Below, in pieces: positions 1-64,000 of a DNA stretch of 64,000 bases; position 1 is the first letter of the stretch, and every line of letters begins with the position of its first letter. Under the pieces are notes generated by a model that saw nothing but the letters and a program-made list of their open reading frames with translations, had not been told where the DNA came from and made no database searches. Position numbers and translations under genes: made by a program. The DNA comes from Zhenpiania hominis. GTDB taxonomy: Bacteria; Bacillota; Clostridia; Peptostreptococcales; Anaerovoracaceae. The stretch covers positions 1-64,000 of the forward strand of contig NZ_JACRYT010000008.1 in NCBI RefSeq assembly GCF_014333425.1, in the 5' to 3' direction.

Positions 1-90
1 GCCATGCCGTTTTTTATCCACTATTCACTTTTCAATGTTCAAATTACATCAAGTAACAAGTTGTAACTTTTTGAGCTAAATCTATATATT

Positions 91-741
91 TCACTTGACT
101 TTTATATAGTTAGCTTTCTTATTAAAAACCGGCCGTCCAGTTACAATGATGTGTCTTCCGGACTTTACAATCTGCCGTTTGGATACGGGCTGTTTCTGTT
201 CCGCGACAATGTAGGCCACCGAGTTCGGCATCCAAACCGGATTCATCAGATCCTTCATGTATTTGCCTTCCATGTCCTTTTTTCGGATTTCCGCGACCCG
301 TTCATAAGAGCTGTTGGCATACAGGATTTTTCCTTCCGCGTCCGTTACTAAAATTCCGTCAAAGGATCCTTCCAGTATTTCTTCCAGTTCTTTTATCATT
401 TCCTTCTGGGAAGAGAGCTCTGAACGCAGGAGCTTGTTTTCATAGAGGTCAAGAATAAAAAAGACGGTGTCTTTTCTACCTTCTTCCTCTTTCATTTGAA
501 AGGGAATTGTATAATATGTTTTTCCCTCAATTTCCACTCCATAAATCTGCCCGTCCATCTTTTCCATATTCTGAAATTCCGGAATTACTTCGTACAATGG
601 ACATCCAATTGCAGCAGATGGCTCAATTTTTAAAAAACGTTCTACCGATTTATTCAAAAATCGGACTTTCTGTTCCTCATCTACAACAAGAATTCCATTC
701 GGACTGTTCGTTATAATATCGCGAAACAGCTTGGACTCCAT
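91..741 (-). CDS. Tandem-PAS sensor protein, probably a truncated sigma-54 activator
   Basis: 216 residues with two PAS domains (about 5-105 and 120-210), the second reaching the usual PAS core end (GRPVF) and then stopping after a few residues. In sigma-54 activators this point is followed by a helix, an AAA+ domain and a Fis-type HTH. None of these is encoded in the 90 bp to the left, where all three minus frames stop quickly in AT-rich sequence. A PAS-only signalling protein is possible, but the neighbouring sigma-54 promoters suggest the remnant of their regulator. Ligand unknown. The ATG at 741 follows an A/G-rich Shine-Dalgarno region. Confidence 0.7.
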   Translation of the reverse strand: MESKLFRDIITNSPNGILVVDEEQKVRFLNKSVERFLKIEPSAAIGCPLYEVIPEFQNMEKMDGQIYGVEIEGKTYYTIPFQMKEEEGRKDTVFFILDLYENKLLRSELSSQKEMIKELEEILEGSFDGILVTDAEGKILYANSSYERVAEIRKKDMEGKYMKDLMNPVWMPNSVAYIVAEQKQPVSKRQIVKSGRHIIVTGRPVFNKKANYIKVK

Positions 742-772
742 TCTGTTACACCTCTTTTCTCATACCTTTCCC

Positions 773-1873
773 TTACGCTAACTTCATATTTCTCAACTGT
801 TTTAGCGCCTGAAACACCTTCTTTTCTGTAATTTCAAACGGCATATTATAGATATTCGACTCCGGCAAACACGCGGCGGCGGCAATCCGCTCCAACTGGT
901 CGTCTCCATCCGTCACGATTCCCAAATGCTGAAAATTTCGAGGGAGTCCAACTTCTCTATAGAAAGAAAGAGTTCGTTCCCATTCTTCACAATTCCACTG
1001 ACCCTCTTCATTGTATTCCATAATCAGCTGGACTAGAACACCAAAAGCGATTCCTTCTCCATGCATCGAATTCAACGATGGCAGCGCTATGGTCATTGCG
1101 TTATATACTCCGTGGGAGGCCGCGCACCCGCTGTTTACAAAGCCTACGCCGCTCAGATAGATATTTGCCTCTACAATGGCTTCCACAGCATGAGTGACAG
1201 TCTTTGCCTGTACGTCCAACTTAGCCTGTTTCCCATATTTTAAAAGCAAATCATGGCACAATTCTGTCAGCGTAAGCGCCGTATGCGTCCTGGTTCCTCC
1301 GGTGTAATTCTGAATACCCGAACGCTGGCAAGCCCGGGCCTCATAATAGGCGGCGTAGGCGCTGCCCATGCCTGCCGTTAGAAGCCTTGCCGGAGCTTTC
1401 GCAATGATCTCGGTATCCACCAGAACAACCGCGGGACTTTCCTTCAGCCTTTGCAGCTTAATAAACCTTCCGTCTTCTGTGTACAGACTGGCTACACAGC
1501 TACATGGGGAGTCATTTGAGGCAGAGGTAGGGACAGTCACAACCGGCAGCCCGCAGGAATCTCCCACCAATTTTGCCGTATCCAACGCTTTTCCTCCTCC
1601 CGCTCCGATAATTCCACTATATTCCTCCTTACGCACAAGCTCTGCGAGGCGACTGACTTCCTGCGGGCTTGATTCCCCGTTGAAATTCAAAAAAGCGCAT
1701 AAATTTCCCGCGCTCCGAAATCCCTCTTTCACCCGCTCTTCGATCAGTTCTTTGACCTGAATATCGGAAACGATAACAAAACTCCTCCCCAAGTGGGAAA
1801 CATAGCGATATGCGTCGGACAACAGTGTGCTTCCCTGAAAATACTTCGCAGGCGTGGCTAAACTCTTTGCCAT
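773..1873 (-). CDS. Glycerol dehydrogenase-family NAD-dependent alcohol dehydrogenase
   Basis: 366 residues, the usual length of the GldA branch of iron/zinc polyol dehydrogenases. The NAD-binding Gly-rich loop GAGGGKALDTAK and the PTSASNDSP loop are present, as are two metal-ligand histidines (in ASHGVYN and MHGEG). The third ligand, normally Asp in a GMGDA-type motif, appears as Ser (GMGSAYAAYYEA), so metal binding may be altered. Substrate unknown. It has its own sigma-54 promoter 158 bp upstream and a hairpin in the leader, and is separated from the main operon. Shine-Dalgarno GAAGGGAT precedes the ATG. Confidence 0.85.
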   Translation of the reverse strand: MAKSLATPAKYFQGSTLLSDAYRYVSHLGRSFVIVSDIQVKELIEERVKEGFRSAGNLCAFLNFNGESSPQEVSRLAELVRKEEYSGIIGAGGGKALDTAKLVGDSCGLPVVTVPTSASNDSPCSCVASLYTEDGRFIKLQRLKESPAVVLVDTEIIAKAPARLLTAGMGSAYAAYYEARACQRSGIQNYTGGTRTHTALTLTELCHDLLLKYGKQAKLDVQAKTVTHAVEAIVEANIYLSGVGFVNSGCAASHGVYNAMTIALPSLNSMHGEGIAFGVLVQLIMEYNEEGQWNCEEWERTLSFYREVGLPRNFQHLGIVTDGDDQLERIAAAACLPESNIYNMPFEITEKKVFQALKQLRNMKLA

Positions 1874-1920
1874 TATACATCCCTTCTTTCATTTCCTGCA
1901 TTACAGAATGCTCCATTTGG

Positions 1921-1957
1921 GAAATGCCCCCGCGCCGTTAGGACGCAGGGGCGTTTC
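1921..1957. terminator. 14-bp GC-rich hairpin in the leader of the dehydrogenase gene
   Basis: Arms 1921-1934 and 1944-1957 pair with one mismatch around a 9-nt loop, on either strand. It could end transcription from the gene to the right, but it also lies inside the leader expected from the sigma-54 promoter at 2031-2047, so it may act as an attenuator or mRNA-protecting stem. The U-tract on the minus strand is weak. Confidence 0.5.
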
Positions 1958-2030
1958 TCTACCGTTTATTGATGAATTTAAGGCGGAACCGGAATGTTAC
2001 TTTCAACTCTGCATCACTATTTATAATATT

Positions 2031-2047
2031 ACGCAACTATCGTGCCA
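2031..2047 (-). promoter_or_regulatory. Sigma-54 (-24/-12) promoter
   Basis: On the minus strand the sequence reads TGGCACG-ATAG-TTGCG, a full match to the -24 GG and -12 GC elements with correct spacing. It faces the glycerol dehydrogenase-like gene at 773-1873. Confidence 0.85.
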
Positions 2048-2122
2048 TAGTTTTCCAATTGCGAAAATGTTGAAAACGCAGGCTTCTGTGTAATATCAAG
2101 TCTGACTTCTTTCGATACTTTC

Positions 2123-2156
2123 GATGCTTTTTCGCATCGCGATTGTTTTTCGCATC
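2123..2156 (-). promoter_or_regulatory. Tandem enhancer (UAS) dyads for a sigma-54 activator
   Basis: GATGCTTTTTCGCATC (2123-2138, a GATGC-N6-GCATC dyad) is followed 18 bp on by GATTGTTTTTCGCATC (2141-2156). They lie about 75-110 bp upstream of the -24 element, the usual enhancer distance. Nearly the same dyad occurs at 10127-10142 upstream of the second sigma-54 promoter in this region, which supports a shared activator. Confidence 0.6.
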
Positions 2157-2168
2157 TCTCCGTCCATT

Positions 2169-3062
2169 TCACTGTCCGGCCTTCACCTCCTTCCATTCTC
2201 CAATGGAAAAGATGGCCAAACCGATCCATACGATAACGAACGCCATAAACTGGACTGCATCAAAGGGCTCTTCAAACAAAAAAACACCAAGAGCAAGAGA
2301 AATGGTCGGCATGATATATTCGATCAGCCCCAGGGTAACAAGAGGAAGTCTTCCCGCGGCCTCTGAAAACAACGCGAGGGTGGCCGCAGTCACCGGTCCA
2401 CTGAAAAATAAAAGAAAATATTGGAATTCCATACCCGCGCAAATCGCTCCATTCCCTGTCTTCTCCAAATACAGGATAACAGCAAGCGCAGGGAGCGCTA
2501 AATACATTGTCTCATAAAAAAGTGATAATATCGAGGGAAGCTTATTATTTTTTTTGAGCACCGCATAACCGGCAAAGGATACCCCCAGAGTTAACGCTAC
2601 AATTGGAACTTCCATAAAGTGTACCAGGATAACGGCTACACCGATAAGCGCAAGCCCAATCGCGGCTAATTTATAATTTGTCAGTTTTTCTTTAAAAAAG
2701 AGGATCCCAAAGGCGCTGATTACAAGCGGTTCAATATAGTAGCCAATGCAGGTCTGCACGACTTGATCGGTATTCACCGCCCAGACATAAAGCTGCCAGT
2801 TAAAGGTGATTAATAACCCTGTCAAAAAGAATCTCAGTTTTGCTCCTTTGGGCCGAAGGTGTTTTTTTATCTCCTCTATTCCATACAGCTTCCAGGAAAG
2901 CGCTCCGCATACAACGCAAACCAGAAGGATTCGATAAACTAAAATGACAGAGCTTTCAATCGGCTTTAACGCCTGCCAGTAGATCGGGAGCAGTCCCCAT
3001 AAAACCGAGCAGGAAACCCCGTAAGTCAATCCTTTTCTATAAATCTTTTTTTCGTTTTCCAT
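2169..3062 (-). CDS. EamA/DMT-family (RarD-like) membrane transporter
   Basis: About 297 residues with ten predicted membrane helices in two EamA halves, starting with a Gly/Trp-rich first helix (LWGLLPIYW) as in RarD-like members. Probably exports or exchanges a small metabolite; substrate not predictable. I chose the ATG at 3062 because the in-frame GTG two codons upstream overlaps the Shine-Dalgarno GGGAGGTGG. A terminator-like hairpin separates it from the upstream operon, so it may be transcribed separately; no clear promoter was found in the short gap. Confidence 0.85.
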   Translation of the reverse strand: MENEKKIYRKGLTYGVSCSVLWGLLPIYWQALKPIESSVILVYRILLVCVVCGALSWKLYGIEEIKKHLRPKGAKLRFFLTGLLITFNWQLYVWAVNTDQVVQTCIGYYIEPLVISAFGILFFKEKLTNYKLAAIGLALIGVAVILVHFMEVPIVALTLGVSFAGYAVLKKNNKLPSILSLFYETMYLALPALAVILYLEKTGNGAICAGMEFQYFLLFFSGPVTAATLALFSEAAGRLPLVTLGLIEYIMPTISLALGVFLFEEPFDAVQFMAFVIVWIGLAIFSIGEWKEVKAGQ

Positions 3063-3089
3063 ATCCACCTCCCGCAGGATTTCCAGTCA

Positions 3090-3126
3090 GAAAACGCCCC
3101 CGACCGAATCTGTCAGAGGCGTTTTC
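3090..3126. terminator. Bidirectional terminator-like hairpin
   Basis: GAAAACGCC (3090-3098) and GGCGTTTTC (3118-3126) form a perfect 9-bp stem whose A/T ends supply U-tracts on both strands. It lies between the nitrilase-family gene and the EamA gene and probably marks the end of the sigma-54 operon that begins at 9930. Confidence 0.65.
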
Positions 3127-3153
3127 TTTATTTCAATATGTAGCAAGAGCCTT

Positions 3154-4104
3154 TTATTTTTTAATCAGCTTGTAAACTTCGCTATGGTCTACGTTTGTTC
3201 CGTAAGGCTGCGCGGTTTCCGGCTTGATCAGCTCTCCGTACAGCTCCGGTCTTCTCCAGAACGGATAGATGCTTGCGTCATTGTCTCTTGCTTCCTGCGG
3301 AGCCTCGCTGTCGATTACCGCGTAGCAGATATCCTGACCAAAGATCGTAGTCTGCGCGATATTTACGCCGTCAAACGCGATGGCAGTTCCGCCCGCATAA
3401 GACAGGTCGATGGATCCTGCGTTATCGCCTGCGGAGAATGCCCACGCATGTACCGGCACGTCTTTTCTCCATCCAACCGGATTAACCATAACGCAGTAGG
3501 ACAGACTCTGAGTGGCGGAAGCTTCCGCGAGTCCCGGAATATCCTTTAAGAATTTCGCGCTCCAGCAGGTCGGCGCAAAGATTACGTCTGCTCCCTTTAA
3601 GCCGTAGATTCTTGGAATTTCCGCGTTCGTGTAGTCCATATCGATCATAACCGCCCATTTGCCCAGCGGAGTATCAAATACCGGCAGCTCATTTCCCGGC
3701 TGAATTCCATTACCTGGTTCATGCTTCGCAGGAGCGTTTTCCGGCTGCACTTTGCTGTATTTTCCGATAATATTTCCATCCGGTCCGATGATCGCGCATG
3801 TATTTCTCAGCAGACCGTCTTCACATTTTTCAACCATACTTCCCGCTACGCAGTAAGTCTGAGTTTCTTTACATTTTTCCGCGATGGCGTTGATGGAAGG
3901 TCCTGGGATCGGCTCTGCCATTTCGTCCATCTGTTCCTTTGTCAGACCCGCGTATGGCGGCCATGTGAGAAAGTATTCCGGGAATACGGTTACTTTCGCG
4001 CCTACGGACGCTGCTTCGTCGATCATGGATAATACGTTCTTCAGGTTTGCTTCCTTATCATTCTGGATGATGTTCGGCTGACATGCTGCTACAATATACT
4101 TCAT
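3154..4104 (-). CDS. Carbon-nitrogen hydrolase (nitrilase) superfamily protein lacking the catalytic Cys
   Basis: 316 residues with the whole nitrilase fold. The catalytic Glu is in FPEYFLT and the Lys in KYSKVQP, but the nucleophile position, normally Cys in an ICYD-type motif, reads I-D-M-D-Y. Flanking alignment is good (GKWAVMIDMD...EIPRIYGLKGADVIFAP), so this is a real Cys-to-Asp change rather than misplacement. It may be a pseudoenzyme, a binding protein or an enzyme with different chemistry. It is the last gene of the operon with the PreA-like and DUF3830 genes, a setting that would otherwise suggest amide or ureide hydrolysis. Confidence 0.85.
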   Translation of the reverse strand: MKYIVAACQPNIIQNDKEANLKNVLSMIDEAASVGAKVTVFPEYFLTWPPYAGLTKEQMDEMAEPIPGPSINAIAEKCKETQTYCVAGSMVEKCEDGLLRNTCAIIGPDGNIIGKYSKVQPENAPAKHEPGNGIQPGNELPVFDTPLGKWAVMIDMDYTNAEIPRIYGLKGADVIFAPTCWSAKFLKDIPGLAEASATQSLSYCVMVNPVGWRKDVPVHAWAFSAGDNAGSIDLSYAGGTAIAFDGVNIAQTTIFGQDICYAVIDSEAPQEARDNDASIYPFWRRPELYGELIKPETAQPYGTNVDHSEVYKLIKK

Positions 4105-4197
4105 AATTTTTTCCTCCTAAAATTTTCTTTTTTTTCTCTGTAGCTCTAACTTATTTATGTCAATGCGGACAGGCTCTCCTTCCGCCTTGGACATCGA

Positions 4198-4590
4198 TTA
4201 TTTTTTACGGAACTTCACCTTTTCCTCGCCTTCTTTCCAGATACGAAGGCCTACGTTATGCAGTTCTTCCAGATTGTCTCTGATTTCCGCGAAGAGATTA
4301 TAATACTCCCCACCTGACTCAATCGTTGAGCCGTAATAAATACAGACGGCCTGCCACTGGGGATCGCAGTTAAAGGCAATTGCTCCTTCGTAAGGCGGGA
4401 TACGGTTTTCATCATCAACCGCAACCGGGGCGCCAAAGAAAAATTCATCTCCGGAAAATCTCGCCTGCAGACACCCTCCCTCAAGAGGCAGCGCCTTTTG
4501 AAAAGCCGCCGCTGTTTTGGGCGCCTGATCTTCCAGAAAATGCACCTCAAAGGTTCCGCCTTTTTCAAATTCTAAAATATAGGTATCCAT
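4198..4590 (-). CDS. DUF3830 (cyclophilin-like fold) protein
   Basis: 130 residues matching the pattern I recall for DUF3830: an N-terminal strand and helix (PKTAAAFQKALP), then ARFSGDEFFF, a central Pro-rich EGAIAF block, and a C-terminal N-x-FA-x-I helix with GLRIWKEG. The family is thought to have a cyclophilin-like fold and often sits beside amidohydrolase or ureide genes. No catalytic role can be assigned. It lies 12 bp downstream of the PreA-like gene and 93 bp before the nitrilase-like gene, in the same operon. Confidence 0.75.
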   Translation of the reverse strand: MDTYILEFEKGGTFEVHFLEDQAPKTAAAFQKALPLEGGCLQARFSGDEFFFGAPVAVDDENRIPPYEGAIAFNCDPQWQAVCIYYGSTIESGGEYYNLFAEIRDNLEELHNVGLRIWKEGEEKVKFRKK

Positions 4591-4602
4591 AGCCGGTTCT
4601 CC

Positions 4603-5763
4603 TTATTTATAATCGCGCATCTCGATGGCTCTGAATTTGCACAGGGACCAGCATACGCCGCATCCATCGCACCGTTCATCTACGAAAGCCTTCCCGTCTT
4701 TCAGATGAAGGGCGTCGAACATACAGGAATCGAGACACATCTTGCAGCCCGTACATCTGTCTGTAACAAAGGCTCTGGTGGGCTGATCCTGCGGAGAGGT
4801 ACCTGTCAGATACGGCAGCGCTTTTCCGCGGAAGTCCTCAATGGAATTGTAGCCCTTCTTCTTCATCCAGGCTTCAATACCTTCGGCAATCTCACGCAGC
4901 ACTTTATATCCGCGAGCGTAAATCGCTCCGCATACCTGCACGGTTGTCGCACCCATCAGGATATATTTGATCGCGTCTTCCGCGCACTGGATGCCGGTTA
5001 CGCCGGAGATTGGCACGTTGGTGGAATTGGCGATTCTCGATACGAATGCCAGGCTGACTGGTCTCAGCCACGGGCCGCCAAGTCCGGTTGTCTCAGAGAA
5101 CCATGGTTTTTCCGCGTCCACATCCAGCTCGATTCCATCCAGGCCGAAGGTTCCCAGCCCTGTAATGGCGTCCGCTCCTGCTGCCACGATTTTCGGAGCT
5201 ACTTCGGTCGGATCTTCGGTAACCCCCATCATTTTGAAAATAACTGGAATCTTAACTTCGCTTTTTACAACGGAAGCGATAACCGGATCGGTATACTTGC
5301 TGTACGGATTCCACATATGGCCGTTTAGCTCCAGAGCGTCCGCTCCCGCGTCCTCCATCATGCGAGCCAGCCTTCTCCAGGATTCATAATTTCCCGTAAA
5401 GCCGCAGATGCTCACGATAATGGGAATATCCACGCCATTAGGGCCTTTCAGCTCTTTCAGCATTTCCGCCATTTTCTCCGGAGTCGGATATGGCTCTTCA
5501 ATCCGGAAAAACGAGAACATTCCTCCCTTTTCTGTCAGCGCCGGATCATATCCGTTTGGTGTGTTGTAAAGCTGAAATTTCGGTCTCGGATTGGCGCCGG
5601 TCGGCCTTCCGTTTTCATCCGGAAACATAACGGATTTTGTAACTACCGCACCTGCCCCGTTTTCTGCCGCCCGTTTGATTGCGTCCGCGGTGATGGACGG
5701 AGTCGCTGACGCGACGATGACCGGATTTTTTAATTTCAGTCCACAAAAATCTACTGATAACAT
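4603..5763 (-). CDS. PreA-like dihydropyrimidine/dihydroorotate dehydrogenase-family flavoprotein with two [4Fe-4S] clusters
   Basis: 386 residues: an FMN-binding TIM barrel (about 1-310) related to dihydroorotate dehydrogenase and the PreA subunit of NAD-dependent dihydropyrimidine dehydrogenase, then a ferredoxin domain with two CxxCxxCxxxC sets (CTGCKMCLDSC and CDGCGVCWSLC). No PreT-like partner is nearby, so the electron donor is unclear. In this operon it could reduce or oxidise a heterocycle or enone whose product passes to the dehydrogenases. The first codons overlap the SWIM-protein gene by 13 bp. Confidence 0.85.
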   Translation of the reverse strand: MLSVDFCGLKLKNPVIVASATPSITADAIKRAAENGAGAVVTKSVMFPDENGRPTGANPRPKFQLYNTPNGYDPALTEKGGMFSFFRIEEPYPTPEKMAEMLKELKGPNGVDIPIIVSICGFTGNYESWRRLARMMEDAGADALELNGHMWNPYSKYTDPVIASVVKSEVKIPVIFKMMGVTEDPTEVAPKIVAAGADAITGLGTFGLDGIELDVDAEKPWFSETTGLGGPWLRPVSLAFVSRIANSTNVPISGVTGIQCAEDAIKYILMGATTVQVCGAIYARGYKVLREIAEGIEAWMKKKGYNSIEDFRGKALPYLTGTSPQDQPTRAFVTDRCTGCKMCLDSCMFDALHLKDGKAFVDERCDGCGVCWSLCKFRAIEMRDYK

Positions 5764-6257
5764 ACTTTCTCCTCCTTCTCACTTTTTTCCTCATCGTTAT
5801 TTGTCGCTTTTTGTTCACTGGTTTCATACAGTCCCAGAATATCCGCCAGCTTGCACATATGAACGCAAGGGGCGTGATTTTTCCGAAACTCTACGCAGTT
5901 ACAGCCTTCCAGAGTTGTCATGGTCCGGTATCCTTTATCCGGTTCTTTCGTCATAGCATACCGGGTTTTTTTATGCACATACTGGAAGTGAAAATCTTCA
6001 AATTCTTTCCGCTCCTTCTTTCTTCCAAGGTATCCCCACCGCTGCCAGAGAGTTTTTGAGTCTGTCCTGCGATATTTGAAAGCCGGATACCAAAGATACA
6101 CGCCCATAGCGGCAAGGACCAGAAAGACAATTCCATATTGTTTAAAAATCGCAAGGAATGGCATTCCCATTATGAGTCCGTTGACTATCATAATGACGAT
6201 TCCCGCAAGAAAGGCAAACGCGAGTTTGTATCGGAATTTTGATATGTAAAAGTTCAT
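5751..6257 (-). CDS. Small membrane protein with a SWIM-type zinc finger
   Basis: 168 residues: two membrane helices near the N-terminus (about 10-32 and 38-58), a basic linker, then CNC...PCVH, which fits the CxCx(n)CxH SWIM zinc-binding pattern, and an acidic/lysine C-terminal tail. The soluble part should be cytoplasmic. It lies between the symporter and the flavoprotein, one base after the symporter stop, so it is co-translated with a transport/catabolic operon. A role in symporter control or protein binding is conceivable but unproven. Confidence 0.7.
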   Translation of the reverse strand: MNFYISKFRYKLAFAFLAGIVIMIVNGLIMGMPFLAIFKQYGIVFLVLAAMGVYLWYPAFKYRRTDSKTLWQRWGYLGRKKERKEFEDFHFQYVHKKTRYAMTKEPDKGYRTMTTLEGCNCVEFRKNHAPCVHMCKLADILGLYETSEQKATNNDEEKSEKEEKVCYQ

Positions 6258-6258
6258 T

Positions 6259-7722
6259 TTACGCTCCTGTCGCCTGCTCGGTCTTTTTCACAACCGGATC
6301 GTTCTTTCCAACCCCTTCAAACATTCTGGTCGGATGCGATTTACAGGTTGCCAGGGATACAATAATCATCAGCGCGATGCTCGAAAGTCCCGCTACAATG
6401 CTTGCGTCAAATCCTCCCGGAGAACCAAGTCCGTAATTCCAGAAGAAGTAAACAATGATTCCTCCGAATATGGACGCCAGGCTTCCCGCCGCGGTCGCTT
6501 TTCTCCAGAACACTGCCGCTACCACGGAAGCCGCCATGCTGGCGGAGTAGAATCCCCACGCCATAAGCAGGATATCCAGAATCGCCTGAATGAACAGCGC
6601 CACCAACAGACAGATTATGCCTACCGCTACAACCAGCCATTTGGCCAGTTTTAGTTCTGATTTATCATCGATCTTCTTAAAGACTTTAATAATATCCGTC
6701 ACGATTGCCTGTACGGCTGTCAGAAGATATCCTGACATGGTGGACATAATCGCCGCCAGAATCGCGCAGCAGATAATCGCCGCGATTACCGGATGGAACA
6801 AATCACACATAATCACTACTACCACACCCTGCGATTCCATGCCTTCCGGCTTAACCGGCATAATCGCTTTCGCCGCCAGCCCCAGAATCAGTATCATGAC
6901 TGAATAAAACAGGATGACCGCCACGCCGCCGATGGCGCCAATCCGCGAGGTCTTCGGACTGTTGGAGGAAAACGCTCTCTGCCAGTACGGAGGTCCCGCG
7001 AAAAAGTATAGGAGATAGGTAAAGGCGAGACTGATTACGTACGGTCCCGGAGTCCATTCCAGATGGCCTTCCGGAAGCGCCGCCAGCATGTTCGACCAGC
7101 CGCCCGCTTCATTGATCATGAGAGCCGGAAGAACAACCGCCATTCCCAATACCAGGATAATGCACTGGATAAAATCGGTCCAGGCAACGCCGTACATTCC
7201 CGCCAGACAGGTATACGCTACCATAACCAGGGTCATAGCGATTGCCGCCACTTCGTAGGACATGTTAACTCCTACATTTGAGAAAATAAGCGGGATCACT
7301 GTGGCGGAACCGGATACCTGGCCTGCTAGAGTGCCGGTCAGCGCCCATACTACGATAATTGCGGAAAAAAATCCCGCCCACTTTCCAAATCTCCAGGATA
7401 CCAGTCCCGAAACAGAGATAATGTCATACTTAAAGCCGATTTTGTTTACTCGCGGTGAAATCAGCCCGAACAGGAACATCGCCGCCATTGTGACAATCGT
7501 CGCGATGAACATTGATACGCCCTGATCATAGGCAAGCCCGGTATCCGCCAGCGTCGCTCCGGCGCCGATATAGGTTGCCGCCATCGTCATGACGATCAGG
7601 TACCACGGCAGTCCCCGACCCGCGACATAGTAGTCTTCTGATGAGTCAACGCGATTCTTCAGATAAAGACCGATTGCCAGCATACCGATCAGGTAAATTG
7701 CCAGAATTACAATCGTTAACAT
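6259..7722 (-). CDS. Sodium:solute symporter (SSS/SLC5 family)
   Basis: 487 residues with about 13 membrane helices and family features: N-terminal YVAGRGLPWY, the GATLADTGLAY stretch near helix 2, and a GMYGVAWTDFIQ motif in the middle. It probably imports the growth substrate of the operon together with Na+. The surrounding dehydrogenases and PreA-like enzyme suggest a carbonyl- or hydroxy-containing, perhaps nitrogenous, compound; the exact substrate cannot be read from the sequence. Confidence 0.9.
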   Translation of the reverse strand: MLTIVILAIYLIGMLAIGLYLKNRVDSSEDYYVAGRGLPWYLIVMTMAATYIGAGATLADTGLAYDQGVSMFIATIVTMAAMFLFGLISPRVNKIGFKYDIISVSGLVSWRFGKWAGFFSAIIVVWALTGTLAGQVSGSATVIPLIFSNVGVNMSYEVAAIAMTLVMVAYTCLAGMYGVAWTDFIQCIILVLGMAVVLPALMINEAGGWSNMLAALPEGHLEWTPGPYVISLAFTYLLYFFAGPPYWQRAFSSNSPKTSRIGAIGGVAVILFYSVMILILGLAAKAIMPVKPEGMESQGVVVVIMCDLFHPVIAAIICCAILAAIMSTMSGYLLTAVQAIVTDIIKVFKKIDDKSELKLAKWLVVAVGIICLLVALFIQAILDILLMAWGFYSASMAASVVAAVFWRKATAAGSLASIFGGIIVYFFWNYGLGSPGGFDASIVAGLSSIALMIIVSLATCKSHPTRMFEGVGKNDPVVKKTEQATGA

Positions 7723-7777
7723 TTGTTCTTCTCCTTTCTACTTTGAACTTAAAATTGTACTCGCGCAAATCAATAAC

Positions 7778-8752
7778 TTACCTTTTATTTACAATCCCAT
7801 TTGGGGAATTACCGTTCACAAAAGCTTTTACCTGTTCGATAAAATACCGGTCATTTTTGTCATCCGCTTCCCGCGTGTACCATGCCACATGCGGAGTCAG
7901 AATCAGATTTTCTCCCTCATACATGAGCAGCGGATTGTCTTTGGAAGGGGGTTCTTCCAGCAGCACATCCAACGCGGCGCCGGCCAGTTTCCCATTTTCC
8001 AGATTTTTGAGAAGTGCGCTTTCATCTACAACTCCGCCTCTGGCTACGTTAATCAGATAAGCGCCTTCTTTCATCTGGGCGAACTGTTCTTCTCCCATCA
8101 GGTTCCTGGTTTCTCCTGCCAGCGGAACATGAAGAGAAAGGATATCGGATTTTCTCAAAACTTCTTCCATGGACGCAGGCTCCGCGCCCATATCCCGGAT
8201 CTGCTTCGCCTTGTTATGGGGATCCGGATTATTTACTTTTACATATACTTTCATACCGATTCCCAGCGCTTGCCGCGCGACTTCACGCCCGGTTTTTCCA
8301 AATCCGATGATGCCGAGATTCTTTCCGAAAAGCTCTGTACCGCCAAGCCTGCCACGTTCTTCCCATCTGCCTTCCCTGACCGCCCGGGCACCTTCGGGAA
8401 TCCTGCGAGTCAGCGCGTACATCAGTCCAACCGCGTATTCCGCCACCGCTCCTACGCAGAAATCCGGATTGTTCGCCACAATAATATTTCTCCTGGTCGC
8501 CGCTTCCAGATCGACATAATCAACGCCAATGGAAGTGCAGAACACTGCTTTCAGGTTAGGTGCCTTCTGAAAAAGGGCTTCATCTACCCGGATATCTACA
8601 TCCGCCTGCAAAATATCACAGATTTTCAGCTTTTCTTCCAGTTCTTTTTCTCTCTCCGGCCCTTCCGGTTTTGTCAGGGAAAGAAAATTCACCAGATCGC
8701 CAACAAGAGCTTTTTCTCTGTCGTCGCCAAAGGGTTTTAATAAATTGTACAT
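7778..8752 (-). CDS. D-2-hydroxyacid dehydrogenase (phosphoglycerate dehydrogenase-like)
   Basis: 324 residues, normal length. The NAD-binding GxGxxG is in GIIGFGKTGREVA, the catalytic Arg in NVARGGVVDE, the Glu in the LLEEPP region and the His in TPHVAWYT. It reduces a 2-keto acid or oxidises a D-2-hydroxyacid. It is second in the sigma-54 operon, 20 bp after the Fe-alcohol dehydrogenase gene, suggesting sequential redox steps on one carbon skeleton. The motifs do not separate it into lactate, glycerate or another specificity. Confidence 0.9.
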   Translation of the reverse strand: MYNLLKPFGDDREKALVGDLVNFLSLTKPEGPEREKELEEKLKICDILQADVDIRVDEALFQKAPNLKAVFCTSIGVDYVDLEAATRRNIIVANNPDFCVGAVAEYAVGLMYALTRRIPEGARAVREGRWEERGRLGGTELFGKNLGIIGFGKTGREVARQALGIGMKVYVKVNNPDPHNKAKQIRDMGAEPASMEEVLRKSDILSLHVPLAGETRNLMGEEQFAQMKEGAYLINVARGGVVDESALLKNLENGKLAGAALDVLLEEPPSKDNPLLMYEGENLILTPHVAWYTREADDKNDRYFIEQVKAFVNGNSPNGIVNKR

Positions 8753-8772
8753 ATCGGTTCTCCCTTTCCTGC

Positions 8773-9930
8773 TTAATAGGCAGCTTCCAGAATTCCTTCC
8801 ACATGCTTTCTTGTAATCTTAATCGGGTTAATGGCCAGCAGTCTGTAGGCCATAGTATCTTCGATAATCTGCGGGAACATGTCTCTTGTAACGCCAACCT
8901 CGGAAAGCTTGCGCGGAATTCCAATGTCGTTTTCCAGATCTACAATCGCTTTTACCGAGCGGGCGGCAGCGTCTCTCAATGACAGACCCTCGACATTCTC
9001 TCCCAGGCAGATTGCGATATTTTTGAATTTTTCCAGGTTCCCCACATAGTTGATTTCCATGGCATAAGGTAAAATCAGCGCATTGGCAAGACCATGGGGC
9101 ACATGGGCGATTCCTCCGATAGACTGGGCGATACCATGTACTACACCCAGTCCGCAGTTGAGAATTGCCGCGCCGCCCAGCAGACTGGCGATGATCATAT
9201 TGCCTCTGGCCTCCATATCCGCCCCGTTGGCGACGGCGTTCCTGAGATTGGCTCCAATCATGCGCATTGTCTGAAGTCCGTAAGCGTCTCCAATGGGATT
9301 CGCGTTCAGAGATACGTAGGATTCAATGGCGTGTGTCAGCGCGTCCATACCGGTTGTGGCTGTCACCGATGGCGGCAGCGATTCCTGAAGCGTCGGGTCC
9401 AGGAGTGCGAGACCCGGAATCAGGTTTTCATGAGTAACGGATAATTTTACTTTATTTTCTGTATCATCGATTACCGACGCCGCTGTCACTTCCGCTCCTG
9501 TTCCCGCGGTTGTGGGTATGCAGATCAGCGGCACGCTGGGATTGGTAACGGTTTTGGTTCCTCCGAACAAGTAATCTTTTACAGAACCTTCATTGGTCTG
9601 CAGCATGCATACTGCCTTTGCTGTGTCGATGGTACTTCCTCCTCCAACACTTACGCAGATGTTACATCCTGAGTTTTTCATAACTCCGGAAACCCGATCG
9701 ACTACATCAACAGGTGGTTCCGGTACCACATCTGTGTAAATGACATATTCCAAGCCAGCTTCTTCAAAGCTTTTTAAAATCGGATCCAGCACCTTGTTTT
9801 CCTGAAGAATCTTATCGGCCATCAGGAATACCTTTGTCCCCTTTTGCTCTTTGCAGAACTCAGCAACTTTTCCACTGATTCCAATGCCATAACGTATCCT
9901 TGTCAACATTCTGAAGTAAAAGTCTTTCAT
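8773..9930 (-). CDS. Iron-containing alcohol dehydrogenase
   Basis: About 385 residues of the Fe-ADH family: cofactor loop VSVGGGSTIDTAK, PTTAGTGAEVTA, and metal-binding stretches MDALTHAIESYVS, VVHG and HVPHGLANALILP with their Asp and His ligands. Start placed at the ATG at 9930, preceded by GAAAGAGAGGAAT; the longer frame to 9990 has no Shine-Dalgarno site. It is the first gene after the sigma-54 promoter at 10016-10032, about 85 bp away. It probably interconverts an aldehyde or ketone with an alcohol in the pathway served by the downstream symporter. Confidence 0.9.
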   Translation of the reverse strand: MKDFYFRMLTRIRYGIGISGKVAEFCKEQKGTKVFLMADKILQENKVLDPILKSFEEAGLEYVIYTDVVPEPPVDVVDRVSGVMKNSGCNICVSVGGGSTIDTAKAVCMLQTNEGSVKDYLFGGTKTVTNPSVPLICIPTTAGTGAEVTAASVIDDTENKVKLSVTHENLIPGLALLDPTLQESLPPSVTATTGMDALTHAIESYVSLNANPIGDAYGLQTMRMIGANLRNAVANGADMEARGNMIIASLLGGAAILNCGLGVVHGIAQSIGGIAHVPHGLANALILPYAMEINYVGNLEKFKNIAICLGENVEGLSLRDAAARSVKAIVDLENDIGIPRKLSEVGVTRDMFPQIIEDTMAYRLLAINPIKITRKHVEGILEAAY

Positions 9931-10015
9931 GATTCCATTCCTCTCTTTCTTCTGGCCTCCCGCCTTTGGTCTGCTCTGCCGGCAATCCATTGTTCGGAAA
10001 ACTTGCTAATATATA

Positions 10016-10032
10016 TTGCAAGGGTCGTGCCA
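10016..10032 (-). promoter_or_regulatory. Sigma-54 (-24/-12) promoter
   Basis: The minus strand reads TGGCACG-ACCC-TTGCA, matching the sigma-54 consensus at every key base. It drives the seven-gene operon from the Fe-alcohol dehydrogenase to the nitrilase-like gene. Confidence 0.9.
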
Positions 10033-10126
10033 TTTTCTGATTTTTTATAAAAGCCTGTATTTTCAATGTAATCATTCTATTACATTATTTTTGTCCCACC
10101 GCTTTTTATATGCCCGGCAGCATCAT

Positions 10127-10142
10127 GATGTTTTCCCGCATC
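10127..10142 (-). promoter_or_regulatory. Enhancer dyad matching the one upstream of the 2031 promoter
   Basis: GATGTTTTCCCGCATC lies about 95 bp upstream of the -24 element and differs from the dyad at 2123-2138 by three bases. It is probably the binding site of the same sigma-54 activator. Confidence 0.55.
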
Positions 10143-10291
10143 TTTCTTTTCCATTATTTGGTGGTTTGTGAGAAGAATTCCTGCACCCCGCTTTAAAGGC
10201 ATATGGTCCCGCCCAACGCCCTACTGAGGCTAGTCTTTTGTTGTATATATGCGATAGGAAAACGCTTCTCCCCTACCTCATGTCCTGCAAA

Positions 10292-10411
10292 AATGTGTAC
10301 AAAAAAGAAAAAACTCTCATATTGTTCACTTTTTCCTCCCTGCTCGCAAGGGCCATGAACAAATCAGAGAATTTTTATTAAAGATATTGTATATGAACTT
10401 GTACACTTTTT
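10292..10411. repeat. Double-hairpin palindromic element (copy G)
   Basis: Two hairpins are arranged head to head. GTGTACAA pairs with TTGTTCAC, then a 31-nt GC-richer core follows, then GAACAA faces TTGTACAC. The inner arms TTGTTCA and TGAACAA are perfect complements. Architecture resembles the 163-bp repeats elsewhere in the window, but the sequence is different and shorter. It lies in the 480-bp gap before the secreted repeat protein gene. Confidence 0.5.
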
Positions 10412-10416
10412 AGGAC

Positions 10417-10447
10417 AATGCAGGATAATTAAGAGTTATCCTGCATT
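10417..10447. repeat. Perfect 12-bp hairpin carrying the left copy of a 19-bp inverted repeat
   Basis: Arms 10417-10428 and 10436-10447 pair perfectly around TTAAGAG. The inner 19 bases AGGATAATTAAGAGTTATC (10422-10440) recur exactly in inverse orientation at 14417-14435, on the far side of the secreted-protein gene. No U-tract follows, so it is not a standard terminator. Confidence 0.75.
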
Positions 10448-10480
10448 GCGGGAGACAAAAGGACTTCTATGAAAAACCAG

Positions 10481-10503
10481 TATAATTTTACATGACAGGA
10501 GGA
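10481..10503 (+). promoter_or_regulatory. -10 box and strong RBS of the secreted repeat protein gene
   Basis: A perfect TATAAT at 10481-10486 has no recognisable -35 box at 16-18 bp. AGGAGG at 10498-10503 sits 7 bp before the ATG at 10511. If the -10 box is real the leader is very short. Confidence 0.4.
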
Positions 10504-10510
10504 GTAAAAC

Positions 10511-13500
10511 ATGAAAAAGAAATTGATTGCTGCCCTGACCTCAGCGGCCATGGTAGCAACGATGGTACCGGCGACTGCCTTTGCTGCGGCACCTAGTATC
10601 GCTAAATCAGAGCAACCGGCTGTTGTGGTCGCTGCAGAAGAAGACTCTGCAAATGTGACTGCATTCAAAGATGCTGTTGCGAAAATCCCTGCAAAGGCTA
10701 CGGAAGGTTATGGTTATACCGATACGTATAAAGCAGCGCTGGATGCAGCAGAGGAAGCATACGGAGTTTTAACAAGTGCAGAGAAGGATTTTGATGATGT
10801 GAAAACATCGCGTTCCACTTTGGACACTAAGCAAGCCGAGTATACAACTTGGGAAAATGAAGTTAAAGATATAATTGATGAAATTGATAAGTTGCCAAAC
10901 TCCTTAGGAAGCAAAACAGAAGGTAATGTGACTGCTTATACTGATGCATATGCGAACGGCGGTCCAATTTCTACCGCTGTTTCCCATTATAATGGCTTGG
11001 ACGTTGAGGGGCAGAAAGATAGTGTAACAAATATTGGTAAGCTTCATGCTCTTGCTGATAATAAGGAGAGTAAACTTACAACTGTTGTTGGGTCTATGGC
11101 ATTATATACCGTAGTTAACCAGATCGCAAAGATAGAGTCACAACAATTGGAAAAGGTCGAGAGGGCTTTTAATGCTCTGAGCGGGACGCAGAAAGATATG
11201 ATTTCGCAAGAGTATCTGTCCAAATATCAAAAAGCTACACAGACTGCAAATAAAAATGAAAAGCTGATCGCTGCTTATATCAAAGCAGTGGGAGATTTAA
11301 AAGCTAAATATACTTTCAGTACCACAATTGATGAGGATAATCTTGCAGAAGCAGAAGCTTTGTGCAAAGCAGCAGAGGATGCTTATGCAGCGTTGAAAAA
11401 TGCAGGTATTGAAGAGCAAGGAAGCAGCAGTTACCAGAGCGATGTTGTACCTGTACGTAATAATATTGTTAAGGCGCAGAAGGATGCCGAAGCCAACGAG
11501 GAAGCAAAACCTGTTCTGGATCGGATCGCGGCTCTGCCAAAGGCCAGCTCCATTACCGATATGTCCAGCTATGACGAAGTAAATGCGATTTACGAAGCAT
11601 ACAACAAATTGAGTACTGCAGCAAAGAAAGCTGTGAAAGATAGTACTCTTGCAGACGATTTCGATGCTGTTGCTGCAGCAGTTGCGAAAGTTTACAATGC
11701 TATGACCCCAGAGGAACAGGCGGCGAGAGCAAAAGCTGCAATCGCTCAGCTTCCGTCAAGCGAATATAAAGTAAATCAGACTGCACGGAATGAATATAGA
11801 ATGGCAACAAATGCGGGTGTTTCTGTGCCTTCTATTAAAACCCCTACGAATGCACCAGCAAATTACGTAGGACAAGCAATTCCTGCAAATGTGTACTTTA
11901 CCTCCGATGAACTTGCTATAATGAGTACCATTGGTAATGAGTTGGTGAAAGCTTATCGGGCCGAAGTTCAGGCAATTATTGATATGATTGGTGACCTTAG
12001 AGCTGCAGATATTCCTGCTATGACCGATGCAGAGTTCGCAACAGCAAAATCCACAATTGACCAGGTAGAGGCCGCCGTAGCAAATCTGTCACCTGAAGCT
12101 GCATCGGATACTTATTATGGAAAAATGCAGATGTCTGATTCCGATACTACAAGTGTAAAAGACTGCGTTACAGCCTTAATCAGTGCTAGAGATACCTACC
12201 TCATGAACGCAACTGCCAATGGCTTAAAAACAAGAATGGATTCTATTGTAACAATTACATCGGATAACTTGGCTACGCAGAAACCGATTGTTGAAGCTCT
12301 TCGTGCAGATTATGACGCATTTGCGGAAGATGTAAAAAATGGTGTATATGGCGATACAAACAAGACTGAGAACCCATTTGATGGCGAATATCAGGCAAGT
12401 CTTAACTACTTAACTGCTGCTGAAGCACAGATCGCAGCCCTGGAACTGGGTCAGGATGCCGCGAAAGTCGATGAAGCCATCGAAGCGCTGCCCATTCTGG
12501 ACGCAGATAAGACCTACACTGCAGAAGAACTGCTGGCCGCACAGGCAGCAATTGCGACTGTTCGTGAAGCATATGACAACCTGAGCGCGGATGAAGCCGG
12601 TGAAGTAACGAAATACGCGAAACTGGTAGAAGCAGAAAAAGCGGTAGTAGCAGCTTCTCAAAAAACAATTGATACCGAAGCAGAAAAGATCGGCGAAGTT
12701 GGTCTGACTCTGACTGAAGCGCAGATTCAGCAGTACAAAGTCGTTTATGACCTGCTCAGCGCGTTAGGTAAAGATACTAGTGCTATTACCGGTCCTGGCC
12801 AAGGCTATTACAAAGCTGCAATTGCTAAATTGAATGTAATGTATCCGAATGCGGCAAAAGTAAGTGAGCAATTAAGCAAAGCGAATTTAAAGGCGAATGC
12901 TTCCGCAGCAGATATCTTAGCCGCAAGAGAAGCCTATGACGCGTTAAGCGACATCGAAAAGACATTGGTTGATCCGGAAAGTGTAGCGAACCTGCTTGAT
13001 GTAGAGAAAAACGGTGAAAACAGTGACAAACTGCTCTCCAAAGCAACCGTAGCAGCAATTGCGGATCAGGAATATACAGGCGACCAGATTCGTCCAACTT
13101 TAACCGTAACTTCCGCGGACAAGAAGACACTGAAGGAAGGCACCGACTACACTGTAACGTATAACAACAACGTTCTGGTAGGAACTGCGACGGTTACCAT
13201 TACTGGTACCGGTGACTATGCGGGAACGATTACTACAGCGTTCGATATCGTAGGAATCAGCATCAATGATGCGACGGTTACGGTAGCGAACCAGCAGACT
13301 TATACCGGCAGCGCTCTGACTCCGGCCGTAACAGTAAAAGTGGACGGTAAGGAACTGACGACTGCGGATTACGATGTAGCATACAGCAACAACACGAATG
13401 TAGGCACTGCGACCGTTACCATTACTGGTAAAGGCAACTATGCAGGAACTGCAACAGCGAAATTTGAAATTGTAAAAGCAAACATTCAGAACGCAAGTGT

Positions 13501-13966
13501 AACGGGAGTTGCAAACCGCTACTATACCGGAAAAGCCAGAACTCAGACCGACCTGAGAGTCTATATCGCAGGAAAAGTTCTGAGTACAGACAACTACAGT
13601 GTGGTATACAAGAACAATAAAAATATCGGCCAGGCGAGCCTTACAATCACTGGAAAAGGAAATTATACTGGTACAATCACAAAGACCTTTATCGTAAAAC
13701 CTCGGAAGGTGGCAAGTGTTAAGGTAACCAAAGGCAAGAAACGCGTAACAGTTCGTTACAAGAAGCAGAATGGAGCCAGATACCAGATCTACTACAAGAA
13801 GGCTGGTACAAAAGCGAAGACTGTGAAGACAGCGGCTGTAAAGCGGACTATCAAAAAACTGAAGAGTGGAAAGACTTACACCATCAAGGTTAGAGCTTAC
13901 AAGAAGATTGGAAGCAAGACTTACTACGGCAAATACAGCAAGGCTAAGAAAGTAAGAGTTAGATAA
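10511..13966 (+). CDS. Large secreted surface protein with helical repeats, Ig-like repeats and a basic fibronectin-type C-terminus
   Basis: 1151 residues. The signal peptide ends at TAFAAAP. Residues about 35-860 hold Ala/Glu-rich helical repeats with a recurring LP...Y..A..AY..L....K pattern, a FIVAR-like look. Residues about 865-1060 hold three repeats of about 70 residues with YTG...P, a Y-x-V-x-Y-x-NN block and TITGxGNYxGT, an MBG/Ig-like module. The last 85 residues form a very basic fibronectin-like domain (YKKIGSKTYYGKYSKAKKV) shared with three exported proteins at 48.7-56.8 kb, perhaps a wall-binding tail. There is no LPXTG motif. The gene is flanked by palindromic repeats and a 19-bp inverted repeat. 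Function unknown, presumably adhesive or structural. Confidence 0.85.
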   Translation: MKKKLIAALTSAAMVATMVPATAFAAAPSIAKSEQPAVVVAAEEDSANVTAFKDAVAKIPAKATEGYGYTDTYKAALDAAEEAYGVLTSAEKDFDDVKTSRSTLDTKQAEYTTWENEVKDIIDEIDKLPNSLGSKTEGNVTAYTDAYANGGPISTAVSHYNGLDVEGQKDSVTNIGKLHALADNKESKLTTVVGSMALYTVVNQIAKIESQQLEKVERAFNALSGTQKDMISQEYLSKYQKATQTANKNEKLIAAYIKAVGDLKAKYTFSTTIDEDNLAEAEALCKAAEDAYAALKNAGIEEQGSSSYQSDVVPVRNNIVKAQKDAEANEEAKPVLDRIAALPKASSITDMSSYDEVNAIYEAYNKLSTAAKKAVKDSTLADDFDAVAAAVAKVYNAMTPEEQAARAKAAIAQLPSSEYKVNQTARNEYRMATNAGVSVPSIKTPTNAPANYVGQAIPANVYFTSDELAIMSTIGNELVKAYRAEVQAIIDMIGDLRAADIPAMTDAEFATAKSTIDQVEAAVANLSPEAASDTYYGKMQMSDSDTTSVKDCVTALISARDTYLMNATANGLKTRMDSIVTITSDNLATQKPIVEALRADYDAFAEDVKNGVYGDTNKTENPFDGEYQASLNYLTAAEAQIAALELGQDAAKVDEAIEALPILDADKTYTAEELLAAQAAIATVREAYDNLSADEAGEVTKYAKLVEAEKAVVAASQKTIDTEAEKIGEVGLTLTEAQIQQYKVVYDLLSALGKDTSAITGPGQGYYKAAIAKLNVMYPNAAKVSEQLSKANLKANASAADILAAREAYDALSDIEKTLVDPESVANLLDVEKNGENSDKLLSKATVAAIADQEYTGDQIRPTLTVTSADKKTLKEGTDYTVTYNNNVLVGTATVTITGTGDYAGTITTAFDIVGISINDATVTVANQQTYTGSALTPAVTVKVDGKELTTADYDVAYSNNTNVGTATVTITGKGNYAGTATAKFEIVKANIQNASVTGVANRYYTGKARTQTDLRVYIAGKVLSTDNYSVVYKNNKNIGQASLTITGKGNYTGTITKTFIVKPRKVASVKVTKGKKRVTVRYKKQNGARYQIYYKKAGTKAKTVKTAAVKRTIKKLKSGKTYTIKVRAYKKIGSKTYYGKYSKAKKVRVR

Positions 13967-13999
13967 GCAAACACCACTATACACCTGAAGAAATACGAA

Positions 14000-14043
14000 G
14001 CAGAGAGGGAGCACGTTATGTGTTCCCTCTCTGCTTTTCTTTC
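14000..14043 (+). terminator. Rho-independent terminator of the surface protein gene
   Basis: A 15-bp stem (14000-14014 with 14020-14034, one G-U pair) around GTTAT is followed by TTTTCTTTC. It starts 34 bp after the stop codon. Confidence 0.92.
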
Positions 14044-14060
14044 TGTGGCAGACGTAAAAT

Positions 14061-14262
14061 GTGTCCAAAACAAAAAAAGAAAGGCTTTTGGACACGTTTT
14101 GTTGGAAGTGCATGTTTATGAATGGGGATAAAATGAAAAAATCAGTAAAACAGACACGTTTTTTCCGGTTTGAATAAGATATCAGCGCTTCCAGGTTTCC
14201 GTCACCGTTAAAATCTTAATACAAACGTGTCCAATCAATCCAAAAATTAAAAAAATACACAT
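14061..14262. repeat. Paired hairpin repeat with a TTTTGGACACG unit (copy F)
   Basis: Hairpin 1 is GTGTCCAAAA (14061-14070) with TTTTGGACAC (14086 on). An inverted unit ACAAACGTGTCCAA follows at 14221-14234, whose AAACGTGT pairs with ACACATTT near 14257. A partial third unit, GACACGTTTTTT, is at 14152. The unit is shared with copy E at 33569-33753. The rest of the 629-bp gap (13967-14595) holds the terminators listed separately and AT-rich sequence with no gene. Confidence 0.6.
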
Positions 14263-14340
14263 TTTGCCAAAAAATAGAAGTATGAATATACATAATAACG
14301 AGTATAAATAAAAGCCACCGCTCAAATCCACTGTCATTAA

Positions 14341-14383
14341 GAAAAAACTCCGAACAAAAAGAAAATCAGTCTTTTGCTCGAAG
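14341..14383 (-). terminator. Minus-strand terminator-like hairpin
   Basis: On the minus strand a 13-bp stem (14371-14383 with 14348-14360, including G-U pairs) is followed by six T residues. It lies 212 bp downstream of the GGDEF gene and could end its transcript. Confidence 0.6.
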
Positions 14384-14416
14384 TTATTTGATTACCATAA
14401 ATATGAATTAATGTAA

Positions 14417-14435
14417 GATAACTCTTAATTATCCT
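14417..14435. repeat. Right copy of the 19-bp inverted repeat
   Basis: GATAACTCTTAATTATCCT is the exact reverse complement of 10422-10440. The two copies enclose the surface-protein gene and its flanking hairpin elements, 3,976 bp apart. Confidence 0.75.
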
Positions 14436-14594
14436 TCTATTTACAATCACATGGTAATAATACCACCCTTTCCCAGGCTTGTCAATCCTATGAAGCGCCA
14501 GATTGTGAAAAATTTTCTCCCCAAACCGGTATACCATGCTCCAGCCTCATGGGAAGTCCGCGGCCAGCAGGCTGCCGGAGCACGAAATTTCGGG

Positions 14595-15845
14595 TTATAG
14601 CCTTTTGGAAATTTTCGGCTTATGCGCCAGCTTGTACTGGTACATCCGCCGATCCGCTTCTCTCAGCAAAGCGCTTCGATATCGTTCTCCCAGAGCGTCC
14701 ACATTCACAATTCCGTAGCTGAAGGATTTTCGGTAGATCAGTCCTTCGTCCTTACTTTGCAGCAAAAAAGAATTTCGTTTTGCTTCCAGTTCCTCCGCCA
14801 GTTCACGCTCCGTGCAGTCTTTCGCCATCAGAAGGAATTCATCTCCGCCAATCCGTGCCAGTCTTCTCTCTTCCCGCTCTTCGGAAATCAGACTGGCAGC
14901 CTGCCGTATATACTGATCTCCCTCCGCATGCCCTACTTCATCATTAGCAAATTTCAGATTGTCCAAATCAATAAATGCCAGGCAAAACGAAAAGTTACCT
15001 TCCAGCCAGGCTTCAAGTTCTCTCATAATGTAGCTACGGTTATAAAGACCCGTCAGCGCATCGAAATAAGCAAGATTTTCGATTACTTTACGCTTCATTC
15101 GTTCTTCTGATATATCTTCAATAATGTGAACAGCCGCATCCTTCCCTGCCCAGGAAACAAACTGCGTCTCCACCTGAAAATACCATCCGTCAGCCCGGAT
15201 CTGCATCTCTTTTGAAAACTCCACGGACGATTCCAAATAGAATTCCCATATTTCATCCGCGCCATCCGGATTCCTCATCTGATCCTGCATCCGGATTCTC
15301 AGAGCTTCCGCAAATAATGGCCTTTCCTTTTTCATCGTCCGGAAAGCGGCGTTCTCATATAAATCCTCCCCCTTTTTCTGCCCAATCACTACCACATAAT
15401 TGCCAAATCGATCCGTTACTTTCTGCAGAAGTTCCGTAGCCTGCAGCGCGTCATCACGGCTTTTTTCCAAATCCGCTTCTCTGTCTGCCAGCTGCTGGGT
15501 CATAGAATTAAACGCTTCGGAAAAGGCGCCCAGAAAATCCACTCTCTGGCTGTAGTCACCTTTACTGATCTGCTGCGCCTGCCAGGTTATATGTTTCATT
15601 GTAGCGTGCAGCGCTTTCAGAGGATCTGCGAGAGGATTATCCACAGATGGAAGCGCCGTGTCCAGCTTCCCCTCACTGAGAGCGCTGCTCAGCTGTTTTA
15701 CTTCCTTCATCCAGACACTCAGCATCTGCAGACCCTGCCCCAACTCCCGCAGGGACTCCGGTAGTTCACCAATTTCGATGTTCCCGGCATCTTCTTTGAA
15801 AATAATATTCCTTAAATAATTGAAAAGCTGCGTTTCCCCTGTCAT
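14595..15845 (-). CDS. GGDEF-domain protein (probable diguanylate cyclase)
   Basis: About 416 residues with no clear membrane segment. The N-terminal 150 residues are helical, with a HAMP-like stretch (ISKGDYSQRVDFLGAFSEAFNSM). A PAS-like domain covers about 165-265, followed by a GGDEF domain (about 275-410) with intact RIGGDEF and FDALTGLYNR motifs, so cyclic-di-GMP synthesis is expected. I chose the ATG at 15845, with GAGGTG upstream; the track-length start at 15875 would overlap the V4R gene. It is 17 bp after that gene, suggesting a sensor-output pair. Confidence 0.85.
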   Translation of the reverse strand: MTGETQLFNYLRNIIFKEDAGNIEIGELPESLRELGQGLQMLSVWMKEVKQLSSALSEGKLDTALPSVDNPLADPLKALHATMKHITWQAQQISKGDYSQRVDFLGAFSEAFNSMTQQLADREADLEKSRDDALQATELLQKVTDRFGNYVVVIGQKKGEDLYENAAFRTMKKERPLFAEALRIRMQDQMRNPDGADEIWEFYLESSVEFSKEMQIRADGWYFQVETQFVSWAGKDAAVHIIEDISEERMKRKVIENLAYFDALTGLYNRSYIMRELEAWLEGNFSFCLAFIDLDNLKFANDEVGHAEGDQYIRQAASLISEEREERRLARIGGDEFLLMAKDCTERELAEELEAKRNSFLLQSKDEGLIYRKSFSYGIVNVDALGERYRSALLREADRRMYQYKLAHKPKISKRL

Positions 15846-15861
15846 CTCTCCGACACCTCTA

Positions 15862-16428
15862 TCATGCGTTCCCACTGGAAGTCATGACTGTTCCACGGAA
15901 TCTACAGACCCGATCTCCCTTTGCCCAGCAGTCGATTTCCTTTACTTCATATTCTTTCCCTGTATATGCATAGAGTATCCCCGCGATAAAGCCTTCATCA
16001 TAATGACACACTACTTCATTCGTGCTGGGAAGCCCGCTACAGTCCAGATCTTCTCCCACTGTCAGAGTCAGCGTCTGCCCGTCTCCGTCACAAGCTTCGA
16101 TTCTAAGGATCCCGATTTTCAAATTCCTCAAAACTTCCTGGAGCTGCGCGGCAAACCCATCAAACTCCTGCTCCAGATCCAATTCGTTTTTCGCCAGCTC
16201 CTTTCCTGCCAGAAATCCGGCCTTTCTAAACATATCGTGGGCTTTTTCTTCTCCCAGTTCCTTTACCAGAACATCCAGCATGGTAAATTCCAGAAGACGA
16301 TAAATCAGGACCGGCATTTCTTCACCCAGATTGGCCCGCCCTTTCCGAATATCGCCCAGACACTCCCAGGTAAAACAATTATGGGTTTTCGCTTGTTTCT
16401 GCTTGAATATATTTTCTCTTGGCTCCAT
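15862..16428 (-). CDS. V4R (4-vinyl reductase-like) domain protein
   Basis: 188 residues. The C-terminal half has V4R hallmarks: GEDLDCSGLP, VCHYDEGFIAGILYAYTG, then EIDCWAKGDRVCRF with conserved Cys residues. V4R domains bind small hydrophobic ligands or metals and often feed signalling proteins. Encoded directly upstream of a GGDEF protein, it probably senses a ligand for cyclic-di-GMP control. AGAGGG precedes the ATG by 6 bp. The ligand is unknown. Confidence 0.8.
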   Translation of the reverse strand: MEPRENIFKQKQAKTHNCFTWECLGDIRKGRANLGEEMPVLIYRLLEFTMLDVLVKELGEEKAHDMFRKAGFLAGKELAKNELDLEQEFDGFAAQLQEVLRNLKIGILRIEACDGDGQTLTLTVGEDLDCSGLPSTNEVVCHYDEGFIAGILYAYTGKEYEVKEIDCWAKGDRVCRFRGTVMTSSGNA

Positions 16429-16592
16429 GTTTACCCTCTTTTCTTTCCGTTCATTTATATCCGATCCATTATCATGTTCGCACTGTCTGCTTTGTAATAT
16501 GTTCTTTTATTTACCACATTTTCCAGATATTCAAACAGCACCGTCGGAAAGAATGGAATATTTTTTCAGAAAAGTCAGTACCTTCACAAGTT

Positions 16593-16625
16593 CAAAAAAA
16601 GACCGGATTTCCAAAAAATCCGACC
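16593..16625 (-). terminator. Terminator of the pst-phoU operon
   Basis: On the minus strand GGTCGGATTT (16625-16616) pairs with AAATCCGGTC (16610-16601), with two G-U pairs, followed by seven T residues. It lies 44 bp after the phoU stop. Confidence 0.85.
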
Positions 16626-16668
16626 TCTCAAAATTCTTTTTACTTTTCCCAATAACCCCTTGTCTCTC

Positions 16669-17322
16669 TTATTCCATCGTATATTCGCCTTCCAGAGAAA
16701 ATACCGTTTCCTCACAAATATTCGTAGCGTAGTCAGCAATACGTTCAAGATGAGCGGCGACAAAAGCAAACATGATGGAAAGACGCGTGTTCTGAGTTTC
16801 TTTTACCGCGATATCCAGCTGCTCCTCGTAGACCAGGCGGAACAGTTCGTCTACTTCCTCATCGGTTTTCCATACTTTGCGCGCCAGCTTCAGGTCTCTG
16901 TCCAGGAAAGAACGGATCGCGTTTTTTACCATGCTGGCTGCCATATCCGCCATTCTCGGCAGATCGATCAGTTCTTTGTAGTAATCTTCATGCTCCATGC
17001 GAATCGCGTACTTCGCCAGATCTTCACAGTGGTCGCCGATCCGTTCCAGATCCGTTACCATCTTCATGATGGAAATGCAGTAGCGCAGATCGCTTGCCAC
17101 AGGCTGCTGGGTAGCCAGGAAAAGATAACACATTTCATTGATTTCATCATCCATGTCATCAATGTGTTCATCCGCGTCAATAATTCTTCTGGCAAGGAGC
17201 ATATCCTTATCCTTAATTGCCTTGATGGAGTTGACAATCGCCTCCTCCACCATTTCCGTCATTTCTGTTACTTTATCGTTAATCTGGACCAGTTCCAGAT
17301 CCATTTTTGGTCTTGGTGCCAT
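16669..17322 (-). CDS. phoU: Phosphate transport regulator PhoU
   Basis: About 217 residues, the standard PhoU length, with two three-helix repeats and the metal-binding acidic motifs (DEHIDDMDDEI and, in the second half, WKTDEEVDELF). PhoU signals phosphate sufficiency from the Pst transporter to a PhoR-type kinase; no phoPR pair lies in the window. Start set at the ATG at 17322 with GAGGAGG upstream. It is the last gene of the pst operon, 13 bp after pstB. Confidence 0.92.
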   Translation of the reverse strand: MAPRPKMDLELVQINDKVTEMTEMVEEAIVNSIKAIKDKDMLLARRIIDADEHIDDMDDEINEMCYLFLATQQPVASDLRYCISIMKMVTDLERIGDHCEDLAKYAIRMEHEDYYKELIDLPRMADMAASMVKNAIRSFLDRDLKLARKVWKTDEEVDELFRLVYEEQLDIAVKETQNTRLSIMFAFVAAHLERIADYATNICEETVFSLEGEYTME

Positions 17323-17335
17323 AGTTTCCTCCTCA

Positions 17336-18100
17336 TCAGCCAAAACGTCCGGTGATATATTCTTCCGTCTTTGGATTGGACGGATTGGTAAATATTTTTT
17401 CCGTGTCATCGATCTCCAGGATTTCGCCGGTCAGGAAGAATGCGGTCCGATTGGAAATCCGAGCTGCCTGCTGCATATTATGAGTAACGATGACGATCGT
17501 GTATTTCGAAGCGAGGTCCTGAACCAGAGCCTCAATTTTCGTAGTCGCAACCGGGTCTAACGCGGAAGTCGGCTCGTCCATGAGGATTACCTCCGGTTCT
17601 ACAGATAGGCATCTTGCGATGCACAGCCTCTGCTGCTGGCCTCCGGAAAGGCCCAGCGCCGATTTGTGCAGTCGGTCCTTTACCTCTTCCCACAAACCTA
17701 CTTCACGCAGCGTCCGCTCGACAATCTCATCCAGCTTTTTCTTATCCTTCTGCCCGTGAAGCTTTGGTCCATAGGTGATATTTTCATGTATGGTTTTCGG
17801 AAATGGATTCGGTTTCTGAAATACCATTCCCACTTTCTTACGGAGAGCGATTACGTCGCAGTCTTTTCCATAAAGATCTTCTCCGTCAAACAGAAGCCTT
17901 CCTTCAATCCGGCATCCTTCCACCAGATCATTCATCCGGTTCAGAGAGCGCAGGAAAGTGGATTTTCCACATCCGGACGGTCCGATCAAAGCAGTAATAT
18001 CATTTTTGTATATATCTATGTTTACTTTTTTCAGGGCCTGGAAATTACCATAGTACAGATCCATGTCCCGAATTTCAAATGTTTTTTCTTTCTCTGCCAT
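17336..18100 (-). CDS. pstB: Phosphate ABC transporter ATPase PstB
   Basis: 254 residues. Walker [10 protein letters not shown], signature [15 protein letters not shown], Walker [13 protein letters not shown] and the H-loop THNMQQ are intact. The N-terminal [11 protein letters not shown] and the [10 protein letters not shown] segment are typical of PstB. It drives high-affinity phosphate import with PstC, PstA and PstS. It lies 3 bp downstream of pstA. Confidence 0.95.
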
Positions 18101-18103
18101 TTC

Positions 18104-18928
18104 TTACTCCTTTGCTAATCTGCCGCTGATGTAATTCGCCAGCGAATTGATAATCAGTACAACTACAATCAGCAGAGCTGCTGTCGCGTATGTTTTTTCT
18201 TCAGACAGTCCCTCGGAAGCCAGTGTATACAGATGCAGCGCCATAGTTCTCGTGGAATCGAAGATTGACAAAGGCATCAGCAGCGAGCCTCCAATCGTCA
18301 GCATGAGCGCCGCGGTTTCCCCGATTGCTCTTCCGATTCCCAGAATCAATCCTGTAAGAACGCCCGATTTACAGCAAGGCAGCACTACCTTGCGCACGGT
18401 CTCCCATTTTGTCGCTCCCAGAGAAAGACTTCCTTCCCGGTAGGACATCGGTACTGTTTTGAGAGACTCCTCTGTTGAACGGATCAGGGTCGGCAAAATC
18501 ATCATCGAAAGAGTCAGACCACCGGCAAGAATCGACCAGCCCATTCCTAAAAATACTACGAAGAAAGAAAAACCGAAGAGACCAAATATGATGGATGGTA
18601 TACCAGCAAGGACCTCTGTAAAGAATCTAATTATGTTAATGAGCTTTCCTTTCTTCGCGTATTCCGAAAAGTAGATTGCCGCCGCCACCCCGATGGGTGT
18701 GGCAATAATGATGGATACGAGAGTAACATAAATCGTTCCCACAATAATCGGGAAAATTCCTCCCTCGCGTCCCATGCCTGTCGGAGCTTCCGACAGAAAC
18801 TCCCACGAAATATTTGGAACCCCTTTGACAAGGATAAATCCCAGAATTAAAATCAATACCCCCAGGGTCAGAGCAGCAATAAAGCCTACCAGTCCGAAGA
18901 ACCCTTTGCTTTTCAGATTTTTGCTCAT
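18104..18928 (-). CDS. pstA: Phosphate ABC transporter permease PstA
   Basis: 274 residues with six membrane helices. The cytoplasmic EAA-type loop (EGSLSLGATKWETVRKVVLP) contacts PstB. The ATGA overlap with the upstream pstC stop indicates coupled translation. Confidence 0.94.
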   Translation of the reverse strand: MSKNLKSKGFFGLVGFIAALTLGVLILILGFILVKGVPNISWEFLSEAPTGMGREGGIFPIIVGTIYVTLVSIIIATPIGVAAAIYFSEYAKKGKLINIIRFFTEVLAGIPSIIFGLFGFSFFVVFLGMGWSILAGGLTLSMMILPTLIRSTEESLKTVPMSYREGSLSLGATKWETVRKVVLPCCKSGVLTGLILGIGRAIGETAALMLTIGGSLLMPLSIFDSTRTMALHLYTLASEGLSEEKTYATAALLIVVVLIINSLANYISGRLAKE

Positions 18929-19815
18929 GCTGTCATACCCCCAAACTTTCTCATAATCGCCTGCGCGATACTATTTAAAATTACGATAATTACAAACAGG
19001 ACGATTCCGATGGCGAACAGCGCGCTTTGATGCTCCGGAGTCGCGTAAGACATTTCCATGGCGATGGTTCCGGTCAGCGTCGCGCTGGGATCCAGCGGAC
19101 TTGTCGCAATCTGCGGCATATTACCTGTAATCAACAGAACCGCCATTGTTTCTCCGATCGCTCTTCCCATCGCCAGAATGATGGAGGAAAAAATTCCTGA
19201 TTTCGCAGCCGGAAGAATCACCTTTGTGATCGTTTCCCGCTTATCCGCTCCCAGTGCCAGAGACGCTTCTCTGAATTCCGGCGGAACCGCGGCGATGGAG
19301 TTTTCCGAAATACTTACAATGGTCGGAAGTATCATAATCGCCAGAATGATTGCTCCGGCCAGAACACTGAATCCGCTGGATGTGGCGTCCGGATTGAATT
19401 TCTGTACCAACGGCAGAATATAGTCACGAATGGCCGGTACGATTACCGCCAGTCCGAAAAATCCGTATACAACAGAAGGAATTCCTGCCAGCAGTTCGAT
19501 TGCCGCTTTAAAAAGCCTTGCCGGGCGGCGGCTTACCATTTCCGCGAGAAACACCGCGCATCCGAGACCCGTCGGAATCCCGATAATCAGGGCTCCGATC
19601 GTAACTCCCAAAGTTCCGACAATCAGAGGCAAAATCCCGTAAATTCCACTTGTAGGGCTCCAGTCTGTTCCCGTAATGAAGTTGATGATTCCGTAGTCCT
19701 TCATAACCGGGAATCCGGAGCTGAAGATGAATATCGTAATAAGTGCAACGGCCGCAATGGAGACCGCTGCACATATCAGAATCAGTTTTTCAATTACTTT
19801 TTCACTTGTTTTCAT
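18925..19815 (-). CDS. pstC: Phosphate ABC transporter permease PstC
   Basis: 296 residues with six membrane helices and the permease loop EASLALGADKRETITKVILP. It contains the PstC-type N-terminal segment with FITGTDWSP. It pairs with PstA to form the channel. Encoded 56 bp after pstS, an interval with no obvious terminator. Confidence 0.94.
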   Translation of the reverse strand: MKTSEKVIEKLILICAAVSIAAVALITIFIFSSGFPVMKDYGIINFITGTDWSPTSGIYGILPLIVGTLGVTIGALIIGIPTGLGCAVFLAEMVSRRPARLFKAAIELLAGIPSVVYGFFGLAVIVPAIRDYILPLVQKFNPDATSSGFSVLAGAIILAIMILPTIVSISENSIAAVPPEFREASLALGADKRETITKVILPAAKSGIFSSIILAMGRAIGETMAVLLITGNMPQIATSPLDPSATLTGTIAMEMSYATPEHQSALFAIGIVLFVIIVILNSIAQAIMRKFGGMTA

Positions 19816-19871
19816 GGTTCTATGCCCTTCTTTTCGTCAACTTTTCTGATTCATTTTTTGCTGCACTCTAT

Positions 19872-20729
19872 TTAGTTAACAGGGATAAAATCATTTTCTT
19901 CAACAATCTTCTGACCTTCATCGCTCATAGCGAAGTCAATGAATGCCTGCGCTGTTTCGGACACTTCAGAGCCTACTACGTATACAAACGGTCTCTGAAT
20001 TTTATAGTCACCGGATACTACGTTTTCCGAAGTCGCTTCCACGCCCTCTACAGTCAGTACTTTCACACTGTCGTCCAGGGAACCCAGGGATACATAACCG
20101 ATGGAGTTCGGAGTTGTGGAAACCGTTTCTTTTACCGCCCCTGTGGAAGGCTGTACCAGAGCGTCTTTTGTCGTATTGTCTACATCATCAACGGTAACGC
20201 CTGTAATCTCAGTGAACGCTCCTCTTGTTCCGGACCCTTCTTCTCTGGAGACAACAGTGATTTCCGCGTCATCTCCGCCAACTTCGCTCCAGTTTGTGAT
20301 TTCGCCGGTGTAAATTCCTTTAATCTGTTCCAGGCTCAGGTCGTCAACATTTACATCCGCGTTTACGATAACCGCTACGCCATCTTTCGCAATTACATAC
20401 TCTTCCGAAATGGAACCTTTTTCGTCTTCACCGACTTCTCTTGACAGAGAACCGATATCCGCGATTCCATCTTCGATGGATTTAATTCCCTGTCCGGAAC
20501 CGCCGCCCTGTACTTCAACAGTCACATCCGGATTTTCTTCCATGTACACTTCCGACATTGCTTCGGAAAGAGGCTGTACTGATGTGGAACCCGCGATTAC
20601 TACACTGCCGCTTGCCGCGCTTCCGCTGTCGCCGCTTCCGCTGTCGCTGTTTCCGCCACAGCCGGCCAGCCCCAGCGACGCAACCAGTACACCTGCCGCA
20701 ATCAAACCTGTTAAAATTTTCTTTTTCAT
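19872..20729 (-). CDS. pstS: Phosphate-binding lipoprotein PstS
   Basis: 285 residues with a lipoprotein signal ending LGLAGC, a Ser/Gly-rich linker, then a phosphate-binding protein fold. AGSTSVQP, GGGSGQGIKSI and REEGSGTRGAF supply the phosphate-coordinating loops. It is anchored outside the membrane and feeds PstC/PstA. Pho-box-like repeats lie upstream. Confidence 0.94.
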   Translation of the reverse strand: MKKKILTGLIAAGVLVASLGLAGCGGNSDSGSGDSGSAASGSVVIAGSTSVQPLSEAMSEVYMEENPDVTVEVQGGGSGQGIKSIEDGIADIGSLSREVGEDEKGSISEEYVIAKDGVAVIVNADVNVDDLSLEQIKGIYTGEITNWSEVGGDDAEITVVSREEGSGTRGAFTEITGVTVDDVDNTTKDALVQPSTGAVKETVSTTPNSIGYVSLGSLDDSVKVLTVEGVEATSENVVSGDYKIQRPFVYVVGSEVSETAQAFIDFAMSDEGQKIVEENDFIPVN

Positions 20730-20789
20730 GTTTTTTGTCCTTCTTTCTTTATAATTTTTTATTTTTTTCTCTCTCGTTTTTACATGCTT

Positions 20790-20866
20790 AGTTTAACCGT
20801 TTTCTGTTAAACCTATTTTAAGAAAATCGTTAGATTTCGGTTAATTATGTTAAAACAGTGTAAAGA
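20790..20866 (-). promoter_or_regulatory. Candidate PhoP-binding repeats upstream of pstS
   Basis: Reading the minus strand, TTAACA, TTAACC and CTAACG recur at about 10-bp steps, followed by further TTTAACA and GTTAAAC units nearer the gene. Direct repeats of TTAACA-like hexamers at one-turn spacing are the known Firmicute PhoP site. Inferred by eye only. Confidence 0.45.
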
Positions 20867-20913
20867 AAGTCACGTTTTCGCGGTCTTTTGTTAGATGTTT
20901 GATAAATCGCCGC

Positions 20914-20942
20914 TTGCAGATTTCCTTTTTCTGTAATATAAT
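20914..20942 (+). promoter_or_regulatory. Sigma-A promoter of the lipoprotein gene
   Basis: TTGCAG (20914-20919), a 17-bp spacer and a perfect TATAAT (20937-20942) lie about 45 bp upstream of the ATG at 20988. Confidence 0.8.
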
Positions 20943-20987
20943 AAATCCACATTCATTCATTGACAAAAAGAAGGAAAGGATCAGGTG

Positions 20988-21782
20988 ATGAGTATGAGAA
21001 GAAAAATATTGTGCGTCTTACTGGTTATTATGACGGCCCTGGCAGTTGCCGCATGTGGAGGAGACAATTCCCAGGATAGCTCACAGAACGCGTTTGAGGC
21101 TTTCACGGAAGTTCAGAAGAACATGGAGGATGTCCGCGACGCGGAATTTAAGATGGCCATGGATATGACAACGGACGCTGCCGGCGAGGATGATGAGGTA
21201 ACGATGAAAATGTCGGGTACCGGAAAAGAAATTTTAAAAAGTAAATCCGATATTGAAATGGAAATGAACTACAATATGACAATGCCCGGTCTGGAGTCCG
21301 GTTTAAAAGGGACGATGTATATGCAGGATCAAATTGTCTATATGGATATGATGGGGCAGAAATTCAAGATGGACGCTTCCAATGAGATCGCGGCCGCCAT
21401 GAATATGGACACCAGCCAGCTCCTGGATATCAGCGAAGATATGATTTCGGATATAACCATGAGCGAGGATGGGTCCGATACTGTTTACAATATAAAAATG
21501 GACGGAAACAAAGCCTTGGATTATTTAGAAAAAAATGCCGGAAATGTACAGGGAATGGCAGGTGCCACGGAAGCTCTGAAGTTTAACAAAATGGATGTGG
21601 TTGTAGTCGCCGGGGAAGATGGTATGGTGAAAACCATTGATATGGATTGCGCAATGTCCTCCGGTTCCGGCGAGGAAGCAATGGATGTAACATATCAGAT
21701 TTCTATGGAATATCTTGGAATCAATACGGATCTGAAAATTGATTTCCCGGATTTCAGCGATTATCAGGAACTGACAGTCTAA
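20988..21782 (+). CDS. Secreted lipoprotein, LppX/LolA-like or DUF6612-like
   Basis: About 264 residues. The signal peptide ends in a lipobox (VAAC) and is followed by a Ser/Asp/Gln-rich linker. The mature part is rich in Met, Asp and beta-strand pattern (MDMTTDAAGEDDEVTMKMSG, then SKSDIEMEMNYNM), with a VVAGEDGMVKTIDMDC segment near the end. This resembles Firmicute lipoproteins of the LolA/LppX fold that hold lipid or hydrophobic ligands. I could not assign a specific role. The ATG at 20988 is preferred over the GTG one codon earlier because AAAGGA is better spaced. It diverges from pstS. Confidence 0.75.
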   Translation: MSMRRKILCVLLVIMTALAVAACGGDNSQDSSQNAFEAFTEVQKNMEDVRDAEFKMAMDMTTDAAGEDDEVTMKMSGTGKEILKSKSDIEMEMNYNMTMPGLESGLKGTMYMQDQIVYMDMMGQKFKMDASNEIAAAMNMDTSQLLDISEDMISDITMSEDGSDTVYNIKMDGNKALDYLEKNAGNVQGMAGATEALKFNKMDVVVVAGEDGMVKTIDMDCAMSSGSGEEAMDVTYQISMEYLGINTDLKIDFPDFSDYQELTV

Positions 21783-21807
21783 TCGACCGGTTCCATAAGG
21801 ATTCTCT

Positions 21808-21841
21808 GAGGGCGGAGCCGCTGGGTTTCGCCCTCTTTTTG
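21808..21841 (+). terminator. Rho-independent terminator of the lipoprotein gene
   Basis: GAGGGCG (21808-21814) pairs with CGCCCTC (21829-21835), followed by a run of Ts. Confidence 0.9.
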
Positions 21842-21856
21842 TAATCTCCAGCAATT

Positions 21857-22019
21857 TTTATCAACATTTTGCGAAATTTCCCGTTTGTTTATAAAAATTA
21901 CAGCGTTCCAGAGGGCTTGTTCCTACTTTTCCCTTGCGGCTGGGTTCAGCCCGCCGATTCATGGCCGGAAAGCCTTGAAATTTTAGTAACAACTACGAAA
22001 ATTTTCGATTTGTTTCTAA
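21857..22019. repeat. 163-bp double-hairpin repeat, copy A
   Basis: The left hairpin (21857-21895) runs from TTTATCAACA to TGTTTATAAA. The right hairpin (21983-22019) runs from TTAGTAACAA to TTTGTTTCTAA. The core holds GTTCCAGAGGGCTTGTTCC and a GC-rich stem around GGCTGGGTTCAGCC. It is the same length as copy B (22939-23101) and about 90% identical by eye, in the same orientation. Copies C and D share the outline. It ends 18 bp from the stop of the PD-(D/E)XK-like gene. Confidence 0.85.
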
Positions 22020-22037
22020 CCTTCTTTCTGCTTTCCA

Positions 22038-22850
22038 TTATTCCTCCATTCCAAAATAGTGTCGTATCGTCCAATTAATATGGGAAAAGCTGAGAGGCAT
22101 ATGCTTTGTCTCCCAGGTCATAATCAGGTTGTCCCCTAACCGATACCCGTTTCGGGCATAGCGGTTTAGTTTTTTCATCGCCTCTGCCGCATATCCCGGA
22201 TCATCCATTTTTCCAAAATGTTCCCAGATCAGAATCCGTCTCTCTACTGGGTGAAGAATCTCAAAATCCGGTGAAACTCTGTAGTTTTCCAAGCACAGAA
22301 TTGGCTCATAACGGAATGTCAGTCCATACTGCTCCAGCTTTGTCGCAATTTCCGCTTCCGCTTTTGAACGGACAGCGACCCCACCTTCTGAAAAGCACCT
22401 CCGTTCTTCCGGAAAAATCGTGTTTTGCTCATAATTCTGCGAGTCCCATTGTTCCGGCGATAAATCGCCTTCAAGGAGTAAACGCCGCGGATCAAAATCC
22501 CGGTAATAATCCGGAAGTTCCGCCCGAACCTGATAAGGATCGTAGATTCGCAACCGCTGCTCCGCTTGTCTGCAGCAGGCGGCGTTTTTTCTCAGCAGCG
22601 GAATCGCCTTACTAATATAACGTGCCTCTTTTAAATCTCCGATGAATTCATCGTAATCGGGAAAGTCTTTCGGAATAATCAGCTGCATTCGTTTTCCCTT
22701 TTCTGTAACTGCCCTGTAATAGGATCCGTTTTTATATACCAGACTTCCCTGAGGGAGCTGCTTTTTTCTCTGCTCCAGTCGCTCCAGCAATGATTCCGTT
22801 CGCAGCCGCTCTTTATGGAGCAAATCCATTAATTGGTTTTGTTGAAACAT
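22038..22850 (-). CDS. PD-(D/E)XK-superfamily-like protein between direct 163-bp repeats
   Basis: 270 residues. The N-terminal 110 residues are charged and helical. The C-terminal half has a nuclease-like core: S-K-x-E (E165), Y-x-Y/F-E-x-x-L, P-D-F (D195), then W-E-H-x-G (E210) and a Lys/Tyr-rich helix. The order E...D...E-x-H matches PD-(D/E)XK folds with a variant last motif. A paralogue with the same motifs is at 32760-33554. GGGAGG precedes the ATG at 22850. The gene lies between repeats A and B, suggesting a mobile or repeat-associated cassette. No transposase HUH or DDE motif is visible. Activity is not demonstrated. Confidence 0.6.
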   Translation of the reverse strand: MFQQNQLMDLLHKERLRTESLLERLEQRKKQLPQGSLVYKNGSYYRAVTEKGKRMQLIIPKDFPDYDEFIGDLKEARYISKAIPLLRKNAACCRQAEQRLRIYDPYQVRAELPDYYRDFDPRRLLLEGDLSPEQWDSQNYEQNTIFPEERRCFSEGGVAVRSKAEAEIATKLEQYGLTFRYEPILCLENYRVSPDFEILHPVERRILIWEHFGKMDDPGYAAEAMKKLNRYARNGYRLGDNLIMTWETKHMPLSFSHINWTIRHYFGMEE

Positions 22851-22938
22851 CCTCGCCTCCCAATAATTGTAAATTTATTGAAATTATACCTTTTATTTCT
22901 TTTTCGCGCAACTCTTTTTTCTGTGTTTCAGAAGGCAA

Positions 22939-23101
22939 TTTATCAACATTTCTCAATATTTCCCGTTTGTTTATAAAAATTACAGCGTTCCAGAGGGCTT
23001 GTTCCTACTTTTCCCCCGCGGCTGGGGTCAGCCCGCCGATTCATGGCCGCAACGCCTTGAAAATTTAGTAACAAATGCGGAAATTTCCGATTTGTTACCA
23101 A
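22939..23101. repeat. 163-bp double-hairpin repeat, copy B
   Basis: Left hairpin 22939-22977, right hairpin 23065-23101 (TTAGTAACAAAT with ATTTGTTACCAA, one mismatch). Core and orientation match copy A. The nuclease-like gene starts 89 bp away on the left. The rest of the 290-bp gap (22851-23140) is AT-rich without a gene. Confidence 0.85.
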
Positions 23102-23103
23102 CA

Positions 23104-23131
23104 TGCGAAAAGACCGCGAATTCCGCGGCCT
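23104..23131 (-). terminator. Terminator of the molybdopterin operon
   Basis: On the minus strand AGGCCGCG (23131-23124) pairs with CGCGGTCT (23118-23111), with one G-U pair, followed by TTTT. It is 9 bp past the MOSC-protein stop and abuts repeat B. Confidence 0.75.
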
Positions 23132-23139
23132 TTTCCTAT

Positions 23140-23574
23140 TTACGCGATGACTTTTATTTCATCTCCTGCCTTGACTTTCCCCTCTTTGAGGACTTTTACA
23201 AAAATGCCTTCTCTCGGCATCACGCAGTCTCCCGCGAGTTCGCGGATAGCGCATCCCTGATGGCATTCTTTTCCGATCTGGGTCACTTCCCCTACTGCCT
23301 CGCCAATCTGCAGCTTTGTACCGATAGGCAGAGTGAACAGTTCAATTCCCTCTGTCAGTATATTTTCAGCGAAATCTCCGCTTTTCAGCTCAAAGTTCAG
23401 GGCTTTCTGGACTTTGGCGACGCTTTCCGCCGCCAGCAGACTGACCTGTCTGTGCCAGTTTCCCGCGTGAGCGTCACCGACAATGCCGTGATCCACTTTC
23501 AGCAGCACCTCGTCAACGGGATGCTTCTGCTCTCCTTTTTTTTCGCTGATACATACGTCTTTTACTTTAGCCAT
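23140..23574 (-). CDS. MOSC-domain protein
   Basis: 144 residues, a stand-alone MOSC domain. HGIVGDAHAGNWHRQVSLLA and GDFAENILTEGI are the family's core motifs, and the single Cys-rich segment is GKECHQGCAIRELAGDC. MOSC proteins bind molybdenum cofactor and are linked to sulfur transfer or Moco handling. It is the last gene of the molybdopterin operon and overlaps mog by 8 bp, so a late step or carrier role is likely. Confidence 0.88.
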   Translation of the reverse strand: MAKVKDVCISEKKGEQKHPVDEVLLKVDHGIVGDAHAGNWHRQVSLLAAESVAKVQKALNFELKSGDFAENILTEGIELFTLPIGTKLQIGEAVGEVTQIGKECHQGCAIRELAGDCVMPREGIFVKVLKEGKVKAGDEIKVIA

Positions 23575-24091
23575 GATGATGGTGTCCCTCCTTTTTATGA
23601 ATCTCCGCGCAGTCGTGGGATTCGCCTCTCAGCACATCGATCCCGTGTCGGATCGGCTTGATAACCGCGGTCAGACACTCTCTGGCCGCCTTTTCGCTTC
23701 CCGGCAGATTGACAATCAGCGTGCCGCCCCGCAGCCCCGCTTCTGCCCGGGACAGCATCCCCATAGGCGTAATCCGCATACTTTCCGCCCGCATGGCTTC
23801 CGGAATTCCGCGCACCTCCCGGTCCGCCACCGCGTGAGTCGCTTCCGGAGTCACGTCCCGTTTGGAAAAACCGGTACCGCCGGTGGTCATAACCAGACAG
23901 ACGTCCAGTTCATCCGCGCATTTGATCAGTTCGGACTTTATCGTCTCGAAATCGTCGGGAATGATGTTGGTGTAAACCACTTCCCAGCCGTTTTCCTTCA
24001 GAATTTCCTGCACCGCGGGGCCGCTGGTATCCACCCGTTCGCCTCTCGCGCCTTTATCGCTCATGGTAATGACTGCCGCTGTATAGTTCAT
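23567..24091 (-). CDS. mog: Molybdopterin adenylyltransferase, MogA/MoaB family
   Basis: About 174 residues. The molybdopterin-binding motifs are TTGGTGFSKRDVTPEAT and the LPGSEKAARE helix. It activates molybdopterin with ATP before metal insertion by MoeA. The protein ends in a His-rich tail (HKKEGHHHHG), which may bind metal. The ATG at 24091 overlaps the moaC stop as ATGA; the longer frame to 24106 begins inside moaC without need. Confidence 0.9.
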   Translation of the reverse strand: MNYTAAVITMSDKGARGERVDTSGPAVQEILKENGWEVVYTNIIPDDFETIKSELIKCADELDVCLVMTTGGTGFSKRDVTPEATHAVADREVRGIPEAMRAESMRITPMGMLSRAEAGLRGGTLIVNLPGSEKAARECLTAVIKPIRHGIDVLRGESHDCAEIHKKEGHHHHG

Positions 24092-24573
24092 TTCCTTTCC
24101 CTCCATACAAAATCGCCGCTTTTTCCGCCGCTCTTGCTCACCAGATGAATCTGATCGATGACCATATCCTTCTGAACCGCCTTACACATATCATAGACTG
24201 TAAGGGCCGCGATAGAAACCGCTGTCAGCGCTTCCATTTCCACGCCGGTCACGCCGCTGCACTTTACCTCGCTTTGGATTTCAACGGCCAGATCTTCTTC
24301 ATTCAGATGAAAGGTGATATTCGCGCCGTTGATCATAATCGGGTGGCACATGGGAATCACTTCGGAGGTTTTCTTCGCTCCCATGATCCCGGCGATCTGA
24401 GCCGTTCCCAGAACATCCCCTTTTTTCATACCGCCGCTTTTTATCAGATCAAAGCATTCCCGATTGACAAGAACTCTGCCCACAGCAACCGCGGTCCGCT
24501 TTGTCACATCCTTTCCGCCTACGTCCACCATTCTGGCGCGGCCGTCCTCGTTAAAATGTGAAAAATCCGCCAT
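24088..24573 (-). CDS. moaC: Cyclic pyranopterin monophosphate synthase MoaC
   Basis: 161 residues. The MoaC signatures are present: MVDVGGKDVTKRTA, the PMCHPI metal/active-site loop, and VKCSGVTGVEMEALT near the C-terminus. With MoaA it converts GTP to cyclic pyranopterin monophosphate. It lies 1 bp after the moaA stop. No moaD or moaE is in the window, so molybdopterin synthase is encoded elsewhere. Confidence 0.95.
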   Translation of the reverse strand: MADFSHFNEDGRARMVDVGGKDVTKRTAVAVGRVLVNRECFDLIKSGGMKKGDVLGTAQIAGIMGAKKTSEVIPMCHPIMINGANITFHLNEEDLAVEIQSEVKCSGVTGVEMEALTAVSIAALTVYDMCKAVQKDMVIDQIHLVSKSGGKSGDFVWRERK

Positions 24574-24574
24574 A

Positions 24575-25528
24575 TTATCCTCCTATCTGGTTCATATCCC
24601 TGCCCGCTCTGCTCGGGCTGTCCGCGCTGAGTGTTTCCCGCTTCTGAGGCTTATCCAGAATCGCCGCCCGCAGGGTCCGTTCCATCTGCTCCTCATCCAT
24701 ACCCTTCAGAGAAATTTCCTCCGAAGAATGAAGGCATGGTTTTAGTTTTCCATCCGCGGTCAACCGGATCTTATTGCACCCTTCACAAAATTCACAGCTG
24801 ATGGGTCGAATCAAACCGACTCTTCCCGCCGCTCCGGGCAGCTGATAAAGGCTTGCTACTCCTTCTTCCCGCTCCAGGGAAACCAGTTCCGGCACTTTTT
24901 CCAGAACCGTTTCGTAGCTTACAAAGCCCGCCCGGTCAAAGCCGATTCCACCGCCAATGGGCATCAGCTCAATAAACCGCACTTCAATGGGCTTTTCCCT
25001 GGTCAGGTTTACAAAATCCGTGATTTCATCATCGTTAAAACCGCCCATCAGAACATTATTGATCTTGATTTTGGAAAATCCGGCCTCTTCCGCCGCCCGG
25101 ATTCCCGCAAGAGCTTCTTCCAGCTCTCCCCGTCTTGTAATGTAACGGTATTTTTCCGGATTCAATGTATCCAGGCTGATATTGAGCCGGGAAACTCCCG
25201 CCTCTTTTAATTCCCGCGCGAACTGAGGCAACAGGGTTCCGTTTGTCGTCATGCAGACCTCTTCGATTCCCGGAATCGCGGAAATCGCGCCGCACAGCTT
25301 CACAATTCCCCGCTTTACAAGAGGTTCTCCGCCTGTGACGCGGATTTTGCGGATTCCCAGACGGGCTGCCGCGGAAACAGCCATAATGGTTTCCTCAGCG
25401 GTCATCATTTCCTCATGGGCCCGTTTGGCGACTCCCTCTTCCGGCATACAGTAGCGGCACCGCAGATTACACAGCTCGGTCACGGAAACACGCATATAAG
25501 TAATTTCTCGATTATAATTATCTCTCAT
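24575..25528 (-). CDS. moaA: GTP 3',8-cyclase MoaA (radical SAM)
   Basis: About 317 residues. The radical-SAM cluster is CNLRCRYC, followed by the RVTGGEPL motif. The second [4Fe-4S] cluster of MoaA is formed by CEFCEGCNKIR and a later Cys (LKPCLHS). The C-terminus lacks the usual terminal GG, ending SRAGRDMNQIGG, which does have it in Ile-Gly-Gly form. Start chosen at ATG 25528 behind GGAG. First committed step of Moco synthesis. Confidence 0.95.
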   Translation of the reverse strand: MRDNYNREITYMRVSVTELCNLRCRYCMPEEGVAKRAHEEMMTAEETIMAVSAAARLGIRKIRVTGGEPLVKRGIVKLCGAISAIPGIEEVCMTTNGTLLPQFARELKEAGVSRLNISLDTLNPEKYRYITRRGELEEALAGIRAAEEAGFSKIKINNVLMGGFNDDEITDFVNLTREKPIEVRFIELMPIGGGIGFDRAGFVSYETVLEKVPELVSLEREEGVASLYQLPGAAGRVGLIRPISCEFCEGCNKIRLTADGKLKPCLHSSEEISLKGMDEEQMERTLRAAILDKPQKRETLSADSPSRAGRDMNQIGG

Positions 25529-25551
25529 TCTTTGCTCCGCCAAAGGCCGAA

Positions 25552-27459
25552 TCAGATGTTCAGAATCCGCTCGCCGGCCCTTTCATAAGTGTAGCCGCCC
25601 AGTTCGTCCAGGCGTTTGTAGAACTCGTCCATCTTCAGAATTTCAATAAAGGCTTTGATATGGGGAAGTTCCAGATATTCCAGCGGCACGGCGAAATCGT
25701 ATTCCTCCGGCCCCACCGGAATAAAGTCCAGATCCATGGCTTTTGCCGCGGACAGAATTCCCATGCCCGCGTCAGCTCCATCGCTTCCGACGGCCGCAGC
25801 GACTGCCATGTGCGTCGCCGCTTCCCGTTCATATCCGTTAATCTGTTCCGGCGCGATCCCCAGCTGCTTCAGCTTGTAGTCAAACAGCACACGAGTGCCG
25901 GCGCCTCTCTGGCGATTGACATAGCGGCATCCCGGCAGGTCTTCAATCCCTTTGATTCCAAGAGGGTTTCCTTTTTTGACCAGAATCCCCTGGGTTCTTC
26001 CCACACCTTTAATCAGCGCTATCTTTCCGCTGCCAAAGAGCCTGCGGATATAGGAAAGGTTGTATTCGCCGGTTTCCTCATCCAGAAGATGAATCGGCGC
26101 CAGGTGGGCTTCCTTTCGCTTAAGTGCCATCAGGCCGCCCATACTTCCCACATGGGTACTGGACACGAACATTCCCGGATGCAGGTTCGGCATCATATCC
26201 GCTGCCACATCCAGAATCAGATCGTGGCTTCCGATTATCACTACGGTATTCTCAACTTCCGCCTTGTCACGGTACAGCTCCACCTGCACCGGCTCGCCGG
26301 CTTCCACACCTTCGCTGTGCTGCTCAATCACGCAGAATCCGTCGGCGCGGACTAGAGACATAGCTGCTCCCGCCCCTCTGGCCAGGGGAGCAGCGACCAT
26401 CTTATCCCCTACTTTTCCGACTTTCACCCGCACATATTCCTTGTGGCGGAGACTGGAAACCAGCCGCTTGGAAACAGATGCCGTCACCACTTCGTTTTTC
26501 TTCAGCGCCGTCTGCCCCATCATAGCCAGTACCGGCAGCACAAAATTTTCAAACCCAATGTAAGCGGAAACCGGATACCCCGGAAGTCCGATAACCGGCT
26601 TGCCTTCCACAACCGCCAGAATCACCGGTTTTCCCGGCTTGATGGCGACGCCGTGGACAATGACTTCCCCCAGTTCCCGCAGGACGTGAACCGTATAATC
26701 CTCGGTTCCCGCGCTGGAGCCGGCGTTGACGATTACCATGTCGTATTCGCTGACCGCTTTGGCGATGTTGTCTCGAATCTGTTCATAATCATCGATAATC
26801 GGCGGAAATCTTCTGGCTTCCCCGCCCGCTTCGATCACCATATTTTCAAACATCCGGGAATTGGATTCAATGATGCTCCCTTCCCGCGGCGTGTCTTCCG
26901 GTTCAATAATCTCTGTCCCGGTGGGAAAGATAGCCGCTCTCGGCCGTTTCACCACTTCGATCCGCGTGATCCCCGCGGAAAGCAAAACCCCTACGTCAAT
27001 AGGCCGGATCTTATGCCTGCTGGGCAGAATCATTTCGCCGGCGACAATATCCTCGCCAATAGGGCGGACATGCTGCCAGGGAGCCGCCGACGCCGTAATC
27101 TGCACGCCGTCTTTCGTCTCCACCAGATCCTCCGCCATAATAACCGCGTCATAGGGAGGGTGGATCGGATCTCCGGTATCCACTACAATATAATCTTCTT
27201 TTTCCTTCAGCGTTACGGGCGCGACTTCGGTCGCCGCCACTGTCCGCTCAGAAATCACCGCAATTCCATCCATCGCCGACGCGTTAAAAAGGGGCGATGA
27301 ATATTTCGCGTAAGTCGCATGACGGGTCACCCGGTTCAGCGATTCTGTCACCGGAATGGTTTCGTACTGAATCGTTACTACCGGGCGCAGGGCGTTTAAA
27401 TATAACTCCGCCGCTTCCTCAACCGGTTTTGTATCTAAATAAAGATTCCTTTTTGCCAT
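25552..27459 (-). CDS. MoeA-like molybdotransferase fused to a periplasmic-binding-protein-like domain
   Basis: 635 residues. The N-terminal 400 residues are MoeA-like (SAMDGIAV, the VRPIGEDI loop, NAGSSAGTEDY and GLPGYPVSAYIGFENFVLP). The C-terminal 230 residues form a PBP-like domain (GSMGGLMALKRKEAHLAPIHLLDEETGEYN, CRYVNRQRGAGTR) that in this family is thought to sense or hold molybdate or tungstate. In genomes with two MoeA proteins, one may insert tungsten and the other molybdenum. It lies directly downstream of the second moeA gene. Confidence 0.92.
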   Translation of the reverse strand: MAKRNLYLDTKPVEEAAELYLNALRPVVTIQYETIPVTESLNRVTRHATYAKYSSPLFNASAMDGIAVISERTVAATEVAPVTLKEKEDYIVVDTGDPIHPPYDAVIMAEDLVETKDGVQITASAAPWQHVRPIGEDIVAGEMILPSRHKIRPIDVGVLLSAGITRIEVVKRPRAAIFPTGTEIIEPEDTPREGSIIESNSRMFENMVIEAGGEARRFPPIIDDYEQIRDNIAKAVSEYDMVIVNAGSSAGTEDYTVHVLRELGEVIVHGVAIKPGKPVILAVVEGKPVIGLPGYPVSAYIGFENFVLPVLAMMGQTALKKNEVVTASVSKRLVSSLRHKEYVRVKVGKVGDKMVAAPLARGAGAAMSLVRADGFCVIEQHSEGVEAGEPVQVELYRDKAEVENTVVIIGSHDLILDVAADMMPNLHPGMFVSSTHVGSMGGLMALKRKEAHLAPIHLLDEETGEYNLSYIRRLFGSGKIALIKGVGRTQGILVKKGNPLGIKGIEDLPGCRYVNRQRGAGTRVLFDYKLKQLGIAPEQINGYEREAATHMAVAAAVGSDGADAGMGILSAAKAMDLDFIPVGPEEYDFAVPLEYLELPHIKAFIEILKMDEFYKRLDELGGYTYERAGERILNI

Positions 27460-27471
27460 CGTTCACCTCTG

Positions 27472-28701
27472 TTACAGCAGAACAACCTGAACCGGCTCCC
27501 CTGCTTTCAGTCCTTCCTTGTTCACTTCAATCATCGTATACCCATGGGCTCTGGACAAAGTCGTCATCAGACCGGATTTTCCCAGAATCGGTTCCGCTAT
27601 ATATCCGTCCGGGCCGTCCTTCAGTTCCACCAGAAGGCAGGTCGCCCTTCCCGGCGCCCCGGCTACATTGACCGCCATCTTCGCGACGGTGTTCTTCGGC
27701 GCCTGCTGACAGGTCTCGCTGCGGTAAAGCCATACTGCCAGGAGCTCAAATACCATCATGGCCGCGGCCGGATGACCCGGAAGCCCCATGAGAATCGTTT
27801 CCGACGGTTTGTCATAGCCCAGAATCGTCGGTTTTCCCGGCTTCAGCGCGATTCCGTGGGTGAAAACGCCCGGATCGCCCAGCTGATCTAAGACACTTGC
27901 GGTATGGTCTTTTTCTCCCTGAGAACTGCCGCCGGATACCGCCACCAGATCGCTGGTCTGCATGGCCTTTTTCACCGCTTCCTCAAGAAGCTCTCTTCTA
28001 TCCTTCAGCACATATTTCCCCGCGACTTCAAATCCGTATTTTTCGCTCATGGCTTCCAGAACATAGGTGTTAATATCCCGAATCTGTCCCGGTCCCGGCT
28101 TCTGATCCGCGGGAACCAGCTCGTCCCCGGTGGAAATAATCGTGATTTTCCAAGGTTTGTACACGGGAACCGTATGCACTCCCGCGGAGGAAAGCACCCC
28201 GATTTCCTGCGGCCGGATTTTCGTGCCTTTTTTCAGGAAAAGGGCTTCTTCCCGAATATCTTCTCCAACGCCCACTACATTTCTTCCCGCGGAAACCGAA
28301 TCGTAAACAGCAATGCTGTCCGCATCGAAAGTTTCGCAGTATTCGATCATGACAACCGCGTCGGCCCCTTCCGGAATCATGCCCCCTGTAGGAACATAAG
28401 CGCACTGCCCCGGTCCGATGGTCCGCACCGCCGGCGTGCCGATAGCGATCTTTTCCACCATTTCCAGAAAAACCGGAATACTGTCAGTCACACCATGGGT
28501 GTCGGATGACCTCACCGCGTATCCGTCTACGGTAGAACGTCTGAAATGGGGAATGGGTTCCGGCGAAACCAGATCCGAAGCGATTACCCGACCCAGCGCG
28601 TCTTCCAGCTTCACAAATTCAATGGCCTGTTTTTTTTCCGCGACTGCCGCTTTTAGTTTTTCGCGCGACTGCGCGATGGTATCTACCTTTAATAGGTTCA
28701 C
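27472..28701 (-). CDS. moeA: Molybdopterin molybdenumtransferase MoeA
   Basis: 409 residues with the four MoeA domains: RRSTVDGYAV, YVPTGGMIPEGADAVVMIEY, the VSGGSSQGEKDHT active loop (standard form is GGVSMGD-like, so this is a variant) and GLPGHPAAAMMVFELL. It inserts metal into adenylylated molybdopterin. The start is GTG at 28701 with GAGGAAGGG upstream. It is the first gene of the operon, after a clear sigma-A promoter. Confidence 0.92.
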   Translation of the reverse strand: MNLLKVDTIAQSREKLKAAVAEKKQAIEFVKLEDALGRVIASDLVSPEPIPHFRRSTVDGYAVRSSDTHGVTDSIPVFLEMVEKIAIGTPAVRTIGPGQCAYVPTGGMIPEGADAVVMIEYCETFDADSIAVYDSVSAGRNVVGVGEDIREEALFLKKGTKIRPQEIGVLSSAGVHTVPVYKPWKITIISTGDELVPADQKPGPGQIRDINTYVLEAMSEKYGFEVAGKYVLKDRRELLEEAVKKAMQTSDLVAVSGGSSQGEKDHTASVLDQLGDPGVFTHGIALKPGKPTILGYDKPSETILMGLPGHPAAAMMVFELLAVWLYRSETCQQAPKNTVAKMAVNVAGAPGRATCLLVELKDGPDGYIAEPILGKSGLMTTLSRAHGYTMIEVNKEGLKAGEPVQVVLL

Positions 28702-28734
28702 TGTAATTCCCTTCCTCTCTTTTCCTTAGTTTTT

Positions 28735-28763
28735 AGCATATCCTGACTGCTTATCCGTGTCAA
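28735..28763 (-). promoter_or_regulatory. Sigma-A promoter of the molybdopterin operon
   Basis: On the minus strand TTGACA (28763-28758), a 17-bp spacer and TATGCT (28740-28735). The leader to the GTG start is about 28 nt, with no riboswitch in it. Confidence 0.82.
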
Positions 28764-28822
28764 TAAAAGACTTTTATTTTCCTTCGTTTTTTTGTATGAT
28801 ACTGAATAGAAAGGAGTGTTTT

Positions 28823-29101
28823 ATGGAAAAGAAGCCCTGCGTTTATATCTTAAAATGCCGTGACGGCTCTTATTATACCGGCTGGACCAACGATATCGAA
28901 AAGCGCCTCGCCGCCCATAACAGCGGAACCGGCGCCAAATATACCAAAAGCCGCCGGCCGGCGGTCCTTGTCTATATCGAATATGTACCGGATAAATCCG
29001 CGGCTCTGAAACGGGAAGCGGCCATCAAGCGGCTTTCCCGCACCCGAAAGCGGAATCTGATTGAAACAGCGGCGCTTCCAGACCATCTATCTCTTAAATG
29101 A
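28823..29101 (+). CDS. GIY-YIG nuclease-family protein (UPF0213/YhbQ-like)
   Basis: 92 residues, the typical size of stand-alone GIY-YIG proteins. The motif is VYILKCRDGSYYTGWTNDIEKRL, followed by the Arg/Glu pair (ALKREAAIKRLSR). Its cellular role is not established for this family; DNA repair or recombination has been suggested. The ATG at 28823 follows AAGGAG; the longer frame has no such site. The gene is divergent from moeA. Confidence 0.88.
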   Translation: MEKKPCVYILKCRDGSYYTGWTNDIEKRLAAHNSGTGAKYTKSRRPAVLVYIEYVPDKSAALKREAAIKRLSRTRKRNLIETAALPDHLSLK

Positions 29102-29119
29102 CAGAACGCGGTTCTGTCA
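29099..29119. terminator. Perfect 9-bp hairpin at the GIY-YIG stop codon
   Basis: TGACAGAAC and GTTCTGTCA surround GCG, and the stop codon is part of the stem. U-tracts are poor on both strands. It separates the convergent GIY-YIG and amidase genes and could be a weak bidirectional terminator. Confidence 0.45.
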
Positions 29120-29130
29120 AACCGCATCGT

Positions 29131-29829
29131 CTACATCTCATTTTTCACGTCTTCTTTAAACTGTTCCCATGCTTTTGGGTGTTCCACAAAGTATTTCGGA
29201 CAGTTCTTTCCTGTAATATCATAATGGCGGATGACGTCCTTTTCATCCAGATGGAATTCATCGCAGAGCCAGGCGGTCAGCTTTACCAGCGCGCCATAAG
29301 TCTTATCGTTGAACTTCCCGCTGCTGTCCGGATGGCAGACTTCAATGGAAATGGTGTCCGGGTTGCGGTCATTGGAAGCGGAAGACTGTTCATCCAGCGG
29401 AACGCACTGAATCACTTCTCCTTCCAGGCCCACCACAAAATGAGCGCTCACATAAGACTGAGCAGAATCAAAATAATCCCGGTTTCCCTCCGCCGTGCTT
29501 CCCGGATTGGCGACATAATGGATGACAATATCGTTTACCCGCTTCATTTCCCGACCGGTTCTGGCATGACCGTCCTCCTCGATAAAGTCCTGCTGTACAT
29601 AGGACGGATAGTTCAGACTGGATACGTCCACTCCCATCACGCAGGAACGGAGAACCAGCACCAGCAGCAGGAAAAAAAGGATCGCCATCAGAATCAGCAT
29701 CCGTTTCCTGCGCCGCTCTTCTCTCGCCTTCTGCGTCGTCCGGCGGGACGGAGATCGTCTCTGTCCCTGACGGGTTCGCCCTGCTCTTGCCCCTGTTTTT
29801 TTTGATTTTGCGTGATCTCTATTACCCAT
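29131..29829 (-). CDS. Membrane-anchored N-acetylmuramoyl-L-alanine amidase (amidase_2 family)
   Basis: 232 residues: an Arg/Lys-rich cytoplasmic N-terminus (1-43), one membrane helix (44-63), then an amidase_2/PGRP domain. Zinc ligands are expected from IHYVANPG, VCHPD and the C-terminal HYDITGKNCPKYF, with DTISIEVCH as core strand. It cleaves stem peptides from peptidoglycan outside the cell. The ATG at 29829 lies only 7 bp after a good -10 box, implying a leaderless mRNA. An alternative ATG at 29700 (at the membrane helix) has AGGAAACGG before it and may be the real start. Confidence 0.85.
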   Translation of the reverse strand: MGNRDHAKSKKTGARAGRTRQGQRRSPSRRTTQKAREERRRKRMLILMAILFFLLLVLVLRSCVMGVDVSSLNYPSYVQQDFIEEDGHARTGREMKRVNDIVIHYVANPGSTAEGNRDYFDSAQSYVSAHFVVGLEGEVIQCVPLDEQSSASNDRNPDTISIEVCHPDSSGKFNDKTYGALVKLTAWLCDEFHLDEKDVIRHYDITGKNCPKYFVEHPKAWEQFKEDVKNEM

Positions 29830-29836
29830 ATTTTAT

Positions 29837-29865
29837 ATTCTACGAGTTTCGATTTTGTTTGACAA
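29837..29865 (-). promoter_or_regulatory. Sigma-A promoter of the amidase gene
   Basis: On the minus strand TTGTCA (29865-29860), 17-bp spacer, TAGAAT (29842-29837). The expected start of transcription falls on or next to the ATG at 29829. Confidence 0.65.
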
Positions 29866-29892
29866 GAGGTTGGGGAGGTTTTTCATCAAATT

Positions 29893-30984
29893 TTAAGAAC
29901 CCAGATACCCCTTCTCCACATACGGGCTGGTGGCGCAGGCCAGCATACCGCCGTAACCCAGTTTGAAGGAAACGATGTCTCCCACTTTATAAGGAATTTC
30001 TGACTTTGTCACATCGAGGATCATGTGGTCTGAACTGGCGCCGAGAATATCAACGCCCTTATCCAGAGGTTCCATGCTGTCCGGATCGGTATCCTGTCTG
30101 CCGATTGCGATAATGGCCCGTTTGATAATGCCCCGGTCTTCATAATGGGGCTTTTGCCCGAAGGCGTCCACCCCTACTTCACCCACCGGGAGGGACGGTT
30201 TTTCTTTCAGCTCCACGATCTGCGCTTCCAGAATCAACGCGTCGTCTGTGGTTCCGGGAAGCTTCGTTCCATAGGCGGTGTCATTCCCCAAAAGGAAGGA
30301 TTCTCCCAGCCGCAGGTTATTGATTTTTTCCGGAAGTTCGCCCCTTTCGATCAGATAAATAGAACTGGAGTTGCCGCCGGAGATCATCTGCAGGCGAATG
30401 CCGAATTTGTTCTCGATTTTTTCCGCCCACTGGCACAGCAGGGATAAGTTATCATGCTTGGGAATAATCGCGCCGTAGCAGGTCAGGTTGACGGCGATGC
30501 CGTAAAGCTCCAAGTGTTCCAGCTTTAAAACCAGTTCTGCCGCCGCGAAGATTTCCGTTTCGTTCTGATAGAAAATTCCCTCTCTCAGATCCCCCAGATC
30601 GATCATCAGCACAACCTTATGCGTTTTCTCCTGACGCCCCGCTTCCTCATTGAGAAGCTTCAGGGTCTCCGGCTCGGAGTTAAAACTGATATCGGCAAAC
30701 GCGACGGTCTCTTTTAACTCGCATTCCATAGGAATCCGCAGCAGGACGGTCTGCTTTCCTCTTTCTTTCGCTTTCCCGGCGTAGGTTTTCAGATTCCGCG
30801 TCCGGGAATCCGCCATAAAATCCACGGCCGGATGACGGCTCACCAGATCGATCATTTCCGGATCCGCGCAGAGGGCTTTTGTTACGATCATCAGGGAGCA
30901 TCCGCCCTGCTTCTTCGTAATTTCCGCTACCGCGTCCAGATTGTTTTTGAGTTTCTGTAAGTTTATCGTAAGTCTCGGATACAT
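29893..30984 (-). CDS. orr: Ornithine racemase (alanine racemase-family fold)
   Basis: 363 residues. A fold-type III PLP enzyme: the PLP lysine is in IVTKALC, and the barrel motifs MIDLGDLREGI, SGGNSSSIYLI and NLRLGESFLLGND match ornithine/alanine racemase-family enzymes. It converts L- to D-ornithine, the substrate of OraSE. Last gene of the ornithine operon, after the mutL-like gene. A paralogue lies at 41186-42277, so one of the two may act on another amino acid. Confidence 0.85.
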   Translation of the reverse strand: MYPRLTINLQKLKNNLDAVAEITKKQGGCSLMIVTKALCADPEMIDLVSRHPAVDFMADSRTRNLKTYAGKAKERGKQTVLLRIPMECELKETVAFADISFNSEPETLKLLNEEAGRQEKTHKVVLMIDLGDLREGIFYQNETEIFAAAELVLKLEHLELYGIAVNLTCYGAIIPKHDNLSLLCQWAEKIENKFGIRLQMISGGNSSSIYLIERGELPEKINNLRLGESFLLGNDTAYGTKLPGTTDDALILEAQIVELKEKPSLPVGEVGVDAFGQKPHYEDRGIIKRAIIAIGRQDTDPDSMEPLDKGVDILGASSDHMILDVTKSEIPYKVGDIVSFKLGYGGMLACATSPYVEKGYLGS

Positions 30985-31019
30985 TGCCCTTTGTTCCTCC
31001 TGTTCCCATTTAACCTCTG

Positions 31020-32687
31020 TCAGCGTTTTCTTTGCCTGCAGCTTGTTCTCCCGCAGGCTCCGCAGTTGCGATCACAGGTCTCCGGCTTTTTTTCCGGAAG
31101 TGACAGACCTAAATCTTCTCGGTAGACCGTCATGTCATAGCCTTCCGCTTCGCACTCCTCAATATGGCGAATCAGTTCTTCCCTTTTCGCGTCCTTTTCC
31201 GCCAGCTCTTCCTTCAGCTGGGCAAAGACAGCCGGCATTCCCTCTTCATTTTTGCCCTGACTTTTTTCACCGTTCTCTGCCAGCTGCCGCTCCAAGCCGA
31301 CTCTCTTCTCTGGGAAGGAAATCCCCAGGCTCTGTTCCAGCAGTTTTTTCGCGCCTTCTCTGTGTTTTTTCGAAAGCACACCCAGAGAAGCCATAATATA
31401 GTCGTTATCCACCAAAATTTCCGCATGGCTTGTAGGGAACAGCCGCATCCCCGTTTCATCGTGCCCGGCGATTTTTTTCATAATCTCCACTCTGTGGGGG
31501 AGCCTCGTCAGCGCGCCTCCGGTTCCTACGATATATTTCACCTGGGTCAGGTCTTTTCCCTCTGCCACGCTGCTGCGGCCGGAAGGTCCGTAAACATACC
31601 GGATCTGTCCGGCATGACGTTCCATAGCTTTCATGACCGCCTCTTCGGTGAGAATTTCCACCAGCTTGCGCTCCTCATCGTTTTTGGGAATGGCCACATA
31701 GCTTTCCAGAGCTTTATCCGGATCAATTCCGGCCTTTTCGCATTTTTCCCGTAGCTTTTCTTCCCCCATGGACTCGATAACCTTCATTCGGTTGACATAG
31801 ACCCCCAGATCCCCTTCAACTGTCCGCTTGGCCTTTGGTTCGGGAGCCGTCATAATCCGCGCGACTTGATCCGACTCCGTAGCCACAGAATGAACGTCCG
31901 TCGTCGCGCCGCCCACATCCAGCACTACCAGATCGCCGATACATTCATACAGCAGCTTCGTACATTCCATAACCGCTCCCGGCGTGGGAATAATCGGACC
32001 GTTTACCATATCCCGTACATGCTCCATGCCCGGCGCGCCGGTAATATGCTCTTCAAAAGCTTCCTGAATGACCTTCCGGCAGGGTTCTACATTGAGCTCG
32101 TCAATCTTGGGATATACGTTTTCTACATTATATAATTTCTGCCCGCTTTCCTCGTCGAAAATCAGTTTCATTTCTTCCTGATTTTCGCAGTTTCCCGCGT
32201 AGATCACCGGAACCTTTAAACCCAGGCTCCGTATTTTTTCCGCGTTGTCAATGGCCGTGTCCCGTTCTCCGTAATCCACGCCGCCGGCGATGAGGATGAG
32301 ATTGGGATGGATTTCTTTTATTTTCGCCAGATCCGTGCGCCGAAGCTTTCCCGCAGTAATATAATGAATGATGCCCCCCGCGCCCAGCGCCGCTTCTTTC
32401 GCCGCCCGCGCCGTCATATCGTAGGCGAGCCCGTGAACGGTCATCTTCAGGCCCCCGGCGGCAGAGGATGTTGCCAGCATTTCATCATACTCCAGAGATT
32501 CGATGCCCTTCTTTTTACAAAGATCCGTGATGGCTCCCTGCAGGCCGATCCGCACATCACCCTCCAGCACGGAAGTTGGCGCCTGTCCCTGGGCCCAGAA
32601 AACAGGATGTTCGGTGTCAATATCTTTAAACGCGTTTACAACGGTGGTTGTCGAGCCGATTTCGGCTACCAGCACATCAATTTTCAT
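31020..32687 (-). CDS. GlmL/MutL-family ATPase, probable reactivase of the B12-dependent mutase
   Basis: 555 residues. The N-terminal actin-like ATPase motif is VAEIGSTTTVVNAF, the second phosphate loop VVLDVGGATTDVHS, and the adenosine motif VGTGGALTRLP. The C-terminus ends with a Cys cluster (CDRNCGACGRTSC). In glutamate mutase loci this protein is GlmL, and it is also found with OraSE, where it is thought to exchange damaged cobalamin in an ATP-dependent way. It lies 35 bp upstream of orr and is separated from oraE by the inserted nuclease-like gene. Confidence 0.88.
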   Translation of the reverse strand: MKIDVLVAEIGSTTTVVNAFKDIDTEHPVFWAQGQAPTSVLEGDVRIGLQGAITDLCKKKGIESLEYDEMLATSSAAGGLKMTVHGLAYDMTARAAKEAALGAGGIIHYITAGKLRRTDLAKIKEIHPNLILIAGGVDYGERDTAIDNAEKIRSLGLKVPVIYAGNCENQEEMKLIFDEESGQKLYNVENVYPKIDELNVEPCRKVIQEAFEEHITGAPGMEHVRDMVNGPIIPTPGAVMECTKLLYECIGDLVVLDVGGATTDVHSVATESDQVARIMTAPEPKAKRTVEGDLGVYVNRMKVIESMGEEKLREKCEKAGIDPDKALESYVAIPKNDEERKLVEILTEEAVMKAMERHAGQIRYVYGPSGRSSVAEGKDLTQVKYIVGTGGALTRLPHRVEIMKKIAGHDETGMRLFPTSHAEILVDNDYIMASLGVLSKKHREGAKKLLEQSLGISFPEKRVGLERQLAENGEKSQGKNEEGMPAVFAQLKEELAEKDAKREELIRHIEECEAEGYDMTVYREDLGLSLPEKKPETCDRNCGACGRTSCRQRKR

Positions 32688-32759
32688 TTCTGTCTGTCGT
32701 ACAGGCAGGGTCTGCCTTGCCTGATACCCTCCTTCATTTTTGAATTTGTTTTGCCGCTT

Positions 32760-33554
32760 CTACAGCAGCCGATTTCGGATCTCCGCTTCTATCATCCGTG
32801 AGTCCAGATTTCCTGTTTCATCGTCATAGGTAACGATCAAATTTTTCCAGGGAACAATTCCCGCCCGCTCATACATATCCAGCTTCCATTTGTGATGCTT
32901 CATGTACCGGGGATTTCCCACCAGTCCGCAGTGTTCCCAGTAAAACAGCTCTCCCCGGTGGAAAATGGTAAAGTCCGGACTAAATCGCCGGTTTTCAATG
33001 TACAGCACCTGCTCATAACGGAAGGGGACCTGATAGGCTTCCAGCTTTTCCGCGATGACCACTTCGGATTTGGAACGTACTCTCAGCCCTCCGGCAGTTA
33101 CATGGCATTTTTCTTCCGGACGGCTTTTATCCTGTTCGAATTCCGCCGCGGCCCAGTCTCTGGCCTCCTGCCATTCCTCTGAAAACAGCCCGGCGGGAAG
33201 CTGCTGCCAGGACTTTGGCAATTTCTTCAGAAGATTATCCGGGGTTGGCTCCAGATGTTTTTTGAGCAGAGATTCCAGCGCCGGAATATTTTTCTGAAGG
33301 AGGGAAAGAGACTCCTGCAGGTATTGCTTTCTTGCCAGCGCCCGGATCATTTCCGGCTGCTTGGTAATCCCCCTGCGAATCTTTCCTGCCCCGCTTTCCT
33401 TTTCCGTCAGATAGTGGACAAAATTCATTTTTCCCTTTTCCTTCCGGATTACCAGCTTGCCTGCAGGCAGAGAATTCAGCTCCTTCTGCTGCTTCTCCTC
33501 CATTGTTTTATATTCATTTAACAAATTCAATAAATATTCATCCGCGTATCCCAT
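32760..33554 (-). CDS. PD-(D/E)XK-superfamily-like protein inserted within the ornithine operon
   Basis: 264 residues and a paralogue of the 22038-22850 gene. The same core is present: S-K-x-E (E164), FRYE, P-D-F (D194), W-E-H-x-G (E207), then a K...Y helix. Similarity is clear in the C-terminal 110 residues and weak in the helical N-terminal part. The ATG at 33554 follows GGAGGG; the longer TTG frame reads into repeat E. It has no link to ornithine metabolism and separates oraE from the mutL-like gene, so it looks like a later insertion. Its 5' flank carries repeat E. Function unknown. Confidence 0.6.
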   Translation of the reverse strand: MGYADEYLLNLLNEYKTMEEKQQKELNSLPAGKLVIRKEKGKMNFVHYLTEKESGAGKIRRGITKQPEMIRALARKQYLQESLSLLQKNIPALESLLKKHLEPTPDNLLKKLPKSWQQLPAGLFSEEWQEARDWAAAEFEQDKSRPEEKCHVTAGGLRVRSKSEVVIAEKLEAYQVPFRYEQVLYIENRRFSPDFTIFHRGELFYWEHCGLVGNPRYMKHHKWKLDMYERAGIVPWKNLIVTYDDETGNLDSRMIEAEIRNRLL

Positions 33555-33568
33555 TTTCCCTCCAAAAA

Positions 33569-33753
33569 TGTCCAAAATCAAAAATTAACGGTATTTGGAC
33601 ACGTTTTTTGGCTTCCCCACGCCCCACTTGCTAAGGGGCAACCAGAAAAAACAGGATTTTTCCACTGTTTTGAAGCTTTTTTCAAAGAATAAATATCCAC
33701 TTTACGAAAAAACGTGTCCAAACGCTTTCTTTGTTTCTATGATACACGTTTTT
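33569..33753. repeat. Paired hairpin repeat with a TTTGGACACGTTTTTT unit (copy E)
   Basis: Hairpin 1 pairs TGTCCAAA (33569-33576) with TTTGGACA (33594-33601). Hairpin 2 pairs AAAAACGTGT with ACACGTTTTT (33744-33753). The inner units TTTGGACACGTTTTTT and AAAAAACGTGTCCAAA are a perfect 16-bp inverted repeat around a core of about 100 bp. The unit recurs in copy F. It fills most of the 321-bp gap between the nuclease-like gene and oraE. Confidence 0.75.
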
Positions 33754-33802
33754 ACATTTTTTTACAATCACTTTTTGAAAAAATTTCCAAAATAGCAGAG
33801 AC

Positions 33803-33854
33803 GGGCAGGTTCCCCGGCCCATTCCCCCCTCATCCGGCCCGATTCTGCCTGCCC
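33803..33854. other. Hairpin downstream of oraE
   Basis: GGGCAGG (33803-33809) pairs with CCTGCCC (33848-33854) around a GC-rich loop containing a second complementary pair (GGCC and GGCC). There is no T-run, so it may stabilise the oraE mRNA end or cause partial termination before the inserted gene. Confidence 0.4.
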
Positions 33855-33875
33855 TTCACAGTCCATTCGCTCTGA

Positions 33876-36092
33876 CTACAGCTCGCCTCTTCTTCTCATG
33901 GCTTCTTCTGCCAGGAAGGTCGCCACGTCGATTCCGTGGGAGTCCCGTCCGAAGCCCTGATCAATTCCTGTCTTTCTGGCCTCTTCCGGAACAACCTGAG
34001 TACCGCCCGCGGCGATGATCACCTTATCCCGGATGCCTTTTTCGATTGCCAGATCGTTAATCCGTTTCATATTCTTGTAATGCACGTTGTCATGGGAGAT
34101 GATGGTGGAAGCTAAAATCGCGTCCGCGTTCAGCTCTACCGCCGCATCCACCAGTTTTTCCACCGGTACGGAGGTGCCCAGATAGGTTACCTTTACGCCC
34201 CACTTTTCAATGCCGCCGTGCTTGATGTTGATGATTTCCCGCAGTCCTACCGAATGTTCATCCTCGCCTACGGTTCCGCAGACCACCTTCATCGGGTGAT
34301 CGCTGAATTCCTTATACAGCACTTCATCGCTCAGATGATGAGGCTCCGGCGGGATTTCCAGGTGATTCGGATCCACGTCAAAGGTCAGCTTGCCCTTCAT
34401 CTCAATCCGGGTGCCTTCCGCCTCCTGCATGATTTCCTTGCTGATGACTTCCGGATCTTCCAGCCCCAGCTTCTTGCCGATTTCCAGAGCCACAGCTTCC
34501 GCCGCCCGCACATGGGTCGGCACGCACATGGTAATCATGATGGTTCCGTCCGCGCACCATTCCATTTCCGGCTTGATGGCTTCGCCGTCCAGATATTTCT
34601 TCACCTTTTCCAGGCGGACGTCCACACAGTCTTCCGGATCCAGTTCGTCAATGTAGACGATCTTGCTGCGGTCCTCAAAGGTACAGCCGCCGATAAGAGC
34701 GGACGGATTTTCCGGATCGCCGCCGTACTGCTCCACGTTGTTGTATCCGAAGTGAGCGGTTACCGGCGCCATGTAATCGTCTTCTCTTTCAAAGATATAA
34801 CCGTAGCCCACGCCGCCTTCAATCTGTCTGGCGATTCCGTCACCGTTTCTCGCCGGGTATTCCGCCGAATCCACGAAGAAACCTTCCTGCACCGCCTGGA
34901 AGTAGCCGCCGACTTCCACGATTTCTTCCATAAACAGGCACGCCCGCTCTTTGATTTCTCTGGCTTTTTCTCTCAGATAGCCGTCCTTTTTCAGTTCCAC
35001 CATTTCCATCAGGCCGTCCAGTCCCACCAGAGTCTGCTTGGCGTTGTCACAGGCCTCAATATTGTAAATGTGCCATGGCACGTTTCTTCCTTCATCCGGC
35101 GTGATGGTGGACTGGATGTCCGCCCTGGTCAGCTTGGAGATCAGCATGTTCAGCACATGGCTGACCGTGGCTTCTCTGGCGGAGGAACAGATATATTTGG
35201 TATTTTCCTGAGCCCTCATCTTATAGCGGTCGCAGATGTCCCGCAGCGCTACCGCGTAAGGCAGATCCATGTATACACACGGCGCCGGCGTAGCGGATGG
35301 AGGCACGGTGGAAAGACTGATATTTTCCGGCTTGATTCCGACCTTTTCCGAGAACAGAGCGTTGATGGCGTGCTGCACGATCAGCTCCGGCATAACCTTC
35401 CAGGCTTCTCTGGCTGTGGCGTTAGCGTTGTGGGCGCCGTCAATCTGCAGAATATCCGCCCACTCCATAATCTTCTTGGACTCGCAGGCGTCTACAAAGG
35501 AACGCACGCAGTTGATGTCCCGATACAGCACGTTGTACTGAGGGTCCTGATGGGCGCCGTTGATTCCTTCTTCCGCGAACATTACGGCAATATCCGGGCC
35601 TGCCACGCCGGAAACATAGGAGTGATAGTTAATAGGACGGCCGACTTCATCTTCGATAATGTCCAGAGCTTTTCTCTGAGCGCGCACCTGTTTTCTGGTA
35701 ATCGGCACGCCGCCGATTCCCTGAGGCGTTCCTTCCATCAGACCGTCAATATGGGACTGCCCCATATGGCGGATTACCATAATATGATCCGCTCCATGCC
35801 ACGCCGCCATCCGCATTCTGCGGATATCGTCCTCAAATCTTCCGGAAGCGATTTCCGTTGTAATGACCGCGTCCGGCTGAGGATCGATGTCGCCGAAGTA
35901 TTTGGCGGGAGGAAGTCCTACGCCGTTTTTCAAAGGTTCGGAACAGTCATGGTACTCAAATGGTCCCATTTTCAGATTGTCGACATGCTTTCTCCAGGTC
36001 CAGCCCCTTCTTCTCGGTTCGTATTTATCCAGATCCTTCAGGATCTCTCTTACGTCCAGTTTTTCATTGGGTTTAAGTTTAAAATCTGCCAT
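33876..36092 (-). CDS. oraE: D-ornithine 4,5-aminomutase, large subunit (AdoCbl- and PLP-binding)
   Basis: 738 residues, full family length. The cobalamin-binding Rossmann domain near the C-terminus carries DxHxxG as DEHSVG, followed by YLGTSVPVEK and AASTII-type strands with AAGGTQV. The N-terminal two-thirds is the TIM barrel that contacts PLP. With OraS it converts D-ornithine to (2R,4S)-2,4-diaminopentanoate. It is encoded 2 bp after oraS. Confidence 0.95.
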   Translation of the reverse strand: MADFKLKPNEKLDVREILKDLDKYEPRRRGWTWRKHVDNLKMGPFEYHDCSEPLKNGVGLPPAKYFGDIDPQPDAVITTEIASGRFEDDIRRMRMAAWHGADHIMVIRHMGQSHIDGLMEGTPQGIGGVPITRKQVRAQRKALDIIEDEVGRPINYHSYVSGVAGPDIAVMFAEEGINGAHQDPQYNVLYRDINCVRSFVDACESKKIMEWADILQIDGAHNANATAREAWKVMPELIVQHAINALFSEKVGIKPENISLSTVPPSATPAPCVYMDLPYAVALRDICDRYKMRAQENTKYICSSAREATVSHVLNMLISKLTRADIQSTITPDEGRNVPWHIYNIEACDNAKQTLVGLDGLMEMVELKKDGYLREKAREIKERACLFMEEIVEVGGYFQAVQEGFFVDSAEYPARNGDGIARQIEGGVGYGYIFEREDDYMAPVTAHFGYNNVEQYGGDPENPSALIGGCTFEDRSKIVYIDELDPEDCVDVRLEKVKKYLDGEAIKPEMEWCADGTIMITMCVPTHVRAAEAVALEIGKKLGLEDPEVISKEIMQEAEGTRIEMKGKLTFDVDPNHLEIPPEPHHLSDEVLYKEFSDHPMKVVCGTVGEDEHSVGLREIINIKHGGIEKWGVKVTYLGTSVPVEKLVDAAVELNADAILASTIISHDNVHYKNMKRINDLAIEKGIRDKVIIAAGGTQVVPEEARKTGIDQGFGRDSHGIDVATFLAEEAMRRRGEL

Positions 36093-36094
36093 TC

Positions 36095-36460
36095 CTATTT
36101 GCCTCCCTTCTTGAACATCGCCGAAACTTCATCCCAGCCTTCACCCTTTGCCAGCAGAGCCCCGGCTTCTTTGATGGAAATATTTCTCGCTTTGGACAGC
36201 TTGTATACAACATGACCGGCGCCATGTCCCATCAGACCTCTGTCCATGCAGCCTTCCACAATTTTCTGTGTATCCAGGGAGGAAATTCCCATTCTCAAAA
36301 GCACCGCCCGCTCTACGGATGGCGTCGTATTCTTTCTTCCCAGCTCCAGCAGGGGATCGACCACTTGGGCGGTCAGTTCCCAGAAGCGGTCGTATAATTC
36401 TTTATCGCTCAGATTCGCGATGTGCTTTCTGCGCTGTTCAAAATCGTCTTGTCTTTTCAT
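36095..36460 (-). CDS. oraS: D-ornithine 4,5-aminomutase, small subunit
   Basis: 121 residues, matching the known OraS size. Helical with the sequence DKELYDRFWELTAQVVDPLLELG and a GLMGHGAGHVVYKLS segment. It completes the OraS-OraE enzyme. It lies between ortB and oraE with short gaps. Confidence 0.92.
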   Translation of the reverse strand: MKRQDDFEQRRKHIANLSDKELYDRFWELTAQVVDPLLELGRKNTTPSVERAVLLRMGISSLDTQKIVEGCMDRGLMGHGAGHVVYKLSKARNISIKEAGALLAKGEGWDEVSAMFKKGGK

Positions 36461-36476
36461 CCTTTTTCTCCTTCTC

Positions 36477-37895
36477 CTACATCTTCGCTTTTATCTCCGC
36501 AACCGCCAGTTTTACCCATTCCACATCTTTCTTTGTCTCTTCGGCGAGGAATTTGTAATCTTCTTCCGTCGGGTCCATGGTATATTTTCTTAAGTTGCCC
36601 CGGATGAGAGAACGTTTCTGACGATCCAGATCCATATCCTTTGCCTTAATCAGGGATGGATGTTCGGGAATAATAACGCTCTTTCCGGGCACCTCATCCC
36701 TGGGATCGCCAAGGCGAACCTCGATGCCGTTTTCTCTGGCAAAGGAAAGCTGAGGCTGCACGTGCTTTCCGGCTCCGGTATATTCCGTTTCCTGAACTAC
36801 GATCATCGCGTCCCGGGGCATTTCCTGGGCGATGGAGAACGCCGCCGCCAGGGATGTGTTTCCTGCCGGTCCCTTTTCCAGCCCTTCCAGGGTTGCCAGA
36901 CATTCGGTGATATAAAAGACATCCCCCTGGGTAATGGTTACGTACCGATCCATGTAGCGGAGCGGTCTTGCCGCGGATCTGGGCACATCGGAATGATCCG
37001 GGTCTACCGCGTAAGGCACGCCGAAGCCTGTGTGTCCCGTTGTACAGGACTTCAAGTTAAAGGCTTTATCGGAAGCCATATGAAGCCCGGAAAGATCGAT
37101 GGACGCTCCGATAACCGTCGTATCCACCGCTCCGGCTTTGATCAGTCCCCTGGCGGTTCCGGTCAGGTTGCCGCCGCCCGCGTTGGTGCAGACTACCGCG
37201 TCCGGATCTTTTCCGTACTTTTCCCTAAACTGCATGGAAATTTCATATCCCAGGGTTTCCACACCGGCGATGCCAAAAGGCGTATAGAGAGAAGCATTAA
37301 AGTAGCCGGTTTCTTCCAACAGCAGGATAAACTTATAGAACAGTTCCGGTCCCACGGTCAGCTGAACAACCTCCGCTCCCAGAGCCTCGCATTTTCTCGC
37401 CTTTTCAATGATCTCCGGCTGTCCTACGCCTTTGGAGTCATAACATTCCTGGACGATGATACATTCCAGTCCGGCGATGGCCGCCTGGGAAGCGACCGCG
37501 GCGCCGTAATTGCCGGAAGTAGCGGCGATAACGCCTTTATATCCCAGCTTTTTCGCGTGGTAGACCGCATTGGCCGCTCTTCTGGCTTTAAAGCTTCCGG
37601 ACGGATTCGCCGCTTCGTCCTTAATGAAAATCCGCGCCCCCTTGCCTTCCGGAGCGCAGGCTCTTGCCAGGGCGGTCAGGTTTTTCAGTTCTAATATCGG
37701 CGTGTCTCCGACGTTTACGCTTCTCTGAATCTTCTGCATCTCTTCCAGAGAATATCCGGTTTCCCGCATCATTCTTTCGTAGTCAAAGGCCATGGAACCG
37801 GACTCAAACCGGGAATAGTCGATCCCGATAGCGGCTTTCATAACCTCCTGCTTTCTTGCCATTACGCTGTCATAATCCTGAGGCAGCTTCGCCAT
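36477..37895 (-). CDS. ortB: 2-amino-4-oxopentanoate thiolase, beta subunit (PLP)
   Basis: 472 residues of the fold-type II PLP family (threonine synthase-like). The PLP lysine is in NPSGSFKARRAAN, and the phosphate loop is NAGGGNLTG. OrtAB cleaves 2-amino-4-ketopentanoate with CoA to alanine and acetyl-CoA, the energy-yielding end of the pathway. The start codon overlaps the ortA stop by one base (TAATG). Confidence 0.93.
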   Translation of the reverse strand: MAKLPQDYDSVMARKQEVMKAAIGIDYSRFESGSMAFDYERMMRETGYSLEEMQKIQRSVNVGDTPILELKNLTALARACAPEGKGARIFIKDEAANPSGSFKARRAANAVYHAKKLGYKGVIAATSGNYGAAVASQAAIAGLECIIVQECYDSKGVGQPEIIEKARKCEALGAEVVQLTVGPELFYKFILLLEETGYFNASLYTPFGIAGVETLGYEISMQFREKYGKDPDAVVCTNAGGGNLTGTARGLIKAGAVDTTVIGASIDLSGLHMASDKAFNLKSCTTGHTGFGVPYAVDPDHSDVPRSAARPLRYMDRYVTITQGDVFYITECLATLEGLEKGPAGNTSLAAAFSIAQEMPRDAMIVVQETEYTGAGKHVQPQLSFARENGIEVRLGDPRDEVPGKSVIIPEHPSLIKAKDMDLDRQKRSLIRGNLRKYTMDPTEEDYKFLAEETKKDVEWVKLAVAEIKAKM

Positions 37896-38194
37896 TATTT
37901 CTCACCCCCAAATACGATTCTTCTCACCTGCTTGTCAATGGCCAGAAGCTCCGGCACGCAGGTTCCGAAATTGTGTGTGTAGTAAGGATTTACTTCGATT
38001 AGGGTTCCGGTTTCATGCCTGCCGTTTACAGATTCGATCTCCACTTCATCTCCGATTTCCGCGTCCGCCAGCAGGTAGCCCTTTGTCCACATTTCCAGAG
38101 GAACCTTCTGCGTATCCTCGGGAAGCTTTCCGGTCCGCTCCTCCGCTTTTAGTATAATTTTATGGATTCTCACCCAGTCGCCTTTCTTTGCCAT
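37895..38194 (-). CDS. ortA: 2-amino-4-oxopentanoate thiolase, alpha subunit
   Basis: 99 residues, the usual small OrtA size. It contains WVRIHKIILKAEER, a TKGYLLADAEIGDEVEI strand block and NPYYTHNFGTCVPELL. It is the partner of OrtB. It lies 9 bp after ord. Confidence 0.92.
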   Translation of the reverse strand: MAKKGDWVRIHKIILKAEERTGKLPEDTQKVPLEMWTKGYLLADAEIGDEVEIESVNGRHETGTLIEVNPYYTHNFGTCVPELLAIDKQVRRIVFGGEK

Positions 38195-38203
38195 AGTTTC
38201 CTC

Positions 38204-39265
38204 CTACTTTACAATCTTCGCTTCTTCACAGATCAGATCCCGCATATCGCCCATGATGGCTCTCGGCACCGGAATGTCGATCATGGTCTGAAGCCCCGGT
38301 CTGGCGTTGATGACATGAGGAATGGTATTGAGAATCATAGCCATAGTTCCGATCCCGCCTTCGATTTCCGGCGTATTGGACATATTTACAGGAGGGATCC
38401 CCTGGATTTCCACATAGTCGCCGGTGTGGACGCCCACCTGCTCCGGCTCGATCTGCTGCGGATGATCCATTTCGATTTTCCTTTCGCCGTCCACATAACC
38501 ATAGCCTTTCATAGCGATCCCCGCCACGCTTCCCGCGGCGGCGAATCCGTAAGGGGATTTCCGATCCACATCGGTTACAATCGGATCCATATCCTGTTCG
38601 AATTTATCCAGTTTCCAGCCCAGCGCCTTTGTAATCATACCGATGGATTCGGCAAACCCAACGTGGCCCGCCAGGCTTCCGTCCGCTTTCCTCGTGTTGA
38701 ATTCGTCCACGGAAATGCCGATTCCCTGTTCTTCCATAACCGCGGGGCCGAAAGGAGACAGGCTGTTGACTCTTCTGGATACGATGTGATCCACTCTTTC
38801 GCAGGCTCCGGTCCAGAGAATGACCAGCAGGTCCATAATCAGTCCCGGATTTACGCCGGTTCCCAGAACGGAAACGCCGTTTGCTTTGGCGATTTCATCC
38901 AGCTTTTTCGCAAGCTCCGGCTCCTGGGCCTGCGGAAAGGCCATTTCTTCCGCGGAAGTGATTACGTTCATTTTGTTTTCCATGACCAGTTTTAATTTGT
39001 CGAACACCTTGCTGGTGAAAGAGTCAGTGCAGACAACGACGATGTCCGCGGCTTTCGGCTTGATTACTTCTTCCGCCGTTCCCACAATCACGTCTTCTCT
39101 GTCGCCCCGTTCCATGCCCGGCACAACGTCATAAAGGCTCTTTCCCAGCTTGTCGCCGATATCAATCGCCCCTACGATATCCACGCCTTTTTTCTTTGTG
39201 ATCATTTTTCCGATTCCGCCGCCCATGGCGCCCAGTCCCCATAAAATTACTTTTACATTTTCCAT
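38204..39265 (-). CDS. ord: 2,4-diaminopentanoate dehydrogenase
   Basis: About 353 residues. The Rossmann motif is ILWGLGAMGGGIGKM, and the middle part follows the dihydrodipicolinate reductase-like pattern of Ord (TGVNPGLIMDLL). It oxidises 2,4-diaminopentanoate to 2-amino-4-ketopentanoate with release of ammonia and NAD(P)H. I chose the ATG at 39265, which has GGAGAGAGG; the longer frame would start at the sigma-54 transcription start. First gene of the operon. Confidence 0.93.
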   Translation of the reverse strand: MENVKVILWGLGAMGGGIGKMITKKKGVDIVGAIDIGDKLGKSLYDVVPGMERGDREDVIVGTAEEVIKPKAADIVVVCTDSFTSKVFDKLKLVMENKMNVITSAEEMAFPQAQEPELAKKLDEIAKANGVSVLGTGVNPGLIMDLLVILWTGACERVDHIVSRRVNSLSPFGPAVMEEQGIGISVDEFNTRKADGSLAGHVGFAESIGMITKALGWKLDKFEQDMDPIVTDVDRKSPYGFAAAGSVAGIAMKGYGYVDGERKIEMDHPQQIEPEQVGVHTGDYVEIQGIPPVNMSNTPEIEGGIGTMAMILNTIPHVINARPGLQTMIDIPVPRAIMGDMRDLICEEAKIVK

Positions 39266-39340
39266 GTTTCCTCTCTCCTTTTCCTCTTCTTTATCCGTTT
39301 TTCTGAGCTGATTATTCTTTTTTATTTTGCCCAAATATAT

Positions 39341-39356
39341 CGCAAGTTCTGTGCCA
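39341..39356 (-). promoter_or_regulatory. Sigma-54 (-24/-12) promoter of the ornithine operon
   Basis: On the minus strand TGGCACA-GAAC-TTGCG, with correct -24 GG/-12 GC spacing. The ATG of ord is about 75 bp downstream. Confidence 0.88.
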
Positions 39357-39452
39357 TTTACTGTTTTTTACCTGGTTTCATCGGAAGATATTAAAATCTG
39401 GCGGGTTCTCCTGGAAAATCCGATTTAAAGTTCCGATTTCTTTTCGCCAATT

Positions 39453-39491
39453 CGCAAAAATATTGGCAGTTTTTATGCAAATATTTTTGCA
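39453..39491 (-). promoter_or_regulatory. Tandem enhancer dyads of the ornithine regulator
   Basis: CGCAAAAATATTGGCA (39453-39468) and TGCAAATATTTTTGCA (39476-39491) are two 16-bp dyads, 23 bp centre to centre, with two mismatches when one is inverted. They sit about 100-135 bp upstream of the -24 element and probably bind the adjacent Fis-type regulator. Confidence 0.6.
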
Positions 39492-39523
39492 TGTAATTCT
39501 TTTTTTGAGCCTGCCTTTGAGGG

Positions 39524-39686
39524 TTTGGAAACAAAAAGAAAAAAAACGTATTTGTTTCCAAAAAAGACTAGGTTCCAGAAGGCAAAAAACAATCACTTCC
39601 CTTTTCAAGGGCGAAGTTTGCTTTCTTGTCCTCTGGAACCATTGAAAAATTAGAAACAAATCGAAAAAATTTTGTTTTGTTACGAA
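39524..39686. repeat. 163-bp double-hairpin repeat, copy D
   Basis: The left hairpin has perfect 12-bp arms (TTTGGAAACAAA and TTTGTTTCCAAA, 39524-39562). The right hairpin begins TTAGAAACAAA (39650) and ends at 39686. The core is bounded by GGTTCCAGA and TCTGGAACC. Same length as copies A and B, with a diverged core. It ends 2 bp from the regulator's stop codon. Confidence 0.8.
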
Positions 39687-39688
39687 CC

Positions 39689-41080
39689 TCAGATCTTATA
39701 TTTCTTCAGTTTGTGCTGCAGAGTCTGTCGTTTGATACCCAGCTGCCGCGCCGCCGCGGAAATGTTTCCTTCATTTTCCGCCATGCACCTTCTCAGGATC
39801 TGTTCCTCGCAGATACGCAGATATTCGTCCAGTGACTGCGCCGACGGGTCATATCCGGCGGCGGACCCTTTCTTTTCCTGTTCCACATCCGGCAAATGAA
39901 GCAGCTTTTCCGTCAGAACATGCTCCCGGTCCGTCAGAGACACGGCGGACATAATGATGTTTTCCAATTCTCGCACATTTCCCGGATAGGTGTAATTTTT
40001 CAGTATTTTCAGCGCTCCCTCTGACAGCATCCATACTTCCTTGCCGTATTTTTTATTATGTTTTTCCAGAAAAGCGTCACAGAGAAGAGGAATGTCGTCC
40101 AGTCGCTCTCTCAGAGGCGGAATTGTAATGTTGACAACATTCAGCCGATAATACAAATCCTTTCTCAGAAGGCCTTTTTCGATAAGCTTCAGTGGCGGTT
40201 CATTAACGGTAGCGATGATCCTTACATCTACCGGAATATCCCGGCTCCCTCCTACCCGGCGGATGTAGTCTTCCTGAAGAACCCGCAGCAGTTTGCTCTG
40301 CAATTCATAGGGCATAGCGCTGATTTCATCCAGCAGCAGAGTTCCTCCGCTGGCCTGTTCAAAAAGCCCCGGCCGGTCTACCGCTCCGGTGAACCCTCCT
40401 TTTTCCGTTCCGAAAAGAATGCCTTCCAACAAACTCTCCGGAAGGGCCGCGCAGTTCTGAGCGAGGAATGGATTGTCCCTTCTTGCCCCCGCGAAATGAA
40501 TGCTCTGCGCAAACAGCTCTTTCCCGGTTCCTGTTTCTCCATAGATAAAGACGGAAGCGTCCGTCCTTGCCGCCTTTTTTCCCAGGGTTACCACTTCTTT
40601 GAAGGTTTTATTTTCCCCGATAATATCATCGAACTGATACCGCTTTATCTGTGGTTTTTTGGGTTTTTGAACGGGAAGCGTCTCCTTTTGCAGATCTAAA
40701 ATTGTATTGCTCAAGCTTTTAATTTCTGTAATATCTCTGCTGACTTCAATGGCCGCGATTACCTGTCCGTCCTCCTCTACCGGAATGGTAGAGTTTACGG
40801 TTGTAATTTCCTTTCCATAGCGGTTCCGATAGGTCTGCTGCTTGTTAATGGTCGCCTGATTTTCTTTGAGAGCCCGGTACAACGTACTTTCCTGAGGGGG
40901 AATCGAGGAAAAAACTTCTCGAAAGGGCTTTCCGAGGATGTCCTCCCGATTGGTCATTTCCAGCCCCGCCATTTTTTCGTTATAAAGAATGGTCTTCCCT
41001 GTCGCGTCAACAATATGGACCGCTTCGTCCATAATATTGCCCAGCTCCTGCAGAACCTGCCGATAGTCCTTTGCTTTCAT
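39689..41080 (-). CDS. Sigma-54-dependent transcriptional activator (PAS-AAA+-Fis)
   Basis: About 463 residues: an N-terminal PAS domain (10-120), AAA+ domain with Walker A GETGTGKE and arginine-finger region (ERLDDIPLLCDAF), and a C-terminal Fis HTH (NISAAARQLGIKRQTLQHKL). The sigma-54-contact loop reads GGFTGA instead of the usual GAFTGA. Start at ATG 41080, with GGAGGTG upstream. It almost certainly activates the ornithine operon from the enhancer dyads between them. Its own promoter is not obvious, because a terminator ends only 31 bp upstream. Confidence 0.9.
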   Translation of the reverse strand: MKAKDYRQVLQELGNIMDEAVHIVDATGKTILYNEKMAGLEMTNREDILGKPFREVFSSIPPQESTLYRALKENQATINKQQTYRNRYGKEITTVNSTIPVEEDGQVIAAIEVSRDITEIKSLSNTILDLQKETLPVQKPKKPQIKRYQFDDIIGENKTFKEVVTLGKKAARTDASVFIYGETGTGKELFAQSIHFAGARRDNPFLAQNCAALPESLLEGILFGTEKGGFTGAVDRPGLFEQASGGTLLLDEISAMPYELQSKLLRVLQEDYIRRVGGSRDIPVDVRIIATVNEPPLKLIEKGLLRKDLYYRLNVVNITIPPLRERLDDIPLLCDAFLEKHNKKYGKEVWMLSEGALKILKNYTYPGNVRELENIIMSAVSLTDREHVLTEKLLHLPDVEQEKKGSAAGYDPSAQSLDEYLRICEEQILRRCMAENEGNISAAARQLGIKRQTLQHKLKKYKI

Positions 41081-41111
41081 CTGTCGCACCTCCCCTTACT
41101 ATGGTAACATG

Positions 41112-41147
41112 AAAAAAGCGGAGGTGCAATTTTTTTTGCATCTCCGC
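41112..41147 (-). terminator. Terminator after the second racemase gene
   Basis: On the minus strand a 12-bp stem (41147-41136 with 41129-41118, one mismatch or G-U pair) with an A-rich loop is followed by six Ts. It separates the racemase/ligase pair from the regulator gene. Confidence 0.85.
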
Positions 41148-41185
41148 GACAACCTTTGTTTATACGATAGAAAGGGTTTCCCGCA

Positions 41186-42277
41186 TTATACATAGACAAT
41201 ATCCACATTTGGCGAATTTGTCACGTACACAATGGTAGAATAGCACAAATCAAATTCAATGATATCGCCCACCTTATATTCCCTCTGGCAATCCTGCACA
41301 TCCAGGATCGTATGGTCGCTGGAAGCTCCCAGAATCTGAATATGTTTATCCCGTGGGATCAACATATCCGGAAAGGCAAAGTCCGCTCTTCCCAGAGCAA
41401 TCAGCGCTCTCTTGCGAATTCCCCGATCCTCAAATTCAGGCTTGCGCTCAAACGCGTCGTACATGATCTTGCCCACAGGATAGGTCGGCTTTTCTCTGGC
41501 CTCAATGACTTCCGCCTGGAGGGTAAAAACATCCCGATGCATATCGCTCATGTCACAGCCCCAGAAATCCTGCAGATCCCTTGCCAGCAGCATCGCTTCT
41601 CCGATACGGAGAAGATTAATCCTTCTTGGCATATTCTTCTCCAGCACCCGCGGATAAGACGTTGTGGAACCGCCGGCGACAAACTCCAGCTCCCGCCCGA
41701 TCTTCTCCTCGATCGCTTCCGCGCATTCCACCAGCTCGTTAAGCTTTTCCACGGTAGCGTCAATCCCTCCATAGCATCCCAGGTTGGTACCCACTCCGGC
41801 AAGCTCCAGATTGTGCATATTGTTTTCCACGCAGAGAGCCGCTTCCATCAGTTCTTCCCTATCCCAAAAGCCTTCTCTCAGATCCCCCAAATCGACCATA
41901 AGAATGACTTTGTGCTGCTTGTCTTGCAATCCTGCCTGATGGTTTAAAGCTCTCAGCACTTTGGCTTCGCTATTCAGACTGATTTCTGTCAGACGAACCA
42001 CATCCGCGGCTTCGCTGAGCATCGGCACGCGAATCAGCATAAAATCCGCCTGAACGCCGTAGTTCCTCACCGCTTCAATCTGATCCAGCCGAGATGAAGC
42101 AATAAACCGGCAACCCTCCTGTGCCATGAGCTTGGCACACTCCGGAAGGCCGCTGCACCCTTTGATGACGCCCGCCACTTCAACGCCCTGATCCTGGCAG
42201 TTAACCAGCACCCGATCAATATTGTGCTGCAGCTTCTTCAGGTCTACTACTAGTTTTGGATATCTGTTTTTGTTCAT
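41186..42277 (-). CDS. Ornithine racemase-like PLP enzyme (second paralogue)
   Basis: About 363 residues, same family as orr: PLP lysine in AGVIKGCSG, MVDLGDLREGF, AGGSTTSYPRVL and INLRIGEAMLLARD. The active-site serine/threonine pattern differs (GGSTTS versus GGNSSS), which may mean another basic or small amino acid. Start at ATG 42277 with GAGGAAAGG. It shares a transcription unit with the upstream acyl-CoA synthetase-like gene and lies next to the ornithine regulator. Confidence 0.8.
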   Translation of the reverse strand: MNKNRYPKLVVDLKKLQHNIDRVLVNCQDQGVEVAGVIKGCSGLPECAKLMAQEGCRFIASSRLDQIEAVRNYGVQADFMLIRVPMLSEAADVVRLTEISLNSEAKVLRALNHQAGLQDKQHKVILMVDLGDLREGFWDREELMEAALCVENNMHNLELAGVGTNLGCYGGIDATVEKLNELVECAEAIEEKIGRELEFVAGGSTTSYPRVLEKNMPRRINLLRIGEAMLLARDLQDFWGCDMSDMHRDVFTLQAEVIEAREKPTYPVGKIMYDAFERKPEFEDRGIRKRALIALGRADFAFPDMLIPRDKHIQILGASSDHTILDVQDCQREYKVGDIIEFDLCYSTIVYVTNSPNVDIVYV

Positions 42278-42300
42278 ATTTGCCTTTCCTCTCTCCCAAA

Positions 42301-44031
42301 TCAATCTTCCCTGGGAATCTGTTTATATCTCTTGATTTTTCTGGTTGTCGTTTTTTCAAACTCTTCGTTGCGAACAGCAAACCGTTTGACCCGTTTATAA
42401 GCGGGCATCTGCTCATTGGCTTCTTCAATGACCGTCTTCAGAAAATCATGAACCCGCTCTTCGCTCATCTCGCCAAAATCCTCGCGAATCGCCTCAAAAT
42501 CAGGGAAAATTTCCGCTCGAACAACCGTATCTCCGCTCCGTTTGTCTACCGTGCCGTACACGATTGTTTCTTCAATGTATTTGCTCTGCAGCAGATAGTA
42601 TTCCACTTCTTCCGGGAAAATGTTTTTTCCGTTTTTGGTAACAATTACATTTTTCTTCCTGCCGCACACATAAAGGAAGCCTTCTTCGTCAAACCGCCCG
42701 TAATCGCCAGTATACAGCCAGCCGTTCTTCAGGACTTCCGCTGTAGCCTCCGGATCGTCATAGTAGCCGATCATGACGGAAGGCCCTCTGCATATAATCT
42801 CGCCAATTCCATCTTTATCCGGATTCGCGATCCGCACCTCCGTTCCGGGCATCGGCTTTCCAACGGAATCCGCTTTGCTGTACTGATCCCGGTTAACCGC
42901 GATAATCGGCGCGTTTTCCGTCATGCCGTAGCCTTGTATCATGGGAATGCCCATCGCTTCGTAGTCCCGGATTACCTCCGGATTGATTGCCGCTCCACCC
43001 GCGATAAACAGTGCCATATGGCCGCCGATACTGTGATGCAGCTGAGAAAAGACGCTCCGAACTACTTTCGGCTTGTTATACAGCTTCAATTTTTTAGACA
43101 GCTTGACCATCCGCCGCATTGTATCCGCTTTACCGGAGGACTCCGCCTGTTTCCATACCTTCTTGTGCATGGATTCAAATACCAACGGCACTCCCAGCAT
43201 TACCGTCGCCCGCGACTCTTTCAGGTTTTTCTGAATATATCTGAGACCCTCACAGATAGCAACGCACATTCCCTGATACAGACCCGTAAAGATGTGGCAT
43301 GTCATCTCATAGGAATGATGCATCGGGAGCACGGATAATCCGACTCCCGGCTTGCGGATCTTCACGTATTTAGACATATTATAGACATTTGCCGAAATAT
43401 TCTTGTGAGAGAGCATGACGCCTTTGGCAAGTCCTGTCGTTCCTGATGTGAACAACAGCGTGCAAAGAGCTTCCCGATCAATGGCCGCGTCCAGAAATGC
43501 CCGCTCTCCCTGTTCCAGCAGTTCCATACCTTCTTCCAGCAGCTGATCAAACGAAAACTCTCCATCTTGGTGCCGCTCCAGTGCCATATTGATTCGGCAG
43601 GAAACGCCTTCCGTCTCAGCCAGAGCGGAATCAACCGTCTCCTTCATTTTTGACGAATAAATAATCGCGTCTGCTCCCGCGCGTTTTATAAGATTCGCGA
43701 TTTCTTTTGGCGGAAGTTCCTTATCCAGAGGAACGACGACTCCCGTTCCGTTTACGGTTCCCAGATAGGATACGACCCATTTATAACTGTTTTCACCGAT
43801 GACCGCGATCTTCTTCCCTTTTAATCCCAAATCCAGCAGCCTTGTTCCCAGCGCGTCTACGTCCTGTTTTACCTTCTCGTAGAGCACCGGTCTGTACGGT
43901 CCGCCCGGAGTATCCTTGACAAGGTAGGCCGGTTCTTTCGCGAAGAGCTCCGCGCTGGTATTCAGCATGTCTTTCAGATCGCTTATATATCGGAATTGAT
44001 AAAAAACGTCTTTATACTTTTTACTGTTCAA
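42301..44031 (-). CDS. Long-chain fatty acyl-CoA synthetase-like AMP-binding protein
   Basis: About 576 residues with the ANL-superfamily motifs: phosphate loop FTSGTTGLAKGV, GYGMTENAP, YTGDYGRFDEEGFLYVCGRKKN and the C-terminal lysine region. It adenylates a carboxylate and forms an acyl-CoA. The best start is TTG at 44031, which has GAGAGGGGG before it; a GTG at 44055 has no ribosome-binding site. The role next to ornithine genes is unclear; lipid activation is the default. Confidence 0.82.
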   Translation of the reverse strand: MNSKKYKDVFYQFRYISDLKDMLNTSAELFAKEPAYLVKDTPGGPYRPVLYEKVKQDVDALGTRLLDLGLKGKKIAVIGENSYKWVVSYLGTVNGTGVVVPLDKELPPKEIANLIKRAGADAIIYSSKMKETVDSALAETEGVSCRINMALERHQDGEFSFDQLLEEGMELLEQGERAFLDAAIDREALCTLLFTSGTTGLAKGVMLSHKNISANVYNMSKYVKIRKPGVGLSVLPMHHSYEMTCHIFTGLYQGMCVAICEGLRYIQKNLKESRATVMLGVPLVFESMHKKVWKQAESSGKADTMRRMVKLSKKLKLYNKPKVVRSVFSQLHHSIGGHMALFIAGGAAINPEVIRDYEAMGIPMIQGYGMTENAPIIAVNRDQYSKADSVGKPMPGTEVRIANPDKDGIGEIICRGPSVMIGYYDDPEATAEVLKNGWLYTGDYGRFDEEGFLYVCGRKKNVIVTKNGKNIFPEEVEYYLLQSKYIEETIVYGTVDKRSGDTVVRAEIFPDFEAIREDFGEMSEERVHDFLKTVIEEANEQMPAYKRVKRFAVRNEEFEKTTTRKIKRYKQIPRED

Positions 44032-44307
44032 GTGGACAGTCCCCCTCTCATTCACATCAAAAAACTGTTATGTCTGACAATTTATTTTATCATTTTCTCT
44101 CTATCGGCGCAAGGACGGGCCGGGGGGTTTTCCGGAGTTCGCGCTGTCGGATAAATTGGAGTATTTAGGAAAAGGCGGCTGCCGCGCTTACAAACTGACG
44201 GTTGTAAATTCCACAGGGGTCATGTTATAGTTATAAAAGTAAGGAGATTATCCTAGTCAGATCAAAGCTGTTTTATGGAAAACAGCGTCGGAAAGGCAGA
44301 AGAATAA

Positions 44308-45480
44308 ATGGATTTTACCCCTGAGAAAAGAAAAAAAACAGCAAAATGGCTCATTGGCGTTGTGACCGCGTGCATTTTAATATTTTTAGGTGTGCAGAAC
44401 ATCGGCGCGGTGGCGAATGCTCTATCCTGGTGTATCAGCCTGATAGCGCCTCTTTTGATTGGATTTGCCATAGCGGTCATCTTAAATGTGCCTATGGGTT
44501 TCTTTGAATCGCATTTCTGGAAAAATACAAAAAAACCGCTTCTTCAGAAATTGCGAAGACCAGTATCTTTTTTGCTGGCTCTTATCATTATACTCGCGGT
44601 TTTTGTCGGCGTTGTCTGGCTCGTAATTCCGGAATTATTCAACGCGCTTAACGTGATTGCTCAAGGCGTCATGGGTTTCATAAATGAATTGAACTCGATG
44701 ACCGGAGCGGAACTTTCCCAGCTTCCGTTCGGCGACGCGCTTTTGAGTATTGACTGGGACTACGTCCTTTCTTCTATCCAAAACTGGCTTAAGGATGAAG
44801 GCGGAGCGATTGTCAATACCGCTTTCGGTACCGTAACCTCATTAGTAGGCGGCATCTTTGACTTCTTTATCGCCTTTGTGTTCGCGATTTACATCCTCTT
44901 TAGCAAGGATAAATTAAAGCGGCAGGCCTGCCGTTTAATCCGGGCCTGGCTGCCGAAAGGCTTCGGCGAATGGTTAATCCACGCGTCTTCGGTCGCCAAT
45001 GTAACCTTCCGGAATTTCATTTCCGGCCAGTCTTTGGAAGCGGTCATTCTCGGATCGCTATGCGCCATCGGTATGCTGGCGCTGCAAATACCATATGCTC
45101 CAATGGTGGGAGCGCTGGTTGGCGTAACCGCGCTGATTCCTGTAGTCGGGGCATTTATCGGGACGATTGTGGGGGCGTTTATGATCTTAACGGTCGAGCC
45201 TGTGAAAGCTGTAATTTTTGTAATATTTTTCCTCATTTTACAACAAATCGAAGGAAACCTCATCTATCCACGGGTTATGGGCAGCAGGGTAAATCTTCCC
45301 GGCATGTGGATATTAGCGGCGGTAACTGTAGGTGGGGGCATCAGCGGCCCTTTCGGAATGCTGCTTAGCGTGCCGGTTGCTTCCACCGCCTATATTCTTT
45401 TCAAGGAAGCGACGCAGAGGCGGGAGAAACAGCAGGCAGGGCAGTTGACAGAAAGGGATGAGCCGGAAGCATCTGTTTGA
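44308..45480 (+). CDS. AI-2E-family transporter (PerM/YdbI-like)
   Basis: 390 residues, 7-8 membrane helices with the family's long central loop. The C-terminal part contains GALVGVTALIPVVGAFIGTIVGA and LQQIEGNLIYPRVMG, the diagnostic motifs. Members export small molecules or Na+/Li+, and the AI-2 role applies only to some. It is convergent with the ECF operon, with 26 bp between stop codons. Confidence 0.9.
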   Translation: MDFTPEKRKKTAKWLIGVVTACILIFLGVQNIGAVANALSWCISLIAPLLIGFAIAVILNVPMGFFESHFWKNTKKPLLQKLRRPVSFLLALIIILAVFVGVVWLVIPELFNALNVIAQGVMGFINELNSMTGAELSQLPFGDALLSIDWDYVLSSIQNWLKDEGGAIVNTAFGTVTSLVGGIFDFFIAFVFAIYILFSKDKLKRQACRLIRAWLPKGFGEWLIHASSVANVTFRNFISGQSLEAVILGSLCAIGMLALQIPYAPMVGALVGVTALIPVVGAFIGTIVGAFMILTVEPVKAVIFVIFFLILQQIEGNLIYPRVMGSRVNLPGMWILAAVTVGGGISGPFGMLLSVPVASTAYILFKEATQRREKQQAGQLTERDEPEASV

Positions 45481-45506
45481 ACGCCGTTTTAGCTGAGGCT
45501 CCGCAC

Positions 45507-47354
45507 TTACAGCTTTGGCAGTTCCCAGACATCGAATCGCACCCCATTTTCATCAAAAGCTTCCACTTTTAAATTATTTTCTGAAACCGATATAACCTGA
45601 TATGTCCCTGTCCTTGCTTCCATTTTTTCAATATATTCGCTAAGGGGTTCTCCCTTTTTATCGTAGTAGCTTTGTTTTTGCCCAGAATTTCCCATAATAC
45701 AAGTGATTCCATTCTGTTCTTTCGTTCTCATATACACATGCTGGTGCCCGCACAGGATGCAAGCAACACCGCCTTCACTCAGCACTGGAATCCAATTTTT
45801 GCGGATACGAGAGTAAATGGGATCATCTTCCGTGATCGGATACGGCGGATGATGCATAACGGCAATTTTCCATTTTGCGCTGCTGTGAGAAAGATCGGTT
45901 CTTATCCACTGCCGCAATTGTTCTATCATTTCCTGCCACCGTTTTTTTCCCATATCCCGGATCCGCTCTTCCATAAACAGACAGCTATTAAGCATTAAAA
46001 AATGGCAATCCCCGTAATCAAAGGAATAGACTTCCCCGGGCAGAGGACTGTTTTCCGGCTGAGGCAGCATTTGAAGATAGGTATAGGGGATAATGGAAGT
46101 TTCATGGTTTCCCGGCACCGCCGCCAGGGGGATTCGAGAAAATACCGACTGGCTCTGATTAAAAAAAGCCGACCAGTCCTGGATATCCGCGCTTTTTTCC
46201 ACCATATCTCCGGAAAGGATTCCAAAATTGATATCAGGATGCTCCCTGCAGGCCCGGCGCAGTAGCGTTCCCCAGGTTTCATAATCCCGCTCTCGCACCT
46301 GATACTGGATATCTCCCATGAACAAAAAGGAAAAATTTCCCTTTCCGGCAGTTGTAAAAGATCGGACCTTACTCCAGCTTTGCCCGTTTCCCACACAGTA
46401 CTGATAAGTTGTGTCCGGCCGCAAACCTGTAAGAACCGCTTTATACCGGTAATACTCCCCCTCTCGTATTTTCGTTCGCTCAGCCCGTGCTTCGCAATTT
46501 GTGTTTTTGATTCCATAATGGACAAGCCCTGTTTCCTTTCGGCAGCTATACCAACTGACCGCCTGAGAAGATTGTGGATTTTCCGTCTGAGATAGTAGGA
46601 TCTGGGACGCTACCGCCCTGTCTTCCTGCCTGGAGGTTTCGGTTGTCATATGGTCTCCCGTTCCGGTTCCTGCCATACATCCGGTCAGAATGAATACCGC
46701 CGCTAGAAGGGGGAACATTGTCATACAGATAAGGTCTCTTGCTTTTAATTTTAATTTTCGCATATACGTCCGTTTTGGATACGCCCGAAACGCCCGCGCT
46801 TCCATGGAGATGGACATATCCTTTGCCCTTTCCATCGCCCCCGCTAAGATCGGAAGTGATATTTTCAAATACACGCGCAGCTTTGCCGCAATGGAAGCTT
46901 TTTTTATTTCCATACCCCGCAGTTGAATACTGTAGTAAACATCCATCGCTTCCTCCCTCAAAATCGGGAAAAAATGCAGCCCGATGATGACCATATAGGC
47001 GATTTCATAAGGAATTTTCCATTGAACCAGTCCCAGAAGATAATCTCTCGGGGCCCCGGTCAACAGGATCAGCGCGGACACAATTATAATCAATAACCGG
47101 ATACTGAGTGCCGCTCCCAGTTCCATCTGTCCGAACAAAGCCTGCAGCAGGAATAAAAATACGACCATTCCTACTGCCATGCGCGCCTGCTTCAGTTGCT
47201 GCCGGAATCCCACTTTGCCAGCCGCCAGAAGCGCGGATGTAAAAAGTAGAAGGCCCAGGAGAAAACGCAAATTTTCCACCGCCATCGCCGCTGTGGAAAT
47301 CGCCGCAATCATCACCATTTTTGTGCGCGGATCCAGTGCCGCAAGGCTAAACAT
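45507..47354 (-). CDS. EcfT transmembrane component fused to a purple-acid-phosphatase-like ectodomain
   Basis: About 615 residues. Residues 1-220 are EcfT: N-terminal LDPRTK, four to five membrane helices, and two coupling-helix motifs (QLRGME at about 144-149 and EARAFRAYP at about 185-193). The last helix runs into ILTGC (Cys226), a lipobox-like sequence. Then come an Fn3-like domain (about 255-340) and a metallophosphoesterase with GDIQ, GD, GNHE, HHPPY and CGHQH ligands. The topology puts the phosphatase outside the cell. Reading frame is continuous. ATG at 47354 with GGGAGGTG. I know no such fusion in characterised ECF systems. Confidence 0.85.
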   Translation of the reverse strand: MFSLAALDPRTKMVMIAAISTAAMAVENLRFLLGLLLFTSALLAAGKVGFRQQLKQARMAVGMVVFLFLLQALFGQMELGAALSIRLLIIIVSALILLTGAPRDYLLGLVQWKIPYEIAYMVIIGLHFFPILREEAMDVYYSIQLRGMEIKKASIAAKLRVYLKISLPILAGAMERAKDMSISMEARAFRAYPKRTYMRKLKLKARDLICMTMFPLLAAVFILTGCMAGTGTGDHMTTETSRQEDRAVASQILLSQTENPQSSQAVSWYSCRKETGLVHYGIKNTNCEARAERTKIREGEYYRYKAVLTGLRPDTTYQYCVGNGQSWSKVRSFTTAGKGNFSFLFMGDIQYQVRERDYETWGTLLRRACREHPDINFGILSGDMVEKSADIQDWSAFFNQSQSVFSRIPLAAVPGNHETSIIPYTYLQMLPQPENSPLPGEVYSFDYGDCHFLMLNSCLFMEERIRDMGKKRWQEMIEQLRQWIRTDLSHSSAKWKIAVMHHPPYPITEDDPIYSRIRKNWIPVLSEGGVACILCGHQHVYMRTKEQNGITCIMGNSGQKQSYYDKKGEPLSEYIEKMEARTGTYQVISVSENNLKVEAFDENGVRFDVWELPKL

Positions 47355-48030
47355 ATTCGTCACCTCCCGATTCACCGACTCCCGGATTCCTGCCTCCCAG
47401 AAAAATACGCCGGCAGGCATGTTTTCGCACAAATTCCATATCATGGCTAATCAGAATAATACCGCAACCGCGCGCGTTCCGGACTCGCTCCAGACAATCG
47501 CCAAGCTGCCGTCTCCGCTTTTGATCCAAACTGCTGGTAGGCTCGTCCAGCAGCAGATAATCCGGCTCCATGGCAAGGACAGAAGCCAGTACCAAGCGCT
47601 GTTTTTCTCCACAACTCAAATGGAAAGGGAATGCTTCTTCATAACCGGAAAGTTCCATGAGCTCCAGGTATTCCCGGCTTTTTTCGCGAATCGTTTCCTG
47701 CTCCATCCCCGCAGCCTCCAGTCCATAGGCGATCTCTTCGCGCACTGTCGTAGAAAAAATCTGACGGGCTGGATTTTGCATAACGTAGCCGATTTTTCTG
47801 CCTCTTTCCGCCAAAGACCAACTCTTCATATCTTCTCCCTCTAAAAAAATGCTGCCCTCCTGCGGCTGTAAAATTCCCATGATCAGCTTGCCCAGAGTTG
47901 TCTTTCCCGTCCCGTTCGGCCCCAGTACTGCCACGGTTTCTCCTTTTTCAAAAACAGCAGAAAAAGCCTCCAGTACAGCAGGCTCTTTCTTCTGATATCG
48001 GAATGTAATCTTGCTTACTTCCAGATTCAC
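47347..48030 (-). CDS. ecfA2: ECF transporter ATPase (EcfA2-type)
   Basis: About 227 residues. Walker A LGPNGTGKTT, signature LSCGEKQRLV (Gly replaced by Cys), Walker B YLLLDEPTSSLD and H-loop ISHDMEF. It forms the energising heterodimer with the EcfA gene just upstream. The GTG at 48030 overlaps the previous stop as GTGA and has AGGGGG before it, and is preferred to the 25-residue longer frame. Confidence 0.88.
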   Translation of the reverse strand: MNLEVSKITFRYQKKEPAVLEAFSAVFEKGETVAVLGPNGTGKTTLGKLIMGILQPQEGSIFLEGEDMKSWSLAERGRKIGYVMQNPARQIFSTTVREEIAYGLEAAGMEQETIREKSREYLELMELSGYEEAFPFHLSCGEKQRLVLASVLAMEPDYLLLDEPTSSLDQKRRRQLGDCLERVRNARGCGIILISHDMEFVRKHACRRIFLGGRNPGVGESGGDEYV

Positions 48031-48752
48031 AACAGTCCCCCTTTTTTCCGGATCTCTTCCGGTGCTCCAAAGTCCCGGAGCCTTCCATTTTCTATAACGA
48101 GCCATTGATCCGCGAAATCCAGTTGCTCATAGTCATGTTCCACAACAAGAAGCGTTTTTCCCGTCGCTCTCAGTTTTTTCATCAATCCGAGAACAATCTT
48201 TCTCCCCTGCGCATCTACATGGCTGACCGGCTCGTCCATAATCAGAATATCCGGCTCCATAGTCAGCAGAGCTCCGGCAGCCACCAACTGCTTTTGGCCT
48301 CCGGAAAGCCGTCCGGGGTTTTTCAGGGCCAGATGGCGGATTTCTAAAAGATCCATTACCTCATCTACCCGTCTGCGGATTTCTCCTGGCGGCAGCATAA
48401 GGTTTTCCGGTCCAAAGGCCAATTCATCTTCCACGGTAGAGGCAAAGAGCTGTCGATCCGGATCCTGCATCATATAGCCGATCGTTACGGCCATCTGACT
48501 GAGCGGTTCTGTTCGTGGATCCAGTTCCGCAACTCGCACCTCTCCAGTTATGGTTCCCGCTATACACTGGGGAATAATACCGCACAGAATCTGACAAAGT
48601 GTGCTTTTCCCACAGCCGGAAAGTCCAATCACCGCAGTAATGGACTTCGGGAAAATAGAAAAAGTGATTCCCGACAGAATTTCCCTCTCCGGATCGGACT
48701 CATAAAAAAAGGATAAGTCCCGAACCTGAAGGATTGTTTTTTCTTCTTTCAT
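48027..48752 (-). CDS. ecfA1: ECF transporter ATPase (EcfA1-type)
   Basis: 241 residues with Walker A GLSGCGKST, Q-loop YMMQDPDRQLFA (the ECF-typical QNPD/QDPD-x-Q), signature LSGGQKQLV and Walker B ILIMDEPVSHVD. The start codon overlaps the stop of the exported Fn3 protein as ATGA, which places the ATPases inside the operon of exported proteins. Confidence 0.9.
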   Translation of the reverse strand: MKEEKTILQVRDLSFFYESDPEREILSGITFSIFPKSITAVIGLSGCGKSTLCQILCGIIPQCIAGTITGEVRVAELDPRTEPLSQMAVTIGYMMQDPDRQLFASTVEDELAFGPENLMLPPGEIRRRVDEVMDLLEIRHLALKNPGRLSGGQKQLVAAGALLTMEPDILIMDEPVSHVDAQGRKIVLGLMKKLRATGKTLLVVEHDYEQLDFADQWLVIENGRLRDFGAPEEIRKKGGLL

Positions 48753-50494
48753 CGTCTGATTTTCTTCACTGCGGAGAAACTTCCGTACGCTTTTTTACCA
48801 TTTATAATTCGGTAAGCTCGTACTTTATAATAGTAGGTTTTTCCCCGTTTCAATTTTTTATTGATACAGGATGTCTGTGCTCCCCTGCGAATAGTCTTGA
48901 CTCTTTTGTACTTTCCGGATTTTTTCTGGGCTCTGTAGATTTGATATCCCCTGGAACCGGAAACCCTCGTCCACCGAATCTTTACCGCGCCTTTTCCGCG
49001 CTTTGAAAGCTTGCGGATTTTTCCTTTATTCAGCTTGGGCGCTGCCGCGGTTTCCTTTGAGTAAGCACTGATCCGTTCTCTGCCTTCCACGTTTTTAAAG
49101 CTTCTCACCTTGTAGCGGTACTTCTTGTTTGTGACAAGGCCTCTGTCAGTCATGGAAACGGTTGACGCTCCCACTTTTTTCACTAGCTTCCAGTTCTTTG
49201 TTTTACTGTCATAGCGGTAAATTCTGTAGCCATCCGCTCCAGCCACTCTGCTCCATGTCAGTTTTACACTGTTGTAGCTATGTTTTACCGCCTTTACAGA
49301 AGCCGGGGCGGCAGGGGTTGTTACAACAGGCGCCGGGCTTGGTTCGGGAGTTGGCGTCGGTTTATCCGGTTCCGGATTTTCCGGAACCGCGGTCAGAACA
49401 TTGCCTTCCGGATCTGTAATATTAATTCTGTTCAAATTGTATACAATCGATTCGTCCTGTGTAGTTCCCGATACATAAACCGCCACTTCCCCCGTCTGTT
49501 TTTCCGGGGTTACTGTATCGTCCGCGTATCCCCACGCGACGAAACACTCCTCGACGCGTTCTTTCTCAATAGTTTTAAAAGTACCGTCTTCGGATATCAG
49601 GCGAACCTCGGTATCCGCGTAATCCGGCATATACTTTATCAGATCCATTTTTTCCAACATAAGTTTCAGCGGAATACCCTTCAGGCGATGGGTTACGTTA
49701 CCCTCTTCAGACTGGAATGTATAGTCTTTTTCGAATATGCCCCAATTTAGAATTTCATGCAGACGAACGGTTTTATATCGATCATTATTTGTTTTAATCA
49801 ATGTCACCAGGTCGCCCGCAATCAATGTATTCGTCATTTTAATAAAATGACAATTATTATCATCTCTTACATGCTGCTGCCCATAAACAAAGGTTTCTTC
49901 CCCCGCCGCAAGCTTTTCCGCGGTCCCTGTCTCAGGAACCGTGCCGGAAAACTCATCTTCGGCACCGATCGTTGTTTTATAAAGCGCAATTACCGGGGAA
50001 GGGGACACTGTACCTGTTGTATCTCCCGGCGCAAAGTATTTCATGTGTTCCAGTTGTTCAAAGCTGAGCTTGGTGCTGTAGGAGTCTGCGGAATAAATAG
50101 AAAATGTCTTCAGATTTGAAAAATCACTTCCATTCACTTCTTGAAGGACTTTTTTTACATCCAAACCATTGACGATGGAATAATGAAATCCCCCTTCGCC
50201 ATGGTTATCGTAAGAAGAGAAAAATTGATTCTCTACCCAGCTATCGCCAAGGCCATATGCATTCGGATTTCTATCATCTTTTAATGTTTCAAGCTCCTCT
50301 TCTGTAAGGACAATCATATTTTTCTGAAATCCATCGCTACCTTTCACCGTTTTTCCAGTAACCAGAAGCCCCAGCTTTTGCCCTCCGCCTGACTCAGCAC
50401 CATAAATGCCTTGCGTATCAAACAATCCGGTCAGCAACAAAACCACCAGAATTACGGCGATACTGATATTGCGCCGCTTTGCGTAAATTCGCAT
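48749..50494 (-). CDS. Exported SUOX-like-domain protein with two fibronectin type III domains
   Basis: About 581 residues. Signal peptide (AVILVVLLLTGLF...YGAES). Two copies of a domain that I read as a relative of the sulfite-oxidase/molybdopterin-binding fold. The first has GLDVKKVLQEV and SADSYSTKLSFEQL, ending PVIALYKT and FVYGQ. The second has RLKGIPLKLMLEKM and LISEDGTFKTIE. No catalytic Cys is visible. A Pro-rich linker (PDKPTPTPEPSPAP) leads to two Fn3 domains, the last strongly basic. The ATG at 50494 (AGAGG upstream) is preferred over a start inside the palindrome at 50520-50541. Confidence 0.75.
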   Translation of the reverse strand: MRIYAKRRNISIAVILVVLLLTGLFDTQGIYGAESGGGQKLGLLVTGKTVKGSDGFQKNMIVLTEEELETLKDDRNPNAYGLGDSWVENQFFSSYDNHGEGGFHYSIVNGLDVKKVLQEVNGSDFSNLKTFSIYSADSYSTKLSFEQLEHMKYFAPGDTTGTVSPSPVIALYKTTIGAEDEFSGTVPETGTAEKLAAGEETFVYGQQHVRDDNNCHFIKMTNTLIAGDLVTLIKTNNDRYKTVRLHEILNWGIFEKDYTFQSEEGNVTHRLKGIPLKLMLEKMDLIKYMPDYADTEVRLISEDGTFKTIEKERVEECFVAWGYADDTVTPEKQTGEVAVYVSGTTQDESIVYNLNRINITDPEGNVLTAVPENPEPDKPTPTPEPSPAPVVTTPAAPASVKAVKHSYNSVKLTWSRVAGADGYRIYRYDSKTKNWKLVKKVGASTVSMTDRGLVTNKKYRYKVRSFKNVEGRERISAYSKETAAAPKLNKGKIRKLSKRGKGAVKIRWTRVSGSRGYQIYRAQKKSGKYKRVKTIRRGAQTSCINKKLKRGKTYYYKVRAYRIINGKKAYGSFSAVKKIRR

Positions 50495-50519
50495 ACCTGC
50501 CTCTCTTTCTGACTGAAAG

Positions 50520-50541
50520 AGCCGATGAATATTCATCGGCT
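50520..50541. promoter_or_regulatory. Perfect 22-bp palindrome between two operon genes
   Basis: Arms AGCCGATGAAT (50520-50530) and ATTCATCGGCT (50531-50541) are exact complements with no loop. It may be an operator or an RNA hairpin that modulates translation of the downstream Fn3 protein. Confidence 0.55.
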
Positions 50542-50566
50542 GTTCCTTCAGTACGGATTCCTTATT

Positions 50567-52489
50567 TTATCTCTTTATTTTTTTCACTTTTGACCACGGA
50601 CTATGGATCCTTTTTCCGTCTACCGTCTTATAGGCGCGTACTTTATAATAGTAATTCTTGTTCCTCTTCAGAGTTTTGCTCTTCCAGGAAGTCCGGTTGG
50701 CCTTCAGCCTCTTGACCTGTCTGTACTTTCCTTTTCTCCCGATCTTCTGGTAGATCTGATAGCCAGACTCGCCTTTGATGTTCTGAATCCGAATGCTGGC
50801 CCGTTTTTTGCTTTTCTTCACCCGCAAAATCGGCGCTTTCAGCGTTGTAGCACTTTTCTGGGCGCTATATCCGGCACTGTAAAGTGTAGTGGTTCCAACC
50901 TTTTTATAAGCTTTTACCCGTACCGCATAAACCGTCCCTTTTTTCAGTCCGGTCAAAGTCGTAGATGTTGTGTTTACATTTTTATTTCTCCAGCTTCCTT
51001 TTCCCGCTTTATAATAAACGGTGTATCCGCTGGCGCCTGCCACTGCTGTCCAGGAAGCCCGAATCCTGTTATACTTGGACAGCTTTACAGACAGCCCAGT
51101 AACATTTACAGGCGCGGCCGCTGCTTCAACCATAACCTTCGCATCTTGATAAACAGTCGGCTCCTTGCCGGACGCGGTTTCGTAGTCGCTATCATTATTT
51201 GAATATTCGATCGGCGCGCTTGCTGTATCCACCAGCACCGCATAATTGTAGTTCAGTGGAACACGTTTTGCATTACTGATGTTGGTGCTTCTCTTGGACT
51301 GTTCATAGTAGCACGCCACAAAGAAGTCATCCAGTCTGGAAGTAATATTGACTTTCTGACCCTTGCTATCGGTTACAAAGGCCTGTTCTCCCGCGCCCAG
51401 CGTTCCTACCAGATCTTTGAGCCATACGCCATGGTAACGGACATACATGGGTTTGTTATAGCCGATGTACTCATATCCGGAGGTCTTCTGATCGGGATAT
51501 TCCATCACTCCCGCCAGCTCGGAACGGATATAGTTTTTCGTCTGTCCGGCCTTGGTAATGGAGAAGAACGGTGTTTCCACAAACTGAAACAACACTTCCT
51601 GTGCCGCGTCGGATCCGATTATAATCACCTTGGACGCATCGTCATCCAGCTTTGCCCACGGTACATCTACATTCGGAGTTGCCGACCAAGCCATACCCTC
51701 CAACAGCCCAACAACTTCATGTACGTCCGCAATTTCCGTACCAGAGGCGTTAACGCTCTTCAACTGATATCCGGATTTTCCGCTTGGAAGCGGAGCACCA
51801 TCCTCTCTCTCGTTATTGCTCACCACAACGCCCTTTAACAGCTTAAGTACAGAAGAATTTGCGCTGTTCGTCTGACGGTATGCCCTAACATAGGAAGCTT
51901 CTCTTTCATAGTCTAAAAACGGAGTATATTCTGTTTCATTCACATTATTGGCGTCCGGTACATCGTACAAGGTCTTGCATGCATATCCAATAATCGTTTC
52001 CGCTGCGATTCCCGCGTCGGAGCCGTTTCCATCTCCGTTCTCATCTGTCAGACCCTTTACTGTATCCTGATAGGAAGGAGCTGTTGCGTGATAAGCATCT
52101 TCTTCCATATACTGAATAATCCAATCTTCTCCAATTTCAACGCCCTGCAGGTTGTCCAGCAGGGTTGAAAGTTTCGCGCCTTTTACATTCGCCGTCTCGC
52201 CTGCTCCGTGATTTCCATAATGGTACGCCACTTCTTCGCCTGCGTTTTTAATCTCATCATAGCTGTAATAATAAACCGCGTCCGCTTCATCGGTCACTTT
52301 GCCGTTTCCGTCCCCGTCTACCGCGATGTAAAATACCGCATTGCTAATATTATCGCCTTCTTCGTACGGCTGCTTTGCCGCGGAAGCCGCATGGCTGTCC
52401 GCCTGTGTAAAGCTGAAGCAGGACAGCAGCATGGCCGCCGCCACAAACGCCGCAATAACTCTACTCCGTATTTTCGTCACTGTGTTCAT
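50567..52489 (-). CDS. Exported SUOX-like-domain protein with EF-hand-like loop and two fibronectin type III domains
   Basis: 640 residues. Signal peptide to about residue 38 (SHAASAA). A DGDGNGKVTDEAD loop (55-70) looks like a calcium-binding EF-hand/dockerin loop. Then a SUOX-like module (YYYSYDEIKNAG, VKGAKLSTLLDNL) and further beta-rich sequence with WLKDLVGTLGAGEQ. The final 185 residues are two Fn3 domains, the last ending in VKKIKR. It is the largest exported member of the ECF operon. AGGAGG precedes the ATG. Confidence 0.75.
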   Translation of the reverse strand: MNTVTKIRSRVIAAFVAAAMLLSCFSFTQADSHAASAAKQPYEEGDNISNAVFYIAVDGDGNGKVTDEADAVYYYSYDEIKNAGEEVAYHYGNHGAGETANVKGAKLSTLLDNLQGVEIGEDWIIQYMEEDAYHATAPSYQDTVKGLTDENGDGNGSDAGIAAETIIGYACKTLYDVPDANNVNETEYTPFLDYEREASYVRAYRQTNSANSSVLKLLKGVVVSNNEREDGAPLPSGKSGYQLKSVNASGTEIADVHEVVGLLEGMAWSATPNVDVPWAKLDDDASKVIIIGSDAAQEVLFQFVETPFFSITKAGQTKNYIRSELAGVMEYPDQKTSGYEYIGYNKPMYVRYHGVWLKDLVGTLGAGEQAFVTDSKGQKVNITSRLDDFFVACYYEQSKRSTNISNAKRVPLNYNYAVLVDTASAPIEYSNNDSDYETASGKEPTVYQDAKVMVEAAAAPVNVTGLSVKLSKYNRIRASWTAVAGASGYTVYYKAGKGSWRNKNVNTTSTTLTGLKKGTVYAVRVKAYKKVGTTTLYSAGYSAQKSATTLKAPILRVKKSKKRASIRIQNIKGESGYQIYQKIGRKGKYRQVKRLKANRTSWKSKTLKRNKNYYYKVRAYKTVDGKRIHSPWSKVKKIKR

Positions 52490-52555
52490 AATTCCTCCTA
52501 AAATCAGTTTTATTTCTTATATCTTAATCACTTTACTCGGGCGCGTTTTGCCCCA

Positions 52556-53092
52556 TTATTCTCTACATTCAATTCTGACAAGGAATTTTGTGCTCCGGTT
52601 TCCAAAACTGTCCCCCGCCACAAGCATCCTCATCGGGCCCTCACCTCCTTCATTAAAATGTTCAAAGGGCTTACCATCCTTTTCATATGCCACAATCGCA
52701 TAGTCCTTTTGCTGTATCTCCTCCCGGGACAACGCGGAAGAATATCCGTCCCCCGCGACACAAATAAAGGTTCTGCACTCTTTCAGCAGGCGTTTATCCG
52801 CCCGGTTCAGCACATCCCGCAATTCCGGTCCGCGAAAGGTTCCCTCCGCGTTTTCATGCTGCGCGGACTGCAGTTTGGCGTAAAGTTTTTTATACGGCAT
52901 ATTTTCAATTTCTTTCAGGGTAAACGTTTTGACCGTCTCCCCGTTTCTCGCGACCGCAACGGAATAACCGTCAGCCTGATGATCCTGCTGAGAGAGATTC
53001 CACCATGCGGCAATTCCCGCAATCAGGCATAGCAGCATAAACCCTATCAGCAGATAGATTCCTTTTATTTTCAACTTTCTCTGTTGTATCAT
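52556..53092 (-). CDS. Membrane-anchored single SUOX-like-domain protein
   Basis: 178 residues: one N-terminal membrane helix (10-32), then a compact domain with the clearest resemblance to the molybdopterin-binding oxidoreductase fold. It has FTLKEIENMP, a FRGPELRDVLNRA segment, a CVAGDGYSSALS strand, and PMRMLVAGDSFGNRSTKFLVRIE at the end. The Arg-Cys cofactor motif of true sulfite oxidases is not apparent. The ATGA overlap with the S-component gene ties it directly to the transporter. Confidence 0.78.
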   Translation of the reverse strand: MIQQRKLKIKGIYLLIGFMLLCLIAGIAAWWNLSQQDHQADGYSVAVARNGETVKTFTLKEIENMPYKKLYAKLQSAQHENAEGTFRGPELRDVLNRADKRLLKECRTFICVAGDGYSSALSREEIQQKDYAIVAYEKDGKPFEHFNEGGEGPMRMLVAGDSFGNRSTKFLVRIECRE

Positions 53093-53685
53093 TGCTGTTC
53101 CTTTTCCCGGATACCTGCCGGAAGGACGCCTCCTTCCCGCTTCCCTGTCAGGTTATATTTCCGCAGGACCTTTAACAGTTCCCATGCCAGCAGCCCGCCG
53201 ATTCCTCCGGACAGCACAGCGATGGAAAGAATCAGGAGCAGATATGCGCCCGGCGCCTGAAAAAATACAATATTCACACACGCTGTGCCAGTCACATTCG
53301 CCGCAGCTCCGGCAATAACTGCGCATCCTCGGCAGCAAACCCGATGTCCGATCAGCAGGAGCAGCAGATCCATAACAATCCCCGGCGAAAGATAAGTGAA
53401 AAGACTCATTACGCCGTGGGAACCGACGACCCCGGTAAACATCACAAGAAAGGCCTGTATCAGGGCAATCAGCGTGGAAGTTCCGGGTTTGCCTGTAATT
53501 CCATAGCCGACTACCAGCCACATCATGTAAAGTCCTCCCGCAAAAGCTCCGCTGGGAATCATCAGGGGCCCACTGATAATGTGCGCCAGCGGTACCAGAA
53601 CCGGCTTTATTGCGATTCCCAGAGCCGCCATGATCGCGATAATCACGAAATCATAGATGCGGAATCTTTGCAAAATCTTACTCAT
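53089..53685 (-). CDS. ECF transporter substrate-binding (S) component
   Basis: About 198 residues with six membrane helices. The sequence opens with IYDFVIIAIMAALGIAI and has the glycine-rich GKPGTSTLIALIQAF and GVVGSHGVMSLFTYLSPG loops seen in Firmicute S components of the YkoE/CblT type. It captures the substrate for EcfA1A2T. The substrate is unknown. The ATG at 53685 is chosen over the TTG at 53703; it still overlaps the upstream lipoprotein gene by 8 bp. Confidence 0.82.
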   Translation of the reverse strand: MSKILQRFRIYDFVIIAIMAALGIAIKPVLVPLAHIISGPLMIPSGAFAGGLYMMWLVVGYGITGKPGTSTLIALIQAFLVMFTGVVGSHGVMSLFTYLSPGIVMDLLLLLIGHRVCCRGCAVIAGAAANVTGTACVNIVFFQAPGAYLLLILSIAVLSGGIGGLLAWELLKVLRKYNLTGKREGGVLPAGIREKEQQ

Positions 53686-54304
53686 TTGTCTCTGAGACCT
53701 CAATTTTTTCTACATAGGAAGCCCAGCCCTGCATGTTGAAATCCATCGTATAGTCAGAATCATAATCGGTCTGTCCAAATACCAGCCGCAGAGGGCTTCC
53801 TTCGTCCGCATGATAGATCTTATCATTTCCCATGCTTTCCCCCTCCTGTATCACTGCCAGCATCGGCTCCACCGGATCGCCTTTTTTAGCGTCTTCACCG
53901 TTGAAGAAATACAGATCATATAGGCTATCCAGTTCATATTCTCTGGAATATCCATCGCTGCATATAACCTTCATTGTTTCTCCCGGTTTTCCATACCCCG
54001 CGTCTTCCAGTAGAGTCCGAATCTTCACTCCGGTGTACTCCCGCACCTGCCGCTCGTTGTTGTTTTCCTTATTTCTGCCGCTGTAGCTGCAGGTTTCCAT
54101 TCCCAGTTCTTCCAGCTGTTCCAAAGAATATTCCTTTTCCCCCTGGGTTCCGCTTACAGTGAGAATTACCGCAGTTTTATCCGTGGATCCTGCCGTCTGC
54201 CCGCTCCCCGCATCATCGGTTCCTCCGGAACCGCATCCCGCAAAGAAAATAGCCATCAGGACTGCCAGCAGGGAAAGCTTTACCACATATTTGACTCTCA
54301 TCAT
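53678..54304 (-). CDS. SUOX-like-domain lipoprotein
   Basis: 208 residues. Lipobox FFAGC near residue 24, linker, then one SUOX-like domain: YSLEQLEELG, CSYSGRNKENNN, YTGVKIRTLLEDAG, CSDGYSREYEL and LRLVFGQ...DFNMQGW. The RLVFGQ...N..W terminus also occurs in the 55139-56776 protein. The domain order matches the small-domain relatives of the moco-oxidoreductase fold. It is encoded directly upstream of the S component and probably holds or processes the ligand at the cell surface. Confidence 0.78.
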   Translation of the reverse strand: MMRVKYVVKLSLLAVLMAIFFAGCGSGGTDDAGSGQTAGSTDKTAVILTVSGTQGEKEYSLEQLEELGMETCSYSGRNKENNNERQVREYTGVKIRTLLEDAGYGKPGETMKVICSDGYSREYELDSLYDLYFFNGEDAKKGDPVEPMLAVIQEGESMGNDKIYHADEGSPLRLVFGQTDYDSDYTMDFNMQGWASYVEKIEVSETNE

Positions 54305-54313
54305 CTTCCGCTC

Positions 54314-55129
54314 CTACAAAATTTCAATATAGTCAATGTTTTTCACCCAGTACTGAGCGTTATAATCACCGTTTTCATCGGTATCTTCCGCAGACTGTCC
54401 AAAACACAACCGAAAGGCATCCGCTCCAGTTGTGGTGATAATCGCCGGAACCGATTTTGCGCTGGAACCGGTTTTCTTTAAAAAAGCCTTTTTCGAAGCC
54501 TTCAGGTCACTAACCGAAAATTCCTTTGTGTATCCGTCTTTCGATCGGAATCTGGCAGTTGATCCCGAAAACCCGCTCTTTGAGAGAACCCTGGAGAAGG
54601 AAACTCCGGTCGCGCTGAGGAATTGCCTCTGGGCAGACTCTTTATTGCGGTAAGAGTATTTATAAGTCCCTGTTCCCATTCCTGACAACTGATTTGCGGT
54701 AAAATATACTTCTTTGTCGCCGCTCTTTACGGTCAGAACATGACCTGAAGGCTTTACCGCTTTGGAACTTTTCTTCTTTCTGTCTTTCTTTTTCTCAGAA
54801 GCTTTCGCCGTTTTTTTGTCAGTTTTTTTTGCAGTATCTGTCTTCTTTGTCTTTGTTTCTGTTTTTTTCGACGCTGTTTGTTCCGTCTCTTCCTGTTCAG
54901 GAGCCTTTGAAGTAGTTTTCGCTTTCTTTTCCCTGCTTGTCTTTTCCGTCTTCGCTGTCTTCGTTTCCGTAGTCTGTTCAGACGGCGTGATTTCCTTCGC
55001 GGCCACGCTTTCCGACGCCTCGCCGCTCTGTGCGGAATTTTCCGTATCCTGTCCGCAAGCGCACAGAATAACGGTCAGCACCAGGCACAGCAGGATTCCG
55101 ATCCATTTTTTTTGTCGATTGATTTTCAT
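54314..55129 (-). CDS. SUOX-like-domain lipoprotein with Lys/Thr-rich stalk
   Basis: About 271 residues. Lipobox VILCAC, then about 110 residues rich in Lys, Thr, Glu and Ser (a flexible stalk), then one SUOX-like domain (YFTANQLSGMG, SYRNKESAQRQ, ATGVSFSRVLSKSGF, SKDGYTKEFSVSDL, LCFGQS). It resembles the lipoprotein encoded next. The ATG at 55129 follows AGAGGTG. Confidence 0.75.
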   Translation of the reverse strand: MKINRQKKWIGILLCLVLTVILCACGQDTENSAQSGEASESVAAKEITPSEQTTETKTAKTEKTSREKKAKTTSKAPEQEETEQTASKKTETKTKKTDTAKKTDKKTAKASEKKKDRKKKSSKAVKPSGHVLTVKSGDKEVYFTANQLSGMGTGTYKYSYRNKESAQRQFLSATGVSFSRVLSKSGFSGSTARFRSKDGYTKEFSVSDLKASKKAFLKKTGSSAKSVPAIITTTGADAFRLCFGQSAEDTDENGDYNAQYWVKNIDYIEIL

Positions 55130-55138
55130 CACGCACCT

Positions 55139-56776
55139 CTATCGTTTAATCGATTTTACTGCGGAGTACGCACCGTACACCTTTTTACCGCTTACCTTTC
55201 TGTAGGGACGCACCTTTACATAATAACGCCGCTTTTTCTTCTGGTTTTTTTTCTTCAGATACCGTATCGTTTTTGAGACCGTCGTACCTTTTTTTATAGT
55301 GTAAAATTTCCTTCCCTTTGTTGTTTTACGGTTGGTTCCCAAGCGGATCTGATAACCGTTCGCGCCGCTTACGCGGTTCCACTTAATCTTGATTCCACGT
55401 TTTCCGTATCTGGAAACCTTCCGTACTTTTCCCTTTCCCAGTTTTGGCGTTATAGCGGCCAGGTTACTGAAAGCTCCCTCTATGTCGATACTTCCCACTG
55501 TAATATAAGCTTTCACTTTGTAATAATATCGTGTCCCGGTCTTCAACCCCCGATCCGTATAAGTCGTGTTTGCCGTACCCTCCACGCAGTCCAGCAGCTG
55601 ATATCCTCCGCGCTTTCCTTTTTCATAGCGATAGATGTTGTAGCCTTGCGCGCCGGAAGCCCGGTTCCAGGCAATCCGAATGCTGTTATAGCTTTTCTGC
55701 ATCGCTTTTAGACCTGCTACATTCGCCGGAGTTACGACGGTCGCGGAGATTCCGGTTATATTCTCTTTTACGACCTGATCCTTTGTGGTTCCTGGGCCTA
55801 AGAGTACCAATTGACCGGATGTTTTCATCGGTTCGGAGTTTACTTCCGCGTCATAGGCGAGAAAATATCTGGAAGGATCGGAAACGGTTGTCCCATCAGA
55901 GTTTTTAACGATAGTGTTTACTCCCACTCCCGCATCCGCAAGGAACCGGTTTAGCGGGATTCCTGTCGCAACCACTGTTTTCTGCACACCATTTTCCATA
56001 TACTGATACTGAGCGGTATAACTGCCTGATTTCGCTCCGATCAGATCGCCCAAGGTGTAACTCCGATTCTGTCCGTTAATAGAAAGCGTCAGCACATTTT
56101 CCCGCTCGCCGATCCAAACGTTTTTCAACCATTTTTCCCATGCCAGCATATTAAAATCGTTTGTATTTTCCTGCCCGAATACAAATCGGGGAAGCTCGCC
56201 GTCCCCCGCTGAATTGACTTGAAGGGCGATTGCCGGGAATACCCGAGTTCCCACCTGAGCATCCTCAGCGTCAAAGGCGTACCTTTCTTTTGAAAAAGCT
56301 TTCATCAGAGAACTGGTATGTCCATCACTGCCTTTCGTGTAAATCGCGTCACTTGCGGTGAGCTCTATTCCCATTGATTCTGCCACCGCCCGCAGATCCA
56401 GACCACTGACCGTCATTTTCAGCCAGCCGCCCTTTTCCTCTTTTGTTCTTGCGGAATACACAGTATTGCTCAGATAAGTGTCCCTCTGATTGGAGGGGAA
56501 ATACTGATCTGCGGAAGCTTCGTCTCGGATACCGTCCCTCTGGCTTTTGGTCAGGTATTTGTAATTTCCCTGAAATCCATCCCCCTTTACCGCGCCGGTT
56601 CCTGTAATAATCAGCGCCGGATCCTCCTGTTTTATGAAGTTGGTTCCGTTTGTCGCGGGTGAAAAAGCCGCTGCCCGTACCGGTTGGGGATTCGCGAGAA
56701 TTCCGGTCAGTAGCACGCAGAAAGCGGTCAGAACTGCTAAAATCGCAGATATTGCCCGCTTTTTACAAAGCATCAT
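55139..56776 (-). CDS. Exported SUOX-like-domain protein with two fibronectin type III domains (first gene of ECF operon)
   Basis: 545 residues. Signal peptide to about residue 35. Two SUOX-like units: one with GTGAVKGDGFQG, SGLDLRAVAESMG, KGSDGHTSSL and RFVFGQENTNDFNMLAWEK; the other with YTLGDLIGAKSG and ATGIPLNRFLADAGV. Then two Fn3 domains, the last with the basic YYVKVRPYRKVSGKKVYGAYS tail. It begins the ten-gene operon, and GGAGGG precedes the ATG. No clear sigma-A promoter was found in the 173-bp divergent gap. Confidence 0.75.
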   Translation of the reverse strand: MMLCKKRAISAILAVLTAFCVLLTGILANPQPVRAAAFSPATNGTNFIKQEDPALIITGTGAVKGDGFQGNYKYLTKSQRDGIRDEASADQYFPSNQRDTYLSNTVYSARTKEEKGGWLKMTVSGLDLRAVAESMGIELTASDAIYTKGSDGHTSSLMKAFSKERYAFDAEDAQVGTRVFPAIALQVNSAGDGELPRFVFGQENTNDFNMLAWEKWLKNVWIGERENVLTLSINGQNRSYTLGDLIGAKSGSYTAQYQYMENGVQKTVVATGIPLNRFLADAGVGVNTIVKNSDGTTVSDPSRYFLAYDAEVNSEPMKTSGQLVLLGPGTTKDQVVKENITGISATVVTPANVAGLKAMQKSYNSIRIAWNRASGAQGYNIYRYEKGKRGGYQLLDCVEGTANTTYTDRGLKTGTRYYYKVKAYITVGSIDIEGAFSNLAAITPKLGKGKVRKVSRYGKRGIKIKWNRVSGANGYQIRLGTNRKTTKGRKFYTIKKGTTVSKTIRYLKKKNQKKKRRYYVKVRPYRKVSGKKVYGAYSAVKSIKR

Positions 56777-56949
56777 GAAAATTCCCTCCTTTTTTCACAA
56801 ATTCTTCATTGTTTTGTCAACATATGCCATCATCTTACCATACTTACCATCGGAGTTCTGTTTGTTCAAAAACATTTTTGATTTTTTTTATTTCTTTCCC
56901 AACGTGAATGTGATAAAATACTGCTGAATTCAGAAAGGATATTGATGAA

Positions 56950-57549
56950 ATGCATTTATTTTTAGAAGGACCGGCCAAAACCGGCAAATCAACTTTGATT
57001 CGGGAAGAAATCGCTCCTTACGTGGATCGGATTCGGGGATTTTCCAGCCAGCGGCTCTGGATGGACGGACGTCCCTGCGGCTACCGGCTGACGCCTGCGT
57101 CCCAGCTACAGTTGGACGCGGAATACTTCCCCCAAATGTCAGGAGTTTTCACCTGGCATAATGGGGAAGAATCCCGTAAGAATCCGGAAGTCTTTGAACA
57201 GTTGGGAGTATCGCTTCTGGAAGAAACCTCCGGAGCGCCGCTGATCCTTCTTGATGAAATCGGCGGATCGGAGCTGCTGGTTCCTTTATTTCGGGAAAGG
57301 CTTTATAAAGTTCTTTCTGCTCCTACTCCTTGTATCGGCGTCCTCAAGCTGTCCAGCAAGGCCGGATTCATGATTCAGGCCGCCGGGTACCCGAAAGAAA
57401 TCGTTGCCCTTAACAAACATCTGCGAGACTGGCTGCTTCAGAGCGGCCGCGCCCGTATTCTATCCTTTTCCTCCCAAAACCGGGAAGTAATCCGCAAAGA
57501 GATAAAACAATTTTTAAAGGAGGTTTTTCATGACGTGGGAACTGTATGA
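56950..57549 (+). CDS. THEP1-like nucleoside-triphosphatase
   Basis: 199 residues. P-loop GPAKTGKSTL, then FSSQRLWMDGRPCGYRL and the Walker B-type LLDEIGGSEL, which fit the NTPase_1/THEP1 family. Its exact role is unknown; such NTPases occur beside molybdenum and other metal-enzyme maturation genes. It starts at ATG 56950 with AGAAAGGA upstream and overlaps the DUF364 gene by 20 bp. Confidence 0.82.
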   Translation: MHLFLEGPAKTGKSTLIREEIAPYVDRIRGFSSQRLWMDGRPCGYRLTPASQLQLDAEYFPQMSGVFTWHNGEESRKNPEVFEQLGVSLLEETSGAPLILLDEIGGSELLVPLFRERLYKVLSAPTPCIGVLKLSSKAGFMIQAAGYPKEIVALNKHLRDWLLQSGRARILSFSSQNREVIRKEIKQFLKEVFHDVGTV

Positions 57550-58279
57550 TCGGCTGATTGAGCAGGTACCATCCGATATAAAAATTGATTGGGTCCATAT
57601 GGGGAAAACCTGGACGGTTGTTCATGCCGGACCGTACTGCGGCCTCGCTGTTACGATAAATGAGCAGGATCTTGTTCTGCCGTCCTGGAAAAAGCTAATC
57701 GGGACTGACCTGCAGTCCGCAGCTGAACTTTGTAAGTCCTGGGACTTTTTCGAGGCCAGCGCGGGCGCCGCGGCGCTGAATGCCTGGTACAACAATCCGT
57801 CCCGACTATTTTCTATTCCCGGCATGCAGCCCACAAAAAATGCTTTCTCAGATTACACAGCCTCGGTCAGACAAAAAAAAGCAGCCATTATCGGCCACTT
57901 TTACAACCTTGAAAAATTTCTCACTGGCGCAGCGTCCATCTCTGTTCTCGAGCGGAAGCCCTGGCCCGGCGATTATCCGGACTCGGCCTGTGAATATCTG
58001 CTTCCGCAGCAGGATTTCGTCTTTATCACCGGCTCGGCGTTTGTCAACAAAACATTGCCCCGACTGCTCCAGCTTTCCTCTGCGGCCCGCGCGATTGTAC
58101 TGGGGCCCAGCACGCCCATGTCACCTACCCTCTTTGATTACGGCGCGGACGAACTTTCCGGCCTCGCACCGGACACTCTAACGCCGGAGCAGACAAAACT
58201 TATCAGCGAAGGAAACATTAAAATGTCATCCTACGGGACGAGGGTGCGGCTGCGCAGGGAAGACTTCAGCCGCCGATAA
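57530..58279 (+). CDS. DUF4213/DUF364 (putative heavy-metal chelation) protein
   Basis: 249 residues. An N-terminal DUF4213-like segment (1-85) and a DUF364 Rossmann-like domain with AAIIGHFYNLEKF, VLERKPWPGDYPDSACEYLLPQ, VFITGSAFVNKTLP and VLGPSTPMSPTLFDYGADELSG. The family is proposed to bind or handle metals and often appears with molybdenum or siderophore genes. AAGGAGG lies before the ATG. It converges on the NTP-transferase gene and the coding ends overlap by 14 bp. Confidence 0.85.
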   Translation: MTWELYDRLIEQVPSDIKIDWVHMGKTWTVVHAGPYCGLAVTINEQDLVLPSWKKLIGTDLQSAAELCKSWDFFEASAGAAALNAWYNNPSRLFSIPGMQPTKNAFSDYTASVRQKKAAIIGHFYNLEKFLTGAASISVLERKPWPGDYPDSACEYLLPQQDFVFITGSAFVNKTLPRLLQLSSAARAIVLGPSTPMSPTLFDYGADELSGLAPDTLTPEQTKLISEGNIKMSSYGTRVRLRREDFSRR

Positions 58280-59471
58280 CCCGTACTTCGCCGTTTTTCA
58301 TTTTCTCCCAGGGATCTGAAATATCTTTTCCAACAAGATTATTGGCAATCCCTCGCAGCACGCCGCTGTGGGCAGTCAGAATCAAATCCCTTGAATCATC
58401 TGTTTTCAGAATCCGGCTTAACGTTTTCATAACCCGGTATTGAAGATCGAAAAAATTTTCGCTGCCGTGTCCCATTTTGTAGATCAGCAGATGGGTTCCC
58501 CGTTTTTCATATTCCTCCGGGAACTCCCGCTTTATTTCACTAATAAATTTTCCGTCCCAGGGACCGAGATTCATTTCCCGCAGACCTTTTTCCGGAACAA
58601 TATGGAAAATTCCAGTTTGTTTTCCCAGAATTTCCGCAGTTTGCGCCGCCCTCAGCAGATCGCTGGTATAGATACGGTCTGTTTTCGGGAAAAGGTTTGC
58701 CAGGCGCTTTCCCGCTGCTTCCGCCTGCTTTCTTCCCTCTTCACTTAAAGGAACATCTGTCTGTCCCAAAAAAATCTTTTCCTTGTGCTGCCGGATCTGT
58801 CCGTGGCGAACCAGAAAAAAACGCCTGCCTTCTGCCAACCGCGACAGATTATCGGAGCGGCAGCCTCCTGCCAGATACGCTTTTATTTCCGCATAGGCCT
58901 GGGGCGTATCCATATCCATGACAACACCTTCATAATCGACCTCTACCCGCTGCATAAGGGAAAAATCCCGATCTGTAATCGCTTTCAATCCACCTTGTCC
59001 ATCATGCTTTAAAATTTCCTCCCGGTATTTCCGCGGAACCAACAGCGGGTGGCCTTTCTTCCCCCTGTAGCAGGGTACGGTGAACCGGTTCGGATCAAAA
59101 CGATGTACCAAGGCTCTCATAATTTCTTCCGTAATCAAAGGACAGTCTACCGGCAGAATAAAAAATCCTTCCAGCTCCGGAGGCAGCGCCGCCACTCCTG
59201 CCTGTATGGAAGTAAACATACCTTCCTTAAACCGGGGGTTATAAGCTTCTCTGGCTCCCGCCGCCGACAGAATTGGCGAAAGCTTGTCCCTGCTATGCCC
59301 CGTAGCCACAACGATATTACAGATTCCAGCCGCTTTCGACACTCGCAGGACTCTTTCGATAACCGTTTCATCGTTTAATGGCAATAAAGGTTTAAAGCTG
59401 CCCATTCTTGACGAAAATCCCGCTGCCAGAATACAGGCGCCAAATTGTTTTCCTCTTTGTTTTTCTTCCAT
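58266..59471 (-). CDS. NTP transferase (MobA/MocA-like) fused to a histidine phosphatase
   Basis: 401 residues. Residues 10-200 are a molybdenum-cofactor nucleotidyltransferase-like domain (GACILAAGFSSRMG, RFKEGMFTSIQAGVAAL, CYRGKKGHPLL). Residues 215-395 form a histidine phosphatase (FFLVRHGQ, LTAHSGVLRGIAN). I recall NCBI naming this architecture the DVU_1551 family, found in molybdenum hydroxylase clusters. It presumably adds CMP or GMP to molybdopterin. Last gene of the minus-strand cluster. Confidence 0.85.
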   Translation of the reverse strand: MEEKQRGKQFGACILAAGFSSRMGSFKPLLPLNDETVIERVLRVSKAAGICNIVVATGHSRDKLSPILSAAGAREAYNPRFKEGMFTSIQAGVAALPPELEGFFILPVDCPLITEEIMRALVHRFDPNRFTVPCYRGKKGHPLLVPRKYREEILKHDGQGGLKAITDRDFSLMQRVEVDYEGVVMDMDTPQAYAEIKAYLAGGCRSDNLSRLAEGRRFFLVRHGQIRQHKEKIFLGQTDVPLSEEGRKQAEAAGKRLANLFPKTDRIYTSDLLRAAQTAEILGKQTGIFHIVPEKGLREMNLGPWDGKFISEIKREFPEEYEKRGTHLLIYKMGHGSENFFDLQYRVMKTLSRILKTDDSRDLILTAHSGVLRGIANNLVGKDISDPWEKMKNGEVRVIGG

Positions 59472-59499
59472 CCGCTTTACCCTGCTCCCCTTTCTTTGC

Positions 59500-60246
59500 T
59501 TATGAGCGGAACTTAATTACAATCTCCGCCCCTTCTTCATATCCGTCCAATTCTCCTACCATAGCTTTGGAAACGCTGCGTACTACACTTTTCACAAAAG
59601 GCACCATCGGGATCTCGTTTCCATTTACATACAACTGAACGTCCTGCCCTTTCAAAACGCACTCCGATCGGCTCGCTGTTCCCTTCAGAATCCGTTCGGT
59701 CAGACCTCGACAGTCGGTTCCACAGGCCGTGCAGCAGTCCGAAGAATAATTGGGCATCCGCTCCGGTGTTTTCTCTTCAATCAGATCAACCAGCCTGCCG
59801 ATATCCGTCAGGCCGCTAATAACCGGAAGCCCCCGCCAACTGCTTCGCTTATTGGAAATCACGCCGGAAACAGCGATCGTCAGGGAATTCACCTGTTCCG
59901 CGAGCTGTTCCTCTGTTTTCCCCGTAATAATAACCGGACAGTTGGCGCCGCTGTCACCTTCAATCACCACATAGTCCTGATCGTAATAATCCAGCAGCCG
60001 ATCGATATCCAACGTGTGATCAAACATAATATCTGTTTCGCTCAGACCTCTGGCGGTCACAGGATGGGCGCCCGCTTTTTTGTGCCGGTCTGTATTGCTG
60101 CCCTCGGTTTCCATCGTAAAGGCCTCAAAATGAATTTCCTTAATGGAACCCACTGTATATCCGCGTTTCCGCAATTCGCGAATAATTCCTTCGGCAGTTG
60201 TTGTTTTTCCAGTGCCGGAAACACCTTTGAGCATAATCACTTTCAT
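59500..60246 (-). CDS. MobB-like GTPase with a Cys cluster
   Basis: 248 residues. P-loop GVSGTGKTTT in an N-terminal MobB-like domain, then a DYVVIEGDSGANCPV segment. The C-terminal part has a tight Cys group (SSDCCTACGTDCRGL) that could bind a metal or Fe-S cluster, followed by a region with MVPFVKSVVRSVSKAM. This extended form is typical of molybdenum hydroxylase loci rather than plain MobB. It overlaps the XdhC start region by one base. Confidence 0.82.
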   Translation of the reverse strand: MKVIMLKGVSGTGKTTTAEGIIRELRKRGYTVGSIKEIHFEAFTMETEGSNTDRHKKAGAHPVTARGLSETDIMFDHTLDIDRLLDYYDQDYVVIEGDSGANCPVIITGKTEEQLAEQVNSLTIAVSGVISNKRSSWRGLPVISGLTDIGRLVDLIEEKTPERMPNYSSDCCTACGTDCRGLTERILKGTASRSECVLKGQDVQLYVNGNEIPMVPFVKSVVRSVSKAMVGELDGYEEGAEIVIKFRS

Positions 60247-61067
60247 CAGCTACGCTCCGCTCTTACCTGAATCATCTCCGCCGCGATGCTGATGGCGATT
60301 TCCTCCGGGGTTTCCGCCTTGATGGAAAGGCCAATCGGCGCATGGACTCTGGCGATGTCGTCTTCCGAATATCCTTCCTTTCTCAGCATATCAAAGAGCA
60401 TGGCGTTTTTCTTTCGGCTGCCGATCATACCCACATAGGCGCTCTTTTGCTTCAGCGCGTCTTTCAGCACATCGTAATCGCCCATGTGACCTCTTGTTAC
60501 GATGACAATATAGCTGTTCTCATCGGTTTGAATTTCATCAAAAGAATGTTTGAAATCCGGCAGAACTTTTACTTCCGCGGCCTCCGGAAAACGCTCCCGG
60601 TTCGCGTATTCTGCCCGATCGTCGATGGCGATAGTTTTAAAGTTGATATACCGCAGTACCGGCTCCAAAGCAAGCCCCACGTGGCCGGCTCCGAAGATAT
60701 AGGCGGTGGTTTCCAGATTGAACTCTTCTACGAATTCCTCCGGGTGGGCCGCGTCAATATACTGAACTAACACATCCGCGTCACCGCCGCATCCCATGTC
60801 CAGCGCGTCCTGTTCCTCGGTATTCAGTTTGAAATGGTGCAGTCTGCTTTTTTCTTTTGTCTGAAAGACTTCCTTACAAAGCTTTTCCGTTTCCGCCTCC
60901 AGCCGGCCTCCTCCGACAGTCCCCTGGGTGGTGCCGTCTTTTTTCATCAGCAGCCAGGCACCCTTTTTCCTGGGCGTTGATCCTTTTGTATCCACCACTT
61001 TGGCGATAACAAAATCTTCTCCCTGCTCCAGCAGGTCTCTTGCGAAATAAATAATCTTCTGCGACAT
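60246..61067 (-). CDS. xdhC: XdhC-family molybdenum hydroxylase maturation protein
   Basis: 273 residues with both XdhC_CoxI parts: N-terminal VDTKGSTPRKKGAWLL, TVGGGRLEAE and MGCGGDADVLVQ, and C-terminal Rossmann sequence IFGAGHVGLALEPVLRYINF and IGSRKKNAMLFDML. XdhC delivers sulfurated Moco into xanthine-dehydrogenase-type enzymes. The hydroxylase itself is not in the window. A strong Shine-Dalgarno AAGGAGG precedes the ATG. Confidence 0.93.
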   Translation of the reverse strand: MSQKIIYFARDLLEQGEDFVIAKVVDTKGSTPRKKGAWLLMKKDGTTQGTVGGGRLEAETEKLCKEVFQTKEKSRLHHFKLNTEEQDALDMGCGGDADVLVQYIDAAHPEEFVEEFNLETTAYIFGAGHVGLALEPVLRYINFKTIAIDDRAEYANRERFPEAAEVKVLPDFKHSFDEIQTDENSYIVIVTRGHMGDYDVLKDALKQKSAYVGMIGSRKKNAMLFDMLRKEGYSEDDIARVHAPIGLSIKAETPEEIAISIAAEMIQVRAERS

Positions 61068-61164
61068 AAGTTCCTCCTTATTGGGTTTCTTTCTTTATTG
61101 GCTCTTCTTAATTTCCGCTATGCTTGCTTTCTGTCCGCTCCTTTTTCCGGTTGGCGCCGCGCCC

Positions 61165-61326
61165 TTAGAAACAAGTCGAAAAAAGCAGCAATTGTTTCTA
61201 ATTTTTACTGAGCTGCAGCGCCTCAAATTCCGATTTTTGCGAGGATCCCCGCATTTTTGCCAGACATGGGGCCGAAACCCTGAAAAATTTATCAACAATT
61301 TGCCATAAACCAGGATTGTTGATAAA
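61165..61326. repeat. 162-bp double-hairpin repeat, copy C
   Basis: The left hairpin has perfect 10-bp arms (TTAGAAACAA and TTGTTTCTAA). The right hairpin has perfect 11-bp arms (TTTATCAACAA and TTGTTGATAAA). The two stems are those of copies A/B but swapped in order, so this copy is in inverse orientation. It fills most of the 302-bp gap between xdhC and the ligase gene and lies inside the minus-strand cluster. Confidence 0.82.
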
Positions 61327-61369
61327 GGTCGGCCATTTGCGGCAGAAAGCCGTCCCCATTATAAAACGA

Positions 61370-62395
61370 TTATTCCTGTTGTTTTTCCTGCCACTGCCCC
61401 TTCGCCATCTGGCGGTCCCCTACGCGGCTGATCCGTTTCAGGTTGCTTCCGCAGACGCAGGGTTCGGTGAGAAAGCGGCTCCGATCTCCGGTACGATAGC
61501 GGATGAAGGGCATTCCTTTTCGGGTCAGGGTGGTAAACACGATTTCTCCCTCCTGACCGTCCGGCAGTACTTCACCGGTTTTGGGATCAATGATTTCCAG
61601 ATACAGATCGGCTTCCCGGATGTGGCAGCCCTCCAGCGCCGGACAGCTTACCGCGCAGCCAAGGCCCATCTCGGTCATGCCGTAGTGTTCAAAAATCCGA
61701 CAATCCCAGGCATTTCGGATTCTATGCCTGCTTTCAGCAGACACATAGTCGGCGGATAACAGCACAGTTCGCAGGGGGATCTGGTAGTTTCCCGCCTCCG
61801 CCCGCTTTGCCAGTTCCGCCATATGCCCCGGCAAAGCGACAGCGCAGGTCACACCCGATTCTTCCATAATCTGCAGGATCCGCCCGTAATCACTTCCGTC
61901 GGGAAGTCCATAGGCAACGACCTTCGCGCCAAAACGTTCCACTCCCCGTTTCAGAAGATCGCCGATGGACCCCGGTCTCCTGCAGGGCATCAGAATCATC
62001 ACCGTGTCGGAAGCATCCGCCATCAGCTGCATGCCGTTATGAAAAAAATCGGTTGTCAGTTCCTGATCGTCTTGAGTAAAATAAATTCGTTTGGGAAGTC
62101 CCGTGGTTCCGCTGGTCTGCATGGTAACGATCCGGCTGATCTCGCTCTGACTGACACAGACCATCTCCAGGCCGCAGGCGCAAACATCCTCCGGCGACGT
62201 AAAGGGAAGCTGACGAAAATCTTCCCAGGTATCCACCTTCATCCCCTGATACAGTTCCGCGTAAAAGGGACTCTGGCTCACCGCCCATTGAAAGGTCTCC
62301 CGGATTCTGGAAAGCTGCCAGTCTTCCAACGACTCCCGTGTCAGTTTTTTCACTCCCAGCTTCCGGCAGGTCCAGAGATCCAGATAGGGCTTCAT
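61370..62395 (-). CDS. AMP-dependent ligase of a molybdenum hydroxylase-associated family (phenylacetate-CoA-ligase-like)
   Basis: About 341 residues, shorter than PaaK. The ATP loop is MQTSGTTGLPKRI, then EHYGMTEMGLGCAVSC and an acceptor domain with RYRTGDRSRF and a Cys pair (CVCGS). I recall this as the DVU_1553 family, which sits in Desulfovibrio aldehyde-oxidoreductase loci. The substrate is unknown. The ATG at 62395 overlaps the previous stop (ATGA); the longer frame to 62530 overlaps that gene. Confidence 0.83.
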   Translation of the reverse strand: MKPYLDLWTCRKLGVKKLTRESLEDWQLSRIRETFQWAVSQSPFYAELYQGMKVDTWEDFRQLPFTSPEDVCACGLEMVCVSQSEISRIVTMQTSGTTGLPKRIYFTQDDQELTTDFFHNGMQLMADASDTVMILMPCRRPGSIGDLLKRGVERFGAKVVAYGLPDGSDYGRILQIMEESGVTCAVALPGHMAELAKRAEAGNYQIPLRTVLLSADYVSAESRHRIRNAWDCRIFEHYGMTEMGLGCAVSCPALEGCHIREADLYLEIIDPKTGEVLPDGQEGEIVFTTLTRKGMPFIRYRTGDRSRFLTEPCVCGSNLKRISRVGDRQMAKGQWQEKQQE

Positions 62396-62766
62396 TCGTC
62401 CCACTCCAAGAGCTCGGCAATCTTCTGAAAGGTCGCTTCCAGCATCATCGGGCATTTTTCCACTTTGTTCAGAGGGTTTCCATCCATCAGATCCACGCAG
62501 TCCGTATATTCGAAGGCATCCTCGAACCACTCGGTCAGCTCCTCCACATTATTCATGCTGGCTTCTTTCGGATCCGCCAGGTACAAAAGACAGATTCCCG
62601 CCGACAGAATGCCGCAGATCCGGCCTGACCACATACCGTCGCACAGCCCCGCCATGGCCGCCACCAGATCTTCATTTTCTTTCCCCAGCCGCCGCAGCCC
62701 CATTTCCATAATCATCTGGCTGCAACAGTATCCTTTCAACTTTAAATCCAGAATTTCCTCATTCAT
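62392..62766 (-). CDS. C-GCAxxG-C-C family redox-type protein
   Basis: About 124 residues. The conserved Cys pattern is GYCCSQM, LCDGMWSGRICGILSAGIC and a later Cys in EKCPMM. The family (I recall DVU_1555) binds a metal or acts in redox chemistry. Start at ATG 62766, with GGACAGG-type Shine-Dalgarno upstream; the longer frame to 62847 runs into the methyltransferase gene. It lies between the methyltransferase and the AMP-dependent ligase. Confidence 0.8.
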   Translation of the reverse strand: MNEEILDLKLKGYCCSQMIMEMGLRRLGKENEDLVAAMAGLCDGMWSGRICGILSAGICLLYLADPKEASMNNVEELTEWFEDAFEYTDCVDLMDGNPLNKVEKCPMMLEATFQKIAELLEWDE

Positions 62767-62783
62767 ATTCCTGTCCTCCCGGT

Positions 62784-63491
62784 TTATTTCTCTGGCTTCT
62801 CCGCCACCAGCATAAAATAGCCGATTCCTTTTTTCCCTTTGGCGCAAGTCACGCAGTTGTCCAGAGAGCCCTCCCGCAAAATGGTTTCCGCCACATAGGT
62901 ATCCAGATCCGCGCTGCGGTCTTCAAAGGCCACAATCTTGTATCCCACCTCTTCCATGTATCGGAGCATAGGCTCTTTGATAAATGCTCCCTCAAAACGA
63001 AAATCCACAAAGCGCATCTGTCCTTCCCCGCAATTCTCCTCTTTATGCGGAATTTTCGCCTGCCGTTCCGCCTCAATTTGAATCGCCTTTACCTGACGCG
63101 GATCCGGATTTTTTAGATACAGATCGCTGATAAACAGCTTGCCTCCTTTTTTCAAAACGCAAAAGGCTTCGTGCAGCGCCTCGTCCGGCAAATTAATCAG
63201 GGAAAGCGTGCATTCCATCATGACGCAGTCAAAGGAAAAGGAAGAAAAATCTTCAAGGAATTCCCCGTCTCCCATACGCAGGTCCAGGTTTTTGTTCCGC
63301 TCTTTTCCTTCTTGAATTTTAGACAAGTTCATGTCAATGCCGGTTACTTTATACCCATATTTGTCCTGAAGATGCTCCGCGCAGGTCCCGTCTCCGCAGC
63401 CCACATCCAGAACAGCCGCTCCTTTTTTCAACGCGCAGATCTCCATCGCTTTTTCGGTAATATCAAATTTTCCTGGTCTTATTAACGCCAT
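62784..63491 (-). CDS. SAM-dependent methyltransferase of the molybdenum hydroxylase-associated cluster
   Basis: About 235 residues, class I methyltransferase. SAM motif I is LDVGCGDGTCAEHL, motif II region DLRMGDGEFL, then DCVMMECTLSLINLPDE. The C-terminal part has CVTCAKGKKGIGYFML, with two Cys. I recall it as the DVU_1556 family. The substrate is unknown. The ATG at 63491 has GAAAGGAA upstream. It is the first gene of the cluster that ends at 58266. Confidence 0.82.
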   Translation of the reverse strand: MALIRPGKFDITEKAMEICALKKGAAVLDVGCGDGTCAEHLQDKYGYKVTGIDMNLSKIQEGKERNKNLDLRMGDGEFLEDFSSFSFDCVMMECTLSLINLPDEALHEAFCVLKKGGKLFISDLYLKNPDPRQVKAIQIEAERQAKIPHKEENCGEGQMRFVDFRFEGAFIKEPMLRYMEEVGYKIVAFEDRSADLDTYVAETILREGSLDNCVTCAKGKKGIGYFMLVAEKPEK

Positions 63492-63685
63492 TTTCGAATC
63501 GTTCCTTTCTTTCATCACTTTTTCTTATTCTATTATAAAATGAAGATCCCGACAAGGAGAAGTTCGCAAAGGCGAGTTTTTGGAAAGAAACGGCACTTTT
63601 TCAAAAAAATTTGACAATTCAAAATATCGGCCAGTTTGTACTATGAAAAACCGCAAACTTGTACAAAAATCGCCTGTCCCATTCG

Positions 63686-63715
63686 TTGACATCCCCTCTC
63701 CCAAACTGCTACAAT
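63686..63715 (+). promoter_or_regulatory. Sigma-A promoter upstream of the Moco/Tuco riboswitch
   Basis: TTGACA (63686-63691), 18-bp spacer, TACAAT (63710-63715), both near consensus. The transcript would begin near 63722, just ahead of the aptamer. The 494-bp gap from 63492 to 63985 otherwise holds AT-rich sequence and this regulatory leader. Confidence 0.85.
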
Positions 63716-63737
63716 GAGGGCATAGTAACAATTCAAT

Positions 63738-63840
63738 ACACAATCCGATTCCCGGAGTCCTAAGGCTGTCGCTATGGATCCGGGAACATTGGGTTCATGT
63801 GGAAACATATGGGCCTCCCGCGTTTGAAAAGGTTCGTGTA
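63738..63840 (+). ncRNA. Molybdenum/tungsten cofactor (Moco/Tuco) riboswitch
   Basis: The 3' half GGGCCTCCCG...GAAAAGG...GTGTACAT closely matches the E. coli moaA Moco RNA as I remember it. P2 pairs TTCCCGG (63749-63755) with CCGGGAA (63780-63786). A stem CATGTG-GAAA-CATATG (63796-63811) carries the GNRA tetraloop. P1 pairs TACAC with GTGTA. The P3 region is short or absent, which has been linked to the tungsten-cofactor subtype. The downstream gene starts at 63986. Confidence 0.85.
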
Positions 63841-63900
63841 CATATCTAAAAAAAGCAACGGTTCCGCATTTTGCGGGCCTTCATTTCAGGATACCGGCAG

Positions 63901-63935
63901 GGCCTTTTCCATACGCATGAAAGGGCCTTTGTTAT
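63901..63935 (+). terminator. Intrinsic terminator, likely the riboswitch expression platform
   Basis: GGCCTTTTC (63901-63909) pairs with GAAAGGGCC (63919-63927) with one G-U pair, followed by TTTGTTATT. It lies 60 bp after the aptamer and 50 bp before the next start codon. A preceding segment (GGGCCTTCATTTC) could pair alternatively. Confidence 0.8.
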
Positions 63936-63985
63936 TGGATGTGAAACGTTAAAGGAAGTTCAATTTTTACTGGAGGCAAATTATT

Positions 63986-64000
63986 ATGAAATTGAGGAAA
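63986..64000 (+). CDS. Partial gene controlled by the riboswitch (first 5 codons)
   Basis: ATG at 63986, with GGAGG at 63972-63976 and 9 bp spacing; only MKLRK is in view. A basic N-terminus could be the start of a signal peptide or any cytoplasmic protein. The riboswitch suggests a molybdate/tungstate transporter, a Moco gene or a molybdoenzyme. Confidence 0.75.

Follow-up and report, generated by a model that had tools for sequence, protein, structure and literature searches.

The closest described counterpart of a gene that sits among its own palindromic repeats is the REPIN-RAYT system. This system comprises a gene flanked by cognate palindromes, which also occur as paired dispersed copies; the palindromes are species-specific, and their abundance is tied to the presence of the gene (PMC2817692, PMC3116915). 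RAYTs are described as single-copy (PMC8049555), and in RAYT/REPIN palindromes a short-loop hairpin is accompanied by a GTAG or CGTC tag (PMC3733652).

The locus considered here lies in Zhenpiania hominis (GCF_014333425.1, contig NZ_JACRYT010000008.1), within a stretch of 64,000 nt (positions 1-64,000, forward strand) that was analysed as a whole and is called the window below. An earlier note on this DNA had drawn attention to a nuclease-like gene between two double-hairpin repeats laid out like REPIN/BIME elements. The account favoured here, to which we assign a probability of roughly 0.6, is that the gene belongs to a family of sequence-specific nucleases of some gut and rumen bacteria, in which each member is paired with its own palindrome family, and that gene and palindromes together form an accessory, probably mobile unit.

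Two gene-palindrome pairs in one window

A single ORF, gene 1 (22038-22850, minus strand, 270 aa), lies between elements A and B and has intact palindromes on both sides. Element A (21857-22020, plus strand), downstream of the gene, consists of palindromes 21857-21895 and 21983-22019; element B (22939-23102, plus strand), upstream, consists of palindromes 22939-22977 and 23065-23101. In both, the palindrome centres are 125 bp apart. A and B are direct copies, 164 nt long and 90.2% identical when aligned ungapped; the earlier estimate of two equally long, similarly oriented copies of 163 nt with about 90% identity was thus right to within a nucleotide.

Two solitary elements had been put forward as further copies: C (about 39525-39686, strand not assigned; palindromes 39525-39561 and 39650-39686, with arms TTGGAAACAA/TTAGAAACAA; centres 125 bp apart) and D (about 61165-61326, minus strand; palindromes 61165-61201 and 61288-61326; centres 124 bp apart). 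Their layout agrees with this proposal and their sequence does not. All four elements share two interrupted palindromes of 37-39 bp each, with arms that are variants of TTAGAAACAA and TTTATCAACA, but C and D have diverged so strongly from A and B that BLASTN aligns the ends alone. In D, the order of the two palindromes is reversed relative to A and B.

The window also contains a second family member, absent from the earlier note. Gene 2 (32760-33581, minus strand; 273 aa from TTG, or 264 aa from ATG at 33554) matches the family profile at E 1e-61 and is 31% identical to gene 1. A palindrome, GTGTCCAAAA/TTTTGGACAC, occupies its 5' edge (33568-33602), and a degenerate palindrome of the same motif lies upstream (33714-33747; centre 145.5 bp off). 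A solitary perfect copy at 14061-14095 has a degenerate partner at 14227-14260, 165.5 bp away, and a possible decayed copy at 10291-10334 matches the reference copy at 68%; none of these palindromes is given a strand. The half-site GTGTCCAAAA differs from the motif at gene 1, and the window therefore holds two pairs of different specificity, each with repeats that reach beyond their own gene to distant positions. Motif pairs for TTAGAAACAA, TTTATCAACA, and GTGTCCAAAA, picked from the window itself, number 4, 3, and 2, respectively (total mismatches at most 2, span 30-42), against a mean of 0 in 15 Markov-simulated windows.

Rfam gives a single match in the window and no other known RNA: a Moco riboswitch (63731-63850, plus strand, 63 bits), which fits the many Moco genes in the window. 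The repeat labelled D4 (30573-30633 and 41866-41926) lies inside two paralogous ORFs, presumably alanine-racemase-like sequence.

A predicted nuclease with a conserved active site

The structure model of the gene 1 protein (pLDDT 90) has two principal parts: an N-terminal coiled-coil hairpin with a three-stranded sheet (residues 2-100), and a C-terminal PD-(D/E)XK-like domain (about residues 145-268). Its best matches include PD-(D/E)XK structures and are modest (best Foldseek E 0.03; best VIA Z 8.5, for the nuclease part). This is the fold that the earlier note had suggested looking for, on the strength of S-K-x-E, P-D-F, and W-E-H motifs in a nuclease-like protein. These motifs fall within the C-terminal domain, and across the family alignment the S-K-x-E, Y-E, P-D, and W-E-H region is invariant. 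Residues E165, E182, D195, E210, and H211 are present in 100 of 100 copies. With the modelled core fold and the conserved acidic residues that define the PD-(D/E)XK superfamily, the protein is a predicted nuclease.

Lysine 214 is a different matter, occurring in merely 27 of the 100 copies. Its invariance in alignment A2 (the window plus 43 of 46 loci, excluding the broken L001 and the short ORFs L009 and L025) arises because the genome scan used the search word WEHFGKMD.

Searched alone, the N-terminal domain gives no confident fold match; an AP2 domain was considered for this part (Foldseek E 0.96 only) and is not claimed. The protein as a whole has no match in Pfam (up to E 1, Y1_Tnp included), NCBIfam, PHROGs, or PDB sequences, and a scan of viral_contigs yielded no confirmed relative. 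The closest database proteins are metagenomic (98, 88, and 85%); named close proteins come from Anaerovorax odorimutans and Ihubacter massiliensis.

Palindromes accompany the gene family

The genome scan identified 46 loci, spread over Lachnospiraceae, Anaerovorax, Treponema, Fibrobacter, and other groups. Repeats are shared across both gene flanks at 12 or more of these loci, examples being L001 (205 nt, 95%), L022 (156 nt, 97%), and L030 (335 nt, 98%). A profile search of 28 genomes at E 0.001 gives between 1 and 12 matches, some partial, in every one.

The gene is associated with cognate palindromes. This was evaluated with 100 full-length copies from 16 of the 28 genomes, hand-picked among the matches listed, by searching within 700 bp of each gene; 675 windows from the same stretches served as controls. 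At least two related palindromes accompany 52 of the 100 copies but 5 of the 675 controls; for at least three, the corresponding counts are 31 and 0. A maximum 10-mer count of at least four is likewise reached by 52 copies, against 11 controls. With a looser cut (a 10-mer count of at least three, or two palindromes), 75 copies are positive and 25 show neither signal; the 10-mer count of three is by itself reached in 33 of the 675 controls. In a further set of 28 loci, two or more palindromes accompany 15, compared with 14 of 629 controls. The earlier note tied the repeats to an unusual partner protein, and would have given up the link had homologues never been near such repeats. They are near them, far above controls, and one family reaches 106 palindromes in its genome.

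The distribution of the gene is patchy. A phylum sample of 299 genomes gave a match at E 1e-30 in five, one of them through a mere domain in a 656-aa frame; the multi-copy genomes of this sample, G001 and G368, have seven matches each.

Palindromes are spaced by whole helix turns

The arrays beside the genes are phased with the DNA helix. Centre-to-centre distances form a comb: 41-42, 50-54, 62-64, 72-76, 82-86, 92-96, 104-108, and 126-128 bp. For 69 distinct spacings, the resultant R is 0.77 at 10.5 bp (phase 0.0), against 0.29 at 9.5 bp and 0.24 at 12.5 bp. A second set of 23 spacings gives R=0.84, and is partly dependent, since it includes loci orthologous to one another and to members of the first set (Treponema). 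Tandem Repeats Finder, a detector independent of the palindrome search, returns periods with R 0.60 near the gene (n=69, p 2e-11) and 0.22 elsewhere (n=25, p 0.3), p values that assume independent arrays, which related arrays are not.

Within the window, the pairs of A-D span 11.8-11.9 turns and that of gene 2 spans 13.9; the pair at 14061 spans 15.8 and is poorly phased, and element F is 2.5 bp out of phase. Spacings at multiples of 10.5 bp make duplex DNA, read on one helix face, likelier than hairpins.

Motifs differ between genomes and paralogues

One Anaerovorax gene copy lies beside an element with 43 matches in its genome; the two flanking copies are 98% alike, and other near-full-length copies about 70-78%. 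The palindrome core, found 106 times in its own genome, does not exceed two occurrences in any of 246 other genomes of the family (for the reversed pattern, used as a control, the maximum is 5). Placed by a crude ORF caller, 11 of 28 Anaerovorax elements fall in ORFs (an unreliable class), 11 in co-directed gaps, 4 in divergent gaps, and 2 in convergent gaps. The gene at L001 (G001:C271:6655-7452), which lies between copies of the most abundant element family, is interrupted by a stop, a point against the account favoured here. At four other Anaerovorax loci (L211, L213, L215, and L223), elements lie within recent tandem duplications of about 260-590 bp in two to four units, possibly products of cutting and repair.

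The Fibrobacter palindrome has 19 copies in its own genome, 8 of them next to the gene and 11 at other places, and is absent from 27 other genomes; the pattern TTGCGATA..TATCGCAA occurs in 3 of 28 genomes. Of 98 genomes, four have the Treponema palindrome, and in all four a family gene adjoins one array. Statistically, other genomes have few or no copies of a given gene's motif. Motifs also differ between paralogues of one genome, which can accommodate several gene-motif pairs with different motifs, as the window does with two.

The similarity of motifs rises weakly with N-terminal identity (Mantel r 0.11, p 0.03) and shows no such relation to C-terminal identity (r 0.03, p 0.29), as calculated for 37 of the 46 arrays with nine weak motifs left out. 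Among Treponema orthologues, identity is 90-94% in the arms, 42-66% in the loops, and 38-80% in the linkers. Amid the variable loop sequence (alignment A3), an off-centre (C/T)ACT is partly kept; it could mark orientation or a cut.

Occupied and empty sites

One presence/absence case is a Butyrivibrio site (G007), where a 2.77-kb block consists of seven palindromes, the gene, and nine palindromes. In the related species G382 and G428 the block is missing, and its flanks lie 8 and 11 bp apart. The site thus shows the occupied and empty alleles expected of homing, a difference that could also reflect loss. Ten relatives were compared at this site: two have the clean empty sites, and the remaining eight show different content, an inversion, or, in G381, a further family gene. 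The latter (L272; 64% DNA identity) occupies the intergenic gap that contains the block in G007, and no palindromes were detected with it.

At the gene 1 locus, five relatives compared have no family ORF; G180 and G001 are syntenic on both sides, with different sequence filling the gap. The neighbour genes of C and D were found in relatives, where a coarse comparison revealed longer or otherwise different gaps and no clean empty site. Neither a target-site duplication nor a clean single-element empty site was found among the relatives compared. The earlier note had left the choice open between a mobile, a structural, and a defence role; the empty sites at the level of the whole block favour a mobile or accessory one. 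The solitary arrays of G013 and G022 and the patchy distribution of the gene are further points for mobility.

A model, and its competitors

We strongly infer that the protein binds its own palindromes. The evidence supports a palindrome composed of two inverted 9-10 bp half-sites in duplex DNA. With successive palindromes whole helix turns apart, a row of protein dimers probably assembles on one helix face. Recognition of the half-site would fall to the fast-evolving N-terminal domain, and cutting within or beside the array to the conserved PD-(D/E)XK-like domain at the C-terminus. Repair of the cut from another copy would then spread the element and at times the gene too, in the manner of homing. 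Solitary elements such as C and D would be what remains once flanking copies recombine, much as solo LTRs arise. Cutting and copying by the gene-array unit are what we infer from the fold, the conserved active site, and the empty sites.

Four other explanations were weighed. Co-operative repressors typically bind phased sites, and the arrays might accordingly be operators: the protein would repress its own gene, the nuclease would act elsewhere, for example in defence, and movement would be incidental. Array position cuts both ways. At 25 of 49 loci the arrays are upstream only, as operators should be, yet at 15 they are on both sides and at 9 downstream only; on these positions, autoregulation is rejected as a complete account. 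A defence role could draw on PDC-S68, a candidate defence helicase profile whose last 120 residues match the C-terminal domain (E 6e-20). Against operators speak the solitary arrays away from any family gene (in G013 and G022, no family ORF lies within the 7-kb stretches compared) and the 106 palindromes of one genome. We consider this explanation unlikely.

A second possibility is that the dispersed elements organise or mark the chromosome, as long-term host binding sites served by a domesticated gene. Purifying selection acts on the gene (dN/dS 0.10-0.17 in five gene pairs) and on the arms, array position is conserved in four Treponema genomes, and Anaerovorax has dozens of dispersed elements, all in keeping with such a role. 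A settled host function sits poorly, however, with the patchy distribution, with up to a dozen matches per genome, with block-level empty sites, and with motifs that change between paralogues of one genome. It appears quite improbable.

The third possibility, single-strand transposition in the manner of RAYT/REPIN, would have the palindromes form hairpins and move as single-stranded DNA. It accounts for the layout, since a gene flanked by cognate palindromes with dispersed copies is what is seen at RAYT loci, and it was the layout that the earlier note had recognised. The arms offer it little: changes are mainly one-sided (135 cells), and the 17 symmetric ones slightly exceed the 10.8 expected (p 0.017), which leaves some room for hairpins. 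Folding of A and B barely beats shuffled sequence (z -1.6 for A folded as DNA and -2.1 for B folded as RNA). The hairpin reading is rejected on these weak z-scores and the mostly one-sided changes. Moreover, the family protein has no Pfam match, Y1_Tnp included, and a 10.5-bp comb is unexpected for single strands. A Y1 transposase (PF01797) was not detected in 13 of 27 gene-bearing genomes, the Anaerovorax genome among them, so a RAYT is not the rule. The comb points to duplex DNA, and single-strand transposition is disfavoured as very improbable.

Finally, an RNA- or spacer-based array (CRISPR-like, TIGR-like, or a type III toxin-antitoxin repeat) would fit the constant arms, variable loops, and regular periods, but is scarcely credible given copies on both sides of the gene and far from it, a Moco riboswitch as the sole Rfam family in the window, and loops that change between four Treponema orthologues through gradual substitution, at fixed places and with no exchange, the finding on which exchangeable acquired spacers of the CRISPR kind are rejected.

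The accessory, probably mobile nuclease-palindrome unit remains our preferred account. A bolder claim, evenly balanced in our judgement, is that these units make up a new class of selfish gene-repeat element: one-protein nucleases of rapidly diversifying specificity, which act in phased rows on their own arrays and copy the element, with or without the gene, by cutting and repair. A search of open-access PMC gave no description of such a nuclease-palindrome pairing, and no tested family's features were found here as a whole. If the model is right, the tens of gene-motif pairs that can be read from genomes would be a natural data set on how DNA-binding specificity changes. The phasing would predict a higher-order nuclease assembly on DNA, and where gut or rumen bacteria have palindromic repeats but no RAYT, the family would be a candidate source.

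Comparison with known systems

Homing endonucleases of the EDxHD and PD-(D/E)XK types, such as I-Bth0305I, are one point of reference. Here the gene is bracketed by intact presumed sites, in whole arrays, and apparently does not split its site; there is no intron or intein. TnsA of Tn7 is a further point of reference; however, the window's ORF list has no transposase partner beside gene 1, and site reader and nuclease are apparently one protein. The PADLOC candidate PDC-S68 resembles gene 1 in its last 120 or so residues (gene 1 residues 145-265 match profile positions 1093-1218 of 1221, E 6e-20). Its profile, of about 1200 residues, is that of a helicase-nuclease, whereas gene 1 encodes 270 aa and the remainder is missing.

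REPIN-RAYT is the nearest in organisation: cognate palindromes lie by the gene and are dispersed in the same genome, with the qualification that both sides are flanked at 15 of 49 loci only. The enzymes are unrelated, the RAYT being a Y1/HUH tyrosine transposase and the present protein PD-(D/E)XK-like. Genomes here have several paralogous genes each, in contrast to a RAYT. The palindromes are interrupted, with spacers of roughly 15-20 nt and helix-turn phasing; by inspection, no common tag of the GTAG/CGTC type accompanies these wide spacers in the window palindromes or in the half-site consensus of 46 arrays. The gene-array unit works like a RAYT system and is not one. If the proposed model is true, it would be a second, independent solution to the REPIN-RAYT role, in which a gene is kept with a population of short palindromes and a restriction-like nuclease takes the place of a single-strand transposase.
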